Assembly: GCF_000970045.1 (NCBI RefSeq)
Contig: NZ_CP009505.1
Coordinates: 3,806,808 to 3,870,807, forward strand
DNA from: Methanosarcina sp. MTP4
Lineage (GTDB): Archaea; Halobacteriota; Methanosarcinia; Methanosarcinales; Methanosarcinaceae
DNA length: 64,000 nt
Direction of reading: 5' to 3'
Shown piece after piece: positions 1-64,000 of the stretch (position 1 is the stretch's first letter; each line of letters begins with the position of its first letter). Under the pieces are notes generated by a model. It was given only the letters and a program-made list of their open reading frames with translations, ran no database searches and was not told where the DNA came from. The translations under genes were made by a program, and so were the position numbers.

Positions 1-180
1 CTTTCCCAAAGAAGGACATGTGAAAATTGGATTTAAACACAGCGATATTTAGAATTAAGAGCCGATCATAGAAAGGGCGCCGGAATGCATAAAATGGGCA
101 TTCTGATGACTATAATGGGCATCCGGAGAAACAAAAAAAGTAGTTGAATAATTAAAAAGGGCATTACCATAATTGATAGG

Positions 181-380
181 CATTGACGTAACCATAAAGG
201 TTATTTCCATAATAAAAGGGCATTAAAGTAACCATAAAGGTTATTTCCATAATTAATAAGTAGTGAAGTAACCATAAAGGTTATTTCCGTAATTGATAGG
301 TAGTGAAGTAACAATAAAGGTTATTTCCATAATGAAAGGGCATTAAAGTAACCATAATAGTTACCCCAATAATTAGAGCT
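181..380. repeat. 40-bp tandem repeat array with hairpin core
   Basis: About five copies of a 40-bp unit. Each copy carries the core TAACC-ATAAA-GGTTA, a 5-bp stem with a 5-base loop. Spacer text between cores varies (GGGCATTAAAG or TAGTGAAG). The array ends next to the stop codon of the minus-strand regulator gene at 389, so it could be transcribed as that gene's 3' end. The flanking 1-180 shows no gene, only degenerate related text. Confidence 0.85.
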
Positions 381-388
381 CGTTATAA

Positions 389-1180
389 TCAGAGCTCGGT
401 AATCTGTTTCGACATATCCCTGTAGTAACCGAAAAGTTCCTGCCCCCAGGCAAAGGCGCTTTCTTCAAAGCTTACCATTTCGTGGTTATAGTACCTCCCG
501 TCTTTGGAAACCAGGGAGATGGAAGTGAACCGGTCCGTTACAAGACTGGAAGCAAGTTCGATTTTATGCTCGCAGACATAGAGGCTTGCATTTTCCATGC
601 TTATGAAAGCTTCCATATCAGCCCTGTGTTCCGAAGCCAGTTTTTCAAATATGGGCTGGTCAAGGACAATTGAAACTTCGACGCCTTTCCTGACAAGATC
701 CAGATAAAGCCCCGGATAGCCGGGGCGGAAAAAGGAAGAAATTTCCATGATTGTTTTTGCCCTGTACAGGTTGTTCATAATCTCAGGAGGATAATCGAAG
801 ATATGAGTCTTATCAGGCACGATTTCCCGGCATGAACCCAGCTCTCCGAGCCTTTCCCGGAGGTACTGCGGAAGGGTGTACAGGTCCTGGCTTGCCCAGT
901 ACTCATGGTTCTCATCAAAGACCCGGAAAGTGGAAAGCAGAGGCTGCATCCTGGGGGCAATTAACTTTCCTTTTACCGAAAGTTCGTAAAGGTTCTCTTT
1001 CTGCACCAGAAGCCCGTCCTTTAACAGGACCCGGATCTGGGCCATGATAGGGCTGGAACTGACATCGAGTTCCGTCTTGATCTCATCGATAGTTTTAGGC
1101 CCCTCCATCAGGAACATGAGAAGGTTCTTTCTTTTTTCCGAAAAGAAAATCGTATCAATCAACTGCAGGTCCATGGTCAT
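389..1180 (-). CDS. Msr/FilR1-type winged-helix transcriptional regulator
   Basis: Predicted 263-residue DNA-binding regulator. Residues ~10-75 form an ArsR-like winged helix (FFSEKRKNLLMFL, then IDEIKTELDVSSSPIMAQIRVL) and the remaining two thirds match the FilR1 middle-domain pattern, including a conserved C-terminal WGQELFGYYRDMS. The family includes the methanol-specific regulators (Msr) that sit beside mtaCB operons in Methanosarcina and control them. A GGAGGT ribosome-binding site lies 8 bases before this ATG; a second ATG follows two codons later. It is 106 bp downstream of, and co-directional with, a paralogue, and the pair diverges from mtaCB. Assignment to the family is strong; the exact Msr letter cannot be told. 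No metal- or effector-binding residue is evident. Confidence 0.9.
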   Translation of the reverse strand: MTMDLQLIDTIFFSEKRKNLLMFLMEGPKTIDEIKTELDVSSSPIMAQIRVLLKDGLLVQKENLYELSVKGKLIAPRMQPLLSTFRVFDENHEYWASQDLYTLPQYLRERLGELGSCREIVPDKTHIFDYPPEIMNNLYRAKTIMEISSFFRPGYPGLYLDLVRKGVEVSIVLDQPIFEKLASEHRADMEAFISMENASLYVCEHKIELASSLVTDRFTSISLVSKDGRYYNHEMVSFEESAFAWGQELFGYYRDMSKQITEL

Positions 1181-1286
1181 TCAAATCAACCTCCGGAAAT
1201 AGCATCGTGTATTTTAAAAAACCGGGAGTCAGGAGAGAGAGAGATAAAACTGTCTCCTGAGCCATTTTTTGAAACTTTCGTACCTG

Positions 1287-2141
1287 TTACTGCAAACTGA
1301 AAAGGGGAGATTCGGACAGGAAGTCGGTTCCGGAAGTACAGGAAAAACGTTCCATCCCCCTTGAGTCCTCGATTAACCTGGAACGGGATTTATAGAACTC
1401 AAAAAGTTCCTTTGCCCAGTCGAGAGCCTGGGAATCTGAACAGAAAGCATGATCGTGGTGGAACCTACCGTTGCTAGCAAAGAGGGAGACCAGAGTTCCC
1501 TGGTCAGATACAATAAGTTCGGCAAGCTTAACCCCATCATTACAGACGAAAAGTTCGGTATTGGGCATATCTGTAAATTTCTTAAGCTTCCGTTCATAAT
1601 TGTGCAGGGTTTTTTCAAGTACCGCTTCAGTTAAGATCAGGGAAACTTTTGCACCCTTCCTGCCGAGCTTGGAATAAATAGGCAGGAACTCGGGCCTGAA
1701 AAAAGAAGAGAAAACCATCAAATGACTTGAAGCCGAAATGAAATTTACGATTTCCGTTCGGGGTTCAAAAATCTGGCAAGGGGCGGGTTCGATCAGGCGG
1801 AAATCTTTGAGGTCTCCGAGCCGGTCCTGCAGATATTGGGGAATTCCGCTAAGGTCGTGCTCCAGCCAGTAGTCGTTTCGCTCGAGCAGGGTCAGGACAT
1901 CGACAAGAGGTCGGACCTTCTTGACGACCTCTTCTCCCAGGCCAGTCAATTCATAATACCCTTCCCTCTGAACCACAAGGCTGCTGTCTGTAAGCCTTTT
2001 GATCTGAGGCAGGATGGCCGTGGGGGAAACGTCAAGAATGGTTTTTATTTCTTCGATTGTTCTGGCTTCCTCTCCCAGGAGCAAAAGCAGGTCACTTCTT
2101 TTTCTGGAACGAAATACGACATCTAATAACTCAGGTTGCAT
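1287..2141 (-). CDS. Msr/FilR1-type winged-helix transcriptional regulator
   Basis: Second regulator of the pair, 284 residues from the ATG chosen here; an upstream GTG at 2150 would add three residues. Same architecture as its neighbour: winged helix at ~10-75 (VVFRSRKRSDLLLLL, IEEIKTILDVSPTAILPQIK), then a FilR1-type sensor half ending in WAKELFEFYKSRSRLIE. It has a roughly 20-residue C-terminal tail beyond that motif which the paralogue lacks. Two Msr proteins acting as a pair upstream of one mtaCB operon is a known Methanosarcina arrangement, so it probably activates the divergent methanol operon at 3566. The role is inferred from position and family; the sequence shows only the DNA-binding and sensor domains. 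Confidence 0.9.
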   Translation of the reverse strand: MQPELLDVVFRSRKRSDLLLLLGEEARTIEEIKTILDVSPTAILPQIKRLTDSSLVVQREGYYELTGLGEEVVKKVRPLVDVLTLLERNDYWLEHDLSGIPQYLQDRLGDLKDFRLIEPAPCQIFEPRTEIVNFISASSHLMVFSSFFRPEFLPIYSKLGRKGAKVSLILTEAVLEKTLHNYERKLKKFTDMPNTELFVCNDGVKLAELIVSDQGTLVSLFASNGRFHHDHAFCSDSQALDWAKELFEFYKSRSRLIEDSRGMERFSCTSGTDFLSESPLFSLQ

Positions 2142-3565
2142 AAAAACCACTTTGATTTCACTTTGTTTTAGGGTTGGGTGTTTTCAGGATAATAATAAGC
2201 TTCATCATCTGCGTGCCTTACTAAGCGGGATTTAGGGTCCTCCCGAAGGCAAACAGAAAATTCGGATGCCTCCCTCTAATGCATGACTAAAAGCAGGGAG
2301 TGTAGGAATTAATCACAAACAGGAATTATCCACATCTCATTTATATAAAAAAATATGGATGAATAATTTAAGAAGCAAACTATCAGCAAAAATAAAAAAA
2401 TAAAGAGAGATGAAAACCCGGAAGATACAAGAGAAAAACAGCATCAAAAGCCATGGAAAGATAATTAGAACAACGTAAACAGAGGCAATTAATATATAAT
2501 GTATAGGAGGAAATCTAAACAGGGAGATCAAAATTTTCAATCGGGTTTATTTCAGCAAACGGGTTAATTAAAACCGAGCCTTTAAAATATTTAAGGTAGC
2601 TGTTCTAAATATTTTTTCCCAAAAAAGATCACAGAGCAGACTTATCCCCCGAAACAGGCACAGAACCCCTTTAGTATTAGTATGAAATCATTTCAGACCC
2701 GTTCTCACCACGCCTTTATATGTATTTTCTCCCTATTTATTTTTTATCATATATGCACCCATTTATCGCTGCCCAACGAAATCAAACATTTTCACCAGGT
2801 TTTACCAAGTGCAACCGATATTAACCAAGTTAGACTAAGGTTGATCATTCCAGAATAATTATCACATGGTACTGAAACTACCGACACAGATGCCACCGCA
2901 TTGGTACACAGTTTCAATGATTTCACCCATATATTATCCGTCTTCACAGCTCTACAGACTTAGATATATACATTCCAATCTGCACACTCCAATCTGCACC
3001 ATATCTGCGCACCCCCTCAGACTTACATCTGCACACGCCGATATACAAAAAGATATTTGCAGAGTTGCGCATCACCATACAATGCAAAGGTCTTTCCAGA
3101 GAGATTTGAGAAGGCACTCCCGAATTTTTGAGTATGGTGATCCGGAGCAATGTCCCCCGAATACAATACCCCCGGAAGCCACATACCAGGTTCAAAATTT
3201 TCTAACCCATGTATCCCCGTCAAAACCCGGAAAAAATTCCCGTCGTTTATGGTATATTTGATGATGCCACGTTATGCTGTGCGTTACATGTCCTGATATG
3301 GGCATGGAATGTTCAAAAAAAGGAAAAAATCCAGAGCATAAAGTGGAAGAAAGGTCTTTCACAGGTATGTAAAGCAGAAAGTCCTAAAATACACCTGTTT
3401 TTAACAGAAATCTCTGTGGGCTTTCCAGGAACGCATGCCACAGAAAGGCACAGATGCCTCTACAGCTTAACGGAAATACCCGGTGCCCGATGGGATCCGC
3501 ACACCCCATTTACGGCTGCGATAACGGGACCTTTTTTTGCTGAAATTAGAATGGAGGTTAAAAAT
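2142..3565 (+). promoter_or_regulatory. mtaCB upstream region with long 5' leader
   Basis: The 1.4 kb between the divergent regulator and mtaC has no convincing gene. TTTATATG at 2715-2722 is a good archaeal TATA box; transcription would begin near 2745-2750, giving a leader of about 820 bases. A second candidate, GATATATAC, lies near 2962. Long untranslated leaders are a known property of Methanosarcina mtaCB operons. An open frame at 2866-3261 and the extension upstream of mtaC look non-coding (odd composition, no ribosome-binding site). GGAGGT at 3553-3558 serves mtaC. Confidence 0.55.
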
Positions 3566-4339
3566 ATGCTGGACTTTACAGAAGAAAGCTTAAACAAAGT
3601 CTTAACCAGATACAATGTGGCTCTGGAAAAGGAAATGACTCCTGAAGAAGCCGCAGAAGAACTTTATCCGAAAGACGAACTCATCTACCCAATCGCAAAA
3701 GCCATCTTCGAGGGTGAAGAAGACGACGTCGTAGAGGGACTCAAGGCAGCAATCGATGCAGGCAAGGAAGCAATTACCCTTATTGACGATGCACTTATGG
3801 TCGGAATGGCTGTTGTCACCAAGCTCTACGACGACGGTGTCATCTTCCTCCCCAACGTTATGATGTCTGCCGACGCAATGCTCGATGGTATCGAATTCTG
3901 CAAGGAAAACTCCGAGACTGCCCCTGAAACCAAGGGAACCGTTGTCTGCCACGTAGCAGAAGGTGACGTCCACGACATCGGCAAGAACATCGTAACCGCT
4001 CTCCTCAGGGCAAACGGTTTCGACGTTGTTGACCTCGGAAGGGACTGCCCGGTTGACGAAGTCGTCGCAGCAGTCGAAGAGAACAAGCCTATCATGGTCA
4101 CCGGAACCGCACTCATGACCACCACCATGTATGCCTTCAAGGAAGTCAACGACAAGCTGGTCGAGAAAGGCCTCAATGTCCCATTCGCATGTGGCGGCGG
4201 TGCAGTGAACCAGGATTTCGTTGCACAGTATGAACTCGGTGTTTACGGAGAAGAAGCCGCAGACGCACCCAAGATCGCTGATGCAATCATTGCAGGTTCC
4301 AACATTGCAGCATTAAGAGAAGTATTCCACAAGCACTAA
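3566..4339 (+). CDS. mtaC: methanol-specific corrinoid protein MtaC
   Basis: 257-residue corrinoid protein that accepts the methyl group of methanol from MtaB and passes it to MtaA for coenzyme M methylation in methanogenesis; cytoplasmic. Residues ~1-90 are the helical cap of methyltransferase corrinoid proteins, and ~110-250 the Rossmann B12 domain with GDVHDIGKN (DxHxxG), TGTALMTTTM and CGGGAV. The axial ligand falls at His136, the number known for M. barkeri MtaC, which supports this start over the longer upstream frame; GGAGGT lies 7 bases ahead. mtaB follows after 14 bases, so they form an operon. Codon use is biased (C-ending), as in highly expressed genes. Confidence 0.97.
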   Translation: MLDFTEESLNKVLTRYNVALEKEMTPEEAAEELYPKDELIYPIAKAIFEGEEDDVVEGLKAAIDAGKEAITLIDDALMVGMAVVTKLYDDGVIFLPNVMMSADAMLDGIEFCKENSETAPETKGTVVCHVAEGDVHDIGKNIVTALLRANGFDVVDLGRDCPVDEVVAAVEENKPIMVTGTALMTTTMYAFKEVNDKLVEKGLNVPFACGGGAVNQDFVAQYELGVYGEEAADAPKIADAIIAGSNIAALREVFHKH

Positions 4340-4353
4340 TCGAGGCGAGATAG

Positions 4354-5739
4354 ATGGCAGCAAACAGATACACTTCAATGGCATACGCAAGCGCAGATGA
4401 GATGAGCTTCGGAAAAACCAAGCACCCAGTAAAAACAGGTCTCGGCCTCGAGATCGGTGCTGGCTACACAATTCCTGAAGTTAACTACGCCCCCAGACCT
4501 GAAGCCGGTGCATCCAAGGAAAAACTCGTAAAGGAATACGAGAGGATCACCACCGACATCATGCAGAGAATGGTCCAGGTAGGTTTCCCCGCAGTTATCC
4601 TCGAAACCGAACATGTCCAGCAGATGTCCAACAACCCCGAATGGGGAGCAGAAGTTGCACACGCCCAGAAGACCATCATGGAAGAGTACCATGATGAATA
4701 CGGCATCAAGTGCGCACTGCGCCACACCATCGGTGACATCCGTGAAAACAGGGACTTCCTCCAGCTCAGAGGAGACAAGTACTCCGTGTTCATGGAAGCT
4801 TTCGAGAAGTGCGCAGAAAACGGCGCTGACCTGCTTTCCGTGGAAAGCATGGGTGGTAAGGAAGTATTCGACCACGCAATCCTCAGGAACGATATCGCAG
4901 GTATGCTTTACGGTATCGGCTGTCTCGGCACCCTTGACATGGACATGATCTGGTCCGACATCGCAGCAGTTGCAAAGAAAACCGGCACCATTGCAGCAGG
5001 GGACACAGACTGTGCCCAGGCAAACACCGCAATGTTCATTGCAGGTGGACTGCTCGACAAGAACCTCGCCCACACCCTCGCAATCATCGCAAGGGCAATC
5101 TCCGCACCCAGGTCCCTCGCTGCATACGAAAACGGCGCACTTGGCCCCGGCAAGGACTGTGGCTACGAAAACGTCATCATCAAGTCCATCACCGGCATGC
5201 CGATGGCTCAGGAAGGTAAGACCTCCACCTGCGCTCACTCCGATGTTATGGGTAACCTCATCATGCAGTGCTGTGACGTCTGGTCCAACGAATCCGTTGA
5301 GTACCACGGTGAATTCGGCGGTACAAGTGTCCAGTGCTGGGGAGAATCCCTTGCATACGACTGTGCCCTCATGAACACCGCACTCGAGACAGGAAACGAA
5401 AAGGTCCTCAGGGACATGTTCATGCTCTCTGACAGGTACAGAGACCCCCAGGGCTATGTGCTTGCATACGACAACGCATACAAGGTCGGAGAAGCAATCG
5501 TCAAGGACGGCGACAACATTTACCTCAGGGCAAAGAACGCAGCAATCGAGTGCTGCAACATTGTCGAAGAAGGGATCGCAGGCAAGCTCGCAATCTCCAG
5601 GTTCGAAGCAGGCGCACTCAAGGACGCAAAAGCAGCCCTCGATGCCCTCCCTGACGACATGGACAAGTTCATGGACGACTGCCTTACCAAGTACCAGAAC
5701 GAAGTCAAGGTATTCCTTCCGGAGAACTACGGCTTCTAA
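4354..5739 (+). CDS. mtaB: methanol:corrinoid methyltransferase MtaB
   Basis: 461-residue zinc enzyme that activates methanol and methylates the Co(I) corrinoid on MtaC, the first step of methanogenesis from methanol. The zinc ligands known from the M. barkeri enzyme are all at the expected numbers: Glu164 in SVESMGG, Cys220 in DTDCAQ and Cys269 in GKDCGYE. Length is normal for the family. Strong codon bias matches mtaC. Followed by a pyrimidine-rich, T-run stretch that probably ends the transcript. Expression is probably set by the two Msr-type regulators upstream. Confidence 0.98.
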   Translation: MAANRYTSMAYASADEMSFGKTKHPVKTGLGLEIGAGYTIPEVNYAPRPEAGASKEKLVKEYERITTDIMQRMVQVGFPAVILETEHVQQMSNNPEWGAEVAHAQKTIMEEYHDEYGIKCALRHTIGDIRENRDFLQLRGDKYSVFMEAFEKCAENGADLLSVESMGGKEVFDHAILRNDIAGMLYGIGCLGTLDMDMIWSDIAAVAKKTGTIAAGDTDCAQANTAMFIAGGLLDKNLAHTLAIIARAISAPRSLAAYENGALGPGKDCGYENVIIKSITGMPMAQEGKTSTCAHSDVMGNLIMQCCDVWSNESVEYHGEFGGTSVQCWGESLAYDCALMNTALETGNEKVLRDMFMLSDRYRDPQGYVLAYDNAYKVGEAIVKDGDNIYLRAKNAAIECCNIVEEGIAGKLAISRFEAGALKDAKAALDALPDDMDKFMDDCLTKYQNEVKVFLPENYGF

Positions 5740-5744
5740 GCCCC

Positions 5745-5770
5745 CAGTTCTCTTTTTTTCTTTTTTTCGA
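5745..5770 (+). terminator. T-rich terminator after mtaB
   Basis: Runs of T (TCTCTTTTTTTC, TTTTTTTCG) begin a few bases after the mtaB stop codon, typical of archaeal termination without a hairpin. Confidence 0.6.
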
Positions 5771-5799
5771 TTCCGATTTCATCCCAATCTCACCCACCT

Positions 5800-5890
5800 C
5801 TAATTTTTACTTCGATTTCGATTCCAGCTTCAGCTCATTTTTACTTCGATTTCGATTCCAGTTTCAGCTCATTTTTACTTCGATTCCGAT
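5800..5890. repeat. 35-bp pyrimidine-rich tandem repeat
   Basis: ATTTTTACTTCGATT recurs at 5802, 5837 and 5871 with a 34-35 bp period, followed by degenerate ATTCCGATT text. It fills most of the 409-bp gap between mtaB and the glycosyltransferase gene; nothing else is evident there. Confidence 0.75.
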
Positions 5891-6148
5891 TCTGATTTTA
5901 CTCCGATTTAATCTTCAATTCCATTTCCGATTTCACCCCTACTGTTACTCAAATTTAGCCTTCACTTTCATATTCCAACCCCACCCAATTTTGCCAAATT
6001 TCACTTCTCCGGATAATGCCACCTATGAATTCCACGGGTTTTAATCGAAACCTCCCCCCCAAAATAGATATTTTTAAACAACGAAGCAGTAAGAAAGAAT
6101 TAAAGTAGAGAGAAGCCATGGATTGGAGAGGAGAAGGAGCTACACCGA

Positions 6149-7288
6149 ATGAAAATTTTGCTTTTAATGTGCGGAGAAGGGCTGGGACACACAAGCCGCT
6201 GCCTTGCCCTTGGAAAAGAGTTCCTGACCGCAGGGCATAACGTGTACTTCGGGGCGTACGGCTACTCAAAGGACCTGGTCGAAAAAACAGGATACATAGC
6301 ATGCGAAATCCCCCCGGAACTGACTCTTGTGGGAAAAGCAGGCTCCCTGAGCATGAGAAAGTCCATTGCAAAAACCCTCCAAAATTCCAGCCCGGGGGAC
6401 ATACTGAAAATTTTGAAATTGCTGAAAGAAATCGAGCCGGACGTCGTACTTTCCGACGGGTATTACCTGGGAATCCTTGCAGCAAAATACAGGAAAATCC
6501 CTGTTTACTTTGTCGGGCACCAGTTCAATATGGCAGAGTTTTTCCGGAATAAAGGACCCTTTGTAGGGCTGGCCGGAAAGCTTGTCAAAGGCTTTTATAC
6601 CCGGATCTTCAGAAGCGTGGACGGGATCGTAGTCCCGGACTACCCGCTCCCCTACTCGGTCAACCGGCGGAACTTTGTGCTCCCAGGGGACATCAATGAC
6701 ACGATCTTTTTCAGCGGACCCCTGATCAGGTGGAAATGCGGGGAAGTCGAGGCAAAAACGCTTCCCCACCCAAACGTCCTCTCAACCATCGGCGCCTTTG
6801 GCTACAGGGCAGCAATTTTCAGAAGCGTGCTCGAAGCCGCAAAACTGGATCCGGGCATCAACTATACCTTCATAACGGGCCCGGGGATCGACCCTGGACA
6901 GTTCCCGGAAATCCCGGAGAATGTCGAGTTCACGGGCTTCACGGAAAACCCCTTCCCCTACTTTAAGGGTTCGGACCTTGTAATCACTGCCGGAGGGCAT
7001 GGAACCCTCCTTGAGAGCCTGGCTTTCGGGCTCCCCATCCTATCTTTTCCGGACGAAAAACACAATGAACAGGAAAATAACGCCAGCATGATTGAAGAAA
7101 TGGGATTTGGGAAGCGTCTGAGTTACCTGACCCGCCCTGAGGCCATCCTTGCCTGCATCCGGGAACTGCTGGAAGAAGAACAATATGCCAGAAAGACCCG
7201 GCGAGCAAGGGAACTTGCCGAAACGCTGGATGGTCCGGCAGCCGTCAGGGAACTTCTCGAAAGAGAAGTGAGGGTAAAAGAACCCTGA
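6149..7288 (+). CDS. UDP-GlcNAc-type glycosyltransferase (MJ1255/VC2487 family)
   Basis: 379-residue GT-B glycosyltransferase. The N-terminal half opens with LLMCGEGLGHTSRCLAL, the glycine-rich acceptor-side loop of MurG-like enzymes. The C-terminal half carries TAGGHGTLLESLAFGLPILSFP (~287-308), the nucleotide-sugar binding motif, with a downstream LEEE region. It would transfer a sugar from a UDP-sugar at the inner face of the membrane, for glycolipid or surface glycan synthesis; the acceptor is unknown. No membrane segment is seen. It stands alone between a repeat-filled gap and a convergent HAD gene. Confidence 0.85.
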   Translation: MKILLLMCGEGLGHTSRCLALGKEFLTAGHNVYFGAYGYSKDLVEKTGYIACEIPPELTLVGKAGSLSMRKSIAKTLQNSSPGDILKILKLLKEIEPDVVLSDGYYLGILAAKYRKIPVYFVGHQFNMAEFFRNKGPFVGLAGKLVKGFYTRIFRSVDGIVVPDYPLPYSVNRRNFVLPGDINDTIFFSGPLIRWKCGEVEAKTLPHPNVLSTIGAFGYRAAIFRSVLEAAKLDPGINYTFITGPGIDPGQFPEIPENVEFTGFTENPFPYFKGSDLVITAGGHGTLLESLAFGLPILSFPDEKHNEQENNASMIEEMGFGKRLSYLTRPEAILACIRELLEEEQYARKTRRARELAETLDGPAAVRELLEREVRVKEP

Positions 7289-7330
7289 AAAAGCTATCAT
7301 CCAGGCCTCCACAAAGCAAGGAGAGATAAT

Positions 7331-7975
7331 TTAAGAAGGAGTTAGATTTTTCAGGTATCTCAAAAGAGCGGGGTGATTCTCGAGCACCAGGTCAGAGTGC
7401 TGCAGCTTTTCAGGTCCCAGCGTACTCGGAACAGCCACGCAGTAAAGCCCTGCTGCTTTTGCTGCCTCCACTCCCATGGGGGCATTTTCGATAACGATGC
7501 ACTCTTCCTTTTCGAACCCCAGCATCTCCACTGCTTTCAGGTAAGGGTCCGGGGCGGGTTTTCCGTTCTCGACATCAATCCCGGCAACTGTAACCTCGAA
7601 TATACCGGGGAAAAAGTGCTCGATCATCTTTTCAACGATCTTGCGGTCGGAACCTGAGACCAGGGCAAGAGTGAAGTTCTTTTTCAGGTCCTGCAGCACG
7701 TCAACAATGCCTTCAAAGGGCTTTATCCGCTCGAAATCAAGAATAGTCCTCTTTTTCAGGGGGATTTCTTCCAGGTGATGGGGTTCGGGAATTTTCCCCT
7801 CCTTTTTGAAGATGGACCTGACAATCCCCCACCCGTTCGAGCCCTCGATCTCGTAAATGTCCTCCCGTTTAATGGTAATGCCCACATCCCGGAAGGCTGC
7901 GATCCAGGCATCGGCGTGGAACTGCATGGAATCCACAAGGACGCCGTCAACATCAAAAATGATTGCTTTGAACAT
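7331..7975 (-). CDS. HAD-family phosphatase (beta-phosphoglucomutase-like)
   Basis: 214-residue HAD subfamily IA hydrolase. Motif I is DVDGVLVDS (residues 8-16, the first Asp being the nucleophile), followed by a helical cap (~17-80). Motif II is LVSGSDRK, motif III lies around NGKPAPDPYLKA, and motif IV is CIVIENAPMGVEAAKAAG. The second Asp of motif I indicates a phosphatase or phosphomutase. The substrate cannot be named; relatives act on sugar phosphates. It converges with the glycosyltransferase gene with only 42 bases between, so the two probably share terminator sequence. Confidence 0.88.
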   Translation of the reverse strand: MFKAIIFDVDGVLVDSMQFHADAWIAAFRDVGITIKREDIYEIEGSNGWGIVRSIFKKEGKIPEPHHLEEIPLKKRTILDFERIKPFEGIVDVLQDLKKNFTLALVSGSDRKIVEKMIEHFFPGIFEVTVAGIDVENGKPAPDPYLKAVEMLGFEKEECIVIENAPMGVEAAKAAGLYCVAVPSTLGPEKLQHSDLVLENHPALLRYLKNLTPS

Positions 7976-8111
7976 CTGTCCCGGAAATTGTCGTAATCTA
8001 TAATAAAGGTTGCGAAAATACCAATCGAAGAGAATAACTATATAGATAAGAGAGAGGCCCAGGTTTCGAGCCCTCCGGATCCAAAAAGCTTCAGGGAACT
8101 CCCATAAAAAG

Positions 8112-8279
8112 TCATTTCAGGTACCTGTCGTACAGGTAGCCACCCAGCCAGTAACCCAGAAGAGAAAAAAGCAGGGTTCCGGGCACAAAGATAGGAGAAT
8201 CACCCCCTCTAAAGCGGAAAAGCAGGTTGAAAATAACCAGGTAAAGGATAAAAAATACGAGAAAACCAGCCAGTTCCAC
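8112..8279 (-). CDS. small predicted membrane protein (55 aa)
   Basis: A short frame with a GTG start encodes about 55 residues with two hydrophobic helices: VELAGFLVFFILYLVIFNLL, then a charged turn (RFRGGDSP), then VPGTLLFSLLGYWLGGYLY and a basic end DRYLK. That is a convincing topology for a small helical-hairpin membrane protein. An overlapping frame up to 8371 has a less plausible composition, rich in Cys and Trp. No clear ribosome-binding site is seen, so the start is uncertain; an in-frame TGA lies just upstream. It sits about 100 bp downstream of msrB on the same strand and could be co-transcribed. Function unknown. Confidence 0.45.
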   Translation of the reverse strand: MELAGFLVFFILYLVIFNLLFRFRGGDSPIFVPGTLLFSLLGYWLGGYLYDRYLK

Positions 8280-8378
8280 CTGGGTTTTTTCGATTTCCAG
8301 ATTAACTCACGCCCCCTATAAAGGTTTTGCACTTCAAGCTCTCGCTTGCAGGCACTCCCCTCAGCTTCCATTTCACCT

Positions 8379-8810
8379 TCAGCTTTCAGCCTTTTCTTCT
8401 TCTTTTTCTTCTTCTGCCCCTTTAAAATCCAGGGACACGGAATTTATACAGTAGCGTTTCCCTGTAGGTTTCGGCCCGTCGTCAAAGACATGCCCCAGAT
8501 GCCCTCCGCAGCGGGAACAGACAACCTCGACCCTGTGCATGAAATAGCTATTATCTTCCAGAAGCCGGACCCGGTCGCTGGAAATCACGTCCAGGAAACT
8601 TGGCCAACCAGTCCCGGACTCGAACTTGGAATCAGAGGAAAAAAGCTCCTGCCCGCAGGCGGAACAGGTGTAAACCCCTTTATTCTTGTTATAGTACAGT
8701 TTTCCTTTGAAGGGCCTTTCAGTACCCTTTTTCCTCAGGACATGATACTGCTCGGGAGTGAGAACTTTCTTCCACTCATCATCCGATTTCTCGGTTGTTT
8801 CCTGTAACAC
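8379..8810 (-). CDS. msrB: peptide-methionine (R)-S-oxide reductase MsrB
   Basis: 143-residue cytoplasmic repair enzyme that reduces methionine-R-sulfoxide in proteins. Two zinc-binding CxxC pairs are visible (CSAC near residue 48 and [10 protein letters not shown] near 98), along with the substrate loop SGTGWPSF and the catalytic Cys in KRYCINS. The C-terminal tail is an acidic/lysine-rich stretch ([13 protein letters not shown]) unlike the usual family end. The length is otherwise typical. Not to be confused with the regulator MsrB of methanol genes. Confidence 0.95.
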
Positions 8811-8950
8811 TCAATGACCCCCAGGTCTTGTTATTTCAAATAATATTCAGCATACATTATATGAATTCCTTATGTTCAGCTTAGTTATATCCAACTTATA
8901 ATTATATTCAGCATCATATATAGAGGATGTTCCTCCCATTCCTCTTCATA

Positions 8951-9046
8951 TCCAGCTTTCATTATATCCAGCTTTCATCATATCCAGCTTTCATTATATC
9001 CAGCTTTCATTATATCCAGCTTTCATTATATCCAGCTTTCATTATA
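8951..9046. repeat. 16-bp tandem repeat
   Basis: Six copies of TCCAGCTTTCATTATA with a strict 16-bp period, with degenerate relatives back to about 8870. It fills the gap between msrB (start 8810) and the membrane protein at 9239; any promoter for either gene must lie among or beside these copies. AT-rich text at 9160-9200 (TATATAATTTATATC) may hold the promoter of the next gene. Confidence 0.85.
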
Positions 9047-9238
9047 TTCGGCATCTTTTGTACACGGCTTTCCTTATACCTGATTATCCCGGGAATTGTT
9101 ATTATCCCTTCGGGTATGGCAAATTGCCTCCCCTTCCTGAGAATAAAAAAATTGGCAGACTATAAAATTATAAACAACAATATATAATTTATATCATAAA
9201 TAATAGTTCCAGAACCAGCAACTTCAACCCGGGGATCC

Positions 9239-9688
9239 ATGGAAAAAAATCAGAAGGAAAGAAAAGACCACAGCATGATAATAGCCCTCATGATTATGCT
9301 GTTTATTGCGGCAGGGTTCATACTTATCATTCGTATGCGAATCAATCTGGGGAACCTTGCCCTTCCCTTCTACCTCGTTGCAACCGGGATGTTCCTCTTT
9401 GCCTCGGCTCTGGAAATGGAAGGGGGGATGGGGGAAGTCATTGCCGCTATGAGCGGAATACCCACCATACTGGGCTTGATCCTGCTCTACCAGTTCAGAA
9501 CAGGAAACTGGGAAAGCTGGGCTTACGTCTGGCCTTTAATCTTTCCTGCGGGGGCAGGTCTGGGACAGATTTGTTACGGAAATTTGAAAGCAAACCGGGA
9601 GGCTATCGAGCGGGGGAAAATCCTGGCTCAGGTAGGCTTTGGCATGTCTCTTCTAGGGCTGGTTTTATACGGACTCATTTTCAGTTGA
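9239..9688 (+). CDS. hypothetical four-helix membrane protein
   Basis: 149-residue integral membrane protein of unknown function. A short basic N-terminus (EKNQKERKDH) precedes hydrophobic segments at about 13-30, 38-57, 70-85, 98-112 and 128-148; exact helix number is 4 or 5. No catalytic motif is recognised. The pattern LALPFYLVATGMFLFASALEM resembles small uncharacterised Methanosarcina membrane proteins. It stands alone, between a 16-bp repeat array and the DUF2807 gene. Confidence 0.7.
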   Translation: MEKNQKERKDHSMIIALMIMLFIAAGFILIIRMRINLGNLALPFYLVATGMFLFASALEMEGGMGEVIAAMSGIPTILGLILLYQFRTGNWESWAYVWPLIFPAGAGLGQICYGNLKANREAIERGKILAQVGFGMSLLGLVLYGLIFS

Positions 9689-9906
9689 AAATTCAGAGGT
9701 TTTGTGTCCCTTCGCACCCTGCTATTTAAGGTTCAAAAGTCAAATAAGTTATAGATAAAAAATTCAAAGTAAACAGTGCTATGGCTATTTCCCTTCTATC
9801 GCACTCCCCGGTTCAAATTTCCGGGGACTCAGGGCAATGAAAGAGACCATTAAAAGGGATCATTAAAAGGAGCCACTGAAGGGGACCACTGAAAGGAGAC
9901 AGAACT

Positions 9907-10764
9907 GTGAGTGGAAACGAAATGGGGCTGAAAAAGATGTTTGAGAAGAAAGGAAAAGAAGGGCTCGAAAAGAAGGGAAATGTAAGGAGGGAAGAGATAA
10001 CAATCAAGAAGAGCGGAAAAAAACCTTCAGGAATTTCTTTCCTGCTACCGGGAATTCTGATCCTGATACTTGCCGCAGTGATAGCTGGAAGCGGGTGTGC
10101 GGCTTATGAATGCGAACCGGGATCAGGAAACGTGGAAGAGGAAAACCGAAACGTTGAACCTTATCACAGCGTGGATTCCCAGGTATCAGGAGACATTTTC
10201 GTAAAGCAGGACGGTGGAAGCAGCCTTGTGATCGAAGCCGAAGACAACCTCCTCCCCCTCCTGGAGACCAGCGTTGAAAACGGGGTCCTGGTAATCAGGG
10301 CAAAAAAGTGCATCCGTCCCCTGAAGCCCATTAAGGTCTATGCAGGGATGGAAGAAGTCAGAAGCCTTTCCCTCAGTGGTTCGGGGGATATAACAGGAAC
10401 TACGCCGATAGATTCCGAAAACCTGGAACTTGCAATCATAGGTTCGGGAGATATAGAAATGGAAGTAAACGCAAGTTCCCTGAAGAGCCAGGTTTCCGGT
10501 TCAGGAGACTTCCTCCTAGAAGGCGATGCCGCCACACATGAAATCGAAATCGACGGGTCGGGAGACGTGGATGCCCTCGGGCTCAGGACTGAAGTGACCA
10601 GAGTCAGGATATACGGGTCGGGAGATGCAAAGGTTTACACGGACAGGGAGATGGATGTTGAGATCGCCGGTAGCGGGAGTGTGTATTACTGGGGAGAGCC
10701 GGAAAAATTCAACACTCAGGTTTCAGGCAGCGGCAAAATCGAAAAAATAGATGATAGGGAATAA
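9907..10764 (+). CDS. DUF2807 (GIN-domain) surface protein
   Basis: 285 residues. A basic, lysine-rich N-terminus of ~38 residues precedes one membrane segment (FLLPGILILILAAVIAGSGC, ~41-60) ending in a lipobox-like Gly-Ser-Gly-Cys. The rest is a right-handed beta-helix of the DUF2807 type, with the motif SGSGD or GSGDI repeated at least six times (for example LSLSGSGDITG, AIIGSGDIEM, QVSGSGDFLL, IDGSGDVDAL). Such proteins are exported and anchored. The start shown is GTG; an ATG five codons later is possible. Function unknown. The long basic N-terminus is unusual for a signal peptide. Confidence 0.85.
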   Translation: MSGNEMGLKKMFEKKGKEGLEKKGNVRREEITIKKSGKKPSGISFLLPGILILILAAVIAGSGCAAYECEPGSGNVEEENRNVEPYHSVDSQVSGDIFVKQDGGSSLVIEAEDNLLPLLETSVENGVLVIRAKKCIRPLKPIKVYAGMEEVRSLSLSGSGDITGTTPIDSENLELAIIGSGDIEMEVNASSLKSQVSGSGDFLLEGDAATHEIEIDGSGDVDALGLRTEVTRVRIYGSGDAKVYTDREMDVEIAGSGSVYYWGEPEKFNTQVSGSGKIEKIDDRE

Positions 10765-10861
10765 ACCCGTCGATATTTGCCGGGATCAGGGCCTGCTTAA
10801 ATTAGAGTTCGCCTGAACAAAAGTTCAGCGAATTAAAGATTGGATAAATTAAAGTGCATCT

Positions 10862-11035
10862 GGATTAGAGGCAGAGTGAATTAGAGGCAAAATGAATTAG
10901 AGGCAAAATGAATTAGAGGCAAAATGAATTAGAGGCAAAATGAATTAGAGGCAAAATGAATTAGAGGCAGAATGAATTAGAGGCAGAATGAATTAGAGTT
11001 CAGGGTGAATTAGAGGCAGGGTGGATTAGAGTTCA
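10862..11035. repeat. 16-bp tandem repeat
   Basis: About ten copies of GAATTAGAGGCAAAAT with a 16-bp period; outer copies vary (GCAGAGT, GTTCAGG). It fills the gap between the DUF2807 gene and the convergent permease, so it lies at two gene 3' ends. Nothing else is seen in this 310-bp gap. Confidence 0.85.
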
Positions 11036-11074
11036 GCGAGACTAAAGATCGGAAGATCAGGATCTGGCTGGATT

Positions 11075-12286
11075 TCACTCATAGCGCAGAGAGTCTACGG
11101 GTTTCATCTTTGCGGCTTTTCTTGCGGGATAAACCCCTGAGACAAAACCTACGACTACAGCCACGAGGAAACCAGCTATTATCAGGCTGAAGGGGAAAAC
11201 TACTGGCAGGTTCAGGAGGGTTTCAACACTGTATGCACCCACGATGCCCACCGCAGCTCCTATGATGCCTCCGAAAACACCCAGGAGGATCGACTCAACC
11301 ATGAAGAGGGACAGGATGTCAAAGCCAGTAAAGCCCAGGGACATGAGGATTCCGATTTCCCGGGTCCGCTCGGTCACGCTTACGAGCATGATGTTCATTA
11401 TCCCTATGGAGCCGACCAGAAGAGAGATCAGGGCAACAGCTGTCAGGAAAGAACTGAGGGATTTTGACATCATGTCGGTCTGCTCCAGGATTTCTGCCTG
11501 GTCGATGATGAAGTAGGGGCGTGAGTCCTTATCCTCAATATCCCTTTCCGAAATCCCGAAGTTCCGGGCCAGGCGCTCGTCCACCTCGTCCGAGGTCTCT
11601 TCAATGGTTGCAAGGTCCTCGGCCATGGCAAAGATCCCACCGTAGTCCGTTTCTCCCAGCATTTCGTTCATTGCGTCAACGGGGATTATTACCGCATCGT
11701 TGTCGTTGAAACCCTGGACAAGCGCACTGTCCGGGTTCTCGATAATTCCCTTTACCTTGAAAGTTTTAGTGATTGTCTTCCCTTCCCCTACCCTGAAAGT
11801 AATGTCAATGGAATTCCTGACCCTGATGTCCCGGTCAAATTTTTCGTGCGCCACGTCGTAGCCCACGATTGCCACGTACATGTCGTTGTCGGAGAGAAAA
11901 TTCCCTGTCCTGAGGTGTGTGCCTGCAACCTCATCATATTCCTCCGAGACCCCATAAACCGGAACGTTTTTTGCCTGAGACATGAAACCGATCACCCCCG
12001 ACTGCTGCTTGAGCACCGAAACTTCCTCGATCCCGGGCGTGTTTTCAATAATCTGCCTCTCATTTTCATAAAACAGGTTCGGTTCCATACCCTCGATATA
12101 AATGAAGTTGGACCCGATAGTAGAGACCTCGTCCGTAAAATACTGGTTAAAGCTTCCTCCAAGAGATACGTTTGCAATCACTGCTGCAACGCCAATAACG
12201 ATTCCAAGCACTGTAAGGGCCGAGCGCATTTTGGAATGAGAAATGCTGCGGAGGGCAATTTTTCCGGCACGGGAAAGAGGGATCAT
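11075..12286 (-). CDS. MacB/FtsX-type ABC transporter permease
   Basis: 403-residue permease. It has an N-terminal membrane helix (~17-40, ALTVLGIVIGVAAVIANVSL), a large extracytoplasmic MacB-type domain (~45-275), then three helices: SFLTAVALISLLVGSIGIMNIMLVSV with the family motif TERTREIGILMSLG, a second at ~325-355 and a third at ~365-390, ending YPARKAAKMKPVDSLRYE. Such permeases pair with an ATPase to export lipoproteins, peptides or drugs, or to transmit force. No ATPase gene lies beside it; the one at 42607 belongs to another operon. The partner is therefore encoded elsewhere or shared. Confidence 0.92.
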   Translation of the reverse strand: MIPLSRAGKIALRSISHSKMRSALTVLGIVIGVAAVIANVSLGGSFNQYFTDEVSTIGSNFIYIEGMEPNLFYENERQIIENTPGIEEVSVLKQQSGVIGFMSQAKNVPVYGVSEEYDEVAGTHLRTGNFLSDNDMYVAIVGYDVAHEKFDRDIRVRNSIDITFRVGEGKTITKTFKVKGIIENPDSALVQGFNDNDAVIIPVDAMNEMLGETDYGGIFAMAEDLATIEETSDEVDERLARNFGISERDIEDKDSRPYFIIDQAEILEQTDMMSKSLSSFLTAVALISLLVGSIGIMNIMLVSVTERTREIGILMSLGFTGFDILSLFMVESILLGVFGGIIGAAVGIVGAYSVETLLNLPVVFPFSLIIAGFLVAVVVGFVSGVYPARKAAKMKPVDSLRYE

Positions 12287-12777
12287 TGAATCAGAACTCC
12301 GTTTTTAGTATCTTTACAATTAGGTTGGGACAGCATAAGCAAGCTAAATAACAAAGTGGGATGACACAATAAATTGGGGTAATATAATAAAGTAGAGTAA
12401 TATAATAAAGCATGAGTTAAAACAAAGTCAACTCTTTTAACGAAGTCGATTGCTTTCCTCAGATTTCCATAATTGACTTCCATAGTATACATCGCATATA
12501 TATTAAAATTGTCTCGAAATTGTCCACCTGGAAAAACTGAACCATAATTCCTGACTAATAATTTCCAGACAACAGTTTCCAGACCATATTTTCCAGATAA
12601 CAGTTCCTCATCAGACATTGAAAGCCACGACGTAAAATCCAGCCGGAAAAGACATCAACATCACAGTACATAAAAAAAGAAGGATTTCGTCGAAAAAATA
12701 TGTTTTTATAAAAATAACTTGGAAAACATGAATACATATAGGCAAGTTTAAATAATTCAATCTCTAAAAGGGAAGCT
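12287..12777. other. intergenic region between divergent genes
   Basis: AT-rich. It holds a short duplication (AATATAATAAAG twice near 12390-12411) and several TTTCCAGA words around 12520-12610. A TATA-like TATATTAAAA lies near 12498. Short open frames on the minus strand have improbable composition and are not called. Confidence 0.4.
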
Positions 12778-12999
12778 ATGAATAATAGCGCGGAAGTTGA
12801 CCATATACAAAAGGATCCGCTTTTTTATTCGTCAGCTGTGTCAATAATTTTGTTTTTACTGATGCTTATCTGTTTTTTCGCAGGGATAAAAGCCGCACAG
12901 ATCCTTTCTGCTCTCTTTATGATATCCTTGATATTTTCATACAAAATATCCGGAACAGGTGCCCGTTCTACGAAAGTGCTTATACCCGGAGAGAAATAG
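12778..12999 (+). CDS. truncated paralogue of the following membrane/zinc-ribbon protein
   Basis: 73-residue membrane protein with two hydrophobic segments. It aligns with the first half of the next gene: both have KDPLFY, then a helix, then ILSALFMISL / ILSTLFMISL. After the second helix the similarity stops where the neighbour enters its zinc ribbon. The DNA still matches there (CAGGTGCCCG in both) but in another frame, so the zinc ribbon seems lost by frameshift. It is the only gene called in this window that ends in TAG; read-through would add 12 codons before TGA. Probably a decaying duplicate, though it may still make a short protein. Confidence 0.55.
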   Translation: MNNSAEVDHIQKDPLFYSSAVSIILFLLMLICFFAGIKAAQILSALFMISLIFSYKISGTGARSTKVLIPGEK

Positions 13000-13076
13000 G
13001 ACCGAAAAATCCCAGAAACCCCAAAAACATCCTGATACACTAAAAAAATATACAATTAGCTGTAAGATAATTACGG

Positions 13077-13517
13077 ATGAGCTATAAAGCACCCCTTCCT
13101 CGCCACAAAGACCCTCTTTTTTACACAGGCCTGATCTCAGCCGTTACTTTCATGCTCATGGTTCTCAGCCCAATTATGGTCAGCAGGCTCGATAAGGGTT
13201 TGGAAGCCACAGCAATCCTTTCCACCCTTTTCATGATCTCCCTTTCCCTTACCATTTTCCTCCGCCGGCACAGGTGCCCGGCCTGCGGGAGGCTTTTTAC
13301 GAAAAAGTACCTGGGAATAGAAAGCCGTGAGTTTCTAACCTCGTCCTTCGGCAGTCCAGAAGAAAACATTGGATACGTTCACTCCGAAGGCGACCGGAAA
13401 AACACAACTGGAAGCGTGGAATACAACGCATCCGAAAGGGTTGAAATCCGGAAGCATGCTTTCCAGTGCAAGGAATGCCAGTACAGGTGGACTGTTGAGG
13501 AGGAGAAGGAATTTTGA
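13077..13517 (+). CDS. hypothetical membrane protein with zinc ribbon
   Basis: 146 residues. Two hydrophobic segments (~16-36 and ~44-62) are followed by a cytoplasmic part with CPAC near residue 66 and CKEC near residue 134, which together form a split treble-clef/zinc-ribbon site. Between them lies a polar insert of about 65 residues. The sequence KHAFQCKECQYRWTVEEE is typical of zinc ribbons. The upstream 73-residue gene is a shortened paralogue. Function unknown; membrane-tethered zinc ribbons may bind protein or nucleic acid partners. Confidence 0.7.
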   Translation: MSYKAPLPRHKDPLFYTGLISAVTFMLMVLSPIMVSRLDKGLEATAILSTLFMISLSLTIFLRRHRCPACGRLFTKKYLGIESREFLTSSFGSPEENIGYVHSEGDRKNTTGSVEYNASERVEIRKHAFQCKECQYRWTVEEEKEF

Positions 13518-13605
13518 AGGAAGAGTAAACAGGAGAAATCATCACAATAAGGGACCAAAAAAGATACTGAATCCACACCTAAGTAAGTCGAAAAAAAGAA
13601 TAGTT

Positions 13606-14169
13606 ATGATGTGTGAGGAATCCAAAATCCCCCTTAATATCCGCCCCGAAACTCCCTCCGACTACCCCGGCATAAGCGAAGTTAACGACCTCGCTTTCTG
13701 GCAGCCTGCTGAAGGAAAGCTTGTAGAAAAGCTCAGGCAAAACCCGAAGTTCGTCCCCGAACTTTCCCTTGTAGCCGAAATTGACGGTAAAATCGTGGGT
13801 CACATACTCTTTTTACCGGTTGTCGTCAAATCCGGGGCAGGAAACGAAGAATACGAGGAATACAAGGAATACGAAACTATTTCCCTTGCCCCGGTATCTG
13901 TCAGACCAGAGTTCCAGAAGCAGGGCATCGGAAGCAGGCTCATAAAAGAAGGGCTGGAAACCTGCAAAAAGCTTGGGTACGGTTCAGTAATTGTCCTCGG
14001 GCATCCGGAGTATTATTCGAGTTTCGGGTTTGAGCCGGCTAGCAAATGGGGAATCAAAGATCCTTTCGGGGCACCTGAGGAAGCTTTCATGGCGTTGGAA
14101 TTGAAGGAAGGGGCGCTTGAAGGGATAAGCGGGGTTGTGGAGTATCCTGAAGAGTTCAGTGACGTATGA
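13606..14169 (+). CDS. GNAT-family N-acetyltransferase
   Basis: 187-residue acetyltransferase. The acetyl-CoA binding motif A is VSVRPEFQKQGIGSRLIKEGLE (Q/RxxGxG/A type), preceded by the beta-strand SLVAEIDGKIVGHILFLPV and followed by VLGHPEYYSSFGFEPAS, the C-terminal motif of the YhbS-like group. The start is chosen at the first ATG of a pair; the open frame runs further upstream but overlaps the 3' end of the previous gene and has no family similarity. Substrate unknown. An unusual EEYEEYKEYE insert lies before motif A. Confidence 0.88.
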   Translation: MMCEESKIPLNIRPETPSDYPGISEVNDLAFWQPAEGKLVEKLRQNPKFVPELSLVAEIDGKIVGHILFLPVVVKSGAGNEEYEEYKEYETISLAPVSVRPEFQKQGIGSRLIKEGLETCKKLGYGSVIVLGHPEYYSSFGFEPASKWGIKDPFGAPEEAFMALELKEGALEGISGVVEYPEEFSDV

Positions 14170-14238
14170 CCTGCGAGTTTAAAATCTGAAAAAAGGAAAA
14201 AAATCTGAAAGAAAAAAAATCTGAAAAGAAGAAAAAAG

Positions 14239-14805
14239 TTAGAGTTTTTTCCCGATTTCTTTTGCATTTTCGAGCACATCAGGCTGATGGAGGATATCAT
14301 CGAGGTCTATTGTTCCGGAAGCCCAGATGCTTTCCTGAACATCGAAACCCAGGTAACTGAAGAGCCCTTCCATGTACTTGAAGTACTGGTTGAAGTTGTT
14401 CGGGTTAGGGTTCCCGTAGGTGTAGGCGAGGACGAGTTTTGTATTTAGTTTTATAAGCGGGGCAAATTCGGGCTTTGCACAGGGCTGCCAGCAGGTCAGA
14501 GCTATCAAGCGGTCGACAAATGCTTTTGTCTGGGTTGTGATTTCCCACATATAGATAGGAGAACCTATAACCAGGGCATCGGAGGAACAGACTTCCTCGT
14601 AGAGTTCCTGCATATCGTCGTCAATAACGCATTTTCCATCAGCCCTGCAGGACATGCAGCCACTGCAGGCTTTCAGGTCCATTTTAGCAAGGTGGTAGAC
14701 TTTTGTCTCTGCCCCGTTTTCGGCGGCACCTTCAAGAACAGCATTCACGAGGGTGGCGGTGTTTCCATTACCACGCGGACTTCCCATCAATCCGAGTACT
14801 TTCAT
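14239..14805 (-). CDS. iron-sulfur flavoprotein (Isf family)
   Basis: 188 residues. Opens with VLGLMGSPRGNGNT, the FMN phosphate loop of the NADPH-dependent FMN reductase fold. The compact motif CSGCMSCRADGKC (CX2CX2CX5C) at ~47-59 matches the [4Fe-4S] site of the Methanosarcina Isf protein, and SPIYMWEITTQTKAFVDR follows as in the family. Isf proteins are homodimers that carry electrons from ferredoxin and have been linked to reduction of oxygen or peroxide. First of three tandem paralogues on this strand, each with its own gap, so possibly separate transcripts. Converges with the GNAT gene over A-rich sequence. Confidence 0.92.
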   Translation of the reverse strand: MKVLGLMGSPRGNGNTATLVNAVLEGAAENGAETKVYHLAKMDLKACSGCMSCRADGKCVIDDDMQELYEEVCSSDALVIGSPIYMWEITTQTKAFVDRLIALTCWQPCAKPEFAPLIKLNTKLVLAYTYGNPNPNNFNQYFKYMEGLFSYLGFDVQESIWASGTIDLDDILHQPDVLENAKEIGKKL

Positions 14806-15079
14806 CTGACTATCCTTCCCTGGAATATAGCAGTCTATCCTGGAAATTCAACTTTTTATTTTGAAGAATTATGAGCAGGAAGCTAGTTAAGTGTTCTTCT
14901 CAGGAAAAGTAGCCGGAAAAATTGCCAGAACCCTCGAAACTAAAAAAGAATGGAAAGGGGTGAAAAAAAGCAAGAAAAAAATTTGAAAAAAAAATAGTGG
15001 GAGACGGAATTCCCACGGCTACCATAAAGATAGAATTATATTTCTTAAATATTACGGCTAAATGGGTTGCTTTACGGGT

Positions 15080-15628
15080 TTACAGGTTCTTGCCCATTTC
15101 CTTTGCTCTGGCAAGGACGGCTTCCTGTGCGAGGATATCATCTTTTTCGCGGGTCCCGGCTGCAACGATGCTGCCCTGGACGTCGAACTGCATGAAGGAG
15201 AAAAGGCCTTCCATGTAATCGAAGTACGGTTTGAAGGTGGTCGCATCAGGGTTTCCCTGGGTGTAGGCAAGGACGAACTTCTTTGGCATGTTAAGGCGAG
15301 TTGAGAAGTCCGGTTTGATGAAGGCGACGAGGCGGTCCACGAAAAGTTTGGTCTGGGCGGTGATTTCCCACATGTAGAGAGGGGACCCGAGCACAATTGC
15401 ATCAGCCGCCTGGACTTCATCATAGAGTTCCTGCATATCGTCGTCAATTACGCACTTTCCCTCGATTTTGCAGGTCATGCAGCCCTTGCAAGGGTTGATG
15501 TCAAGTTTGGAGAGGTTATAGGTTTTTGTCTCGGCACCGTTTTCCACAGCACCTTCCAGAATTGCATTTACAAGCTTTTCCGTATTAGCCCCTTCGCGAG
15601 GGCTTCCGACTAATCCTAAGACTTTCAT
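15080..15628 (-). CDS. iron-sulfur flavoprotein (Isf family)
   Basis: 182 residues, second of the three paralogues and very close to the first. FMN loop VLGLVGSPREGANT, compact motif CKGCMTCKIEGKC (CX2CX2CX5C), then SPLYMWEITAQTKLFVDR. The C-terminus differs (AAGTREKDDILAQE instead of ASGTIDLDDILHQ), the region that shapes the substrate side in this family. Expected to bind one [4Fe-4S] cluster and FMN. The 274-bp gap to the gene at 14239-14805 holds only A-rich sequence and a short AT-rich tract. Confidence 0.92.
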   Translation of the reverse strand: MKVLGLVGSPREGANTEKLVNAILEGAVENGAETKTYNLSKLDINPCKGCMTCKIEGKCVIDDDMQELYDEVQAADAIVLGSPLYMWEITAQTKLFVDRLVAFIKPDFSTRLNMPKKFVLAYTQGNPDATTFKPYFDYMEGLFSFMQFDVQGSIVAAGTREKDDILAQEAVLARAKEMGKNL

Positions 15629-15845
15629 CCGTATTATTCTCCTGATATATGAACCGATTTATAAACCGGATTGAAAACTGCATTAAAGAAATGAAGCAGA
15701 CAGTAATAAAATATTCCCCAGAAAACAGGGAAATTTCTCTGGAAAGAAAAAGGGACGACAAAAAAAGCTAATAAGAAAGAAAATAGAAAAGGAAAAGGAA
15801 AAAGAGGAAGGAAAAATCGTTTTTGGAAAACAAATTACTTTACAC

Positions 15846-16442
15846 TCAGGCGTTCTGGGCACCGAGGTTGGCTGCCGCAAAAGCCACTGTCAGGGAAGGA
15901 ACCAGTTTTCTCCCACCCTCTCTTGCCCTTTTCAGCACTTCTGGCCTGTTTGAAATTTTGGATCTGTCAGTGCCTGCCGCAACGACCGTATCCAGGACAT
16001 CAAATCCGAGGAAATAGAGAAGCCCTGCTGTATATTCAAAGTAAGAACAGAAAGCATCCCTGTTGGAGTTGCCCTGGGTAAAGGCAAGAATAAGCTTTTT
16101 CCCTTCAATCCGGCTTGAAAAGTCCGGCCTTAGAAAGGCCATCAGGCGGTCAACAAAGATTTTGGTCTGGCCGCTCATCTGCCACATATAGACAGGAGAA
16201 CCCAGGACCACCGCATCAGAAGTGCGGATTTCCTCGTAAAGAATTTGCATGTCGTCTTCAATTGCACATTTACCGCTCTCCTGGCACCTGCAGCAAGAAT
16301 CACAGCCTTTTATGTCCAGAGCTGCCAGGTTGTACATCTTTGTCTCTGCACCATATTCTGCGGCTCCGGCAAGAATTTCGTTCACAAGCCTTGCAGTATT
16401 TCCGTCAACGTTAGGACTACCTACCAATCCGATAACCTTAAT
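15846..16442 (-). CDS. iron-sulfur flavoprotein (Isf family), apparent ATT start
   Basis: Third and most divergent paralogue. FMN loop KVIGLVGSPNVDGNT; the cluster motif is CDSCCRCQESGKC, keeping CX2CX2CX5C with one extra Cys. SPVYMWQMSGQTKIFVDR is conserved. The paralogues start M-K-V-L/I-G-L; here the matching codon is ATT, six bases after GGGGGG, an ideal spacing. An in-frame ATG at 16485-16487 would add 15 residues (LHYLYCLLTEGGFN) that the paralogues lack, and it has no ribosome-binding site. I therefore place the start at ATT, giving 198 residues. It could instead be a point mutation that lowers expression. Confidence 0.85.
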   Translation of the reverse strand: MKVIGLVGSPNVDGNTARLVNEILAGAAEYGAETKMYNLAALDIKGCDSCCRCQESGKCAIEDDMQILYEEIRTSDAVVLGSPVYMWQMSGQTKIFVDRLMAFLRPDFSSRIEGKKLILAFTQGNSNRDAFCSYFEYTAGLLYFLGFDVLDTVVAAGTDRSKISNRPEVLKRAREGGRKLVPSLTVAFAAANLGAQNA

Positions 16443-16657
16443 GTTAAACCCCCCTTCAGTAAGCAAACAGTACAAATAATGTAACAATTGCTACATAAAC
16501 AAATGGTGAAAAAAGTATAAGTAATCACCCAGCATAAAAATAATAAAACAGTTGGGCAGTGGTTAAGCCACTGATACCTTTTTGAAGAAAAAGAGAAAAG
16601 AAATAAAGAAAAAAGGAAATATGGAAAACCGCGTCGAAGCTTTAAAAACTGAGCGGA

Positions 16658-17374
16658 TTATTTAGCCCTCATTTTTCTGATGATCAGGACAGCCCCGAGT
16701 AATGCTACAGGGGCAAGAGCTCCCCAGATGGGTGTAGTCTGTGCATCGGAACTTTCAGAACTTGCCTTTGCCTCAGCTTCAATGACGTCTCCATCTTCCG
16801 CTTCCAGTCCATTATCAACATTTTCTTCAGATTCAGGCTCATCTGGATCTTCGACCGAGGATTCGGAAACATCCTTAGCGGATTTCACAACTGCAGCACC
16901 TTGATTATCTCCATCATCGGAACCGTCGGAATCATCGGAAGATTCAGAAGGTTGAGAAACCGAACCCTGGACATCCAATTCAACTATCGAGCCAGGGGAA
17001 TCTTTTTTTGCGATAGCAGCTGCCTCGCTTTCCGGGATATCCAGATCGGCTGCGTTTCCATCAATGTAGAACTCCACTTCCCCGACATTCTCATAATCAT
17101 CAGTGGCGAGGTTCAGATTGAGAACATATTCCCCTTCGTTTTCAACAGTACTCTTTGCAATCAATTTACCATCATAATAAGCCTGGATCTCAGAACCAGC
17201 CACAACAGGTTCCCCATTTACATTCAGTTCACCTTTCAGGATAAGCGGCAGTTCCGGCAGACTCTCGGTTTCCTCAGGCCCCTCGGGATCTGCAGCCAGC
17301 CCAACCACCGCACATGCTAGCAGCATCATCAGGCTTACGGAAAGTATTCCGAACTTTCGATATTTGATTAACAT
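16658..17374 (-). CDS. membrane-anchored acidic surface protein
   Basis: 238 residues. A signal peptide (~1-28, ILSVSLMMLLACAVVGLA), a folded domain at ~40-130 resembling a carboxypeptidase-regulatory/Ig-like fold (LNVNGEPVVAGSEIQAYYDG, STVENEGEYVLNL), then a Ser/Asp/Glu-rich linker of about 75 residues, a C-terminal helix (PIWGALAPVALLGAVLII) and a basic end RKMRAK. This is the layout of an anchored archaeal surface protein. The start was chosen at the ATG five bases after GGGGGG, not at the far upstream codon that would translate a 12-bp DNA repeat. Function unknown. Confidence 0.75.
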   Translation of the reverse strand: MLIKYRKFGILSVSLMMLLACAVVGLAADPEGPEETESLPELPLILKGELNVNGEPVVAGSEIQAYYDGKLIAKSTVENEGEYVLNLNLATDDYENVGEVEFYIDGNAADLDIPESEAAAIAKKDSPGSIVELDVQGSVSQPSESSDDSDGSDDGDNQGAAVVKSAKDVSESSVEDPDEPESEENVDNGLEAEDGDVIEAEAKASSESSDAQTTPIWGALAPVALLGAVLIIRKMRAK

Positions 17375-17429
17375 AAATTCCCCCCAACTCCTGTTAGTAT
17401 CATAAATTACCATGGAACAGCAACATTCA

Positions 17430-17501
17430 TTCACAGACATATTCACAGACATATTCACAGACATATTCACAGACATATTCACAGACATATTCACAGACAT
17501 C
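17430..17501. repeat. 12-bp tandem repeat upstream of surface protein
   Basis: Six perfect copies of TTCACAGACATA. On the minus strand they sit ~55-130 bp before the start of the surface protein gene and could be part of its leader. They would read as Met-Ser-Val-Asn repeats if translated, but there is no sign that they are. The rest of the 663-bp gap up to 18037 holds an AT-rich tract at 17700-17745 with several TATA-like words, and nothing else I can name. Confidence 0.85.
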
Positions 17502-18037
17502 CTGCTTCGCTCCGGCTGTGGCCGCAAGTCTGCAGTTCGCATTCCCATTTAAAAGGCCCACTACTATGTTCAAGCTCCCTTTCGCATGAAAAAGACCTCG
17601 TTTTTGGTCCTGCCGACAAATCCAGGAAACCGGAAATCGTAAACAATTACTTACCGGTAAAGCAGCGAAGATGCAAAGGACCTGCAGTTTAGGTATTAGA
17701 TAGACATTATATATATCTAATATTTTTAAATATATTAATTATCAAATAAAACCTTAGAGAATGTTGAAACGCTATGTTAAAGCGTAAAGGCATTCGACCT
17801 TCTAATTCCTGATACGATTCCTGATACAGGCATCATACACCCCAAAAATAAAAGGTAAAGGGTCAACCTCCCCCTGACAGAACAGGCACCCTATACCTAT
17901 CTCAAGGATCGAGTTTATCTCAGCGTTTCTGTCGATTTCTTATTTCACATTCATATCGAACTTGTTTACCACACTTGCTTATTTCACGTTCTTATTTTAC
18001 TTTCCTACGGCACTTGCTTTTTCATGCACATCTCGGG

Positions 18038-19897
18038 TTACCATCCCACTGCATACAGGGTAGTGTTCTCAGTTGCAAGGATCCAGTAGCCCTCGTAAGG
18101 TTCCATCAAGAAGATGTCCGTACCCACATATTTGTCATCGGAAGCTCCGATTTCACCTTCGTAGCCGTTTCTTCCGATGTAAGCGTATGTGAGAGTTGCC
18201 TGGTTCAATGGCCCAACTACCTCAAAGTAGGAATCATTAATAATCTCCAGGGTAAATTCGGCAGATAGGGACTCGGTGGAATCCGTAAACCCGATGGCGT
18301 TCCAGCCTTCGTAGATCGGGATGCTGGCACCGGGAACACCGGGAATCGGGTCTTCGACCCTTGCAAGTTTGTCAAGAGGGATCATCCCGAAATCAAGCGC
18401 ATAGACCATATACCCCTTCAAAGGCTCCAGTTCTTCCACGTCCAGCCAGATTTCAGACGCTGCATCGTAATAGATTATGCTCTCATATTCCACATCAGCA
18501 AACAGGAAATCAACACTTGAATTATTGAGAACGTAAGGCACCGAGATGAAGTTCCAGCCAGGGGAGAGCATAATGCCCTTGGCATCCGAATCAAAGACCT
18601 TTATGTACTGTTCCTTTGTAATGGACTCTGTAGCTGTCGTGTTGCCGTCCTCGATAATGTTGATGGTTGCCGTTACGTCATAAATCCCTGGCGTTTCGTA
18701 GACATGAGTTACGTTCATCTCCGTTGAATTGGAGCCGTCTCCAAACTCCCAGAGCCCTTCAACGGTCATGTTCACCGGATCAAAGTCAGGACCAAGGTCC
18801 ACAATGGGAGTGAAATTGACACTCAGGGGTGCAACGCCAGCCCTGGGTTCGCCGGCGAAATCAAGCTTCGGGTACCCTTCTACCGGGGAAGGTTCCCCTT
18901 CAAAGACCTCAATGTAAGCCTCTTTTGTGAGAGACATGTTCAGGGTTTCGTTATCTTCCGCATAGAAGAGGGTCAGGGTCACGTTATATATCCCGGGATC
19001 CTCGTAAGTATATGCCCCTGTGGTCTCTGTTGAAGTGAAATTGTTTCCGTCCCCGAACTCCCAGAAGCGTGTTACATTCGCGGTTTCAGGATCAAAATCA
19101 GGCCCGAAATCCGAAAGGTCTGTGAAATTAACGTTTAACGGTGCATCTCCAGAAAGCGGGTCAGCAGTGAAATTGACAACAGGATAGTCATCATCTACGA
19201 GCGCGGCAAGGACTTCAATATAATCTTCCTTTGTAGCAGACCCGTTAGCCACTTCCGTCCCATTCTCGGCAACGGTCACGTTGAGGGCCACGGTATAGAG
19301 ACCTTCGTCCTCATAGGTATGAGAAACGTCGGCAAAATCTTCCCCCTCTTCAGTATTATTATCCCCGAAATCCCATAGATATGAAATATTCATGGTTTCA
19401 GAGTCAAAATCAGGCCCGAAATCCGAAAGGTCCGTGAAAGTAACATTTAACGATGCATTTCCCGAAAGTGGCTCGGCAGTGAAATTGACAACCGGATAGC
19501 CATCATCTACGGGCGCGGCAAGGACTTCGATATACTCGTCCTTGAGAACTGACCCATTAGCTATTTCCGTCCCATTCTCGGTAATGGTCACGTTGAGGGC
19601 CACAGTATAGAGACCTTCGTCCTCATATACATGAGAAACTTCGGCAAACTCTTCTCCCTCTTCGGTCTGGTTATCCCCGAAATCCCATAAAAATGAAACA
19701 TCCATAACATCCGGGTCAAAATCGGGTCCATAATCAGTTTCATCCGTGAAAGTAACATTTAGCGGTGCATTTCCTGAAATAGGTTCTGCTTCAAAATTAG
19801 GAATGATTGGTTCCTCAAGCTGCGCTACGGCACTACCTGAAAGCATCAGTGCTAAAAGTAGAGCTAACGACGAATAAAGAATATTAGTTGCTTTTAT
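18038..19897 (-). CDS. PKD-repeat surface protein, apparent ATA start
   Basis: About 619 residues. A signal peptide (ATNILYSSLALLLALMLSGSAVA) is followed by four PKD domains of ~100 residues, each with WDFGDN or WEFGDG and a closing Y-x-V/T-A-L-N-V strand; domains 1-3 are near duplicates. The last ~190 residues form a different domain starting LSPGWNFISVPYV, seen in other methanogen surface proteins. There is no C-terminal membrane helix, so anchoring is unclear. GGGGG lies seven bases before an ATA codon exactly where the signal peptide should begin. The only alternative starts are TTG/GTG at 19937-19942, which add 15 residues. PKD domains usually serve protein or glycan contacts at the cell surface. 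Confidence 0.8.
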   Translation of the reverse strand: MKATNILYSSLALLLALMLSGSAVAQLEEPIIPNFEAEPISGNAPLNVTFTDETDYGPDFDPDVMDVSFLWDFGDNQTEEGEEFAEVSHVYEDEGLYTVALNVTITENGTEIANGSVLKDEYIEVLAAPVDDGYPVVNFTAEPLSGNASLNVTFTDLSDFGPDFDSETMNISYLWDFGDNNTEEGEDFADVSHTYEDEGLYTVALNVTVAENGTEVANGSATKEDYIEVLAALVDDDYPVVNFTADPLSGDAPLNVNFTDLSDFGPDFDPETANVTRFWEFGDGNNFTSTETTGAYTYEDPGIYNVTLTLFYAEDNETLNMSLTKEAYIEVFEGEPSPVEGYPKLDFAGEPRAGVAPLSVNFTPIVDLGPDFDPVNMTVEGLWEFGDGSNSTEMNVTHVYETPGIYDVTATINIIEDGNTTATESITKEQYIKVFDSDAKGIMLSPGWNFISVPYVLNNSSVDFLFADVEYESIIYYDAASEIWLDVEELEPLKGYMVYALDFGMIPLDKLARVEDPIPGVPGASIPIYEGWNAIGFTDSTESLSAEFTLEIINDSYFEVVGPLNQATLTYAYIGRNGYEGEIGASDDKYVGTDIFLMEPYEGYWILATENTTLYAVGW

Positions 19898-20416
19898 GGA
19901 TATACCCCCTTTAAATCGCTTCTGCGATAGAATTCCCACCAAAATATATTCCCAAGAATTCCATCTTAAAAATTGTATAAAGGCGATTATATAGATTTCG
20001 TTTTAATAAATTGTATATAAAAAATAATTATATAATACGTATGGAAAAAAAAGATGCCAGAAAACTATATAAACAAAACACAAAAGCTCCAGTAAAAGAG
20101 GGAAAAAAGGAAGAAGGCAAAAAGAGAACGGGGGAAGTGAAAAAGATATAAAAAGAGTTCGGATAAAAAACATAAAAAACGTACATGAAATCTTTCGAAT
20201 AAAAGACTCAAACAAACGAAAGTACTTTTACGTCACATTACTTTCATGTTAAAGAGAAAAAGAAAAACAGAAAAGAAGTTGATTAGAAAAAGAAAAACTG
20301 GATAAAAAAGAAAAAGGAAAAGAAAAGAAGGAAAAAAGTTTAAAAGGAATTGAGATTCAATTCCTGCTTCAACATGTTTCCTGCTTCAACATGTTTCCTG
20401 CTTCAAGCTCTGTTTT
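19898..20416. other. intergenic region, A/G-rich on the plus strand
   Basis: AT-rich near 19960-20040 (TATATAAAAAATAATTATATAATACG), a possible promoter for the PKD gene. The remainder is purine-rich low-complexity sequence (GAAAAAGAAAAAC words) and a short duplication AACATGTTTCCTGCTTC at 20370-20403. Hydrophobic frames on the minus strand are a by-product of this composition. Confidence 0.4.
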
Positions 20417-22483
20417 TCACATCCTGCTCTTTTTCAGGAGAGCGAGGGCTCCCAGACCTGCAAGAAGCCCGGAAACTATCCCGAAGCCAGGCACCCCGGT
20501 TCCAGGTTTCTCATCGGGTTCCTCTGCTACTTTCGGGAGGTCCTTATAGGTTTCATAGCTGGAGATTGTAACTCCAAGGAAAGCAGGGTCTCCGGAATAA
20601 TATTCCGCCAGGGATGCAAAACTTTCCTGTACGGCCATCTTATCTTCGAACCCGTCTTCAGCCCTGATTTCTATAATTCCCTTTGAACCTGCGCCCCTGA
20701 TTTCACCCATCTGCAGGGCAACGGCATCCACTATGAGAGAAGCTTCATTCAGGTCTCCGTCACCTCTGCCATAAGCCCGGACCACAAAGAAATCAACCAT
20801 GGGCGCAATATCCTCAATAGTGGAAGCGTTATAGAGGGGCGGGAGGCTTGCGGAGAGAGTTAGATTCGCTCCGGCACCCTCACGGGTAGCCTCAATAATG
20901 CTTGCGTAATCCAGGCAGCCCTCATTGGAAGTCGGGGCAGAGGACGGTTCCATATAGATGTTGATCCCGTCAAAAGCGGCAAGGGATTTACTGTTGTAGT
21001 CAAGGACCTCATCTATCGCCTCGCTGGAAGTGTTCAGGTCCCAGGCTCCGGTACATCCCGTATCTTCCAGAAGCACCGCATGCACCTCAAACCCTTCTTC
21101 GTGAGCAGATTTAACGAAACGCTCGTACTGCCAGACGTCTGTGGAGTCAACACTGAGGAAAATCGTGTCGATTCCGGAACTTTCAAGATCCCTTACGAGA
21201 GCAGGGAAGTGGGGGGAATAGGGAGAAGACAGCCGGATTCCGGAGATTCCCACACTGTATTCCGGGAAGGAAACTACAGGAACAGCTTCTACCTCTGCTT
21301 CTTCGATCTCTTCTTCAGTTTCTTCACTTACGTTTTCAGGCTCCGAAACATCTTCAATAGGAACTTCCACCTCTTCAACAGGAACTTCCACAGCCTCAGG
21401 TTCGGAGACCTCTTCAACAGGAGCTGCCTCTTCGGCAGGAGCCGGGGTAACCTGCACGGAAGGTTCTTCCGGCCCGACAAACTTGCGGATAAAAACATAG
21501 TCCACAGCCATATACCCGGTGGTTTCCGAAGCATCCGGGTAAGAAGCCGCATAAAGATAGATGTGCATAGGGAGGTTTGTGACAAACTCGGAGGAAGTAT
21601 AATCCATTCTGGTATCCCGGACGCCGTCCTTAAACCAGGCAACGCTGCGGTTATCATCATCTTCCTCGTACCAGGCAATCTCCGAGATATACCAGTCCCC
21701 TTCCAAGGCCCGGACGTTGGTCAGGTCAAAAGAACGGAACCGCTCTTTCCGGGCAGTCAGTTCCCAGCGCACCCGGGTCTCGTTGGCAAGTTCGGTCTCA
21801 TGCTTGATCTCGTTTCTTGCGTTGTCGATCTGGTCAATAAAACCCTGCCGCAGGACAGGCCCTCTTTCATCGTCCCCTGTGGTCACCTTCATCCGCTTTG
21901 CCACGAATGCCGTGTTGATATCAAAACTGTCTCTGGAATAGATCAGGACGAAGTCACTTACGTGAACTTTCGGAGCAACGAGTTTACAGCTCCCACCCTG
22001 GACATCAACAAATCCGCCTCCGGAATTTTCGTATTTCCAGTCAATGCTTCGGAGGCTGGACCCCGAAAAATCGTCAAAAAATAGGAACGTATCCGCCCCG
22101 TTGCTCTCGGCCCTTGCTTCGGGATATCCATACTTCATCAGGATCTTCCGGTTCCCATTTGCAGGCAGGAATGGAACCTTGACCCAGACTGTGGCTTCCC
22201 CGCCTTTCGGATCCCAGGTTTCGACCCAGTAGTCAAGCCCGGTACTTCCAAGCAGGAAGCGAAGATCCGACCCGTCGGCATTTGCCTTCGAGAAATCGAA
22301 ATTTGAAGAATCCAGGCGGACAGGCACCTGATAACTGGTCAGGTCTTTTCCGGCATTTTCCGTTACAACTATCTCCTGTGAATAACTCCACTTGTCATCC
22401 GTTTCAGCCAGGGCACAACCCGTTATGAAAACTCCCAGGAGGAGCACAGATATGATTCTGCATGCGATCGATCTAACCCTCAT
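20417..22483 (-). CDS. DUF2341 surface protein with PGF-CTERM-like anchor
   Basis: 688 residues. A signal peptide (~1-27, ends CALAETDD) precedes a DUF2341 domain (~30-110, YSQEIVVTENAG and LPANGNRKILMKYGYPEA), a concanavalin-like domain (~115-340, FFDDFSGSSL to YMAVDYVFIRKF), a Pro/Glu-rich linker (~350-415), and a ~225-residue segment that looks like a glycoside-hydrolase-type barrel (GISGIRLSSPYSPHFPALV, SVDSTDVWQYERFVK, INIYMEPSSA, DFFVVRAYGRG). The C-terminus PGFGIVSGLLAGLGALALL plus KKSRM fits PGF-CTERM sorting by an archaeosortase. Probably binds or acts on extracellular polysaccharide; catalytic residues not established. Confidence 0.8.
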   Translation of the reverse strand: MRVRSIACRIISVLLLGVFITGCALAETDDKWSYSQEIVVTENAGKDLTSYQVPVRLDSSNFDFSKANADGSDLRFLLGSTGLDYWVETWDPKGGEATVWVKVPFLPANGNRKILMKYGYPEARAESNGADTFLFFDDFSGSSLRSIDWKYENSGGGFVDVQGGSCKLVAPKVHVSDFVLIYSRDSFDINTAFVAKRMKVTTGDDERGPVLRQGFIDQIDNARNEIKHETELANETRVRWELTARKERFRSFDLTNVRALEGDWYISEIAWYEEDDDNRSVAWFKDGVRDTRMDYTSSEFVTNLPMHIYLYAASYPDASETTGYMAVDYVFIRKFVGPEEPSVQVTPAPAEEAAPVEEVSEPEAVEVPVEEVEVPIEDVSEPENVSEETEEEIEEAEVEAVPVVSFPEYSVGISGIRLSSPYSPHFPALVRDLESSGIDTIFLSVDSTDVWQYERFVKSAHEEGFEVHAVLLEDTGCTGAWDLNTSSEAIDEVLDYNSKSLAAFDGINIYMEPSSAPTSNEGCLDYASIIEATREGAGANLTLSASLPPLYNASTIEDIAPMVDFFVVRAYGRGDGDLNEASLIVDAVALQMGEIRGAGSKGIIEIRAEDGFEDKMAVQESFASLAEYYSGDPAFLGVTISSYETYKDLPKVAEEPDEKPGTGVPGFGIVSGLLAGLGALALLKKSRM

Positions 22484-22514
22484 TTTTAGCAGCCTCTCTT
22501 CAATTCAGAACTGA

Positions 22515-22665
22515 AAAAGCAATAATGATTGGAACTTAAAAGACTGAATTTATTTACTTAATTTAAAGCAATAATGATTGGAACTTAACAGATTGAATTT
22601 ATTTACTCAACATGAAGCAATAATGATTGGAACTTAACAGGCCATATTTATTTACCCAATGACAG
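22515..22665. repeat. ~48-50 bp direct repeat, three copies
   Basis: AAGCAATAATGATTGGAACT recurs at about 22518, 22566 and 22616, each followed by TTAA and an AATTTATTTAC block. The copies lie in the gap between two divergent genes (starts at 22483 and 22839) and may carry promoters or regulator sites. The rest of the gap is A-rich. Confidence 0.8.
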
Positions 22666-22838
22666 TAAAGCTTTTTCATTACCACTTATAAAAAATAAAA
22701 AAACACTGCCACTTGTTGCAATAAAAAAGAAAATGGGGCTTAAAAACGAAGAAGCGGGCCGGAAAAGCAAAACTCAATAAAAGGATATAGCCCCAAAAAT
22801 CGAAATTATAATAAGCAATCATCGCAATTCGAATCCCT

Positions 22839-23357
22839 ATGTCACTCCTATCCAGCAACGAACTGAGAAAACTGATGCAGGCAAACCCACCTCTGCTTGA
22901 AAACACCGTCGATCCCGAAACCCAGCTCCAGCCAAACGGGCTTGAAATGACCCTTAAGGAAGTGAGAACAATCGAAGGGGCAGGAGCTGTGGACTTTGAC
23001 AACTCCGAAAGAGAACTTCCCGGAGGCAGTCCCCTGGAATTTGATACGGAGGGCTGGGTCCATCTGCCCGAAGGGATATATAAAGTCCTTTTTAATGAAA
23101 TCGTAAACATCCCCAGAAATCTTGCCGCAATCGCAAAGCCAAGGTCCACCCTGATCCGCTGCGGAGCCACCCTTGAAACCGCGGTCTGGGACGCTGGGTA
23201 CCGGGGCCGAAGCGAGTCAATGCTGGTAGTCTACAACCTTGCAGGGTTCAGGCTGAAGAAAGACGCCCGTATCATGCAACTGCTTTTCTATACCCTGGAC
23301 AGCGAAGTGGAAGAAGGGTATTCCGGAATTTACCAGAACGAAAACACAAAACAATGA
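22839..23357 (+). CDS. dut: dUTPase/dCTP deaminase-family protein
   Basis: 172-residue trimeric nucleotide hydrolase of the dUTPase/dCTP deaminase fold. Visible motifs: LQPNGLEMTL near the N-terminus, KPRSTLIRCGA (motif with the phosphate-binding Arg-Ser) near 100-112 and WDAGYRGRSESML near 120. The C-terminal part ARIMQLLFYTL is typical of the archaeal dUTP group, and YSGIYQNENTKQ resembles the flexible C-terminal arm. Likely converts dUTP to dUMP to keep uracil out of DNA. Deaminase activity cannot be excluded from sequence alone. Stands alone, 120 bp before the next gene. Confidence 0.85.
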   Translation: MSLLSSNELRKLMQANPPLLENTVDPETQLQPNGLEMTLKEVRTIEGAGAVDFDNSERELPGGSPLEFDTEGWVHLPEGIYKVLFNEIVNIPRNLAAIAKPRSTLIRCGATLETAVWDAGYRGRSESMLVVYNLAGFRLKKDARIMQLLFYTLDSEVEEGYSGIYQNENTKQ

Positions 23358-23477
23358 TTGTAGAAAAGTCCCGGTTTCAAAACCCTGCTCCGAATACCCA
23401 TTATCTATAAAGCAAGCCGAACACTACAAAAAATACACTGATAAAATATATATTAGCGAAAAACTATAGGACATTCC

Positions 23478-24281
23478 ATGAGCACAATCGGTAAATCCGT
23501 AAGGATGGAACGCATTTTCGACCGGAACACAGGAAACGCCATTGTCATCCCCATGGATCACGGAGTAGGGGCAGGCCCCATCAAAGGGATCGAAAACCTT
23601 CAGGAAACGGTCAACAAGGTAGCTGAAGGGGGGGCAAATGCCGTGCTCGGGCACATGGGCCTTCCCAAATACGGGCACAGAGGATACGGGCATGATGTAG
23701 GACTTATCATCCACCTTTCAGCCTCGACCTCCCTTGCAATGGACCCGAACCACAAAGTGCTGGTAACGACCGTGGAAGAGGCGATCAAGGTAGGAGCTGA
23801 CGCAGTCTCGGTACATATCAATATCGGGGCGGAAGATGAGTTTGAGATGCTCCAGGGACTCGGGCAAGTTGCAAGGAAATGCGACGAATGGGGAATGCCC
23901 CTACTGGCAATGATGTACCCGAGAGGAAAGAAAGTCCGCTCGGAATATGATGTTGATGTCGTAAAACATGCCGCAAGGATAGGAGCCGAACTCGGAGCAG
24001 ACATCGTCAAGACTAACTACACCGGAGATCCGGAAACTTTCAGGGAAGTCGTAAAGGGCTGCCCTGTGCCAGTGATCATTGCGGGAGGCCCTAAAGTCAA
24101 CTCCGACAGAGAACTCTTTGAAATGATCGAAGGCTCCCTGGAGGCCGGAGGACGGGGAGTTGCTATAGGGAGAAACGTTTTCCAGGCAGAAGACCCCACA
24201 AGCCTCATCAGGAGAATCGCAAAACTCGTCCATGGTGGGATGAGCGCGGAAGAAGTTATTGAAGCAGATAAAAAAGCCTGA
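23478..24281 (+). CDS. 2-amino-3,7-dideoxy-D-threo-hept-6-ulosonate synthase
   Basis: 267-residue class I aldolase of the FbaB/LsrF type, close to MJ0400. It makes the seven-carbon precursor of 3-dehydroquinate in the archaeal aromatic amino acid pathway, which lacks DAHP synthase. A beta/alpha barrel is evident: [10 protein letters not shown] at the N-terminus, [11 protein letters not shown], the Schiff-base lysine in DIVKTNYTG (Lys178), and VIIAGGPKV plus [10 protein letters not shown] at the phosphate site. The usual partner, archaeal 3-dehydroquinate synthase, is not next to it. A methylglyoxal-linked fructose-bisphosphate aldolase role is the main alternative. Confidence 0.9.
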
Positions 24282-25278
24282 AGCAAATAAGGGGAACGGG
24301 GGGCCGTAGGAGCCCCCTGGGAAAAAGGGAAACATAAGTATCTGAAGAATCAAACGAATCTGAGGAGTCAGGCGGATCTAAAATCGGATTTATCATGATT
24401 ATTCCAGTGGAAATTGAGGGGTTGCGGTTTTTAAGAAACTGTGTTCTGTAAATATGATAAGAAAAACAACTTATGAGCCTTGATCAGAAATTTGGTTAAG
24501 TTTCAGAATTATAAAAACGTACTGCATTCAAACCTTTGGAGCACAAGTTTCCCTTATACCCTCCAAGAACTCGATTTTTAAACTAATTTTTGATTTTTGT
24601 ATTCCCAGGATTGTGATCCGTAAAGTCACGTAGATTCATCAGACTAAAAAACTCCAATGGAAACTGGGGGGTGTAGACCCCTAAACAGGTAAAACATTTG
24701 CCAAACCCGCAAGCTCAGACATTACAACAACATTGACTACTAAAAGGAATTCGGGTATATACGCCTCAAGTCAAATAGCTCCAGACACATAATCTCCAGT
24801 AGAAGTAAGGAGCTTATATATATAAACGCAAAAATGCAAAAAGATTAAACTGAACCCCCTACCTGGAAGAATTCAGGACAATGTAAAGCAACCCCCCACT
24901 AACCCGAAAATCCCGAATACAAAAACAAAACAGGAAGAGAAGCCCAAGCCATCAAAAAACAAAAATACCAAAGACAAGGCATGAAGAATATAGATAAGAG
25001 AATAAAACAAATAGAAATCGAAAAAGTACTAGCATAGAAATAATTAAACCATAAAAAATTTCCAGTAGAAATAAGGGGGATGGTATTCCCCGGAATTTTC
25101 AATAATGTGGCCCAGGCAATCCCGGCAAAAAACAGCACTATAAGCAGGCAATCAAAAAAAAGAACCATCAAAAGGCCTTCTAAAGAAAGCCACGACCAGA
25201 AAAGAAGTTCCCAAAATTGAAGCTCATGCAGGCGAACCTCAATTTTCTTTTAAGAATGGGACCTTAAAAAGAAAAAAG
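24282..25278. other. long intergenic region without a convincing gene
   Basis: About 1 kb, AT-rich. Two CCAGTGGAAATTGAGGGG / CCAATGGAAACTGGGGGG-like words (24401 and 24654) suggest an old duplication. A TATA-like TTATATATATAAACG lies at 24812. A hydrophobic 90-codon frame on the minus strand (24899-25171) follows from adenine-rich DNA and lacks a good ribosome-binding site; I do not call it. Confidence 0.4.
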
Positions 25279-25384
25279 TCCTCTTGAGGGAGCGGAGCGA
25301 CCGAAAAGGACCGCACACTGTTGCGATTTCATCGCAACTAAAAGAAAAATCAAAGATTTTTCTGATGCCGAGCCGCAACTCGGC
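25279..25384. repeat. multi-hairpin intergenic element
   Basis: Four perfect inverted repeats in 106 bases: CCTC-TT-GAGG (25280-25289), TTGCGAT-TTC-ATCGCAA (25321-25337), GAAAAATC-AAA-GATTTTTC (25344-25362) and GCCGAG-CCGCAA-CTCGGC (25367-25384). The segment GAGGGAGCGGAGCGACCG lies between the first two. The GC content is higher than its surroundings. It sits downstream of the minus-strand radical SAM gene. It looks like a dispersed structured repeat; the copy number in the genome is not visible here. Confidence 0.7.
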
Positions 25385-25400
25385 TGGCGCAACTAGACTG

Positions 25401-25531
25401 GGTAAACCAGGTAGGTAAACCAGGTAGGTAAACCAGGTAGGTAAACCAGGTAGGCAAACCAGGCAGGTAAACCAGGTAGGCAAACCAAGTAGGTAAACCA
25501 GGCAGGTAAACCAGGCAGGTAAACCAGGTAA
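25401..25531. repeat. 13-bp tandem repeat
   Basis: About ten copies of GGTAAACCAGGTA with T/C variation, period 13. It lies between the multi-hairpin element and the 3' end of the radical SAM gene. Because 13 is not a multiple of three, all three minus-strand frames read a 13-residue repeat (YLVYLPGLPTWFT), which explains the overlapping open frames there; none is a gene. Confidence 0.9.
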
Positions 25532-25544
25532 GGCAACCAGACAT

Positions 25545-26579
25545 TCAGAGGTCTACAAAAGGTACGAGGTCGCAGCCCGTACACCTTAGACACATGGTTT
25601 TTGCAAGTCCCGAGTTCAACCCGTATTTTACGAGTATGGCTTTTTCCATTTTTGCAAGTTTCAAGAGGCGTTCCCGGGAAGGCCGCTCTGCAAAACAGGC
25701 CCCTGCCCTGAGGGGATGGGGATTTATAGGGCGAAGGATTGGGATTACTCCCAGTTTTGCGAGGGTTTCAACCCCGTCCCTGACAGCTGAATCACTCTCC
25801 CCTAGTCCGATAATAAAGTTGCTGAAAACCCGGTTTTTCCCGAAAATCCCCACAGCCTCTTCGAGTTTTTTCAGGATGTAGGCAAGGGAGAGGTCTCCGC
25901 AAACCTGTTTGAAAATACCCGGATCCATTGTTTCCACATTATACTTGACCTCGGATACCCCTGCCTCGTAAAATTGCTTGGAGCACCCTTCGGTGGGGTA
26001 GACCGAAACTCCGATCGGCACATTATACTTTTTGAGAGCAGGAAGCAATTTGAGGACGCGGTCCACTTCCCCCTGCACAGAATTTTCAACCCCCGAAGTA
26101 AGGGAAATAGCCTTCAGGTTTCCTGTCCTGAAAACATCGTCCACAATATCCAGGACTTCCTTATTACTCTTGACATGGCCCTGGAGTTTGGGCACGGGAC
26201 AGTATTTGCAGTCGAAAATACAACGCTCGCAAAGGGTAATAAACGCCTGTTCCGGGCAGTGGGCAAGGGCAGGCTCAAGGGTTCCCCGAACCAGTTCTTC
26301 CCCTTCCATAAAAAGGGAAAAAGTCCCGTCTTCCCCTACATTTTCAATGGAAAGGGGAGAATCCTTATTGATACTGAGCCGGACTCTCCGTTTCCCTGAC
26401 CTGAAGAAAACCGAACTTGTCCCGGCACCCGGACCGGCTGTGGACCCGAGAGCAAAGGGAACAAGGGAAGGATCTATGGAAACGGAACCAATAGAGATCA
26501 GGAAAGCTTTTAGTTCTGCAGTCATGAGCTTATTTTGCATGCAAATGATCCTCAAAGTGCTTGTAATTCGTACTTTCAC
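25545..26579 (-). CDS. radical SAM protein
   Basis: Up to 344 residues. The S-adenosylmethionine-binding [4Fe-4S] motif CIFDCKYC (CX3CX2C) lies near residue 118, with a barrel behind it (AISLTSGVENS as the GGE-like motif, PIGVSVYPTEG, YNVETMDP, FIIGLGESDSAV). The C-terminal CLRCTGC gives extra cysteines that could bind a second cluster. The ~110 residues before the motif are unlike the common families. Biotin-synthase-like and HmdB-like proteins share this barrel pattern, but I cannot name the reaction. Likely true start is an ATG among residues 1, 14 or 19 (MKVRI, MQNKL, MTAEL). Confidence 0.8.
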   Translation of the reverse strand: MKVRITSTLRIICMQNKLMTAELKAFLISIGSVSIDPSLVPFALGSTAGPGAGTSSVFFRSGKRRVRLSINKDSPLSIENVGEDGTFSLFMEGEELVRGTLEPALAHCPEQAFITLCERCIFDCKYCPVPKLQGHVKSNKEVLDIVDDVFRTGNLKAISLTSGVENSVQGEVDRVLKLLPALKKYNVPIGVSVYPTEGCSKQFYEAGVSEVKYNVETMDPGIFKQVCGDLSLAYILKKLEEAVGIFGKNRVFSNFIIGLGESDSAVRDGVETLAKLGVIPILRPINPHPLRAGACFAERPSRERLLKLAKMEKAILVKYGLNSGLAKTMCLRCTGCDLVPFVDL

Positions 26580-27425
26580 AGATTAATCCGTACTTTCTCA
26601 GTTTTCCATTTCTATGCAAGGAAGTATATAATTTTTGTCAATTATATAATAGTAACTGTTGGGAAGCCATCTCCTGTTGTATCCTGAAATTGAATTGTCG
26701 GACAGTCTCTGAAGGTAGAGGTATTCGTGACAACTCTTATTTTTTTATTTTTAGCTTTGAATATTCATCCTTATTCTTTTAAAAATTATTGCCAGATTCC
26801 GATACACCCGTATGAAAACAGGTGAGGATTCACATAACGTTCCAGGAAAAAAAAGAGCGCCCACATTTAGGAAGTTCATACTGAAAAAAACAGTATCAAG
26901 GAGAGTCATAAATATGGGTATGGACATCAATGATAGTTAGGTATTATTATAATAGTCTTATCATTAAGATAATAAGACAACGTTAGAAAGATGCAATAAT
27001 ATTAGAATATTGCATTAAAAATATAGGAATGGAATAACTAAAGAGGATAAAAATAACATTATGTGTTACATATAATTACAAAAGTAATATATAGGATGTA
27101 TACATAGTACATCTTGCGTTCTCATCCCTCACAACCCCGCTAACTAAATATTACTCCACAAGGGACAAAAATAGGGACATTAGGGACAAAAACACACAGG
27201 GATAAGTGAACATACAAGACAAAAAGCAAAAGACGCGCAGCACAAAGAGTCCAATACCTTTGTATCTCTTCCCAGAATAAAAAGACTCATTAAACGCCGT
27301 TCGAAGCTTCCAGGTTTTCTTGGATGGGAATGCAAACTTTTCTTTTTTTCAGAACTAAACCAGAATATTTTCTATAATAACTGAATAATGATTTTATAAC
27401 GGAGCCTAATCTTATCATAAGATCT
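26580..27425. other. intergenic region, AT-rich
   Basis: About 850 bp with no credible gene. It holds TATA-like words near 26625 (AAGTATATAATTTTTG, a likely promoter for the radical SAM gene on the minus strand) and near 27070-27100. Nothing else can be supported. Confidence 0.4.
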
Positions 27426-27513
27426 GCAGAAATTATGATTTCTTATTGAAGAAATTATGATTTCTTATTGAAGAAATTATGATTTCTTATTGAAGAAATT
27501 ATGAATTCTTATT
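27426..27513. repeat. 22-bp palindromic tandem repeat
   Basis: Four copies of GAAGAAATTATGATTTCTTATT, period 22. Each contains AAGAAAT-TATG-ATTTCTT, a 7-bp stem with a 4-base loop; the last copy is changed to GAATTCTT. It ends 56 bp before the start chosen for the next gene, so it could be an operator array or part of its leader. Confidence 0.85.
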
Positions 27514-27569
27514 TATTACTGCAGAGAAATAATAAGTTATATCTATCACCTCTCCCAGAATACCTGTGC

Positions 27570-27986
27570 ATGGAAACTGATGAGAAATTTGAGGCAGAAA
27601 AAATTGCAGAAACAATAGTCAGCTGGTATAATGCAATCAAAGTGGATCTTGAAGACAGGGAAAATTTTATGATACTTTTGAAAGTTGCCATCACTAACCC
27701 AACATTCCACATGGAGATTTCCGAAGAGGCCGGAAAACTCAATTATGAAAAACTTGAAGATTTTATCCGGGGGGACATAGAAGGAATAGAACAGTTAATG
27801 AAAGACAAAAGCAAGTATTTCAACAAAGCTCTCCACGGGGAAGTAACTAAGTTCAAAAGCTACCTTGGTGAATATATTGAATCAATATCTAAAGGGGAAA
27901 CTGCAGAGTTTGAGGAGAAGGAACAAAAAATCCGAAGCGTTGCAGAAGAATACTCCGCAATCATCGATGAACTTTCCGCGGAATAA
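27570..27986 (+). CDS. hypothetical acidic helical protein
   Basis: 138 residues from METDEKFEAEK; a longer frame from 27501 would begin inside the 22-bp repeat array and is less likely. It is rich in Glu and Lys with heptad-like helices (EKLEDFIRGDIEGIEQLMKD, EFEEKEQKIRSVAEEYSAI) and probably forms a coiled coil. No known domain is recognised and no signal or membrane segment is present. Neighbours give no clue to function. Confidence 0.65.
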   Translation: METDEKFEAEKIAETIVSWYNAIKVDLEDRENFMILLKVAITNPTFHMEISEEAGKLNYEKLEDFIRGDIEGIEQLMKDKSKYFNKALHGEVTKFKSYLGEYIESISKGETAEFEEKEQKIRSVAEEYSAIIDELSAE

Positions 27987-28183
27987 GCAAAGAATCATTT
28001 TTCAAACAAACTTTCCGGAATGAAAAGCCCTTCAGCCTGGGAACAAGCCTGAAAAAGGGATATCAGGATGCAAGAAGCCTGAAAAAACAAAATACGTATA
28101 AAATGGCCTCAAAATAATTATAAAATTAACCATTCCAATCATCAAAGATATGATAACTTTATTGTTACAGGGTGGCCCGAACT

Positions 28184-28486
28184 ATGGAAGAAAAAGACGA
28201 AATTGACCTGTTTCTCGACTCACAGGAAAAAACGGAAGAAGAACTGCTGCAGGAGAAGTGTGAAAGGACATACAATGCGGCCTCCAATCCAGTACGCAGG
28301 GACATCGTCCGCGGGATATGTTTCCTCGGGAAGACAAAAGAAGAACTCCTGAACGAAACCGGCCTCGATGAAGCCACTTTAAAATTCCATACCGAGGTCC
28401 TTATAAACGCAGATTTTATTTTTCAGGATGAAAAAGAGGTTTACAAACTGACCGAACTGGGGCTGAACGTGCTTCCAAAACTTTAA
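28184..28486 (+). CDS. small winged-helix DNA-binding protein
   Basis: About 100 residues from MEEKDEIDLF (a start four codons earlier at 28172 is also possible). An acidic N-terminus is followed by a winged helix: SNPVRRDIVRGICFLGKTKEELLNETGLDEATLKFHTEVLINADFI, with wing and C-terminal strand EVYKLTELGLNVL. It lies upstream of the COG0523 GTPase gene, and a paralogue lies just downstream of that gene. A regulator of the GTPase or a nearby operon is plausible but not shown. Confidence 0.75.
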   Translation: MEEKDEIDLFLDSQEKTEEELLQEKCERTYNAASNPVRRDIVRGICFLGKTKEELLNETGLDEATLKFHTEVLINADFIFQDEKEVYKLTELGLNVLPKL

Positions 28487-28974
28487 ACTTTTTTTGAATA
28501 ACTTCACTTTTTTTAAGGGCCTGAAACCTCGAAGTCTCCTGCGAAAAGGTCCTCTTCGGCAATCCGTACCCACTCAAACCTGTCAAATCAAGGTGGTGGG
28601 GTTGATGTATACGGGTGGAGAAGTGTCTCATGCAGAGGCTCTGGTGGCCTGTACATGACATGAAGAGAGTTAGAACCTTCCACATGCCGGTTACGCCTAA
28701 GCTGTTGACTATCAAAATGTACCCCCATGTTCTTCTTAATCCGTTCCTGGAAACTAAAAAATGACCAGATAGGGAATATTAGGTCAGAAGAAATAGGTGT
28801 CATGAAGAAGAATCTGTATATTTTATATATTGGAAAATATATTCATTTAGTAATAGTACACGTCGTTAACATTTCATATAAAATCTCCGAATTAACCCAT
28901 TTACACTAAATTGAATTACAAAATCCTGTTTACACATTCCATTTTACAAAAAACAACGAAAGGAAGGAAAAACA
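28487..28974. other. intergenic region before the GTPase gene
   Basis: The first half (28500-28720) has higher GC and codon-like texture (GTCTCATGCAGAGGCTCTGG) that may be a remnant of a mobile element or lost gene; I cannot identify it. The second half is AT-rich with TATA-like TTTTATATATTGG at 28818, a possible promoter for the gene at 28975. Confidence 0.35.
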
Positions 28975-30048
28975 ATGAAAGTAATGATCATAGGAGGTTT
29001 TCTGGGAAGCGGGAAAACCACCACCATACTGAAACTCAGCAGGCGACTGAACGATTCAGGAAAGCGAATTGCCATCATAGTAAACGAGATCGGAGAAATC
29101 GGGCTTGATGGGGATACCTTATCGGGAACCGGGATCACGACCGAAGAACTGACAAGCGGCTGCATCTGCTGCACACTTAAAATCAGCATGCAGTACACTC
29201 TCCAGACCCTGGAAGAAGAATTCAAGCCTGATGTGGTTATCATCGAGCCCACCGGGATAGCCTTCCCGGGACAGATCAGGGAAGAAATCAAGAATATGGG
29301 GCTTTCCGAACTATCCTTTTCCCCTGTGGTGACCCTGGTAGACCCCTGCCGTTTCGGGACCGAAGTCAGTGAAATCCCCAGGTTCATTGAAACCCAGATA
29401 AGGGAAGCCGAGATCCTGGGCATAAATAAGCTGGACACAGCCCCCGGAGAGCGGGTCCTTGCCACGGAAAAGATGCTTTCAAAACTGAACAGCGAAGCCA
29501 TGGTCCTCAAATTCTCTGCAAAAACGGGAGATGAACAGTTCGAAAGCCTGCTAAACCACCTTGCAGTTCCGGGACTTGAAAAAGCCCCTTCAGAGAAACA
29601 AAACTCCATTGAAGTCTCGGAAGTTTCGGCATTTTCAACCCGCTATGCCCTGGTATCCTCCCTTGAACCGGAAAAAGGCATTGCACTTGCAGAAGAGAGC
29701 CTGCTAAGTATCCGGGACCGTGTAAGTGAAATTAACCCCGGGTTCATAGGGCATGTGAAGCTTTCCATCAAACTCCCCGAATCCGTGGTCAAAGGCAGCG
29801 TAACCTCCTCGAAAGAGACCCCCCAGGTAGAAATCCTTGACAGGAAGAGTGAGAAATCCGAATTGAGGTTGCTTTCCGCTATCACGAAAGTCCCTAAAGA
29901 AGAACTTACGGAAATCGTGGAAAGTTCCATAGAGAGCAAACTCAGGGAAGCAGGGGTTCCATTCGAAAAAATGGAGCAGAAAGGGCATGAACACGAACAC
30001 GGAACAAGAGTGGACATGAACATGCTCATGAAGCCGGAAAGGGCATGA
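28975..30048 (+). CDS. COG0523 (CobW/YjiA-type) GTPase
   Basis: 357-residue G3E-family GTPase, a metal chaperone or cofactor-insertion factor. Walker A GGFLGSGKTTT (residues 7-17), the signature metal site CICCTL (CxCC, ~62-67), Walker B region DVVIIEPTGIAFPGQ and guanine-specificity motif NKLD (~144) are all present. The C-terminal part is the CobW-C domain, ending in a His-rich GHEHEHG tail for metal binding. A 58-bp tandem duplication at the 3' end changed the last residues (see repeat at 29980). Substrate metal unknown; cobalt, nickel or zinc handling fits the family and organism. Confidence 0.9.
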   Translation: MKVMIIGGFLGSGKTTTILKLSRRLNDSGKRIAIIVNEIGEIGLDGDTLSGTGITTEELTSGCICCTLKISMQYTLQTLEEEFKPDVVIIEPTGIAFPGQIREEIKNMGLSELSFSPVVTLVDPCRFGTEVSEIPRFIETQIREAEILGINKLDTAPGERVLATEKMLSKLNSEAMVLKFSAKTGDEQFESLLNHLAVPGLEKAPSEKQNSIEVSEVSAFSTRYALVSSLEPEKGIALAEESLLSIRDRVSEINPGFIGHVKLSIKLPESVVKGSVTSSKETPQVEILDRKSEKSELRLLSAITKVPKEELTEIVESSIESKLREAGVPFEKMEQKGHEHEHGTRVDMNMLMKPERA

Positions 30049-30143
30049 ACACGAACACGGAACAAGAGTGGACATGAACATGCTCATGAAGCCGGAAAGG
30101 GCATGAACACGGACACGGAACAAGAGTGGACATGAACAAATGA
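29980..30143. repeat. 58-bp tandem repeat at the 3' end of the GTPase gene
   Basis: AAAGGGCATGAACACG starts at 29980, 30038 and 30096, period 58. Since 58 is not a multiple of three, each copy changes frame. The gene now stops in the second copy (GAA AGG GCA TGA). The third copy, read in the original frame, ends G-H-E-H-G-H-G-T-R-V-D-M-N-K-stop at 30141-30143, which looks like the ancestral C-terminus. Confidence 0.85.
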
Positions 30144-30442
30144 GCATTGAGTTGATTTTCTTTTCTTAACTTCCTCGCGACAAAAAGTTTTCCCTCCTCT
30201 TTGCACCTTGCCCAACCACCCTTAAAACAGGAGCGCTCAGTGCTCCTATCCCCCTAAAACAGGGACCTCAGGAGGAAGGCAAACTGTTCATCCCAAAAAA
30301 CTTTGCCGAAGGGACGGGTTTTTGGGAGAGATTATCTCTGCTTGAGAAAAAAAGGTAAAAAATGGAGGTATTTGTGAATGAAAAAATAGAAATTGTATGA
30401 ATGATTAAAACTCTGTATTTAAAAAATACATGGAGCACTGAT
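30144..30442. other. intergenic region
   Basis: Contains T-rich TTGATTTTCTTTTCTTAAC right after the repeats, a likely terminator, and the near-duplicate CCCTTAAAACAGGAGCG / CCCCTAAAACAGGGACC at 30220-30267. No gene seen. Confidence 0.4.
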
Positions 30443-30763
30443 ATGCAAGAAAAAGAAGAAGACGAACTTGATGTCTACATAAATTCCGAGAAAGGGCCAA
30501 GCGAAGCTGAAGCTATTAAAAAAGACCATGTAATGATGGGAAAGGTCGCCCTGAGTTCAGAGAGGAGAAAACTCGTGAGGATTGTAGGTTTTTCCGGAAT
30601 AAAAAAAGAGGAATTAAAGGAGAAATCAGGCCTTAGTGACTTCATGTATAAATACCACATGGATCTCTTGCTCAAGGAAGGGATCCTTAAGGACGAAGGG
30701 GGAAAATATCACCTGACGGACCCCCAAGGAATTACAGTACATGAGTCAGGATTAAGGATTTAA
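30443..30763 (+). CDS. small winged-helix DNA-binding protein
   Basis: 106 residues from MQEKEEDELD. It is a paralogue of the protein at 28184: both have an acidic N-terminus with E-x-D-x-x-I/L-x-x-x-x-x-S/N, then S-x-x-RR-x-I/L-V-R-I and GK/IKKEEL-x-x-x-x-GL. The helix-turn-helix is FSGIKKEELKEKSGLSDFMYKYHMDLLLKEGIL, followed by the wing GGKYHLTDPQG. The two flank the COG0523 GTPase gene. The longer frame beginning at 30401 has no ribosome-binding site. Confidence 0.72.
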   Translation: MQEKEEDELDVYINSEKGPSEAEAIKKDHVMMGKVALSSERRKLVRIVGFSGIKKEELKEKSGLSDFMYKYHMDLLLKEGILKDEGGKYHLTDPQGITVHESGLRI

Positions 30764-31298
30764 GGGCCAGAGGGTTGATGCCGGAATCCTAATTAAAGCC
30801 TGAATACTAAAAAACGGGCCTGAAAATCAAAATCAAAAAATATGGGTCATGAGGGTTTTTGAAGTTCATCATAAATGATTAAATGTGCCAAATTTTTGGC
30901 AAGTGTGGACTTTTCCGACGCTCTCAAAAAGGAAAAATTTCATTCCTTTTTGGATTCATTCGTTTTTGTATTCCTTACTTATAAGTATCCTCATGAATTT
31001 ATGCCGGTTTTCAGTATATGCCGGTTTTCAGTCCGTGAATCATTCCTTTTAAATCCATACGTTCATTTCTATTCATTCCATTCCATACATAAGGAAATAT
31101 AAATTTAGAAAGCATGCGACACGGTTCAACGACTGAACAGGTGAGGGTGCTTTTTACTAAAAAGCGATAAGTTTTTATGTTTTTCAGAATAATGGCGTAA
31201 TGCTTAAAGTTTTCGATATTCTATGGAAGTTTCAAAAACGCCCCTGTCTAATTTCCAGAATACATATCGAATGATAAACAAACGGAGTGTGAATAAAT
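30764..31298. promoter_or_regulatory. upstream region of the ferredoxin gene
   Basis: 535 bp without a gene. AAGTTTTTATG near 31170 is TATA-like and would give a leader of ~100 bases. A short duplication ATGCCGGTTTTCAGT occurs at 31000 and 31018. A 75-codon frame (30875) is Phe-rich and not convincing. Confidence 0.4.
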
Positions 31299-31481
31299 AT
31301 GCCAGCAATAGTTAACGAGGAAGAATGTTCCGGATGCGGAACCTGTGTCGATGAATGTCCCTCAGAAGCAATCACCCTCGACGATGACAAGGGAATCGCA
31401 GTCGTCGACCAGGACGAATGTGTAGAATGTGGTGCATGCGAAGAGGCATGCCCGAACGACGCAATCAAGGTAGAAGAATAA
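31299..31481 (+). CDS. 2[4Fe-4S] ferredoxin
   Basis: 60-residue clostridial-type ferredoxin. Two cluster motifs, [12 protein letters not shown] (~10-21) and [12 protein letters not shown] (~40-51), each CX2CX2CX3CP, are separated by the usual acidic loop. It is a soluble low-potential electron carrier. Strong codon bias and an independent promoter region suggest high expression. Many methanogen enzymes use it, so neighbours do not point to one partner; it is followed by T-rich sequence and asd. Confidence 0.97.
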
Positions 31482-31499
31482 AACAATCAGCTTGGAATA

Positions 31500-31545
31500 A
31501 TTTTTTATTCCATTTTTCTTTTTCATTTTTATCGAATTATTTCTT
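31500..31545 (+). terminator. T-rich terminator after the ferredoxin gene
   Basis: TTTTTTATTCCATTTTTCTTTTTC follows the stop codon within 20-50 bases, a typical archaeal terminator. Confidence 0.6.
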
Positions 31546-31568
31546 TCTCTACGGAGGTATTTTTTTAG

Positions 31569-32597
31569 ATGGCAGCAGTTAAAGCGGGTATTTTAGGCGC
31601 CACCGGTGCTGTAGGGCAGCGGTTCATAGAAGCACTGGCAAACCATCCCTGGTTTGAGATCACAGCCCTTGCAGCATCCGAGAGAAGCGCCGGAAAAACG
31701 TATAAAAACGCAGCAAACTGGAGGCTTGACACCCCGATGCCGGAAAACGTGGCCGACATCGAAGTGGTCCCTGTGGATCCAAAAGCCGTGGACGCCGACG
31801 TGGTATTTTCGGCTCTCCCTGCAGACCTTGCCCTCACTGTCGAACCGGACTTTGCAAAAGCCGGCTTTGCAGTTGCAAGTAACGCCTCAGCCTACAGGAT
31901 GGAAACAGACATCCCCCTTGTAATCCCCGAGGTAAACCCCGAACACCTGGGGCTCCTTGAAGTCCAGCAGGACAACAGGGGATGGGACGGGTATATCATC
32001 ACAAACCCCAACTGCTCCACCATCGTCATGACAGTGAGCCTGAAACCCCTGATGCAGTTCGGGCTCGAGTCAATCCAGGTCGCCACAATGCAGGCAATCT
32101 CTGGAGCCGGGTTTGCCGGGATCCCGGCAATGGCAATCTACGACAACGTGGTCCCATACATCGGAAATGAAGAAAATAAAATGGAGACCGAACCCCTGAA
32201 GCTCCTTGGAAAATTCAACGGTGCGGAAATCTTACCTGCAGACATAAAAGTAAGCGCTTCCTGCCACAGGGTCCCGGTAATTGACGGGCACACGGAAGCC
32301 ATCTGGGCAGGCATGGAAGCAAAACCCAGCCCCGAGGAAGTAAGGGAAGCCTTCCTGAGCTTCGACCCGAAACTGGGAGACCTCCCCTCGGAACCCGCAA
32401 AAGCCCTTATCGTGCGGGACGAAGTCGATCGGCCCCAGCCGCGCCTGGACCGCAACATGGGCGACGGCATGAGCGTTTCCGTAGGCCGGATCAGAGAAGG
32501 CATCCGCTACATAGCAATGGGACACAACACAATCCGCGGAGCCGCAGGGGCAAGTGTCCTGAATGCGGAACTTCTGCACTCCATGGGAAAGCTCTGA
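31569..32597 (+). CDS. asd: aspartate-semialdehyde dehydrogenase
   Basis: 342 residues. It reduces aspartyl phosphate to the semialdehyde for lysine, threonine and methionine synthesis, and in methanogens also for the aromatic precursor used by the synthase at 23478. NADP-binding loop [10 protein letters not shown] (~9-18); catalytic Cys149 in NPNCSTIV; acid/base His and substrate Arg in the [18 protein letters not shown] region (~234-251). Length and motifs fit the archaeal/fungal branch. GGAGG lies ~11 bases before the ATG. Confidence 0.95.
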
Positions 32598-32956
32598 GCA
32601 GAGAGCTTCATCCCAACCTATTTTTATTTCAACAGAATTTAAAGGTATCAAAGTCTTATTTTATCAATTTTAACCATATCAGGCCCCCCCATCTACCATT
32701 TGATCTTATTTTACCATATTCAGGGCAAGATTACAGAAATCAGAAATGAGATTTATAGAAATGTGAGATATAATTGCCCGTCAATATAAAAAGGGACTTA
32801 AAGGATGCAAACCAAAATAAGTATTGGTAGAAAGTGTAACTTCGATTTGAAGTGTGAATTAGACACCATGTCTGAATTAAATATTAAGTCTGAATTAGTT
32901 TTTAATTTTGTTTAAGGAAAAACTTTCCCGGACCAGAAAAGCATCGAGCGAGAGCT
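32598..32956. other. intergenic region before the Nudix gene
   Basis: AT-rich, with several AAGTCTGAATTA / ATGTCTGAATTA words at 32868-32900. The frame of the Nudix gene stays open for some codons above the ATG at 32957, so its true start might be slightly upstream. Confidence 0.35.
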
Positions 32957-33802
32957 ATGCAAAGGGAATTCCACCTGTCGGACCGGAGGTTTACATTTGG
33001 GCTCAAACCTCCGGAATCCTCCGACAAAGACCCAATGTGCTTTGCCTTCAGTCAGCGCAGACTGCTTGTATGGAAATGGGTAGGAAGGATTATGGAAATT
33101 CCATGCCAGACAGATCTCGAGAAATCAGGTCTGCCCATTTGTAGATAGCAGTACCTTGGGACCTTTGACAACAGGCCCTGTTACTCCCTCGAACTGGAAG
33201 AGGGAGTCGAAGCGCCTGAAAACATGGAATTTCTGGAACTCCCCCGGCTCTATGGAAAGCTGAAAGCCGACCTTCTGGGAGTCGCGGGAATGGCCGTCCA
33301 GGTAATGGAATGGGACCGGACGAACCAGTTTTGCAGCTTCTGCGGAACTCGTACGACCCTGAGAAAAAAAGACCGGGCCAGGCAATGCCCTGACTGTGGA
33401 ACCCGGTATTACCCCAGGGTCACACCTGCAGTACTTGTACTTATCTCCAGGGACAAAGAATTGCTGCTTGCCAGGTCCCCCCGATTTCCTCCCGGGACTT
33501 ACTGCCTGGTAGCTGGTTTTGTAGAACCCGGAGAAACCGTGGAAGAAGCCGCGGAAAGGGAGGTGAGGGAAGAAGTCGGGGTCAGCATAAAGGACCTGAA
33601 TTATTTCGGAAGCCAACCTTGGCCTTTCCCTCACACCCTGATGCTGGGCTTCACGGCAAAGTATGCAGGAGGAGAAGTCGTTGTGAACCATGAGGAAATC
33701 GAAGACGCCCACTGGTTCCCTGTAGAAAAACTACCACCTCTTCCTTCAAAAATAGGGCTTTCCAAAAGGATCATAGCCCACTTTGTTGAGAATTTGGATT
33801 GA
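32957..33802 (+). CDS. NudC-like NAD(H) pyrophosphatase with in-frame TAG
   Basis: About 281 codons in one frame, interrupted only by TAG at 33146-33148 (codon 64). The first part (REFHLSDRRFTFGLKPP, MCFAFSQRRLL, TDLEKSGLP) and the part after TAG (QYLGTFDNRPCYSLELEEG) together match the N-terminal domain of NudC enzymes. Then come a zinc ribbon (CSFC, CPDC), the Nudix box GFVEPGETVEEAAEREVREEVGV and the NudC motif SQPWPFPH. These enzymes hydrolyse NADH or remove NAD caps from RNA. TAG can be read as pyrrolysine in this lineage, so a full-length protein is possible; otherwise translation restarts at ATG 33224 and loses the N-terminal domain, or the gene is a pseudogene. Confidence 0.75.
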
Positions 33803-33879
33803 ATATTCGACCTGATTCATTGATTCAGCCTGATTCATTGATTCAGTAGGGTCCTCTCAGTATCAGCCTGAATCAAAAT

Positions 33880-35070
33880 TCAGGAAAAAAGTTTCCATGC
33901 GGCCTCTTCAGCTCTCCGCATGACCTCTTTTACCGGAGTCACCGACTTTCTTGCGACCTGTTTGCAGTCCTCAAACTCCGCGGAGATGTTGAGCAAAACT
34001 CCTTCGGAGTCCCTGGCTACCTTGACAGCCACTTCAAACACCTTTCCGTCAACATCGATCCTGACCGTTTCGATCTTCCGGGCGGCGATCAGCCGGTGCC
34101 TGGTAGGAATCACCCTGATACCCAGGGAACCTGTTTCAGTTATGATTTTCCGGGCAAGTTTCGAGCTGTCTTCGGGTTTGCATATGACCTTTATAACATG
34201 GGCGGGCCGGCCTTTTTTCATGGTAGCGGGGATAATCACAACGTCCCTGGCCCCCATGACAAGCAGTTCCTCGAAGAGGTTGCCGAGCACTTCTCCGCTC
34301 ACGTCGTCCGCATTTGTCTCCAGGACCTCGATCGTATCCTGGATCAGGCAGGAGTCAGGTTCGGATAGTATGCCCTGGAGCACGTTCGGCCCCGGAAGGT
34401 CGGCATCTCCTGCTCCGTATCCTACCGCTGTTACCCTCCCCTGGGGGAAAGCTTCAACGGATTTTGCAAAATGGGAAAGGACAGCGGCCCCGGTTGGAGT
34501 GAGCAGTTCTTTTTTCACGTTGCCCCCCCTGAAAAAGAGCTTCCCGTTCCTGAGAATCTCGAGGGTTGCGGGGGCCGGTACCGGAAGAGTCCCGTGGGCG
34601 GATTCAACCGTTCCGCTGCCGACATTGATAGGAGTGCAGTAAACGGCGTCACAGCCAAGGGCATGGATCGCAGCCGAAGAGCCAATGACATCAGCAAGTG
34701 CGTCACTTTGGCCCACCTCGTGGAAGTGCAGGTCCGCGAGGTCGGAATACCCGTGGACAGCAGCTTCAGCTTCCGCCATCTTCGCAAAGATGTCAAGAGC
34801 ACTTACTTCCACAAGGGAAGGCAGTTTTGCGGACTTGATTATGTCTATCAGTTCGGGGTATTTCCGGACTTTTTCCTTTTCCGGCACTCCTATCCGAACA
34901 TCCAGGGCTTTTATGCCCTTTTTCTTAACTTCCCGGATGTCCACGGACACGTCTACGGAAGCCTCTATCAATTCCCGGACGTACTGCCGGTCTGCCCCGA
35001 GGTCAAGGGTACAGCCAAGGATCATGTCCCCGGCAGCCCCTGAAAAAGGATTGAAAATCAACGCTTTCAT
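33880..35070 (-). CDS. larC: nickel-pincer cofactor nickel chelatase LarC
   Basis: 396 residues from the ATG six bases after GGCAGG; a GTG at 35100 is possible. LarC inserts nickel into the pyridinium bisthiocarboxylate nucleotide to form the nickel-pincer cofactor. Visible features: FNPFSGAAGDMILG at the N-terminus, LHFHEVGQSDALADVIG (~110-126), and the C-terminal domain TNADDVSGEVLGNLFEELLVMGA with MKKGRPAH. The domain order is normal, without the programmed frameshift seen in some lactobacilli. It follows larB directly. LarA and LarE are not in the window. Confidence 0.93.
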   Translation of the reverse strand: MKALIFNPFSGAAGDMILGCTLDLGADRQYVRELIEASVDVSVDIREVKKKGIKALDVRIGVPEKEKVRKYPELIDIIKSAKLPSLVEVSALDIFAKMAEAEAAVHGYSDLADLHFHEVGQSDALADVIGSSAAIHALGCDAVYCTPINVGSGTVESAHGTLPVPAPATLEILRNGKLFFRGGNVKKELLTPTGAAVLSHFAKSVEAFPQGRVTAVGYGAGDADLPGPNVLQGILSEPDSCLIQDTIEVLETNADDVSGEVLGNLFEELLVMGARDVVIIPATMKKGRPAHVIKVICKPEDSSKLARKIITETGSLGIRVIPTRHRLIAARKIETVRIDVDGKVFEVAVKVARDSEGVLLNISAEFEDCKQVARKSVTPVKEVMRRAEEAAWKLFS

Positions 35071-35100
35071 GAAATTCCTGCCTGCAGGTCTTCGATTCAC

Positions 35101-35943
35101 TTATTCCTGCTCTTTATTACCCTTCTCTTTATTCCCATGCCCTTTATTTCCCTGCATAACACCGGTTCCTGCAGCAGCTGCGATCAAATTCGCTATACGA
35201 GCCGCAAAGGCTCCGGCTACAAAGCCAGCATCGATGTTCACTACCGAGATGATGGAGCAGGACTGAAGCATTGAGAGAAGGGCTGCTTCCCCTCCTCCTC
35301 CTGCCCCGTATCCCGTGGAAACGGGCAGCCCTATCACCGGCACATCGACCAGCCCCGAGACCACAGTGGGAAGAGTCCCTTCCCTTCCCGCGGCAACAAC
35401 GATAGCTCCGGGGTTCCTGGCTTTGAGCCTCTGGAGTTCAGGGATCAGCCTGTGAATACCTGCGACTCCCACGTCATACACAGCAACGGTCTCACATCCC
35501 ATCTCGGAAGCCACTACCCTGGCCTCCTCAGCCGCAGGGATATCCGCCGTACCTGCGGAAATGACCCCCACAACTCCACCGGTGACCGGCGAAGGAGTTC
35601 CATCATGAACGACTACGGTGCGAGCCCGCCGGTTCAACTCAAGCTTTTCAGGAGGGAATGCTTTCATGAGAGCTTCAACGTGCTTTTCCGAGACCCTTGT
35701 TATCAGGGCTCTTCCGCTCTCGGCGACCAGGACCTTTGCAATCTCCACGACGTCTTCGGGTTCCTTGCAGTCGGCAAGGATTGCTTCCATTATCCCGGTC
35801 CGACTTTTCCTGTGGGTATCCACCTTCGCAATGCTCGAGTAACTCACAAAACCCATGGACCGAATCTGCTCTTCCGCAGTTTCAAGCTCGATTGTTCCGT
35901 TTTTGATATCTTTTAAAACTTTTGTTAGATCCAGAGGGACCAC
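35101..35943 (-). CDS. larB: nickel-pincer cofactor biosynthesis protein LarB
   Basis: 280 residues. LarB carboxylates and hydrolyses nicotinic acid adenine dinucleotide in the first step of nickel-pincer cofactor synthesis. The C-terminal half resembles PurE (AIR carboxylase): VVGVISAGTADIPAAEEA, VYDVGVAGIHRL, VVAAGREGTLPTVVSGLVDVPVIGLPVSTGYG. The N-terminal ~100 residues are LarB-specific (FVSYSSIAKVDTHRKSR, GVPEVV-like region). The last ~15 residues are a Lys/Glu/Gly tail (GNKGHGNKEKGNKEQE) that looks like local DNA repetition. larC begins within 31 bases, so they are co-transcribed. Confidence 0.93.
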   Translation of the reverse strand: MVPLDLTKVLKDIKNGTIELETAEEQIRSMGFVSYSSIAKVDTHRKSRTGIMEAILADCKEPEDVVEIAKVLVAESGRALITRVSEKHVEALMKAFPPEKLELNRRARTVVVHDGTPSPVTGGVVGVISAGTADIPAAEEARVVASEMGCETVAVYDVGVAGIHRLIPELQRLKARNPGAIVVAAGREGTLPTVVSGLVDVPVIGLPVSTGYGAGGGGEAALLSMLQSCSIISVVNIDAGFVAGAFAARIANLIAAAAGTGVMQGNKGHGNKEKGNKEQE

Positions 35944-36095
35944 CTTCCAAGATGTGGACGTTATAAGATAACAGGCATTTTCTGATAATACCTTTCATGA
36001 CAAAAATATTCCAGAATAAGAAATGATTTTTTTTCTTGAATGGAAACGCTTTCGTGAAAGACACCCTTACCCCGAAAAAAGATAAAAACCGAGCT

Positions 36096-36686
36096 TCAAT
36101 TCCCGAAGCAAGTTTTCGTCTTATCCGTACAGCACAGTTTTTTCGAAACTGGGGACAAAGGCGTATTTTCCAGTCCCAGGTTATCATCCTCGAAATTAAC
36201 AGTAAAGTCCTTTATGCCTTTCAGAGCCCTTTCTTCAATCAATTCCTTAATTTCATACATAGAAAGCTTCAGGCCGGCTTCTCTTACCCGATTTGTCAGT
36301 TCCTTTAGCTCTTCGTACTCAACCCGGGCAGAAAGAGGCTTTTTTTCTTTTCCTAGAACTATTTTTACATCAATTTCCCCTTCCCAAAGAGGCAGGTCAT
36401 TTTCATCCCTGAAAGAAAGGCAGAGCGACCTCATTTCGTAGTCAAAAGGATAATGTTCGGTCTTCAAAATCCTGACCCCGAGAGTACCGGTTTCCAGAGC
36501 CATGAACTCGGCAAGGACCTCAAGGTTCCCTTCCTCACTGTCGATCAGAAAAATATATTCGCTCCGGCCTTTCTTCGTGAAAGCCGGCACTACATGCACA
36601 TTTTTAGCCCCAAGCTTCATCAGTTCCTCGATCAGGTAGGGCACCTGGTCACATGTAATATTGTCAACGTTGGTCATTAAGAGCAA
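36096..36686 (-). CDS. stand-alone LarC C-terminal-domain homologue
   Basis: 196 residues. It aligns with the last ~150 residues of the LarC encoded downstream: VDNITCDQVPYLIEELMKLGAKNVHVVPAFTKKGRSEY against ADDVSGEVLGNLFEELLVMGARDVVIIPATMKKGRPAH, and LETGTLGVRILKTEHYPF against TETGSLGIRVIPTRHRLI. The N-terminal metal/nucleotide part of LarC is missing. A Cys-containing tail (KLCCTDKTKTCFGN) is new. It precedes larB on the same strand by ~150 bases. It may help LarC in nickel delivery or bind the cofactor; this is inference. Confidence 0.75.
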   Translation of the reverse strand: MLLMTNVDNITCDQVPYLIEELMKLGAKNVHVVPAFTKKGRSEYIFLIDSEEGNLEVLAEFMALETGTLGVRILKTEHYPFDYEMRSLCLSFRDENDLPLWEGEIDVKIVLGKEKKPLSARVEYEELKELTNRVREAGLKLSMYEIKELIEERALKGIKDFTVNFEDDNLGLENTPLSPVSKKLCCTDKTKTCFGN

Positions 36687-36937
36687 AGCGTGACCTCCAG
36701 GCAGCCTCCGGAAGAGGGAAGGCGAAAAGGAAAAAGGGCAGAGACCAGATAGGGCAGACTGAGCCGCCCCTATATGGACATATTGCCTCTGACCGCAACC
36801 TGATCTGGCTGTTAAGCCAGCCTTAGCTGGAAAGAGTTTATAAAACTGTTAAGTATTTCTCAGTTGTTAAATCTTTTCCAGCGGCAGGTTTTTTCGACTA
36901 TTTAAACCTTTCCGGATTGGCGATATGTTCAAAGATT

Positions 36938-38716
36938 TTACATGGAGTCCATTATCCGGACTGCAAGTTTTGCAACGTCGAAAGCTTTTTCCCGGGCTCC
37001 GGGGATTGCAGCAGTACCGGCTTTCCCACCCTTTTCAGCAAGCTTTGCAGCTTCTTTTGGCTCTAAAACCTTCATTGCTGCGGCTACGGCTGCAGGCACT
37101 GTGATATTGATAATAGAGTGGCCCGAGAGCTGCAGTTCACTGACAGGAATAGCTGCCAGGGGGATTACTTCCAGGATATCCTGCTTGTCATTGAAAATGG
37201 CGTCAGGGATCACGGTCTGCCCAAGCCCCTTAAGCTCGAACTTCTTGCCGTCTACGGTTACGTCCACATCGGCATCGGTGTCAAAGCCGTAGTAGGAATT
37301 AGTGAACGGATGGTCCCTGCGGGCTCCGCCTACCAGTTTTTTGATTTCGATCTTGAGTTCGTGCCCGGTCATGGCTCCGAGCATGGCAGCTGCCCTGGTC
37401 TCAACGGTTGTCTTCCTCTCAACATCAATTTCCCGGACAACATCTTCTACGGTCTTCCCGGCTTTAAGGGCATCATAGGTCTTCTGTGCCCTCCGGAAGA
37501 TTGCAGCCGAGCGCACACCGTCAGTCCCGAGGATCATTGTACGGGTAACCAGACCTCTCCTGACCTGCTCGGTCTTCCTGGAGATGGTGTTAAGGGCAAC
37601 AGCTGCGATTTCGGGGTCAAGCCACTCATTCTTTTTGACTTCGGCAATGATATCCGCAGCCTTCTCGACGTCAGTTTCGCACTTGATCAGAGCCCTGAGG
37701 GCGATGATACAGTCTGCGGTCATGTGTCCGAGAGGTGGCATAATCGGGCCCCCGGAGAAACCGGCTCCTATCTGGACTGATTCCTGGAAAGCACAGAGCA
37801 TTTCCCCGAAAGACATCATACCTACAACGGTTGGGGCACCGATGTCCTTTATAATGACTCCGAGGTCTCCTACAAGCCTGGCTGAGTCGTACTCTTCGCC
37901 TGTCCCCCTCATGTGGAGCTTTTCAGGGATTCCTGCGACTTCACATGCAGCTTTTCCTGCAAGGTAAGCACTGTTTACATCGAAGAAACCGCCGTACTCA
38001 GCCCCAACAAAAGCGTCAGGGTGAACGATTTCCAGGGATGCGGCTGTTCCAATGATTGCAGAAATGATAGGGCTTGCGGAAACTCCTGCTCCCCAGTATG
38101 CCTTCATCATAGCTTCGGTTCCGACTTTTGCCGCGTTCATGGCAACTTCGGGGAAGCCGATGTCTTCTCCAAGGGTATTGTGACCGTAGAGAGGACCTCC
38201 GGCAACGCCAAGGGGAAGTTTGCGCCCGTCGATCCGCGTAAGTTTACCTTCTTCCATGGCTTTGTAGATTGCCTGGACCGCTGCAAAGCCCGATACCTTG
38301 TTGTTGGACTTGGGAGTAGGGACTGAAATGACCCCGGTCCTATCCGCGCCTGCGATCATGCGGGCAAGAGCCCCGATCTTCCGGTTCCCTGCAGGAACCC
38401 CGGCCTGGGCATTGGAACCTGCAAAGTAGCAGATACTTGCGGCAAAAAGGGCTGCATTTGCAGGGCTTGCCCCCGCTTCCTTTGCGGCTTCGATTCCCTT
38501 TTCAAGGACCTGGTCAATTTGAAGGCTGCCGCTGTCCTCATCGGTAAGCTGGATGTTGGCGCCCCGGAAGAGTTCGGTTGCAATAGCGTTTGCGGCACAC
38601 ATTGCCCCGATGTTAGTCATGCCGTGCCCTTTTGTAAGGGCTTCAATCCTGTCATTGGTTATGTTCTGGATGCTTGAGATCGCCGCCATGGAAGCAGCGT
38701 AGACTTCGTTATTCAA
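36938..38716 (-). CDS. unrecognised conserved-looking 592-aa protein
   Basis: 592 residues, soluble, no signal peptide. I do not recognise the family. Gly/Ala-rich segments suggest a large enzyme: FAASICYFAGSNAQAGVPAGNRKIGALARMIAGADRTG, GVAGGPLYGHNTLGEDIGFPEVAMNAAK, HMRGTGEEYDSARLVGDLGV and FSGGPIMPPLGHMTADCIIALRAL. His and Cys residues occur in these blocks. The C-terminal third is different (LSGHSIINITVPAAVAAAMKVLEPKEAAKLAEKGGKAG). It heads a same-strand run with the LarC-like gene, larB and larC, and could be a nickel-pincer-dependent enzyme or partner. That link rests only on position. A ribosome-binding AGGAGGT precedes the ATG. Confidence 0.6.
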   Translation of the reverse strand: MNNEVYAASMAAISSIQNITNDRIEALTKGHGMTNIGAMCAANAIATELFRGANIQLTDEDSGSLQIDQVLEKGIEAAKEAGASPANAALFAASICYFAGSNAQAGVPAGNRKIGALARMIAGADRTGVISVPTPKSNNKVSGFAAVQAIYKAMEEGKLTRIDGRKLPLGVAGGPLYGHNTLGEDIGFPEVAMNAAKVGTEAMMKAYWGAGVSASPIISAIIGTAASLEIVHPDAFVGAEYGGFFDVNSAYLAGKAACEVAGIPEKLHMRGTGEEYDSARLVGDLGVIIKDIGAPTVVGMMSFGEMLCAFQESVQIGAGFSGGPIMPPLGHMTADCIIALRALIKCETDVEKAADIIAEVKKNEWLDPEIAAVALNTISRKTEQVRRGLVTRTMILGTDGVRSAAIFRRAQKTYDALKAGKTVEDVVREIDVERKTTVETRAAAMLGAMTGHELKIEIKKLVGGARRDHPFTNSYYGFDTDADVDVTVDGKKFELKGLGQTVIPDAIFNDKQDILEVIPLAAIPVSELQLSGHSIINITVPAAVAAAMKVLEPKEAAKLAEKGGKAGTAAIPGAREKAFDVAKLAVRIMDSM

Positions 38717-39355
38717 GAAAAGTTACCTCCTATTTTATAAAATCCAAACATATATAATTCATAAAATGTGTAAAATTCCTCATGTAAATAGTTATTCATT
38801 AACGCTGTTAAACGCTGAATATTATTAAAAAAGTCAAGATAAAAATAATTAAAAACAAGTAAACTTGAATTTTTGTTGTCGCCGTGAACTTAAGAAAAAT
38901 GCCTGAAAAAGGTATAAGGATGCGTTGTATCAAGGCCCAAGAAAAAACAAAAATATAAGAAAATTAAAGGAAAAGGTTTAGATTGAATACAGGAAAGGGT
39001 TCACGGGAAAACTCAGGGCAAGTACTGAAAAGAACAGAAAAGCACATTTTTAGACATTGAAAATCAATTTAAGAAAAAACGAGAGAATGAGGAAAATCAG
39101 GAGAGCGAGGAAATCAAGAGAGTGAAGAAAAAAGGACAACCGAGAACAAAGGAAGTGAGGAAAACTGAAAAAAGGGAAAACAGGAGAATAAAGTAAAGAG
39201 AAGAGTGAGGAAAGAAGGAAAACGACGAAAGAAGGACAGTAAGGAAAGAAGGAGAATAAAGAAAAAAGGAAAGCTAGGAAATTAGGGTAGGGAGTCCAAA
39301 ACCCCGGGCATCGATAAGTTTAAAAGCGAAATACAGTTAATGAGTAAAGATTATC
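38717..39355. other. intergenic region between divergent genes
   Basis: 639 bp. CATATATAATTC at 38749-38760 is a likely TATA element for the minus-strand gene. From 38960 to 39290 the plus strand is purine-rich low-complexity sequence (GAGGAAAGAAGG, GAAAAAAGG words) without gene content. TTAAAAGCG near 39320 may be the pyrH TATA element. Confidence 0.45.
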
Positions 39356-40057
39356 ATGCTCATAGTTCTATCCCTAGGCGGTTCAATTCTTGCGAAAGAC
39401 CTTAACCCGGATCGATTTTTAAAATACTCCGAAGCTCTCAGAAAGCTTTCGGAAAAACATAAACTGCTAGTGGTAACCGGAGGCGGGGAAGCTGCTCGGA
39501 ACTACATAGGAACTGCCCGCGCAGTGGGGGCAGACGAAGTTACCTGCGACTTTATAGGCATTGACATCACCCGCCTGAACGCAAGGCTTCTTATCTCGGC
39601 CCTCGGAACAGCTGCCCACCCCGAAATCCCGGCAAGCTACCTGGAAGCCGCAAAAGCCCTGACATCCGGGAAAATCGTTGTCATGGGAGGAATCACCCCC
39701 GGACAGACCACGGACGCAGTCTCGGCAATCCTGGCAGAATTCCTGCGGGCGGACCTGCTGACAATCGCAACCTCTATCGACGGTGTCTACTCCGCAGACC
39801 CTAACAGTGACCCTGATGCCGTAAAATACGACATAATCTCTCCGGAAGAACTCATCAACATCGTGATGTCCATCGAGATGAAAGCGGGCTCAAAGTCCCC
39901 GGTAGACCCTGTAGCTGCAAAAATCATCGAAAGGTGCAAACTCGACGCCCTGGTAATGGACGGGAGGGACCCTGCCCTGCTTGAAAAAGTCCTTGACGAA
40001 AAAACAGAGGAGAAATCCGCGCTTTCTTGCGGGACCTGGATCACAGCAAGGAAATAA
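39356..40057 (+). CDS. pyrH: UMP kinase
   Basis: 233-residue amino-acid-kinase-fold enzyme that phosphorylates UMP in pyrimidine synthesis. VLSLGGSILAKDLN at the N-terminus and VVTGGGEAARNYIG are the phosphate-binding loops. TCDFIGIDITRLNARLLISAL, GGITPGQTTDAVSAILAEFL and TSIDGVYSADPNSDPDA are typical of the archaeal hexameric form, which lacks bacterial GTP control. Length matches archaeal PyrH. Monocistronic by spacing. Confidence 0.93.
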   Translation: MLIVLSLGGSILAKDLNPDRFLKYSEALRKLSEKHKLLVVTGGGEAARNYIGTARAVGADEVTCDFIGIDITRLNARLLISALGTAAHPEIPASYLEAAKALTSGKIVVMGGITPGQTTDAVSAILAEFLRADLLTIATSIDGVYSADPNSDPDAVKYDIISPEELINIVMSIEMKAGSKSPVDPVAAKIIERCKLDALVMDGRDPALLEKVLDEKTEEKSALSCGTWITARK

Positions 40058-40243
40058 AAGGTTGAAGCCAGATCTTTTGAGTCTTCCTCAGGAGAATTAA
40101 ATCGAACTCCAGTATATCAAAAACCAGATTCAAATACATCAAAACTTAAACATAGAGGTTCCTACATATATTCATATTGCAGAGAGCCAGATAGGTTCCC
40201 GACTCTGGTTCCCGGCAGTTTTTGGAGAAAGGAGGAACCGGGC

Positions 40244-41428
40244 TTGATTCTGCCAGAAAAAAAAAACTGTTTAAAAAAGAGACATTTTACCTTCCGTTTA
40301 TTTTCTTTAATTGCACTTCTGATTTTCTTCTGTGTCCAGGCAGGTCCTGTTTCGGGGGCAACGAGCGGGACAGCTGGTGGAGAAGAAAACGCCCTTATTG
40401 TTGATTTTTTCTCAGACCATGACCTGAGCGATGCAACGGTCAGGTTTGAACAGCCCCTTGAGAACGTTTCCCTTGTTTTTACCCTGAGCTCAGGAAAAGA
40501 ATTTCTGAAATCGGAAACCTTCCATCCGGGCTCCGTAGATAAGGGGCAGGAGATCACAAAAGTCCTTTTCTGGGGGCTTGAAGAGGACTTTGGAAAAGAT
40601 AGAGACTCCTATACAGCACAGCTTTTTGTAAAGGACGGAAGCAAAACTCTTGAATCCCGGAAACTTTCATTTTCTTACCGAAACCAGTATCTTTCAACCC
40701 TCAAAATTGTGGATTTCTCTGCAGACTCCGAAAAAGCTTCCGTTCTGATAACCCTTATGAGCTCCGCAAATCTCGGATTCGTCCAGATGCCTGAACCCAG
40801 CGTGGTGGACCTGGACCTGAAACTCCTTTCCGGCACGGACATCATATACTCCGAAAGCCTGGAAAATGTCCCTGTAACAGACGCATACTATAAAGCAATG
40901 ACCTGGCCTTTCCTTCTCGAAAAAGACAGAGATTACACGGCTCTCCTGAAAGTGCATTCCCATTCCCCTGACATTACTACGGCTTATACATCGGACTTCA
41001 GGGCAGAAGAAAAAGTAGAAATTCTTGATGCGGACATCGACGTGGACGAATACGGGGCAAGCGTTACAATAGTCGGAAAATCCCAGGTGCCTTTTGATGG
41101 GATTATCAGGGTCGTGCTGACTCCTGAAGCAGGGGATGTGAAGGTCTTTGAAGAAACTGCAGATATCCTGACCGCGGGACAGGAAGATACCGTAGGGATT
41201 ATCTGGCAGGGAGCGTCCAGGGGCGACTATAATGTAAAGATCTATGTGTTAAACCTGGAAGGCGAAGTCATGGACAGCCATGAAACAGCCCTGAGGGTTT
41301 TTGAGCCCGTAGCCGAAATAAACCCTTCTGAAGAATCTCCAGCCTTCGGGATTCAGGCAGCGCTTGGTATTTTCCTGTGCTTTGCGGTTTTTTCGGGAAG
41401 AAAAAGGAGAGGGAAAAAAGAAGTGTGA
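40244..41428 (+). CDS. exported protein of an ABC export operon
   Basis: 394 residues from a TTG codon nine bases after AGGAGG. A signal peptide (~12-38, FRLFSLIALLIFFCVQAGPVSG) is followed by three to four beta-rich Ig-like or CARDB-like segments (ALIVDFFSDHDLSDATVRF, LKIVDFSADSEKASVLI, VEILDADIDVDEYGASVTI) and a C-terminal helix (FGIQAALGIFLCFAVF) with a basic end GRKRRGKKEV. It is therefore an anchored extracytoplasmic protein. It precedes the permease and ATPase genes by 70 bases and is probably their partner, in the place where MacA stands in bacteria, though it is not MacA-like in sequence. Confidence 0.8.
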   Translation: MILPEKKNCLKKRHFTFRLFSLIALLIFFCVQAGPVSGATSGTAGGEENALIVDFFSDHDLSDATVRFEQPLENVSLVFTLSSGKEFLKSETFHPGSVDKGQEITKVLFWGLEEDFGKDRDSYTAQLFVKDGSKTLESRKLSFSYRNQYLSTLKIVDFSADSEKASVLITLMSSANLGFVQMPEPSVVDLDLKLLSGTDIIYSESLENVPVTDAYYKAMTWPFLLEKDRDYTALLKVHSHSPDITTAYTSDFRAEEKVEILDADIDVDEYGASVTIVGKSQVPFDGIIRVVLTPEAGDVKVFEETADILTAGQEDTVGIIWQGASRGDYNVKIYVLNLEGEVMDSHETALRVFEPVAEINPSEESPAFGIQAALGIFLCFAVFSGRKRRGKKEV

Positions 41429-41498
41429 TCGGCATCTCAATAAGTTCAAGACATAAGTTAAACTGACAGCTTAAAATGCATACTTATGCGGGACCACC

Positions 41499-42614
41499 AT
41501 GTTTGACCTGATCATACGAAACATAACGAACAGGAAAGTCCGAAGCGCCCTTACCATCTGCGGGATAGCCCTCGGGATTTTTGCAGTCATAGTTATGGGC
41601 GCCATGTCCGAGAACTTCCACCAGACTTTTGAGCGTTCCATGAGTGTAACCAGTGACAAGATCCGGGTTTTTGCCGAAAGCGGGGTCTTCGGAGGCGGGC
41701 TCACGGACGATAAGGTAAGCGATGTGCTTCGCGTAGCCGGGGTAAAAGATGCCTACGGGCTTTTGATGACCACCTTTGATGAAGACAAGATGGGCATGAC
41801 CGGAAAGCAAATCCTCGGCGTCCCCCCTGAAAAGTCCAGCGTTGCCCTTAACCCGGTGGAGCTGAAAGCAGGCCGCTTCCTTAATCCGGGAGATTCCTAT
41901 AGTGTGGTCGTTGGAAACAACATCAAAAGAGAATACGGACTTCAGGAAGGAAGCAAATTTGAAATCCATGACAAATATTTTACCGTTGTCGGAATCCTTG
42001 ATTATACCGGCTCGATCTTTGATAATGCCGTGATCATTCCCCTTGAGACTGCCCAGGACCTTTATAACGTGGGCGATTCTGTATCCTACATCTTTGCCGT
42101 GCCTGACGAGAGGGTGGATGCCGAGATGCTCTCAAAACGCATCGAGTTAAGCGTAAAAGGCACAAGCACCCTTTCTCCGGGAGAACTTGAGGTGCAGGCA
42201 AAGCAATCCTTCATGATTTTCAGCGTAATAACGATCAGCTCAGGGCTCCTTGCAGCAATCATAGGCGGGCTGTGCGTGATGAATACGATGCTCATGTCTG
42301 TTGCAGAAAGGACAAGGGAATTCGGGATTTTAAAAGCCATAGGTGCAGAAACACGGGACATCCTGCTCCTGACCCTCGGAGAAGCTTCATTCATGGGCTT
42401 ATTGGGCGGGATTCTTGGAATCCTGGTGGGTGTCGGGGCTGTCTATATCATGAATGCCTGGCTTGAAACGACAAGGATCGTCCTTTTCCTGATAACTCCG
42501 AGGCTTCTTATAATTGCCATGGTTTTTGCTCTGCTTATTGGCGCTCTTTCAGGGCTTTATCCAGCATACAGGGCTTCAAAAATGAGCCCCATGGAGGCTT
42601 TAAAGCATGCCTGA
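41499..42614 (+). CDS. MacB/FtsX-type ABC transporter permease
   Basis: 371 residues: N-terminal helix (~14-35, ALTICGIALGIFAVIVMGAM), extracytoplasmic domain (~40-240), then three helices beginning VITISSGLLAAIIGGLCVMNTMLMSV with AERTREFGILKAIGA, ending YPAYRASKMSPMEALKHA. It forms the membrane part of an exporter with the ATPase whose gene overlaps it by 8 bases. Similar in layout to the orphan permease at 11075 but clearly distinct. The substrate is unknown. Confidence 0.92.
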   Translation: MFDLIIRNITNRKVRSALTICGIALGIFAVIVMGAMSENFHQTFERSMSVTSDKIRVFAESGVFGGGLTDDKVSDVLRVAGVKDAYGLLMTTFDEDKMGMTGKQILGVPPEKSSVALNPVELKAGRFLNPGDSYSVVVGNNIKREYGLQEGSKFEIHDKYFTVVGILDYTGSIFDNAVIIPLETAQDLYNVGDSVSYIFAVPDERVDAEMLSKRIELSVKGTSTLSPGELEVQAKQSFMIFSVITISSGLLAAIIGGLCVMNTMLMSVAERTREFGILKAIGAETRDILLLTLGEASFMGLLGGILGILVGVGAVYIMNAWLETTRIVLFLITPRLLIIAMVFALLIGALSGLYPAYRASKMSPMEALKHA

Positions 42615-43350
42615 AGAAAAAATGGAGGGCCTGATGTCGGCAGAAAAATCCGGAAATGACGGACATAACGACGGACAGAAAGTTATCATGAAGGTTGAAA
42701 ACCTCTCCAAGACCTATATCCGGGGCAAGATCCCTGTCCATGCCCTTCGCTGTGCCTGTATAACCGTACGGAAAGGAGAGTTTCTTGCCATCATGGGGCC
42801 TTCGGGTTCAGGGAAATCAACCCTTCTTGCTCTGATCGGCACACTTGAAGAAGCCACAGACGGAAAGATCATCCTTGACGGAACAGACCTGACATCTGTG
42901 CCTGAAAAACTGCTTCCCCGCGTGAGAAGAGAGAAAATCGGTTTTATTTTCCAGCACTACAACCTGATCCCTACACTTTCAGCTCTTGAAAACGTGGAAC
43001 TTGCAATGCGCTTTTCCAGAGTACCAAAAAAAGATAGGAGAGAAAGAGCAAAAGCCCTGCTGGAAGACCTGGGTCTGGGAGACCGACAAAAGCATAAACC
43101 CACTGAGCTGTCCGGAGGAGAGCAGCAGCGAGTCTCGATCGCCAGGGCACTTGCGAACAGGCCTGCCCTTATTCTTGCAGACGAGCCAACCGGGGAGGTG
43201 GACAGTAAAACCCGGGATTCCATTGTCCGTATATTCAAGGAGTTGAGCGAAAAGGGGCAGACAATTCTTGTGGTTACCCACGATCCCGAGGTTGCAAAGG
43301 AGTGTTCAAGAGTACTCCAGATCACGGACGGGTTGATTAAAGATAATTAA
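42607..43350 (+). CDS. ABC transporter ATP-binding protein (LolD/MacB type)
   Basis: 247 residues. Walker A GPSGSGKST (~62-70), Q-loop FIFQHYNLIPTLSALENV, signature LSGGEQQR, Walker B LILADEPTGEVD and switch His in VVTHDPEVA are all intact. The first ~20 residues (PEEKMEGLMSAEKSGNDG) are an extension, and a start at a later Met is possible. The 8-base overlap with the permease gene indicates a translationally coupled operon of exported protein, permease and ATPase. Confidence 0.95.
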   Translation: MPEEKMEGLMSAEKSGNDGHNDGQKVIMKVENLSKTYIRGKIPVHALRCACITVRKGEFLAIMGPSGSGKSTLLALIGTLEEATDGKIILDGTDLTSVPEKLLPRVRREKIGFIFQHYNLIPTLSALENVELAMRFSRVPKKDRRERAKALLEDLGLGDRQKHKPTELSGGEQQRVSIARALANRPALILADEPTGEVDSKTRDSIVRIFKELSEKGQTILVVTHDPEVAKECSRVLQITDGLIKDN

Positions 43351-43395
43351 AGGCAATAAGAAAGAAAAAAAGAAGTTAAAAAAGAATTTTACCCC

Positions 43396-44319
43396 TCAAA
43401 TCTCACCGAGTTCCCAGCCCAGATGTTCTTTTATGACCGTATAAGCCATAGCAGGGGGAATAATCCCAACATCGGTTACGATCATATCAATGTATTCGGA
43501 AGGGGTAAAGTCAAAAGCCGGGTTTTTTACCTGCACGTGAGGAAGCTCAGCCAGGACTGCCGGATCTATTACCTCTTCTGCAGCCCTTTCCTCGATTTCA
43601 ATGGGGTTTCCGACGATGGTGCTTGGGCTGAACTTGTAGGTCTCGGCTGCTACCATGAAACTCTTCCTGGCTTCATGGGCTGCAAGGGCAAGCTGGGAGG
43701 TCCCGATCTTGTTTACGAGAGCCCCGTTGGCTGCGATGGCATCGGCTCCCACAACAACTTTATCAACTTCCTTCATGTGGTAGCGCACCGCCGAGTCCAC
43801 TATAAGAGATGTTGGGATTCCGAAATCGTTCAGGTGCCGTATGGTCAGGAGGCCCTGGCGCCGGGGGCGGCTTTCGGAGGCAAGGACCCTGATATATTTT
43901 CCTTCTTCAAAAGCCGTTGTGATGATGGAAAGAGCGGCGTGAGAGTTGCAGTGGGTCATGATAACATCCCCATCCTGAATCCTCCTGGCTCCTATTTTTC
44001 CGATCAGTTCAAGAGCCCGGTCAGCCCGGTCGATAAAACGGTTTGCATTCTCGATGATTTCCTGCCTTGCCTCTTCCACATTTCCGGAAGAGTACTTTGA
44101 GGCGAGCTTTACAGCATTCGGGAGGGAGACCGCCGTCGGCCTGGTACTGATGAGGAGGTCCGAAACGTCCCGGATTCGGGTATCGAACTCTTCCATAGAA
44201 ACGACATCAATCTCTGCTGCATAGTCCCTGATTGCTCCGGCTGCAGCTTTTGCAATTCTGCCTGCACCCCGGATCTCCATTGTCCGGATCTTTTCCGCGG
44301 TATCCTCAACTTCTTTCAT
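43396..44319 (-). CDS. ribose-1,5-bisphosphate isomerase
   Basis: 307 residues of the eIF2B-alpha-like family. It turns ribose-1,5-bisphosphate into ribulose-1,5-bisphosphate in the archaeal AMP pathway that ends at type III RuBisCO. The catalytic Cys lies in MTHCNSHA (Cys124), the Asp in VVGADAIAANG, and the substrate region is ASESRPRRQG. These features favour this enzyme over methylthioribose-1-phosphate isomerase. The start was chosen at MKEVEDTAEK; the frame runs 33 codons further upstream (to 44418) but that part is unlike the family. AMP phosphorylase and RuBisCO are not in the window. Confidence 0.87.
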   Translation of the reverse strand: MKEVEDTAEKIRTMEIRGAGRIAKAAAGAIRDYAAEIDVVSMEEFDTRIRDVSDLLISTRPTAVSLPNAVKLASKYSSGNVEEARQEIIENANRFIDRADRALELIGKIGARRIQDGDVIMTHCNSHAALSIITTAFEEGKYIRVLASESRPRRQGLLTIRHLNDFGIPTSLIVDSAVRYHMKEVDKVVVGADAIAANGALVNKIGTSQLALAAHEARKSFMVAAETYKFSPSTIVGNPIEIEERAAEEVIDPAVLAELPHVQVKNPAFDFTPSEYIDMIVTDVGIIPPAMAYTVIKEHLGWELGEI

Positions 44320-44486
44320 AGGATAGGATAGTAAGGATTCCAATTTATAGCTATCTTCCGGGCATTCCGGTAAATAGAGAAGAGCAGAAATAGAGCAGAC
44401 CAGATTTAATAAGATCAAATCAGATCAGACCAGGTAGTCCAAAAAAAACAAAAAAACAGGAAAGAATTAATTGGAAGTTGAACAGG

Positions 44487-45275
44487 TCAGATCTCAGTTA
44501 TTTCTTCAGACCTGTCCCGGTAGTAAGCAAAAAGCTCTTTTCCCCAGTTGAGGGCGGAAGGTCCGAAACACAGGACATCTTCCTTGTGGTCAAAAGTCCC
44601 GTCGTGGAAAGGAAGGGATAGGGAGAAGAAGCGGTCAGTCACTACATGGGAAAGTTCCAGATTTTCCCTGCAGACGTAAAAGTGTGAGGTTTCCATATCA
44701 ATAAATGCACTTAACTCAGCCCGGTACTCCTCCCTGATTCTATCAAAGACAGAGTCCGTTACAAGGATTGAAACCTTCATCCCGCTTTTTGCGAAATTGA
44801 GGAAAAGGATCGGATAGAGAGGATGAAAAATGGAAGCTGTTCCCCATAAGCAGCTTGATCGGGAAATGTTTTCCACAAACTCCCTATGAGGCTCAAAAAG
44901 ATGAGTTCTGTCGGGAGGTTCTGAGAATGTGCACTCTCCCAGCTCATCAATCCTTTTTAGGAGATGGAGAGGTATGCATTCGATTGCATGTCTTGACCAG
45001 TAATTGTAGTTGTTCCCGAAAACCCTCAGGACACCTACCATATCCTTCATTCTTCCGGCTATGGACCGCCCGAGAGGAGACAGCCTGTAGATATCGCCGT
45101 CCTTGAGAACCAGGTTTCTTTCCCTTAACTTTTTAATTTGAGGGAGAATTGCCACTGAACTGACATCTAGAGCGGACCTGATATCTTCAATGGTTTTCGG
45201 TCCCTCTTTCAAAAAAAGAAGAAGATTTTTTCTTTTCTCAGAGAGAAAAATCAGTTCGAGAAGCTTTTTCTTCAT
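44487..45275 (-). CDS. Msr/FilR1-type winged-helix transcriptional regulator
   Basis: 262 residues and a clear paralogue of the two regulators at the left end: IFLSEKRKNLLLFLKEGPKTIEDIRSAL at the N-terminus and NWGKELFAYYRDRSEEITEI at the C-terminus against WGQELFGYYRDMSKQITEL. The FilR1-type sensor half is present (~125-250), with five Cys residues across it. No methyltransferase gene is beside it, unlike typical Msr proteins. Upstream lies a 1.8-kb gene-free region with two structured RNA candidates, which could be linked to it. Likely target unknown. Confidence 0.88.
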   Translation of the reverse strand: MKKKLLELIFLSEKRKNLLLFLKEGPKTIEDIRSALDVSSVAILPQIKKLRERNLVLKDGDIYRLSPLGRSIAGRMKDMVGVLRVFGNNYNYWSRHAIECIPLHLLKRIDELGECTFSEPPDRTHLFEPHREFVENISRSSCLWGTASIFHPLYPILFLNFAKSGMKVSILVTDSVFDRIREEYRAELSAFIDMETSHFYVCRENLELSHVVTDRFFSLSLPFHDGTFDHKEDVLCFGPSALNWGKELFAYYRDRSEEITEI

Positions 45276-45739
45276 TACTCTGCGTAATTAGAGGTATCTT
45301 GATAAATATTTTACGTATTCATCCGGGCGTGAACAGCGTTATTGTGAACTACCCCTGGACCAAAGACCCAGGAATTTTACGCTCCATTTATAAATATATT
45401 TCATGCCACCCGCACTATACATAATTATTTTATACCATATGTGCCCGGTAGTAGGAGCGAATTTTAACAAATCTGAGTTATATAATTGAAGAAATATAAG
45501 ACATTTCAGTCCATTCATTATGCAAAGATGTGATAAATCTGAAAGTAAGGAGAAAAAAGATTAAACAAAACGATTTAACAGGACAGCTGATGAATGGAAA
45601 AAAATTGCATGGGTATTTGAAGACAAAATTGTTTAAACACCGCGAAACATGCAAGTAGATGATCGAGAATCAGTGTCGGGAGAACTTATTTAAAGGTCGC
45701 TAAATAATTTAATGCCGATAAAATTTTAAAATCGTTTAG

Positions 45740-45862
45740 GTTATATACACCCATAACATAGAAAGAGAGTTAGCGGTTGAAGAGTTAAGGGGTTTTCTCT
45801 TACGCCGCTGGGGTTGAATCACACAGTTGGGAGCCAGATCAGAGGTGGCAAAAGGCTCCCAA
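45740..45862 (+). ncRNA. structured RNA candidate A (twin of candidate B)
   Basis: TATA element GTTATATA at 45740-45747. Exactly 32 bases after its start, at 45772, begins hairpin 1 (AGCGG...AAGAG paired with CTCTT...CCGCT, loop TTAAGGGGTTTT). Then the linker TGGGGTTGAATCA (45809-45821), then hairpin 2, TTGGGAGCC (45827-45835) with GGCTCCCAA (45854-45862) and a loop ending CAAAA. The predicted RNA is ~95-105 nt, starting near 45765. Its twin at 46301 keeps promoter, linker and loops while stems differ and still pair. No open frame. Confidence 0.65.
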
Positions 45863-46300
45863 TTATTATAAAATAAAAGAATTCATTACACAAAAGTTTT
45901 TGAAAGTACCTGCAAACCATATCCACCTTAAAACTATATAATCTTTTTGAAATGTCGAACAGGTTAAGAAATTTGTGAACTTTTTTAAGAAAATATACAA
46001 CATTACTGATGTTCAGACTCCTTGACGCCCAGCAAAAGAAAAGAAAGGAACTAAATAGAGAAGTTTTTATTTAAAAAATAAACGTATTTACAAACTCTTT
46101 TCAGGAAAAACGAAGAAAAACGGGGAAACAAAGAAAAAATCTACAAAAATAGAGGACCTTAAAGGGACTTTAAAAATTACGATGGCGATAAAATATTTAA
46201 TAACAACAAAATATTTAATGGCTACGAATATTTTAATATATGTCCAAAAATTTAAGGAAACCCAATATTTGAATATTGATAAATATTTTATGTCGTTTAT

Positions 46301-46420
46301 GTTATATATTCAAAAGTCGTAGGAAACAATGCAGATTGAGAGTTTTAAAGGGTTTCCTCTCAATCTCATGGGGTTGGATCATTGATAGGGACCGGCGGAC
46401 GGGAACAAAAGGTCCCTATC
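46301..46420 (+). ncRNA. structured RNA candidate B (twin of candidate A)
   Basis: TATA element GTTATATA at 46301-46308, preceded by TCGTTTAT as in candidate A (TCGTTTAG). Hairpin 1 begins 32 bases after the start of the TATA element: AGATTGAGAG (46333-46342) pairs with CTCTCAATCT (46357-46366), loop TTTTAAAGGGTTTC. The linker is ATGGGGTTGGATCA (46368-46381). Hairpin 2 is GATAGGGACC (46384-46393) with GGTCCCTATC (46411-46420) and a loop ending ACAAAA. Both stems are perfect 10-bp helices whose sequences differ from those of A at most positions, which is covariation in support of an RNA. Confidence 0.68.
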
Positions 46421-47077
46421 TAACTAATCTGGCAATTATCGGAAATATATATTGACTTCTTTTTTATTTTGATTTTGCTACTGGTTTTGAAATGAATATT
46501 TTTATTTAAACAGGGCATCTATTTTACAAATAATAATAAGTCCAGTGTCATAAAGTAGATAATCTGGAAAGAGTTACACCCCTGACCCGGCTGTTATGTC
46601 AAAATCTCCCAGGACATACAGCTAAAATTGTCCAATTTTTATAAAGTAACTAATCATAAATAAAGCTTATGAGTGAAACCTCAAGTGAGCAATATATTTT
46701 CAAAAGAAGACCTGTTTTAAAAAGTTACGTGTACCGGCCCGGGTATGGCAACAAAAATTCCAGCACCCTAAAAGGTTTCCAGCCAAAGAAATCTCAGTAG
46801 GGGAAAACAGGAACAACCGTCACCTGCTAGTTTGCACAAAAGGTAAGAAGGGAGGAAATTAATACGAGATCAATCTTTTGTAATATGATTGAAATACAAA
46901 GTTTATAAATAATAACCCACAAATACGGAGAACAGTTTCATAAAAATTCATCATATCACTCAAAATTCAAAAATCAGGAATTTAACAATTGGAATTTAAC
47001 AATTGGAATTCAAAAATTGGAATTCAAAAATTATGAATTAAAAATCAGGAATTCAATTTAGAAAAGGAGCTAAAAAC

Positions 47078-47659
47078 TTGGACTTCGAAACAGCTGTACA
47101 ATTTCACGGACACGTTTGCCCAGGGATTGCAATCGGATACAGGATAGCAACGCTTGCTGCCGAGCGCTTCAAAGACCGGAGCGAAGACGAAGAACTGGTC
47201 GCAGTTGTGGAAAATAGGTCCTGTGCCGTGGACGCCATCCAGGTTGTCAACGGCTGCACCTGCGGGAAAGGGAACCTTGTCTTTAAGGAGAACGGAAAGC
47301 ACGTATACACCTTCTTCAAGAGGGGGGACGAAAAAGCCCTGAGGATTTCCCTGAAACCCGATGCTCTGCCCCAGGACGATCGGCACACTGCTCTCTTTGC
47401 AAAACTCAGGGCAGGGACTGCAAGCCCCGAGGAAGTAAAGGAGTTCAGGGCAGCACATGAAGCCAAAAGCCAGAGTATCCTGGAAAGGCCCGAGGAAGAA
47501 ATCTTCTGGATTAAAGAAGTGAAAATCGAACCCCCCCAGAAAGCCAGGGTTTACCCCACAGTCATCTGCAGCGAATGCGGAGAAGGTTTCATGGAACCCC
47601 TGGGCAGGGTCAAAAACGGGAAAATAGTTTGTATCTCCTGTTCCGAAGCAGGAGAATGA
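47078..47659 (+). CDS. formylmethanofuran dehydrogenase subunit E-like protein (FmdE)
   Basis: 193 residues. The start is TTG, well placed after AAAGGAG. The FmdE domain (~1-130) opens with FHGHVCPGIAIGYR, whose His and Cys bind metal, followed by NRSCAVDAIQVVNGCTCGKGNL. The C-terminal ~45 residues form a zinc ribbon (CSECGEGF, CISCSE). FmdE is found with, but not shown to be a core part of, the molybdenum formylmethanofuran dehydrogenase. No other fmd or fwd gene is near, so the role could be in molybdopterin or metal supply. It overlaps or nearly touches the next gene. Confidence 0.9.
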   Translation: MDFETAVQFHGHVCPGIAIGYRIATLAAERFKDRSEDEELVAVVENRSCAVDAIQVVNGCTCGKGNLVFKENGKHVYTFFKRGDEKALRISLKPDALPQDDRHTALFAKLRAGTASPEEVKEFRAAHEAKSQSILERPEEEIFWIKEVKIEPPQKARVYPTVICSECGEGFMEPLGRVKNGKIVCISCSEAGE

Positions 47660-47673
47660 GACCGGGCAGGAAA

Positions 47674-48108
47674 ATGAAGCAGGGCAAAGAAATGAACGAA
47701 AAACCCCCGGAAACCATCGAAATGGAACCCATAGGCTACGTTGAAAACGATTATCTAGAACCGGTCTTCAATGAAAAAGTCTACCAGACGGTTTCGAAAA
47801 TTATCCTGAAAGAAGAACTGGTAGATGGACTCCAACGGATAGAGGACTTCGAAAAACTCTACATCCTCTTCCACTTCAGCAAATCAAAAGACTACAAACT
47901 TGTTCAGCGCCGCCGCTACGACGGGAATATCTCAGGCGTCTTTGCCTGCAGAACCCCGCACCGCCCTAACGGAATAGGGCTCACGCGCGTCGAACTCATG
48001 AAAGTCGAAGGCAACGTGCTCCACGTAAAAGGCCTGGACGCAATCAACGGGACCCCGGTCCTGGACATAAAGCCATACATAAAAAAGATTGAAGAAGGAT
48101 CGGACTGA
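47674..48108 (+). CDS. TrmO-like tRNA (t6A37) methyltransferase
   Basis: 144 residues of the TsaA/TrmO (UPF0066) family. Motifs: EPIGYVENDYLEP at the N-terminus, FEKLYILFHFSKSKDY, the signature GVFACRTPHRPNGIGLTRVELMKVEG, and LDAINGTPVLDIKPYI. The family methylates threonylcarbamoyl-adenosine 37 in tRNA using S-adenosylmethionine. Start uncertain: ATG at 47656 overlaps the previous stop (ATGA), with others at 47674 and 47692. It lacks the C-terminal domain of long bacterial TrmO, as archaeal forms usually do. Probably co-transcribed with the fmdE-like gene. Confidence 0.87.
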   Translation: MKQGKEMNEKPPETIEMEPIGYVENDYLEPVFNEKVYQTVSKIILKEELVDGLQRIEDFEKLYILFHFSKSKDYKLVQRRRYDGNISGVFACRTPHRPNGIGLTRVELMKVEGNVLHVKGLDAINGTPVLDIKPYIKKIEEGSD

Positions 48109-48251
48109 AAAAAAGAAGCTAAAAAAAGAAGAAAGGGAAAAATCCCTTTTTTCAAATTTTACGTTTCAAATTTTAATTACATTTTGCAATTATTCAGCTG
48201 CTTTTTTCTATTACAGCTTTACGTCTCTATTACATATCTATTACATATCTA

Positions 48252-51200
48252 TTACATCTTTTTCTTCCGCATTCCCAGGTAAATTCCGCCTGCTGCGATC
48301 ATTACGAAGAGAGTTCCTACAATGTCGGCACCCGAGAAGGACATACCTCCTTCAGCCTCACTTTCAGCAGACTCCTTCGTCATCTCATACCCTTCGACGT
48401 AGTCAGGATCAGGAGTGGATTCAAGGGCTCTGGGCACGGGTTCCGGAGAATCAATGCCATATCCCGAATCTTCATCCACGATGGTCTGGTTGCTGCTTCC
48501 CGAAGACGCCGGCTCTTCCAGCCGGGTTTCTTCAATTTCACCAAGTTTTTCGGCAAGGCTTGTTTGGTGTCCGCCACTGTCATGATCGGGTTTCATTTCC
48601 TCAAGGGGCTGCTTCGTGACTTCCTCAATCGCTTTACTGAAGCCGGGCACCGAGACCAGCCCTGCAACGTACTGGTTGAGAATTGGGTTCCCGCAGGTAT
48701 GGTGGCAACAGGAAGCTCCTTCTTCAACCACGGACTCCGCATATTCCCGCGCAAGGTCTTCAAGGACCTCCTCAGAAGGATTCCAGTCACCTCTGCGTGC
48801 GGACTCTATAAGGTTGAGCGCCATGGACTGGTAAGCGTAGGGGTTCGTGGATTTCAGGTGTTCGGCAACCCCCGTATCATACTGATCCTGGAAATAGGTC
48901 TCATAGACCTCTTTCCACATATCCTCGGTGATCAGGTCCGGAGTTGCAACGTCCCAGACCCGCATGTTCTCAATAAAGGCATTCATATAGCGGGTCCCGT
49001 CGTACCCGTCCTGCATCATGCCTTCGATCCAGGTGGGATTCATGTAACGGGAACGTAGGTCCTTGCTCAGGAAATGCTGAAGGCTCTCCACACCTTCCTG
49101 CCCGGGTTCGCGCAGGTTATTGATGTACATGTCAGGGCTACCCCCACTCACCCTCTCAACAGCCATTGAAAGCCCTCCGAAATAGGCTGCCACCATGGGG
49201 TGCTCCAGGGTCCCGTAGACATTGGACGTCCGGCTAAAGACTCCCACTTCCACGTCTGCAAGGTTCTGGCGGAATACGTCCGAGTACTGTTCTCCCCAGA
49301 TGTCTTCACCGTAGACATACCCCATACGGTTGATATAGAGGTCTGCAACCTCATCCCTGTTATCCCAGTCCGCACCTGAGATGGCGTGCTCGATTCCCGG
49401 GGTGTAGGAACCTGGCGGCGGGCAGAAAATACGGGAAACCGAAAGTGCTTCGGCAGTTTCAGGGTCGTATCCGGCAGCAAGCAGATCTGCCTTAATCGCC
49501 ACGGTGTTTTGCTTCACGTAGTTCGGGTAAATTTCATCATCGCTGGCGTTTGCCGCTAGTTTGACCGCTTTATCGATCAAGAGGAGCCGGCTTGCGTACA
49601 TGTCCCTGTAGGACCCGGAAGTCGTGACCACAACATCGATCCTGGGTCTTCCGAGTTCGCTTGAATTGATCAATTTTACGTCCTTTACCCTTCCCTTGCT
49701 ATCCCTATCAGGTTCCACCCCAAGGAGGTAGAATATCTCGGATTCCATTGTCCCATGGTTCCTCGTGGTTTCGATAGACCAGAGCAGGAAAGCGGCTTTT
49801 TCTGGATAAGTCCCATTCTCAGCAAGGCGTTTTGCAAGAAGTTCATCCCCAAGCTTGACCCCAACATTCCATGCAGCCACGGTAGGGATCAAACGGTCGT
49901 CAAAAGTGCACAGGTTCCTTCCCGTTGGAAGGGCTTCCGGGGTCCGGACAGGATCTCCCGCAGGCCCTGGTGGGATGTACTTGCCTTCAAGAGCATCCAG
50001 AATCCGCGGGATCTCAATGGTGCAGGCGTTGAGATTTTCCGTATACTCGATAGAAAGGTTAAGGTCGGAACTGACGTTTTCCGATACCGTGCCGAGCACA
50101 AGGGCCTGGGCTTCTTCTGCCGTCTTTCCGTTGAGCACTGTCTCGTTAAGGAGAGCCGTTGTCAAGCCTTCGGAGGAATTTACGGCTTGCACATGGGCTT
50201 TGAAATCCTCCCCGAGCATCGCCTCGACCATTGCAACCAGGCTTTCCCCGGTGGGGGGCTCGCCCAGGGTGTGAGAACCAAAGGGCATGAAAGTGGTCTT
50301 CAGTTCACTGAGGTAGTCATCCAGTTCTTCTATAAAGGAATCTGTCTCGATTTCATTTCCGGAAATGCTTTCCAGATTAACTCCAAGATCCGTGTCCAGG
50401 TCAAGTTCCAGGGTCCTGTTCAGGATAATTTCCCTGTACCCGGCTTTGACCGCAGGGTCAGCCGCCTGGTGGAACATGCTGATATCCTGCTGGAGGAGCG
50501 AAAGGTTCCCGTAAAGCCCGGAAGGCACGATGGTTGGGGTCAGGAAGTCCACAATCAGCATATTTGCCCGCCGCCGGTCAAAGATTCCTTCGGCATCCAT
50601 GGGAAGCACATGAACCATGGGCATGTCCTGGAGAAGAATTGCCCCCCAGTCCTTTGCGGAAAGCCCGGATTCTTTTCCTGGCATCATCTCGATGCTTGTG
50701 AAAATCGTGAAAAGGGCATCAGCACCGTACTCTTCTCCCATGTATTTGTAGAAAGCCAGACAGTGGTGGGTTGGGGGAATGGAACCGTCATGGTAGGTTA
50801 CGGACTCGTCCTGGTCCCAGCCCCACATCGGGTCGGGAGTCAGCAGCACGTTCCCATACTCGATATTCGGGATCACAAGATATCTTCCGGTCTCGTTTTC
50901 CCAGACCATTATCTCACCGGGCGCAGGCCCCCAGATATCTTCCATCTCTGCCTGCTTCTCTTCGGGAAGGGCTTCGAACCATTCAAGATACCTGGCTTCA
51001 GGGATAAGGATGACAGAGCCGTTTTCAACCATGGAATCAAGTACACCCGGAGCCCAGACCCCTACATTGTGCCCTCTATCCATCATGATTTCGGCAAGTT
51101 CGTCCCTATCGGGAAGGCTGCCGTTTCCAAGGTCGTAGCCTCTTTCCCTCATTGCAGGGAGCAGGTTTGCAAGGCTTGCCTGAGCGTCCAAGTAATAGTC

Positions 51201-52775
51201 AATGTCAGCCCCGACTGCGGCTTTCCCGGCTTCGGCAGCGTAATAGGGGATTACGATTTTCTTTTCGGAGTTGGCTTTGCGGTGGAGTTCCATCCAGGAA
51301 ATTGTCCTGTTTACGAGCCACTCCATCTGGTAATCGATGGGATAGTAGGCGGAATCCCCTATCTCAGGGTCTTTGCAGCCGATTACGACGGGCTCGATGA
51401 TTCCGTCCATTTCCGCAGCTGCAAGCTGGTATGTCTGTTCAGGCCCGACCCCGTGGGGAGAGTTTTCCCATTCCTCGGCACTTATACTGTAAAAGAGCCT
51501 GATCCCGTTCAGGGGCGTTACGTTCCAGGTCTTGAGGTCCTCTACACCCTGCTCCGAGTCTGCGTAATTAAAGCGCGAACCTCTCGAGACCACGATCACA
51601 CTGTCAACGAGGCAGCCCCCGTTGAGCATGAGGTAGTCCCTGGAGCCCGGGTCCTTGTAGGAATAAGTAACTACAACAGCGTTGCAATCCTGAGCCTCAA
51701 AAGAGTTCACGAGAGCTTCAATGAGGGGAGCGTCCCTCGTAGTGACATACTTGAAAGAAGAATAAATAATTCCTACGGTGGGCTTTGCAGGGTCATAGCC
51801 TTCCGTGATGTACCAGTCAAGGTAATCACTGGATGAAGAATAGATTTCCGGAGCATCAGGGTGATAAATTCCGTATAAAGGACGTGAAACAGGTCCTCCG
51901 ATAACATCGTAACGGTCTGCGAACTTCACACCCAGGAAAGTAGCGAGCCTCTTGAAGTTTTCTTCCGAATCATACATGAAATACTCATTAATATCGGCGT
52001 AATCGGGGTCCGAGAGGTTAACATTGTGCAAATCATAAGACTGGATCAGGTTTCCGACACTGATAACATAAGCCCCGTTGGCTTTTGCCGCATTGACAGT
52101 GGGAGATATCGTTTCAATTACCTGGGCATCCAGGTCCCTCATTAACACAATGTCCTTATCGTTAAGATCGAAGCTCAGGTCTTCATTGGAACGCCCGAAG
52201 TACGTGCTTATATTCATTCTGGCGGAAATCTCCGGGTCCAGAGCTACTTTATCCATTGTAAGAATGGAACTTTCCCTGGAAAAGACAAAAGCAACTTCAA
52301 GCTTTTCCGGGGTCTGAACACCGCCTCCATAGAAGGTGTCATTCATGTAACGTATGAGTGTTTTTACGTTGTGGTACCCTCCAGCTTCCCAGAGCTCCGT
52401 CATATTCGAGTCGCTTGAGTTCCCGAGGTCAAAAGCTTCGGGAAGGCCGTAAGAAACGACATGGGCACTCTGGTTCAGCGTATTGTTAATGTTTGTGAGG
52501 TTCCCTTCGTCAAGGGAAGCAAGAAAGAGCACTTTTTCCGAACTGAAGTCCGTGGCATTTGCCTCGGTGGCGTTATAAACGCTCACGTTTACTCCAATAT
52601 CGTCGCCTGCAAGCACATCTTCAAGTGCCTGCATATTATAGTCCGTCCCCAGCACAAAGCTGATCGTGTTGTCCGATGCTGCGGCTGCCGATGTCAACAA
52701 AGCCAACATCAACACCGCGGTTAAGAGTTTTATACAAAAGCTTTTTCGAGAATAGACACGTCTATTTCTATGCAT
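48252..52775 (-). CDS. exported, membrane-anchored CobN-like protein, HGT motif lost
   Basis: 1507 residues from the ATG seven bases after AGGTG. Signal peptide (~12-34, LLTAVLMLALLTSAAAA), CobN/BchH-type large chelatase body, Ser/Pro linker and a C-terminal helix (SFSGADIVGTLFVMIAAGGIYLG) with RKKKM. CobN-type subunits insert cobalt or magnesium into tetrapyrroles in the cytoplasm; this copy appears to face outside. At the place of the family motif HxGTHGT (~residue 685) it reads FTIFTSIEMMPG, so the His-Gly-Thr is lost while MPG remains. The block SCCHHTCGNPILNQYV (~1353) is kept. Enzyme activity is doubtful; binding or transport of a corrinoid or metal is an alternative. Confidence 0.85.
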   Translation of the reverse strand: MHRNRRVYSRKSFCIKLLTAVLMLALLTSAAAASDNTISFVLGTDYNMQALEDVLAGDDIGVNVSVYNATEANATDFSSEKVLFLASLDEGNLTNINNTLNQSAHVVSYGLPEAFDLGNSSDSNMTELWEAGGYHNVKTLIRYMNDTFYGGGVQTPEKLEVAFVFSRESSILTMDKVALDPEISARMNISTYFGRSNEDLSFDLNDKDIVLMRDLDAQVIETISPTVNAAKANGAYVISVGNLIQSYDLHNVNLSDPDYADINEYFMYDSEENFKRLATFLGVKFADRYDVIGGPVSRPLYGIYHPDAPEIYSSSSDYLDWYITEGYDPAKPTVGIIYSSFKYVTTRDAPLIEALVNSFEAQDCNAVVVTYSYKDPGSRDYLMLNGGCLVDSVIVVSRGSRFNYADSEQGVEDLKTWNVTPLNGIRLFYSISAEEWENSPHGVGPEQTYQLAAAEMDGIIEPVVIGCKDPEIGDSAYYPIDYQMEWLVNRTISWMELHRKANSEKKIVIPYYAAEAGKAAVGADIDYYLDAQASLANLLPAMRERGYDLGNGSLPDRDELAEIMMDRGHNVGVWAPGVLDSMVENGSVILIPEARYLEWFEALPEEKQAEMEDIWGPAPGEIMVWENETGRYLVIPNIEYGNVLLTPDPMWGWDQDESVTYHDGSIPPTHHCLAFYKYMGEEYGADALFTIFTSIEMMPGKESGLSAKDWGAILLQDMPMVHVLPMDAEGIFDRRRANMLIVDFLTPTIVPSGLYGNLSLLQQDISMFHQAADPAVKAGYREIILNRTLELDLDTDLGVNLESISGNEIETDSFIEELDDYLSELKTTFMPFGSHTLGEPPTGESLVAMVEAMLGEDFKAHVQAVNSSEGLTTALLNETVLNGKTAEEAQALVLGTVSENVSSDLNLSIEYTENLNACTIEIPRILDALEGKYIPPGPAGDPVRTPEALPTGRNLCTFDDRLIPTVAAWNVGVKLGDELLAKRLAENGTYPEKAAFLLWSIETTRNHGTMESEIFYLLGVEPDRDSKGRVKDVKLINSSELGRPRIDVVVTTSGSYRDMYASRLLLIDKAVKLAANASDDEIYPNYVKQNTVAIKADLLAAGYDPETAEALSVSRIFCPPPGSYTPGIEHAISGADWDNRDEVADLYINRMGYVYGEDIWGEQYSDVFRQNLADVEVGVFSRTSNVYGTLEHPMVAAYFGGLSMAVERVSGGSPDMYINNLREPGQEGVESLQHFLSKDLRSRYMNPTWIEGMMQDGYDGTRYMNAFIENMRVWDVATPDLITEDMWKEVYETYFQDQYDTGVAEHLKSTNPYAYQSMALNLIESARRGDWNPSEEVLEDLAREYAESVVEEGASCCHHTCGNPILNQYVAGLVSVPGFSKAIEEVTKQPLEEMKPDHDSGGHQTSLAEKLGEIEETRLEEPASSGSSNQTIVDEDSGYGIDSPEPVPRALESTPDPDYVEGYEMTKESAESEAEGGMSFSGADIVGTLFVMIAAGGIYLGMRKKKM

Positions 52776-52976
52776 ATCGAAACACCTATGGTATGCAGCC
52801 CGTACCTGTGTGTGGAAGCGGAGGCACGGGCTCCTTTTATCCATTATATTTCTAAATTTAGGGTTTTTAAGTAAATATAACTAAGAATAATATATTTTGA
52901 AGGTGTGTTATCCGGTACCCCTCATAACTCTCAAGATCTCAAGAGTAGTATTTGGCCCTCCATAAAAAAGGAGAGT

Positions 52977-53008
52977 AAGCGGCGCATAAAACTGCTAATA
53001 CGCCGCTT
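52977..53008 (-). terminator. hairpin between the first two CobN-like genes
   Basis: AAGCGGCG (52977-52984) and CGCCGCTT (53001-53008) form an 8-bp GC-rich stem with a 16-base loop, 34 bp beyond the stop codon of the gene at 53042. Probably a transcript end or a processing/stabilising structure between the two genes. Confidence 0.6.
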
Positions 53009-53041
53009 TCCGGATTCCACTGAACTTATATGCACCCGGAA

Positions 53042-56000
53042 TTACAGTTTCTTCTTCCGCATTCCCAGGTAGATTCCACCGGCTGCGACCAGCACAAAGA
53101 GGGTTCCTACAATGTCGGCACCCGAGAAGGACATGCCTCCTTCATCTTCATTTTCAGCAGACTCCCTTGTCATCTCATACCCTTCAACATACGGGTCAGC
53201 AGTAGATTTCGGGGCTTCGGGTGCAGGTTCGGGAGAATCGACTCCATACCCGGCGTCCGCAGCTGCCATAGTCTGGTTTCCGCCCGAAGAGGTAGTTTCT
53301 TCCGGCGGGTTGAGTTTTTCTGCAAGGCTTGTTTGGTGCCCGCTGCTGCTGTGGTGTTCATCTTCATCCTGAAGAGACTGCTTTGTTGCATCTTCGATCG
53401 CGTCACTGAAACCGGGCACGGAAACCAGCCCATTTACGTATTCGTTAAGGAGCGGGTTTCCGCAAGTATGGTGGCAGCAGGTGACACCGTCATTTACAAC
53501 GGATTCTGCGTATTCCGAAGCAAGGCTTTTCAGGACGTCGTCTGATGCTTCCCAGTTACCCTTGAGAGCAGTCTCAAGCATGCGCCCAGTTATGGACTGA
53601 TAGGCATACGGATTGTTATCCTTGAGCCAGTCGCTGAGTTCCGGATCTCCTACATAGGTCTGGTAGACCTGGTTCCAGACATCATCACTGATAAGGTCGG
53701 GGTTCAGGGCTTCCCAGCCCCAGAGGTTTTCAAGGAAGTCTGACATCTCGGTGGCTCCTGCATACCCGTTTTGCTGCATCCCCTCGATCCAGGAGGGGTT
53801 GAAGTACCTGGCATACAGCTCTTTTTCAAGGAAGGAACTTAGGGTCTCTACCGCTTCACACCCGGGGTTCCGGAGGTTGAAGATGAAAGATTCGGGGTAT
53901 TCCCCGCCGGAAGCATATTTCACGGCAAGGTTCAGGCCGCCCAGATACTGGAAGAACTCGTCGGTGTCAAGAGCCCCGTAAGTATTCGAACTCCTGCTGT
54001 GCAGGGTGACCTCGACGTCCTTGAGGTTTTCCTCAAAGAAGGCTTCGTTTTCAAGCTCGTCGCAGCCCGTAAACTCCGCAAGGCTTTCACCCCAGATGTA
54101 TTCGCCGTAGGCATTGCTCATCTTGCTGATGTAAAGTTCGGCAAGTTCCTCGGTATTGTTCCAGGTATTGCTCGCGGAAACCGCGTTACTCATGCCTGTG
54201 CCGTATGCCCCGTCCGCAGGCCCGAAAATCCTGAGGGTTGCAACCTGCCAGGAAAGTGAATCATTTTGTAGGGTCTCATTCAGTACGGCAGCAAGAGATT
54301 TCGTGTTTTCAAGGACGTAGTTGGGGTTTTCTGCTGTTCCGGGATACTCGGACTCGTCGCAAACCGTTCTCACAGCATAATCGATCAGGCGGATGTTGTT
54401 CGGGTAAGTGTCTCTGTACAATCCGGAGATCTGAACCATAACATCGATGCGCGGCCTTCCGAGTTCTTCGTCCGGGATAAAGACCAAGTCATCGTAGCTG
54501 TCAAAGTCATCGTCCTCGTCCTCGAAGTTCGGCTTTACCCCGAGGAGGTAAAGGATCTGGGACTCCATGACACCCTCGTTACGGGTGGTTTCCCCGGCCC
54601 AGAGGACATAGGCGACCTTTTCCGGATAGCTACCGTTGTGGCTTTCCCGGTACTGCCTGAGCATCTCATCAGCCATCTCAGTCCCGATTATCCAGGCTTC
54701 TTCGGAGGGGAGTTCCTCGGGGTCAAAGGAGTAGAAGTTCCGGCCCGAAGGCAGGGTATCCGAGTCCCTTACAGGGTCTCCCCCGGCATTAGGTTCGATG
54801 AACCTGCCGTCCAGGGCTTTTAAGACCTGGTTGATTTCGTTCTTACCCTCTGCAAGCAGGACAGCGTACTCTTCAGCCGTGGCAAGGTCTGCGGTCAGGG
54901 TTGCGTTCTCGCTGCAGCCGAGCACATTGGCCTGGGCTTCTGCGGAACTATTGCCGTAGAGCAGGACAGATTCGAGAAGGGCAAATTCGGCTTCATCGGA
55001 ATTGTTGCAGCCGGAAAGAGCCGGGTCAAAGCAAAACTCTACATGTTCTTCGAAAGGTTCTCCGAGCATCGAGTTTACCATGCCCGCGAGTTCGGCTCCT
55101 TCGGGAGAGGTTCCGAGCACATGCAGGCCGTAGGGCATGGAAGTACTCTTGAGTTCTTCCAGCAGGTCGCCAAGCTCGTCCAGGAAAATATCCTCAAAAG
55201 TCAGTTTATCTTCGGCAAGGCTCATGTTCAACTGGCTGTCAAGCCCGAGTTCCTCTGTAAGGTTCAGGATCTCGGCCTTATGCATCACCACGAGTTCTTC
55301 GTCCATGCCCATGTCCACGGCATTCGTATAGTCGAGGATGGCTCCGTCAAGCTCCGCGTATTCCCCGTAAAGCCCGGCTTCAAGGACAGGAGGGATGAGG
55401 TGGTCGATGACAACGGCATTGCCTCTGCGTTTGGCCTGGACGCCTTCCCCGAGCCCGTCCATGACATAGGGATAGATAACCGGGATGTCCCCGTTCATCA
55501 GGGCAGGCCAGTCTTCACTGGAAAGACAGAACTGTTTGCCGGGAAGCCATTCCACGGTCCCGTGCCTGCCCATATTCACCATGGCATCTGCCCCGTATTC
55601 TTTCTGGAGCCAGAGATAGAAGGCAATGTACTGGTGGTGTGGAGGCAGGTCCTTGGAATGGTAGAGGGCATCGTTATCCTGCAGCCAGCCCCTGGTAGGC
55701 TGGGGAGCAAGGATAACCCCATCTCCGACTTCGATCTTCGGGATTACCAGGTACTTTTCGCCCCCTGATTCCCAGACCATGATATCCCCGGGAGCCCTGC
55801 CCCACCGGGAAATGACCTCCTGTTGCCGTGCTTCCGGCAGGGCTTCGAACCATTCACTGTAAGTAGAATTGGGTATCAGGGCAACGTCCCCGTTCTCAAC
55901 CATCCGGTCAAGTTCTCCCGGAGCCCAGGTCCCGATATTCGTGCCCTGCACCAGGATAAGGTCCGTAAGTTCGCTTCCGTTCGGGATACTGCCGGAATCC

Positions 56001-58312
56001 ACGGCATAACCCGCATCAGCCATTCCTTCAAGGAGCTTGCTGATACTGGGCGCAACGTCAAGGTAGGAAGCCCCGATCCCGTCCTTTCCGCAGCCGTGGT
56101 TGTAATAGATGATTGCAACCTTCTTTTCGGCTTCAGGGGTCCTTTCAGGGGAAAGCTCAACCTGGGCAAGGGTGCGGTTTACGAGCCAGTCAACCTGCCC
56201 CTGGATCGGAACGTAGATTTCCTCCTCGGTTTCAGGGTGAATCTCGGAGGTGGAAATCATGATCGGGTCAATAAACCCATACCACTCCGGCCTGTAGATC
56301 CTCATCATGCTGTCAGCCGGGAGAGGGCTGCTGCTTTCGTTCCATTCCGTAGAATTCAGGTACCCGTTCAGGACTCCGTTGATAAGGGGGATGTCCAGCC
56401 CTTCGGTATCGAAGTAGTTTCCGCGGTACGTAAAGGAGATGAGAGCGTCCACGTACGTCTCGGTCTCGTTCCTGATGAAAGGATCACACAGGTTGGAAGA
56501 ATCACCATAGAAAGTGATAACGTTGACACCCCTGGATTCAAATTCCCGAATAAGGGTTTCGAAAGGTTCCACCCTGTTAGGGTAGTAAGAAGCATAGAAA
56601 GCCATGCCTACGGTGGGAGCACCTGCATTATAACGGTACCCTCCGTCCTCCCGGTTTGCATACCAGTCCAGGTATTCCTCATAGCTTTCGGCAAAATAAA
56701 GGTCTGAACCGTTAACGAAGTCAGGGTGATAGATAGCTCTTTTAGGAGGACCTATCGGAGCCTCTATCTCGAGGTCATTCCTGCCATAGTACTCGCTTGC
56801 GAGGTAAAAAATCATGTAGTCCAGGTTTTGGTCATCTGCAGGTATGTTTGACCAATAGCTCTGGAGAAAAGCCTTCAGCTCGGCTTCGTCATCAAATTTT
56901 GAAGGGATCGGTTCAGGATTATCAGAAAGGGTAGTAGTCTGACCAATGACCACAGCTCCGTTTGCAATTGCCTCATCAATATCGTCCCGAAGCAGTTCCG
57001 CATCCTGGGTAAACATGTTGATGTAAATGATATCCATACTACCGAAATCGACCTCAGTATGGTTTTCCAGGTTATTCGGCGTAAAATAGCTCACTGTAAG
57101 GTTCAGGTCACTGTTGCTATTGAGCCTGTTTACCGCAGTCTCAAGCTGGTAGTCATACCTGTATCCGGTGATGATTGAAACGTTTAGGTGAGGGCTGTTT
57201 GATAGGTTCGTATACTTTTCTTTTAAGAGCACGACATCAACATAAGGTTTGGCAGAGCCCATTTTAGGTTTGGCATACCCACTAACAATTGAGCGGTCAA
57301 GAAAGCCCAGAACTTTATCATGAGGAACGAGGTCATCGGAACTTATAGTGATATTTTGATTAGAGAGATCAGTACCAATTGAAACTGCAAGATTTCCAGA
57401 GCCACTGTACCATAACCAGGTATCCGTACTCTTATATTGAGCGTAAGTAGCGGCAAGTAATTCATATTCACCGTTTGGGATATCTTCAAAAGAGTAGTAT
57501 CCATTCTCGTCACTGGTAGTATTAGCTACAAACTCTTCATCAGAACTTATCAACACAACATCAACATACGGTTTGGCAGAACCCATTTTAGGTTTGGCAT
57601 ACCCACTAACAATTGAGCGGTCAAGAAAGCCCAGAACTTTACCATGTGGAACGAGGTCATCGGAACTTATAGTGATATTTTGATTAGAGAGATCAGTACC
57701 ATTTGAAACTGCGAGACTTTCAGAGCCACTGTACCATAACCAGGTATCCGTACTCTTATATTGAGTGTAAGTAGCGGCAAGTAATTCATATTCACCGTTT
57801 GGGATATCTTCAAAAGAGTAGTATCCATTCTCGTCACTGGTAGTATTAGCTACGAACTCTTCATCAGAACTTATCAGCACAACATCAACATACGGTTTGG
57901 CAGAGCCCATTTTAGGTTTGGCATACCCACTAACAATTGAGCGGTCAAGAAAGCCCAGAACTTTATCATGAGGAACGAGGTCATCGGAACTTATAGTGAT
58001 ATTTTGATTAGAGAGATCAGTACCATTTAAAACTGCAAGATTTCCAGAGCCACTGTACCATAACCAGGTATCCGTACTCTTATATTGAGCGTAAGTAGCG
58101 GCAAGTAATTCATATTCACCGTTTGGAATATATTCAAAAGAATAATATCCATTCTCGTCACTGGTAGTATTCGCCACTAGTTCATACTTAACTCCTTCAC
58201 TTCCAGCTGCAGGGCAAGCAGAGACCAGCATAAAGAGCAGTAAAAGTATCAATCCAAAAATTTTAGCGTATTTTACAGGGTTTTTTAATTTATCAGTCCG
58301 AATTCTTTCCAT
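53042..58312 (-). CDS. exported, membrane-anchored CobN-like protein with N-terminal repeats
   Basis: 1756 residues; GAGGAG lies just before the ATG. Signal peptide (~16-36, [21 protein letters not shown]), three near-identical 108-residue repeats (~40-365) of a carboxypeptidase-regulatory/SdrD-like beta domain ([21 protein letters not shown]), then the CobN body. The family motif reads [13 protein letters not shown] (~911) and [31 protein letters not shown] follows. [16 protein letters not shown] lies near 1610. The end is [23 protein letters not shown] plus RKKKL. It is a surface CobN-like protein with an extra adhesion- or spacer-like module, the most elaborate of the three. Confidence 0.88.
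   Translation of the reverse strand: [1756 protein letters not shown]
57246..58200. repeat. 324-bp in-frame tandem repeat inside the second CobN-like gene
   Basis: GGTTTGGCAGA recurs at 57246, 57570 and 57894, period 324 bp = 108 codons. Three copies, nearly identical even at silent positions, encode the N-terminal beta-domain repeats. The outermost copy is partly divergent at the signal-peptide junction. Such identity indicates recent duplication or gene conversion. Confidence 0.92.
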
Positions 58313-58914
58313 TGTATCTCCTCATAAAAAATAAAATTATGTAAGCCCTGATAAGGGGCTGAACACCGGGTTAAGGATTGCAAAGGGACGGGAATTGCAA
58401 GCCAAAACATATTTTGAATGAAATCCCCGGAGACGGAAACATACCGGGAAAATACATTTCCGGAGGGGCGTGATTATAGAAATTGAACACAAGTTTACTT
58501 TCAAAAAGATGAGCAAATGCCAGCCACAATAGATTGAAAATATATTGATGCGCCAACCATGAATATGACATCGTTTTTTTATGACAGTTGATCCCACCTT
58601 TTCCGTTCAATAGTCTCCACTTACGGAACAACTCAAGTTGAGTTTATTTGACATATAATCCCTATTTTTTGGGTAACGATCGTTACCCTGAAAGGTAACA
58701 AGAAGCTAAAAAGGCTGGAAAAAATAGCCCAATCGAATAGAAAAATTCGTCAAATAAAAACCAATAAACACTGTACCATAAAAAAGAGGAGATGAAGAAA
58801 AGAAAACAATAGAAGTAAAAAAAGAGATCAAGAGAAAAGAAATCAAGAGAAGTAAAAAACAAAAAAAGGATTTGAGGGCACTGAAATAAATAATGCCCCC
58901 AGTCTATCGAAGTC
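58313..58914 (-). promoter_or_regulatory. promoter region of the second CobN-like gene with two palindromes
   Basis: 602-bp gap. On the minus strand an 18-bp perfect palindrome GGGTAACGATCGTTACCC (58671-58688) lies just upstream of a TATA-like GATTATATG (58653-58661). A second palindrome, AACTCAA-G-TTGAGTT (58630-58644), follows at about the expected transcription start. The resulting leader is ~320 bases and contains AGCCC-CTTATCA-GGGCT 30 bases before the gene. 58690-58914 is A/T-rich and ends the third CobN-like gene; no gene there. Confidence 0.6.
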
Positions 58915-61900
58915 TCAAAGCTTTCTCTTCCTGAATCCGAGATAGATACCTCCCACTGCTGCAAGTACGAACAAAGTACCCACAACGTCAGAACCTGAGA
59001 AAGACATCGGACTTCCTCCCTCGGAACCATCTGCTGCATCTTTCTGCATCTCGTAGCCTTCCACATAAGGATCTGATTCAGCAGATGAAGAGCTTTCCGG
59101 AGCATCGGGGGTTTGGGTCCCATATCCGGCATCAGTTTCCTGAACGGTTGTCTGGTTCGCACTCTTTACCACAGGGGTAGAACTGCCCCTGTTACCACTG
59201 CTGCTACTCGTACTGGGTGAGGTAATAGGAGTAGTCTCCGGGAAATCGGTTGCTTCGGTGATCTTATTATTGTATGCGTCCTGAAGCTCCTGGCTGACTC
59301 CCGCAACAGACATCATGCCTTTCACGTACTCATCAAGCAGGGGATTTCCGCAGGTGTGGTGGCAGCAGGTGACACCGTCCTCTACAACTGACTTTACGTA
59401 CTCGGAAACAAGCTGGTCTCTTATCTCGGTGTTCTCCCAGTAGCCTTTACGCATGGTTTCCAGCATCCTGGCTTCTATTGACTGCATGGCGTAAGGGTTG
59501 TTTTCCTTGAACCATTCCTGCATGTCAGGGTCGTTGATGTACGTTTCATAGACGAGTTCCCAGTCGCTGTCATCCACAAGGTCCGGGTCACAGACTTCCC
59601 AGCCCCAGAGGTTGTTTACGAACTCTGCCATAAGCTTGCCTCCGGAGTATCCGGATTCCATCATGCCTTTGATCCACTGGTCGTTGAGGTACCTGGACCG
59701 AAGGTTCTTTTTCAGGTACTCGTCCATCGGAGTCATCCCGCAGTTTTCCGCGTCCTGGCTCCGGGTATCGGAGACGTACATCTCCGGGGTTTCCCCTGAA
59801 AGGTACCTGCTCACAAGGTTCATACCTCCGAAATACTGGAAGAAGTCGTCGTTGTCAAGAGTGTCGTAGAGGTTCGAGGAATCCGAGTGGACAGACGCAT
59901 CCGCTGCTTTCAGGTTTTCTGCCAGGAGTTCGGAACACTTTTCACCCCAGATATCGGTCCCGTAGGCATAACCCATCTTGTCGAGGTAAAGCTCGGCAAT
60001 TGTTTCCTCGTTTTCCCAGGTCCCACTTGCACCGATGGCATTGGCAACCCCGATCTCATAAGTCCCGTCTTTAACCGCAAAACAGCGCATTTCGGACAAT
60101 TGCTTTGCGGTATCACTGTCATACCCTGCAGCGACAAGGGCAGCAAAGATCTGCTGGCTGTTCTCATTCACATAGTTCGTATAGTTGGTATCCGGGACTG
60201 TGGATTGGTTGGCTGCAAGCCTGACAGCCTCATCGATCATTTTTATCTTGTCAGGGAAAGCGTCCCTCATCCCGGCGGTCGTATAGACAATGTCGATCCT
60301 CGGCCTGCCGATCAGGGATTCATTGCGCAGGAGTGAGTCTTCAGGCAGGAGCGCATACATTTCGGACTCGTTCATGACCGCAAACACAAAATTTCCTTCA
60401 TCGTCTACTTTTAGCTGCCTGGTTTCATCGTCCCAGATAGGCTTTATCCCGAGCAGGTAAAGCACTTCGGCTTCAAGGGTCCCGTGGTCTCTTATGAACT
60501 CCACACCGAACCTTGAGAACGAAACTTTTTGCGGGTATTCCCCGTATTTTCCGTAGTAGTCCTCAAGCAGGGAATTTGCCATGGCAACTCCCAGTTCCCA
60601 GGCAGCTTCCGAGGGGTAAAGCCTCGAGTCCACCCCGTAGAAGTTGCACCCTGTGGGGACCGAATCAGGATTCTGAATCGGGTCCCTGCCTGACCTCGGA
60701 GGGATGTAGCCGCCTTCAAGGGCTGAGAGCAAATGGTCCATTTCCTGGGAACACTGCCTGAGCCTGTCCCTGTATTCAACCCCTATCTCAAGGGCGGAGC
60801 TCACCGAACTCTCGTTACTTCCGTAGACCAGGTCCTGGGCTGCTTCGGGGGTGATGTTACTGTTGCTGCTAACCACTTCCCAGACAAGCCGGTCCACCCT
60901 TGTGTCATCCGAGGGAATCCCGAGCGGGTATTCCGTTGTATCGGAATAGAAGGCAGCTTCCACAGCTTTTTCAAAGCTGTTTCCCATCATTGCCCTTACC
61001 ATCAGGCTCATCTCGTCCCTGTGCAGGTCCAGGATGTCGGCTTTGTATTCAAGCCCCTGTTTCAGGTCGATGTTTACCGAGCTGTTGTTGAAGCCGTAGA
61101 GCGCGTCCTGGGCGTCCCGGTACTTTGTACCGTTGTATATGACATCCCTTACAAGGGCATCTACTTTCGTATCATTTTCAGGAATGCCTGCAGGGTAGAG
61201 AGTTGAGTTGGAATAGAAAGCAGCAGTCACATTCCCTTCAAATGAAGGCCCGAGCATAGTCCTGATAACCGGAGGCAGGTCTTCCAGTACAGGTTCGACA
61301 ACTCTGTCTTTGTAGCTTAAGCCGAACTCCAGGTCACTGGTTACGGATGAGTTGCTGGAACCGTATACAATGTCCTGAGCCGTTGCGGGCTCCGTCCCGT
61401 TGATTAGAACTTCCCTTATCATCCGGTCCACATCCGTATCCCCCTCAGGAATACCTGCGGGATACCCTCTTGCATTGGTATAGAAAGTAGCGGTCACATT
61501 CCCTTCAAAGGATGCACCCATGATTGCCCGGATAATGGATACCAGTTCACCCTCCTTTTGCTCCAGGCTCTTTTCGGGAGGCACCTCCCCGAACACATGC
61601 ATGCCGTAGGGAATATTTTCCTCGGAAATTTCTTCGAGATACTCGTGGAGGACGTTTTTCACGAAATCGTTGAAGAAGGTTTCATTGGTCCTGAGCTCTT
61701 CGACCATGCTTTCGTTTACGTCAAGGTCTACATCGAGCTTGAGTTCAAGCATCTCATCGATTATGAGCTTCCGGTATTTTTCCTGCACATCGGTCCCGCT
61801 CATAGCAGGGTCGTAGTAGGACTGGATGTTTCCGGCAAGCCCTGCCATTTCCCCGTGCAGTCCGCCCTTTTCAAGGGTCGGGGTCAGGTGGTCGATTATC

Positions 61901-63834
61901 AGGGCGTTTCCACGGTATTCCGCAGTCAGGCCTTCTCCCACGTTTGCCACGATATAGGGATAGATGTTCGGAATATCCTGAAGCAGGAGGGGAGACCATT
62001 CCGCTGTGCGGTTCATCCCGTACGCCGAACCAGGGAGCCATTCATGGGTCCCGTGGGTCCCGAGGTGGATCAGGGCATCAGGCTTCCATTCCTCGTTCTT
62101 ATTCAGCCAGAGATAGAAAGCAATGTACTGGTGCGGGGGCGGGAGGATGCTGCTGTGGTACATGGCATTTTCATTCTGCATGAAACCCCTGGCAGGCTGG
62201 GGCATGAGCCAGACGTTCCCACAGCGGACAGCCGGGATCACGATATATTTCCCGCTTTCGTTTTCCCAGATCATGTGACTCTTGTCCGAAGGCACGTCTT
62301 CTTCCCAGGGCGCACCCCACTCTGCAATGGTAGCTTCCCGGAGGTCTTCGGGAATTTCAGCCTCAAACCACTCCCTGTAAGTCTCCATTGGCAGGAGCAC
62401 CATGTCCCCGTTTTCAATTCCGTTCTGGACCATTGCCTCAAGTTCCCCGGGAGCCCAGGAACCGACATTCCTGCCCCGGTCCTGGATCCTGTCCAGCAGT
62501 TCCGTTGAATTTTTCGGGGCGTCCTCGATATTATAATTCCGTTCACTTTCATTCATCTTTTGAAGTATGGAAACCATACTCGAGATAGTGTCAAGGTAAC
62601 TTGCCCCGACGTTGTCTTTTCCAGGCGGGTAGTTGTAATAGATGATTGCAACGTTTTTCTCAGTGTTATCCTTGAGTTTCAGTTCTGCCCAGTTTATCGA
62701 GCGGTTTGCAATCCAGTCTACCTGGGCAGGGATTGCCTCATATACGTACTCGTTCCAGGAAACCTGTATATTCTTCCCGACCACGATGTACTCGAAAATC
62801 CCGTCCCTGTCCGGAGCCATAGTCTTTCGGGCGACCTCTTCGGTGGGAATCCCCCTGTTAGCGTCGGCGGGGTCATCGGATTCCGAAGCCACGATGCCTT
62901 TCAGTACCGCCACGTCCAGGTCCTCCAGTTCCTCGATTCCGCGGGTATAGTTTTCGTAATTAAGTGCGAAGCTCTTTAGAGAAATCGCACACTGAATGAG
63001 GGGTTCACCGCTTTCGTCACAATAAAATTCGGTGACATTGTTAAACGTATCAAAACCTGCGATTACGTTGCAGTCCTTGCTTTCAAGGTCCCTGATAAGG
63101 GCATCCACAACCTCGGTATTCCCGTCTTTGTAATCGCTCTTATGGAACCATATCCCGATTGTGGGACGGTCCGGGTCATAGACCCTGTGCTCCCCGTTTG
63201 AGCTGTTGCCGTACCATTCAAGGTATTCGGAGTTGTTGTCGAACCAGTACTTATCGACCGGAGAATCCGGATGGTAAAGCCCGGCAGGCAGGATTATAGG
63301 GTCCTCATATTCCCAATCCGCTGTCAACTCCGTTTTGCTTGAGAAATTCTGGGCAAGGTAGGCAAGGAAATTTCTGGAGTTTTCCTTGAGGAATTCCTCC
63401 TCTACCCCGATGTTGTAAAAGTACTTCTCGACCATACTTCCGTTTTCATCCCCAGGGTAGGCATAGTCATAATCGGACATATTAAAAGAAGCCCCGGGGA
63501 AGGAGGTGATGTCGATTAGCACGGCACCGTTCGACTTTGCCCTTTCAAGGTCATCTCCGACCTCATCAAAAACCGAATCCCAGAGCATGTAGGTGAATAT
63601 GATGTCCGGGTTCCCTAAATCGACCTCCGAAAAGTCCGTGGTTCCGGATTCGTAATATGTCAGGTTCAGCTTATCTTTATATGGACTGGTATTCCAGCCC
63701 TCTTCAAAAGCAGCCTGAGTACCATAGCTTATTACTGTTATATCAACGTGGTTTTCATCTGCCGATACCGTTGGCGCAAGCAACAAAAGAAGCACTGCGC
63801 TTAAAAACAATAACCTGAATTTTAGACTCTACAC
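58915..63834 (-). CDS. exported, membrane-anchored CobN-like protein with GTG-TAG opening
   Basis: About 1638 residues. This copy has the most canonical CobN core: IHLGTHGTHEWLPGS (~580-595) and IYPYIVANVGEGLTAEYRGNALIIDHLTP. Three ~95-residue internal repeats (SFEGNVTATFY, AGIPEGDTDVDRMIREVL) stand where the other two copies have one. [16 protein letters not shown] lies near 1480, then a Ser/Thr linker, then helix SFSGSDVVGTLFVLAAVGGIYLG and RKRKL. GGGGG is five bases before GTG (63832-63834), but codon 2 is TAG. The frame after it gives a full signal peptide (LKFRLLFLSAVLLLLLAPTVSA). Either TAG is read as pyrrolysine, or translation starts at TTG 63808-63810 with a shortened signal peptide. 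Confidence 0.82.
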
Positions 63835-64000
63835 AATATCCCCCACAACTTCTTGTGAAATTCCGGATCACCCCTGGAGAAAAATTGCCAGAATGTCGGA
63901 ACCACAATTTCATTTTCTTTTTAGAACCGAATTAGATTGTACTGGTGTGCTACAAAGAAATCCGGATAGCCAGGTTGTAAAAATGAAGCTGGAAGCTCTC
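63835..64000. other. upstream region of the third CobN-like gene, window end
   Basis: Holds the ribosome-binding GGGGG for the minus-strand gene at 63840-63844 and presumably its promoter. An ATG at 63983 could open a plus-strand gene (M-K-L-E-A-L), but only six codons are visible, too few to call. Confidence 0.3.

Follow-up and report, generated by a model that had tools for sequence, protein, structure and literature searches.

Two RNA genes between a FilR1-type regulator and an FmdE-like gene

The window analysed here is a 64,000-nucleotide stretch of the 4.21-Mb contig of Methanosarcina sp. MTP4. Within it, a divergent gene for a FilR1-type HTH regulator (PF08350; 44487-45275, minus strand) and a downstream gene for an FmdE-like protein (PF02663; 47078-47659, plus strand) enclose two plus-strand RNA genes, copy A at 45.77 kb and copy B at 46.33 kb, and read in the sequence the starts of their first hairpins are 561 bp apart. 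The promoter of copy A, TCGTTTAGGTTATATA (45732-45747), was recognized from the sequence and represents a motif found at near-fixed spacing in 75 of the 82 class I copies described below; that of copy B, TCGTTTATGTTATATA (46292-46307), was recognized from the sequence and by motif scans. Counting in the sequence from the start of TTATATA, hairpin 1 begins after 31 nt in both copies. As judged from the TATA spacing and downstream T runs, the predicted transcript of A extends from 45766 to 45901 (about 135 nt, with the T run 45897-45901 at its end) and that of B from 46326 to 46465 (about 140 nt, T run 46460-46465).

Both RNAs are built from two hairpins joined by a linker. In copy A, hairpin 1 (45772-45809) carries the loop TTAAGGGGTTTT at 45785-45796 and is followed by the single-stranded linker GGGGTTGAATCA (45810-45821; TGGGGTTGAATCA as read) and by hairpin 2 (45825-45864), whose loop contains ATCAGAGGTGGCAAAA and is near-invariant in A orthologues. 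In copy B, hairpin 1 (46333-46366) has the loop TTTTAAAGGGTTTC at 46343-46356, the linker TGGGGTTGGATCA occupies 46369-46381, and hairpin 2 (46384-46420) has the loop GGCGGACGGGAACAAAA at 46394-46410. The first hairpins were delimited by sequence, folding and covariation, the second hairpins by the same three and by alignment, and the linkers by sequence, alignment and a test of pairing with the 3' tail. The linkers share the text TGGGGTTG(A/G)ATCA, and CAAAA ends the hairpin-2 loop in A and in B. Folding recovers both hairpins in both copies, and segments of about 105 nt are some three standard deviations more stable than their dinucleotide shuffles (z -2.96 and -3.22). The matching promoters, equal TATA-to-hairpin distances, G-rich loops, linker and CAAAA loop end that the earlier note had reported are all present in the sequence, and its reading of the pair as paralogous structured RNA genes is supported by promoter scans, covariation and relatives in other genomes, with a size of about 100-140 nt.

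Covariation across copies

We aligned 81 class I copies automatically; the 3' arm of hairpin 2 was one column off in type A sequences and was re-registered by hand. In this alignment, 91.7% of the cells of the two stems are paired, and 120 cells are changed on both sides; shuffles give 35 such cells, and slid registers give 6 to 44. Pair 9-33 of hairpin 1 is G-C in 45 copies and A-U in 35, and pair 66-98 of hairpin 2 is G-C in 47 and A-U in 29. With the hand register, all ten positions of the type A hairpin 2 pair in 18 of 18 sequences. Compensatory changes between types are seen in hairpin 2 at 63-101 (A-U/G-C), 66-98 (G-C/A-U) and 61-104 (G-C/U-A/A-U). Across the aligned copies the stems drift, and the loops and linker are kept. 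The earlier proposal that both stems pair in A and B, with compensatory sequence differences, is confirmed by reading and by covariation, and both stems persist, with covariation, in dozens of further genomes. The linker, claimed to be single-stranded, indeed has no conserved pairing with the 3' tail. Copies A and B are, in our judgement, almost certainly genes of a conserved structured RNA family. A kissing interaction of the two loops was rejected as a family feature: values of z -1 to -3.6 occur in some B and C copies, and the average for A copies is z +1.3.

A family of sibling RNAs in Methanosarcina and two close genera

The two copies noted earlier are not the only ones in this genome. 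BLAST with the two segments gives six promoter-bearing copies (class I), namely A, B and those at 1964316, 2333541, 2454546 and 2456966, and in addition reduced elements (class II) that keep hairpin 1 and the linker only, mostly followed by T-rich stretches; copy B as the query recovers other copies. At least four class II elements are present (697206, 2592877, 2593121 and 2730448), with a degenerate fifth near 2593260.

A covariance-model search, which the earlier note had suggested as a check, was run with a model (R1) of hairpin 1 and the linker built from the own-genome copies, and it found matches in 41 of 112 genomes of the taxonomic family. These include all four genomes of the own genus, 30 of 31 in the genus taken as Methanosarcina and both genomes of a third genus; matches in three others are weak (E 2e-4 to 5e-3). 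Genomes of the three RNA-bearing genera hold 1-18 copies each in the R1 search. A class-wide R1 scan of 238 genomes added just three further single weak matches (E 2e-5 to 3e-4), and the exact A-type linker and stem pattern occurs in 21 named contigs, all of them from Methanosarcina, Methanosarcinaceae or unclassified Euryarchaeota. In an anatomy sample of 95 copies scoring above 25 bits at 47 loci, we distinguish type A (orthologues of the window's copy A, strongly conserved), type B (comprising the window's copy B and related copies), type C (with the linker GGGTTGGATCGCAGG and the hairpin-2 loop GAGAATAGGGACTC) and, lastly, class II. As far as detected, this is a family of sibling small RNAs specific to Methanosarcina and two close genera.

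Promoters, tandem units and gene order

In the 75 class I copies that have it, the promoter consists of a T-rich stretch followed by TCGNTTATG(A/T)TATATA, and the distance from the TATA part to hairpin 1 is 29-33 nt in nearly all of these. Five of the seven copies that have no such promoter are the second member of a tandem dimer, in which the units lie about 97 nt apart and only the first has a promoter (loci L127, L135, L140, L146 and L147); one more adjoins a partial duplicate (L117), and the last is L142. Allowing up to one mismatch, the motif occurs at 16 places in the own genome versus 3 for a reversed control, and six of the 16 are the class I RNA genes.

In Methanosarcina as in the own genus, the A/B pair is flanked by the FilR1-type HTH gene on one side and the FmdE-like gene on the other. 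Copy A is found at all these syntenic loci, and no B was detected at L126, L132, L143 and L149. The main neighbours of type C clusters are an Orn/DAP-decarboxylase-like gene and a 2-oxoacid:ferredoxin oxidoreductase pair. The earlier note had considered that the region might prove to be a decayed mobile element. Multiple copies, intergenic location and tandem duplications are what one would expect of a repeat or of a decayed mobile element with chance inverted repeats, but the pair keeps the same gene order in two genera, a strong argument against mobility or decay. Furthermore, the promoter and stems are conserved, the stems with covariation, and similarity between copies is limited to the promoter and the RNA, with the exception of one longer duplication (L067/L069). 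We find the repeat or mobile-element explanation scarcely credible.

Comparison with known RNAs

Functions are known for few small RNAs of archaea, and the M. mazei ones that have been described act by base pairing. The earlier note could not match the RNAs to a named one; in Rfam 15, the window has no match at the gathering score, and the segment 45700-46500 none up to E 1. Features of C/D or H/ACA guide RNAs are missing from A and B (no C box, no CTGA, no ACA after hairpin 2), and a literature search for stretches of the RNA sequence gave no relevant match.

A listing of M. mazei sRNAs comprises 242 entries (PMC5867862, table 1). Among the characterized ones, sRNA154 is an intergenic, two-loop RNA that is conserved in Methanosarcina and acts by base pairing (PMC5867862), and its promoter has an NrpR operator (PMC3177094). 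Copies A and B are likewise intergenic, two-looped and conserved in Methanosarcina. However, their family is multi-copy, and the literature searched contains no multi-copy description of sRNA154; the NrpR operator GGTA-N6-TACC that marks sRNA154 does not occur with up to one mismatch in 45600-46500, and the sRNA154 locus, MM3337-MM3338, does not fit the family. Another well-described RNA, sRNA162, is 191 nt long, has three stem-loops and a 39-nt single-stranded linker, and is antisense to the MM2442 leader (PMC3510493). Together with sRNA171 it resembles A and B in being paralogous and in having a single-stranded linker between stem-loops, but A and B have two hairpins and a linker of about 12-15 nt. 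A further M. mazei RNA, sRNA41, which targets ACDS, is reportedly oligo-paralogous; the A/B family is without complementarity to ACDS-region starts in a crude test.

These comparisons bear on a possible identity of the family with sRNAs already numbered in the M. mazei RNA-seq study, sRNA41 perhaps among them; such an identity would be compatible with either mechanism discussed below. Loci with such promoters are likely to be among the 242 listed sRNAs, and the oligo-paralogous nature ascribed to sRNA41 would suit a member of the family. Still, sRNA162 and sRNA154 differ in their defining features, and the crude test gave no complementarity to ACDS-region starts. We regard such an identity as rather unlikely. 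The family is uncatalogued in Rfam 15 and set apart from sRNA154 and sRNA162 by their published features; sRNA41 may be a member, and parts of the family may already carry M. mazei sRNA numbers. Genetic tools are available for M. mazei and M. acetivorans, members of a tractable methanogen genus, and a strongly conserved multi-copy family that is outside Rfam and has a promoter type of its own is open to direct tests there.

Protein binding, antisense pairing or coding

Nearly all copies show GGG(G) in the linker and in the loop of hairpin 1, and many B copies and most C copies show it in the hairpin-2 loop too. We tentatively favour, at somewhat less than even confidence, a trans-acting sponge RNA that titrates an RNA-binding protein. 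Transcribed from its own promoter and folded into two hairpins with a GGG-containing hairpin-1 loop and a G-rich single-stranded linker, the RNA would display its G-rich elements, in several copies, in trans to such a protein and would titrate it by a logic like that of CsrB/RsmZ, with an unrelated partner. The genomic context suggests one candidate partner, either the small DUF1699 protein itself or a regulator of it. Tandem dimers and repeated GGG motifs would fit a decoy RNA. CsrB also comes as sibling copies (PMC6262261). The likeness to CsrB, RsmY and RsmZ extends to G-rich motifs that recur in loops and single-stranded stretches and to some tandem modules; the motif of the A/B family, in contrast, is GGG(G) and not GGA. 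CsrA is a bacterial protein family and, to our knowledge, a CsrA/RsmE protein is not to be expected in archaea. If protein binding is true, this would be a sponge RNA in archaea.

Trans-encoded antisense RNAs, in which a short part of a loop or of the linker pairs with several mRNAs at or near ribosome binding sites, are a quite conceivable alternative, to which we give roughly a third of our belief. Pairing of this kind is described for sRNA154 and sRNA41 of M. mazei. The M. mazei sRNAs with a described function work in this way (PMC5867862, PMC3510493), conserved unpaired segments exist, and the 3' side of hairpin 1, GGUUUCCUCUC, resembles an anti-ribosome-binding-site sequence, although its UUUCCUC is partly within the stem. 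The earlier note had offered the linker as an antisense seed or a protein-binding site and proposed a search for its complement in mRNAs. That search lends the seed no support: TGATYCAACCC, the 11-nt complement, occurs seven times in the own genome, each time in one of the RNA copies themselves, shorter seeds being possible. The exact complement of the A hairpin-2 loop is found at A alone in seven of eight genomes, with scattered one-mismatch sites; in the eighth, A has a variant loop. Such complement searches would miss seeds of 6-8 nt. For 7-mers complementary to the unpaired parts there is no enrichment at 263 gene starts, assigned by an automatic rule preferring Shine-Dalgarno sequences, compared with positions inside genes. 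At ACDS-region starts, chosen automatically for a crude test, the duplex energies of loop, linker and tail segments equal background. Because fully kept segments are without a genomic partner of that length, we rate protein binding slightly above antisense pairing; that the RNAs work mainly through a protein is a cautious working assumption, and the linker as the protein-binding site is possible and the better of the two options. A likeness of the linker to the 16S rRNA 3' end (TGCGGCTGGATCA; 45809-45821 in A, and 46369-46381 in B with two mismatches) was set aside because it is gone in C-type copies; three TGCGGCTGGATCA loci are taken to be the rRNA genes.

The earlier statement that no open frame crosses the RNAs is incorrect for copy B, which is spanned by a 59-aa frame with a TTG start (46276-46455) and contains an 18-aa ATG frame from 46329. 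The latter begins near the predicted 5' end, and sRNA154 has been reported with a leaderless 20-aa frame (PMC11456600), both of which would suit a short coding frame as the role of these RNAs. Yet copy A has no such ATG frame, and in most relatives neither B frame is conserved: loop lengths vary by a base or two, and C-type copies and most B orthologues have lost the ATG or have a stop after it. A coding role is very improbable.

UGGGG in DUF1699 leaders

We compared 71 leaders of DUF1699 genes (loci L073-L082, L139 and L256-L315). At the Shine-Dalgarno position, UGGGG is found in 30 of 39 genes from RNA-bearing genera and in 0 of 32 from genera with the RNA absent or weakly matched, a contrast that may be a single evolutionary event, since the three genera that carry the RNA probably form one clade. 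Among other genes of RNA-bearing genomes, 3 of 262 have such a leader, and as a general mark of genes beside RNA clusters it is not conserved outside DUF1699. The own genome has ten DUF1699 (PF08004) genes, and three of them have class II elements on their 3' side, the closest 95 to 250 bp past the stop codon, a link that may be one event copied with the gene. In genome G096, one class II element follows DUF1699, and others are in clusters without it. DUF1699 itself is present in 109 of 112 genomes and so is wider than the RNA.

A single UGGGG-reading protein acting on both the RNA and the DUF1699 leaders would explain this pattern. UGGGG is the only motif common to the two, and no pairing of the RNA with the UGGGG leaders was found. 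An RNA-binding fold for DUF1699 found no support: its model (mean pLDDT 84) shows no sign of one, and none of its structural matches is convincing, the best PDB hit having E 0.037. It would be a long shot, and we consider it unlikely, that up to 18 sibling RNAs per genome titrate a UGGGG-binding translational regulator that would also act on the DUF1699 leaders (and, in some species, on 3' elements), as an archaeal sponge system and independent counterpart of CsrA/CsrB.

Additional observations

The class II elements near DUF1699 (L070, L071 and L072) consist of hairpin 1 and linker followed by T-rich stretches such as GTTTTTCCGTTTTT, and related class II clusters occur at L137-L139 of another genome. 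In one Methanosarcina genome, a HEARO (OMEGA-type) RNA directly follows the B copy (L123, 6208-6412). Two of the 16 places with the promoter motif, at 113926 and 3389095 of the own contig (L216 and L222), stand in front of genes for fused corrinoid methyltransferases, which by our reading of their sequences resemble MtsD/MtsF. Beside one of the two is a regulator similar to the HTH gene of FilR1 type that is divergent from A/B. As a lead only, this hints at a link of the RNA family to the use of methylated compounds.
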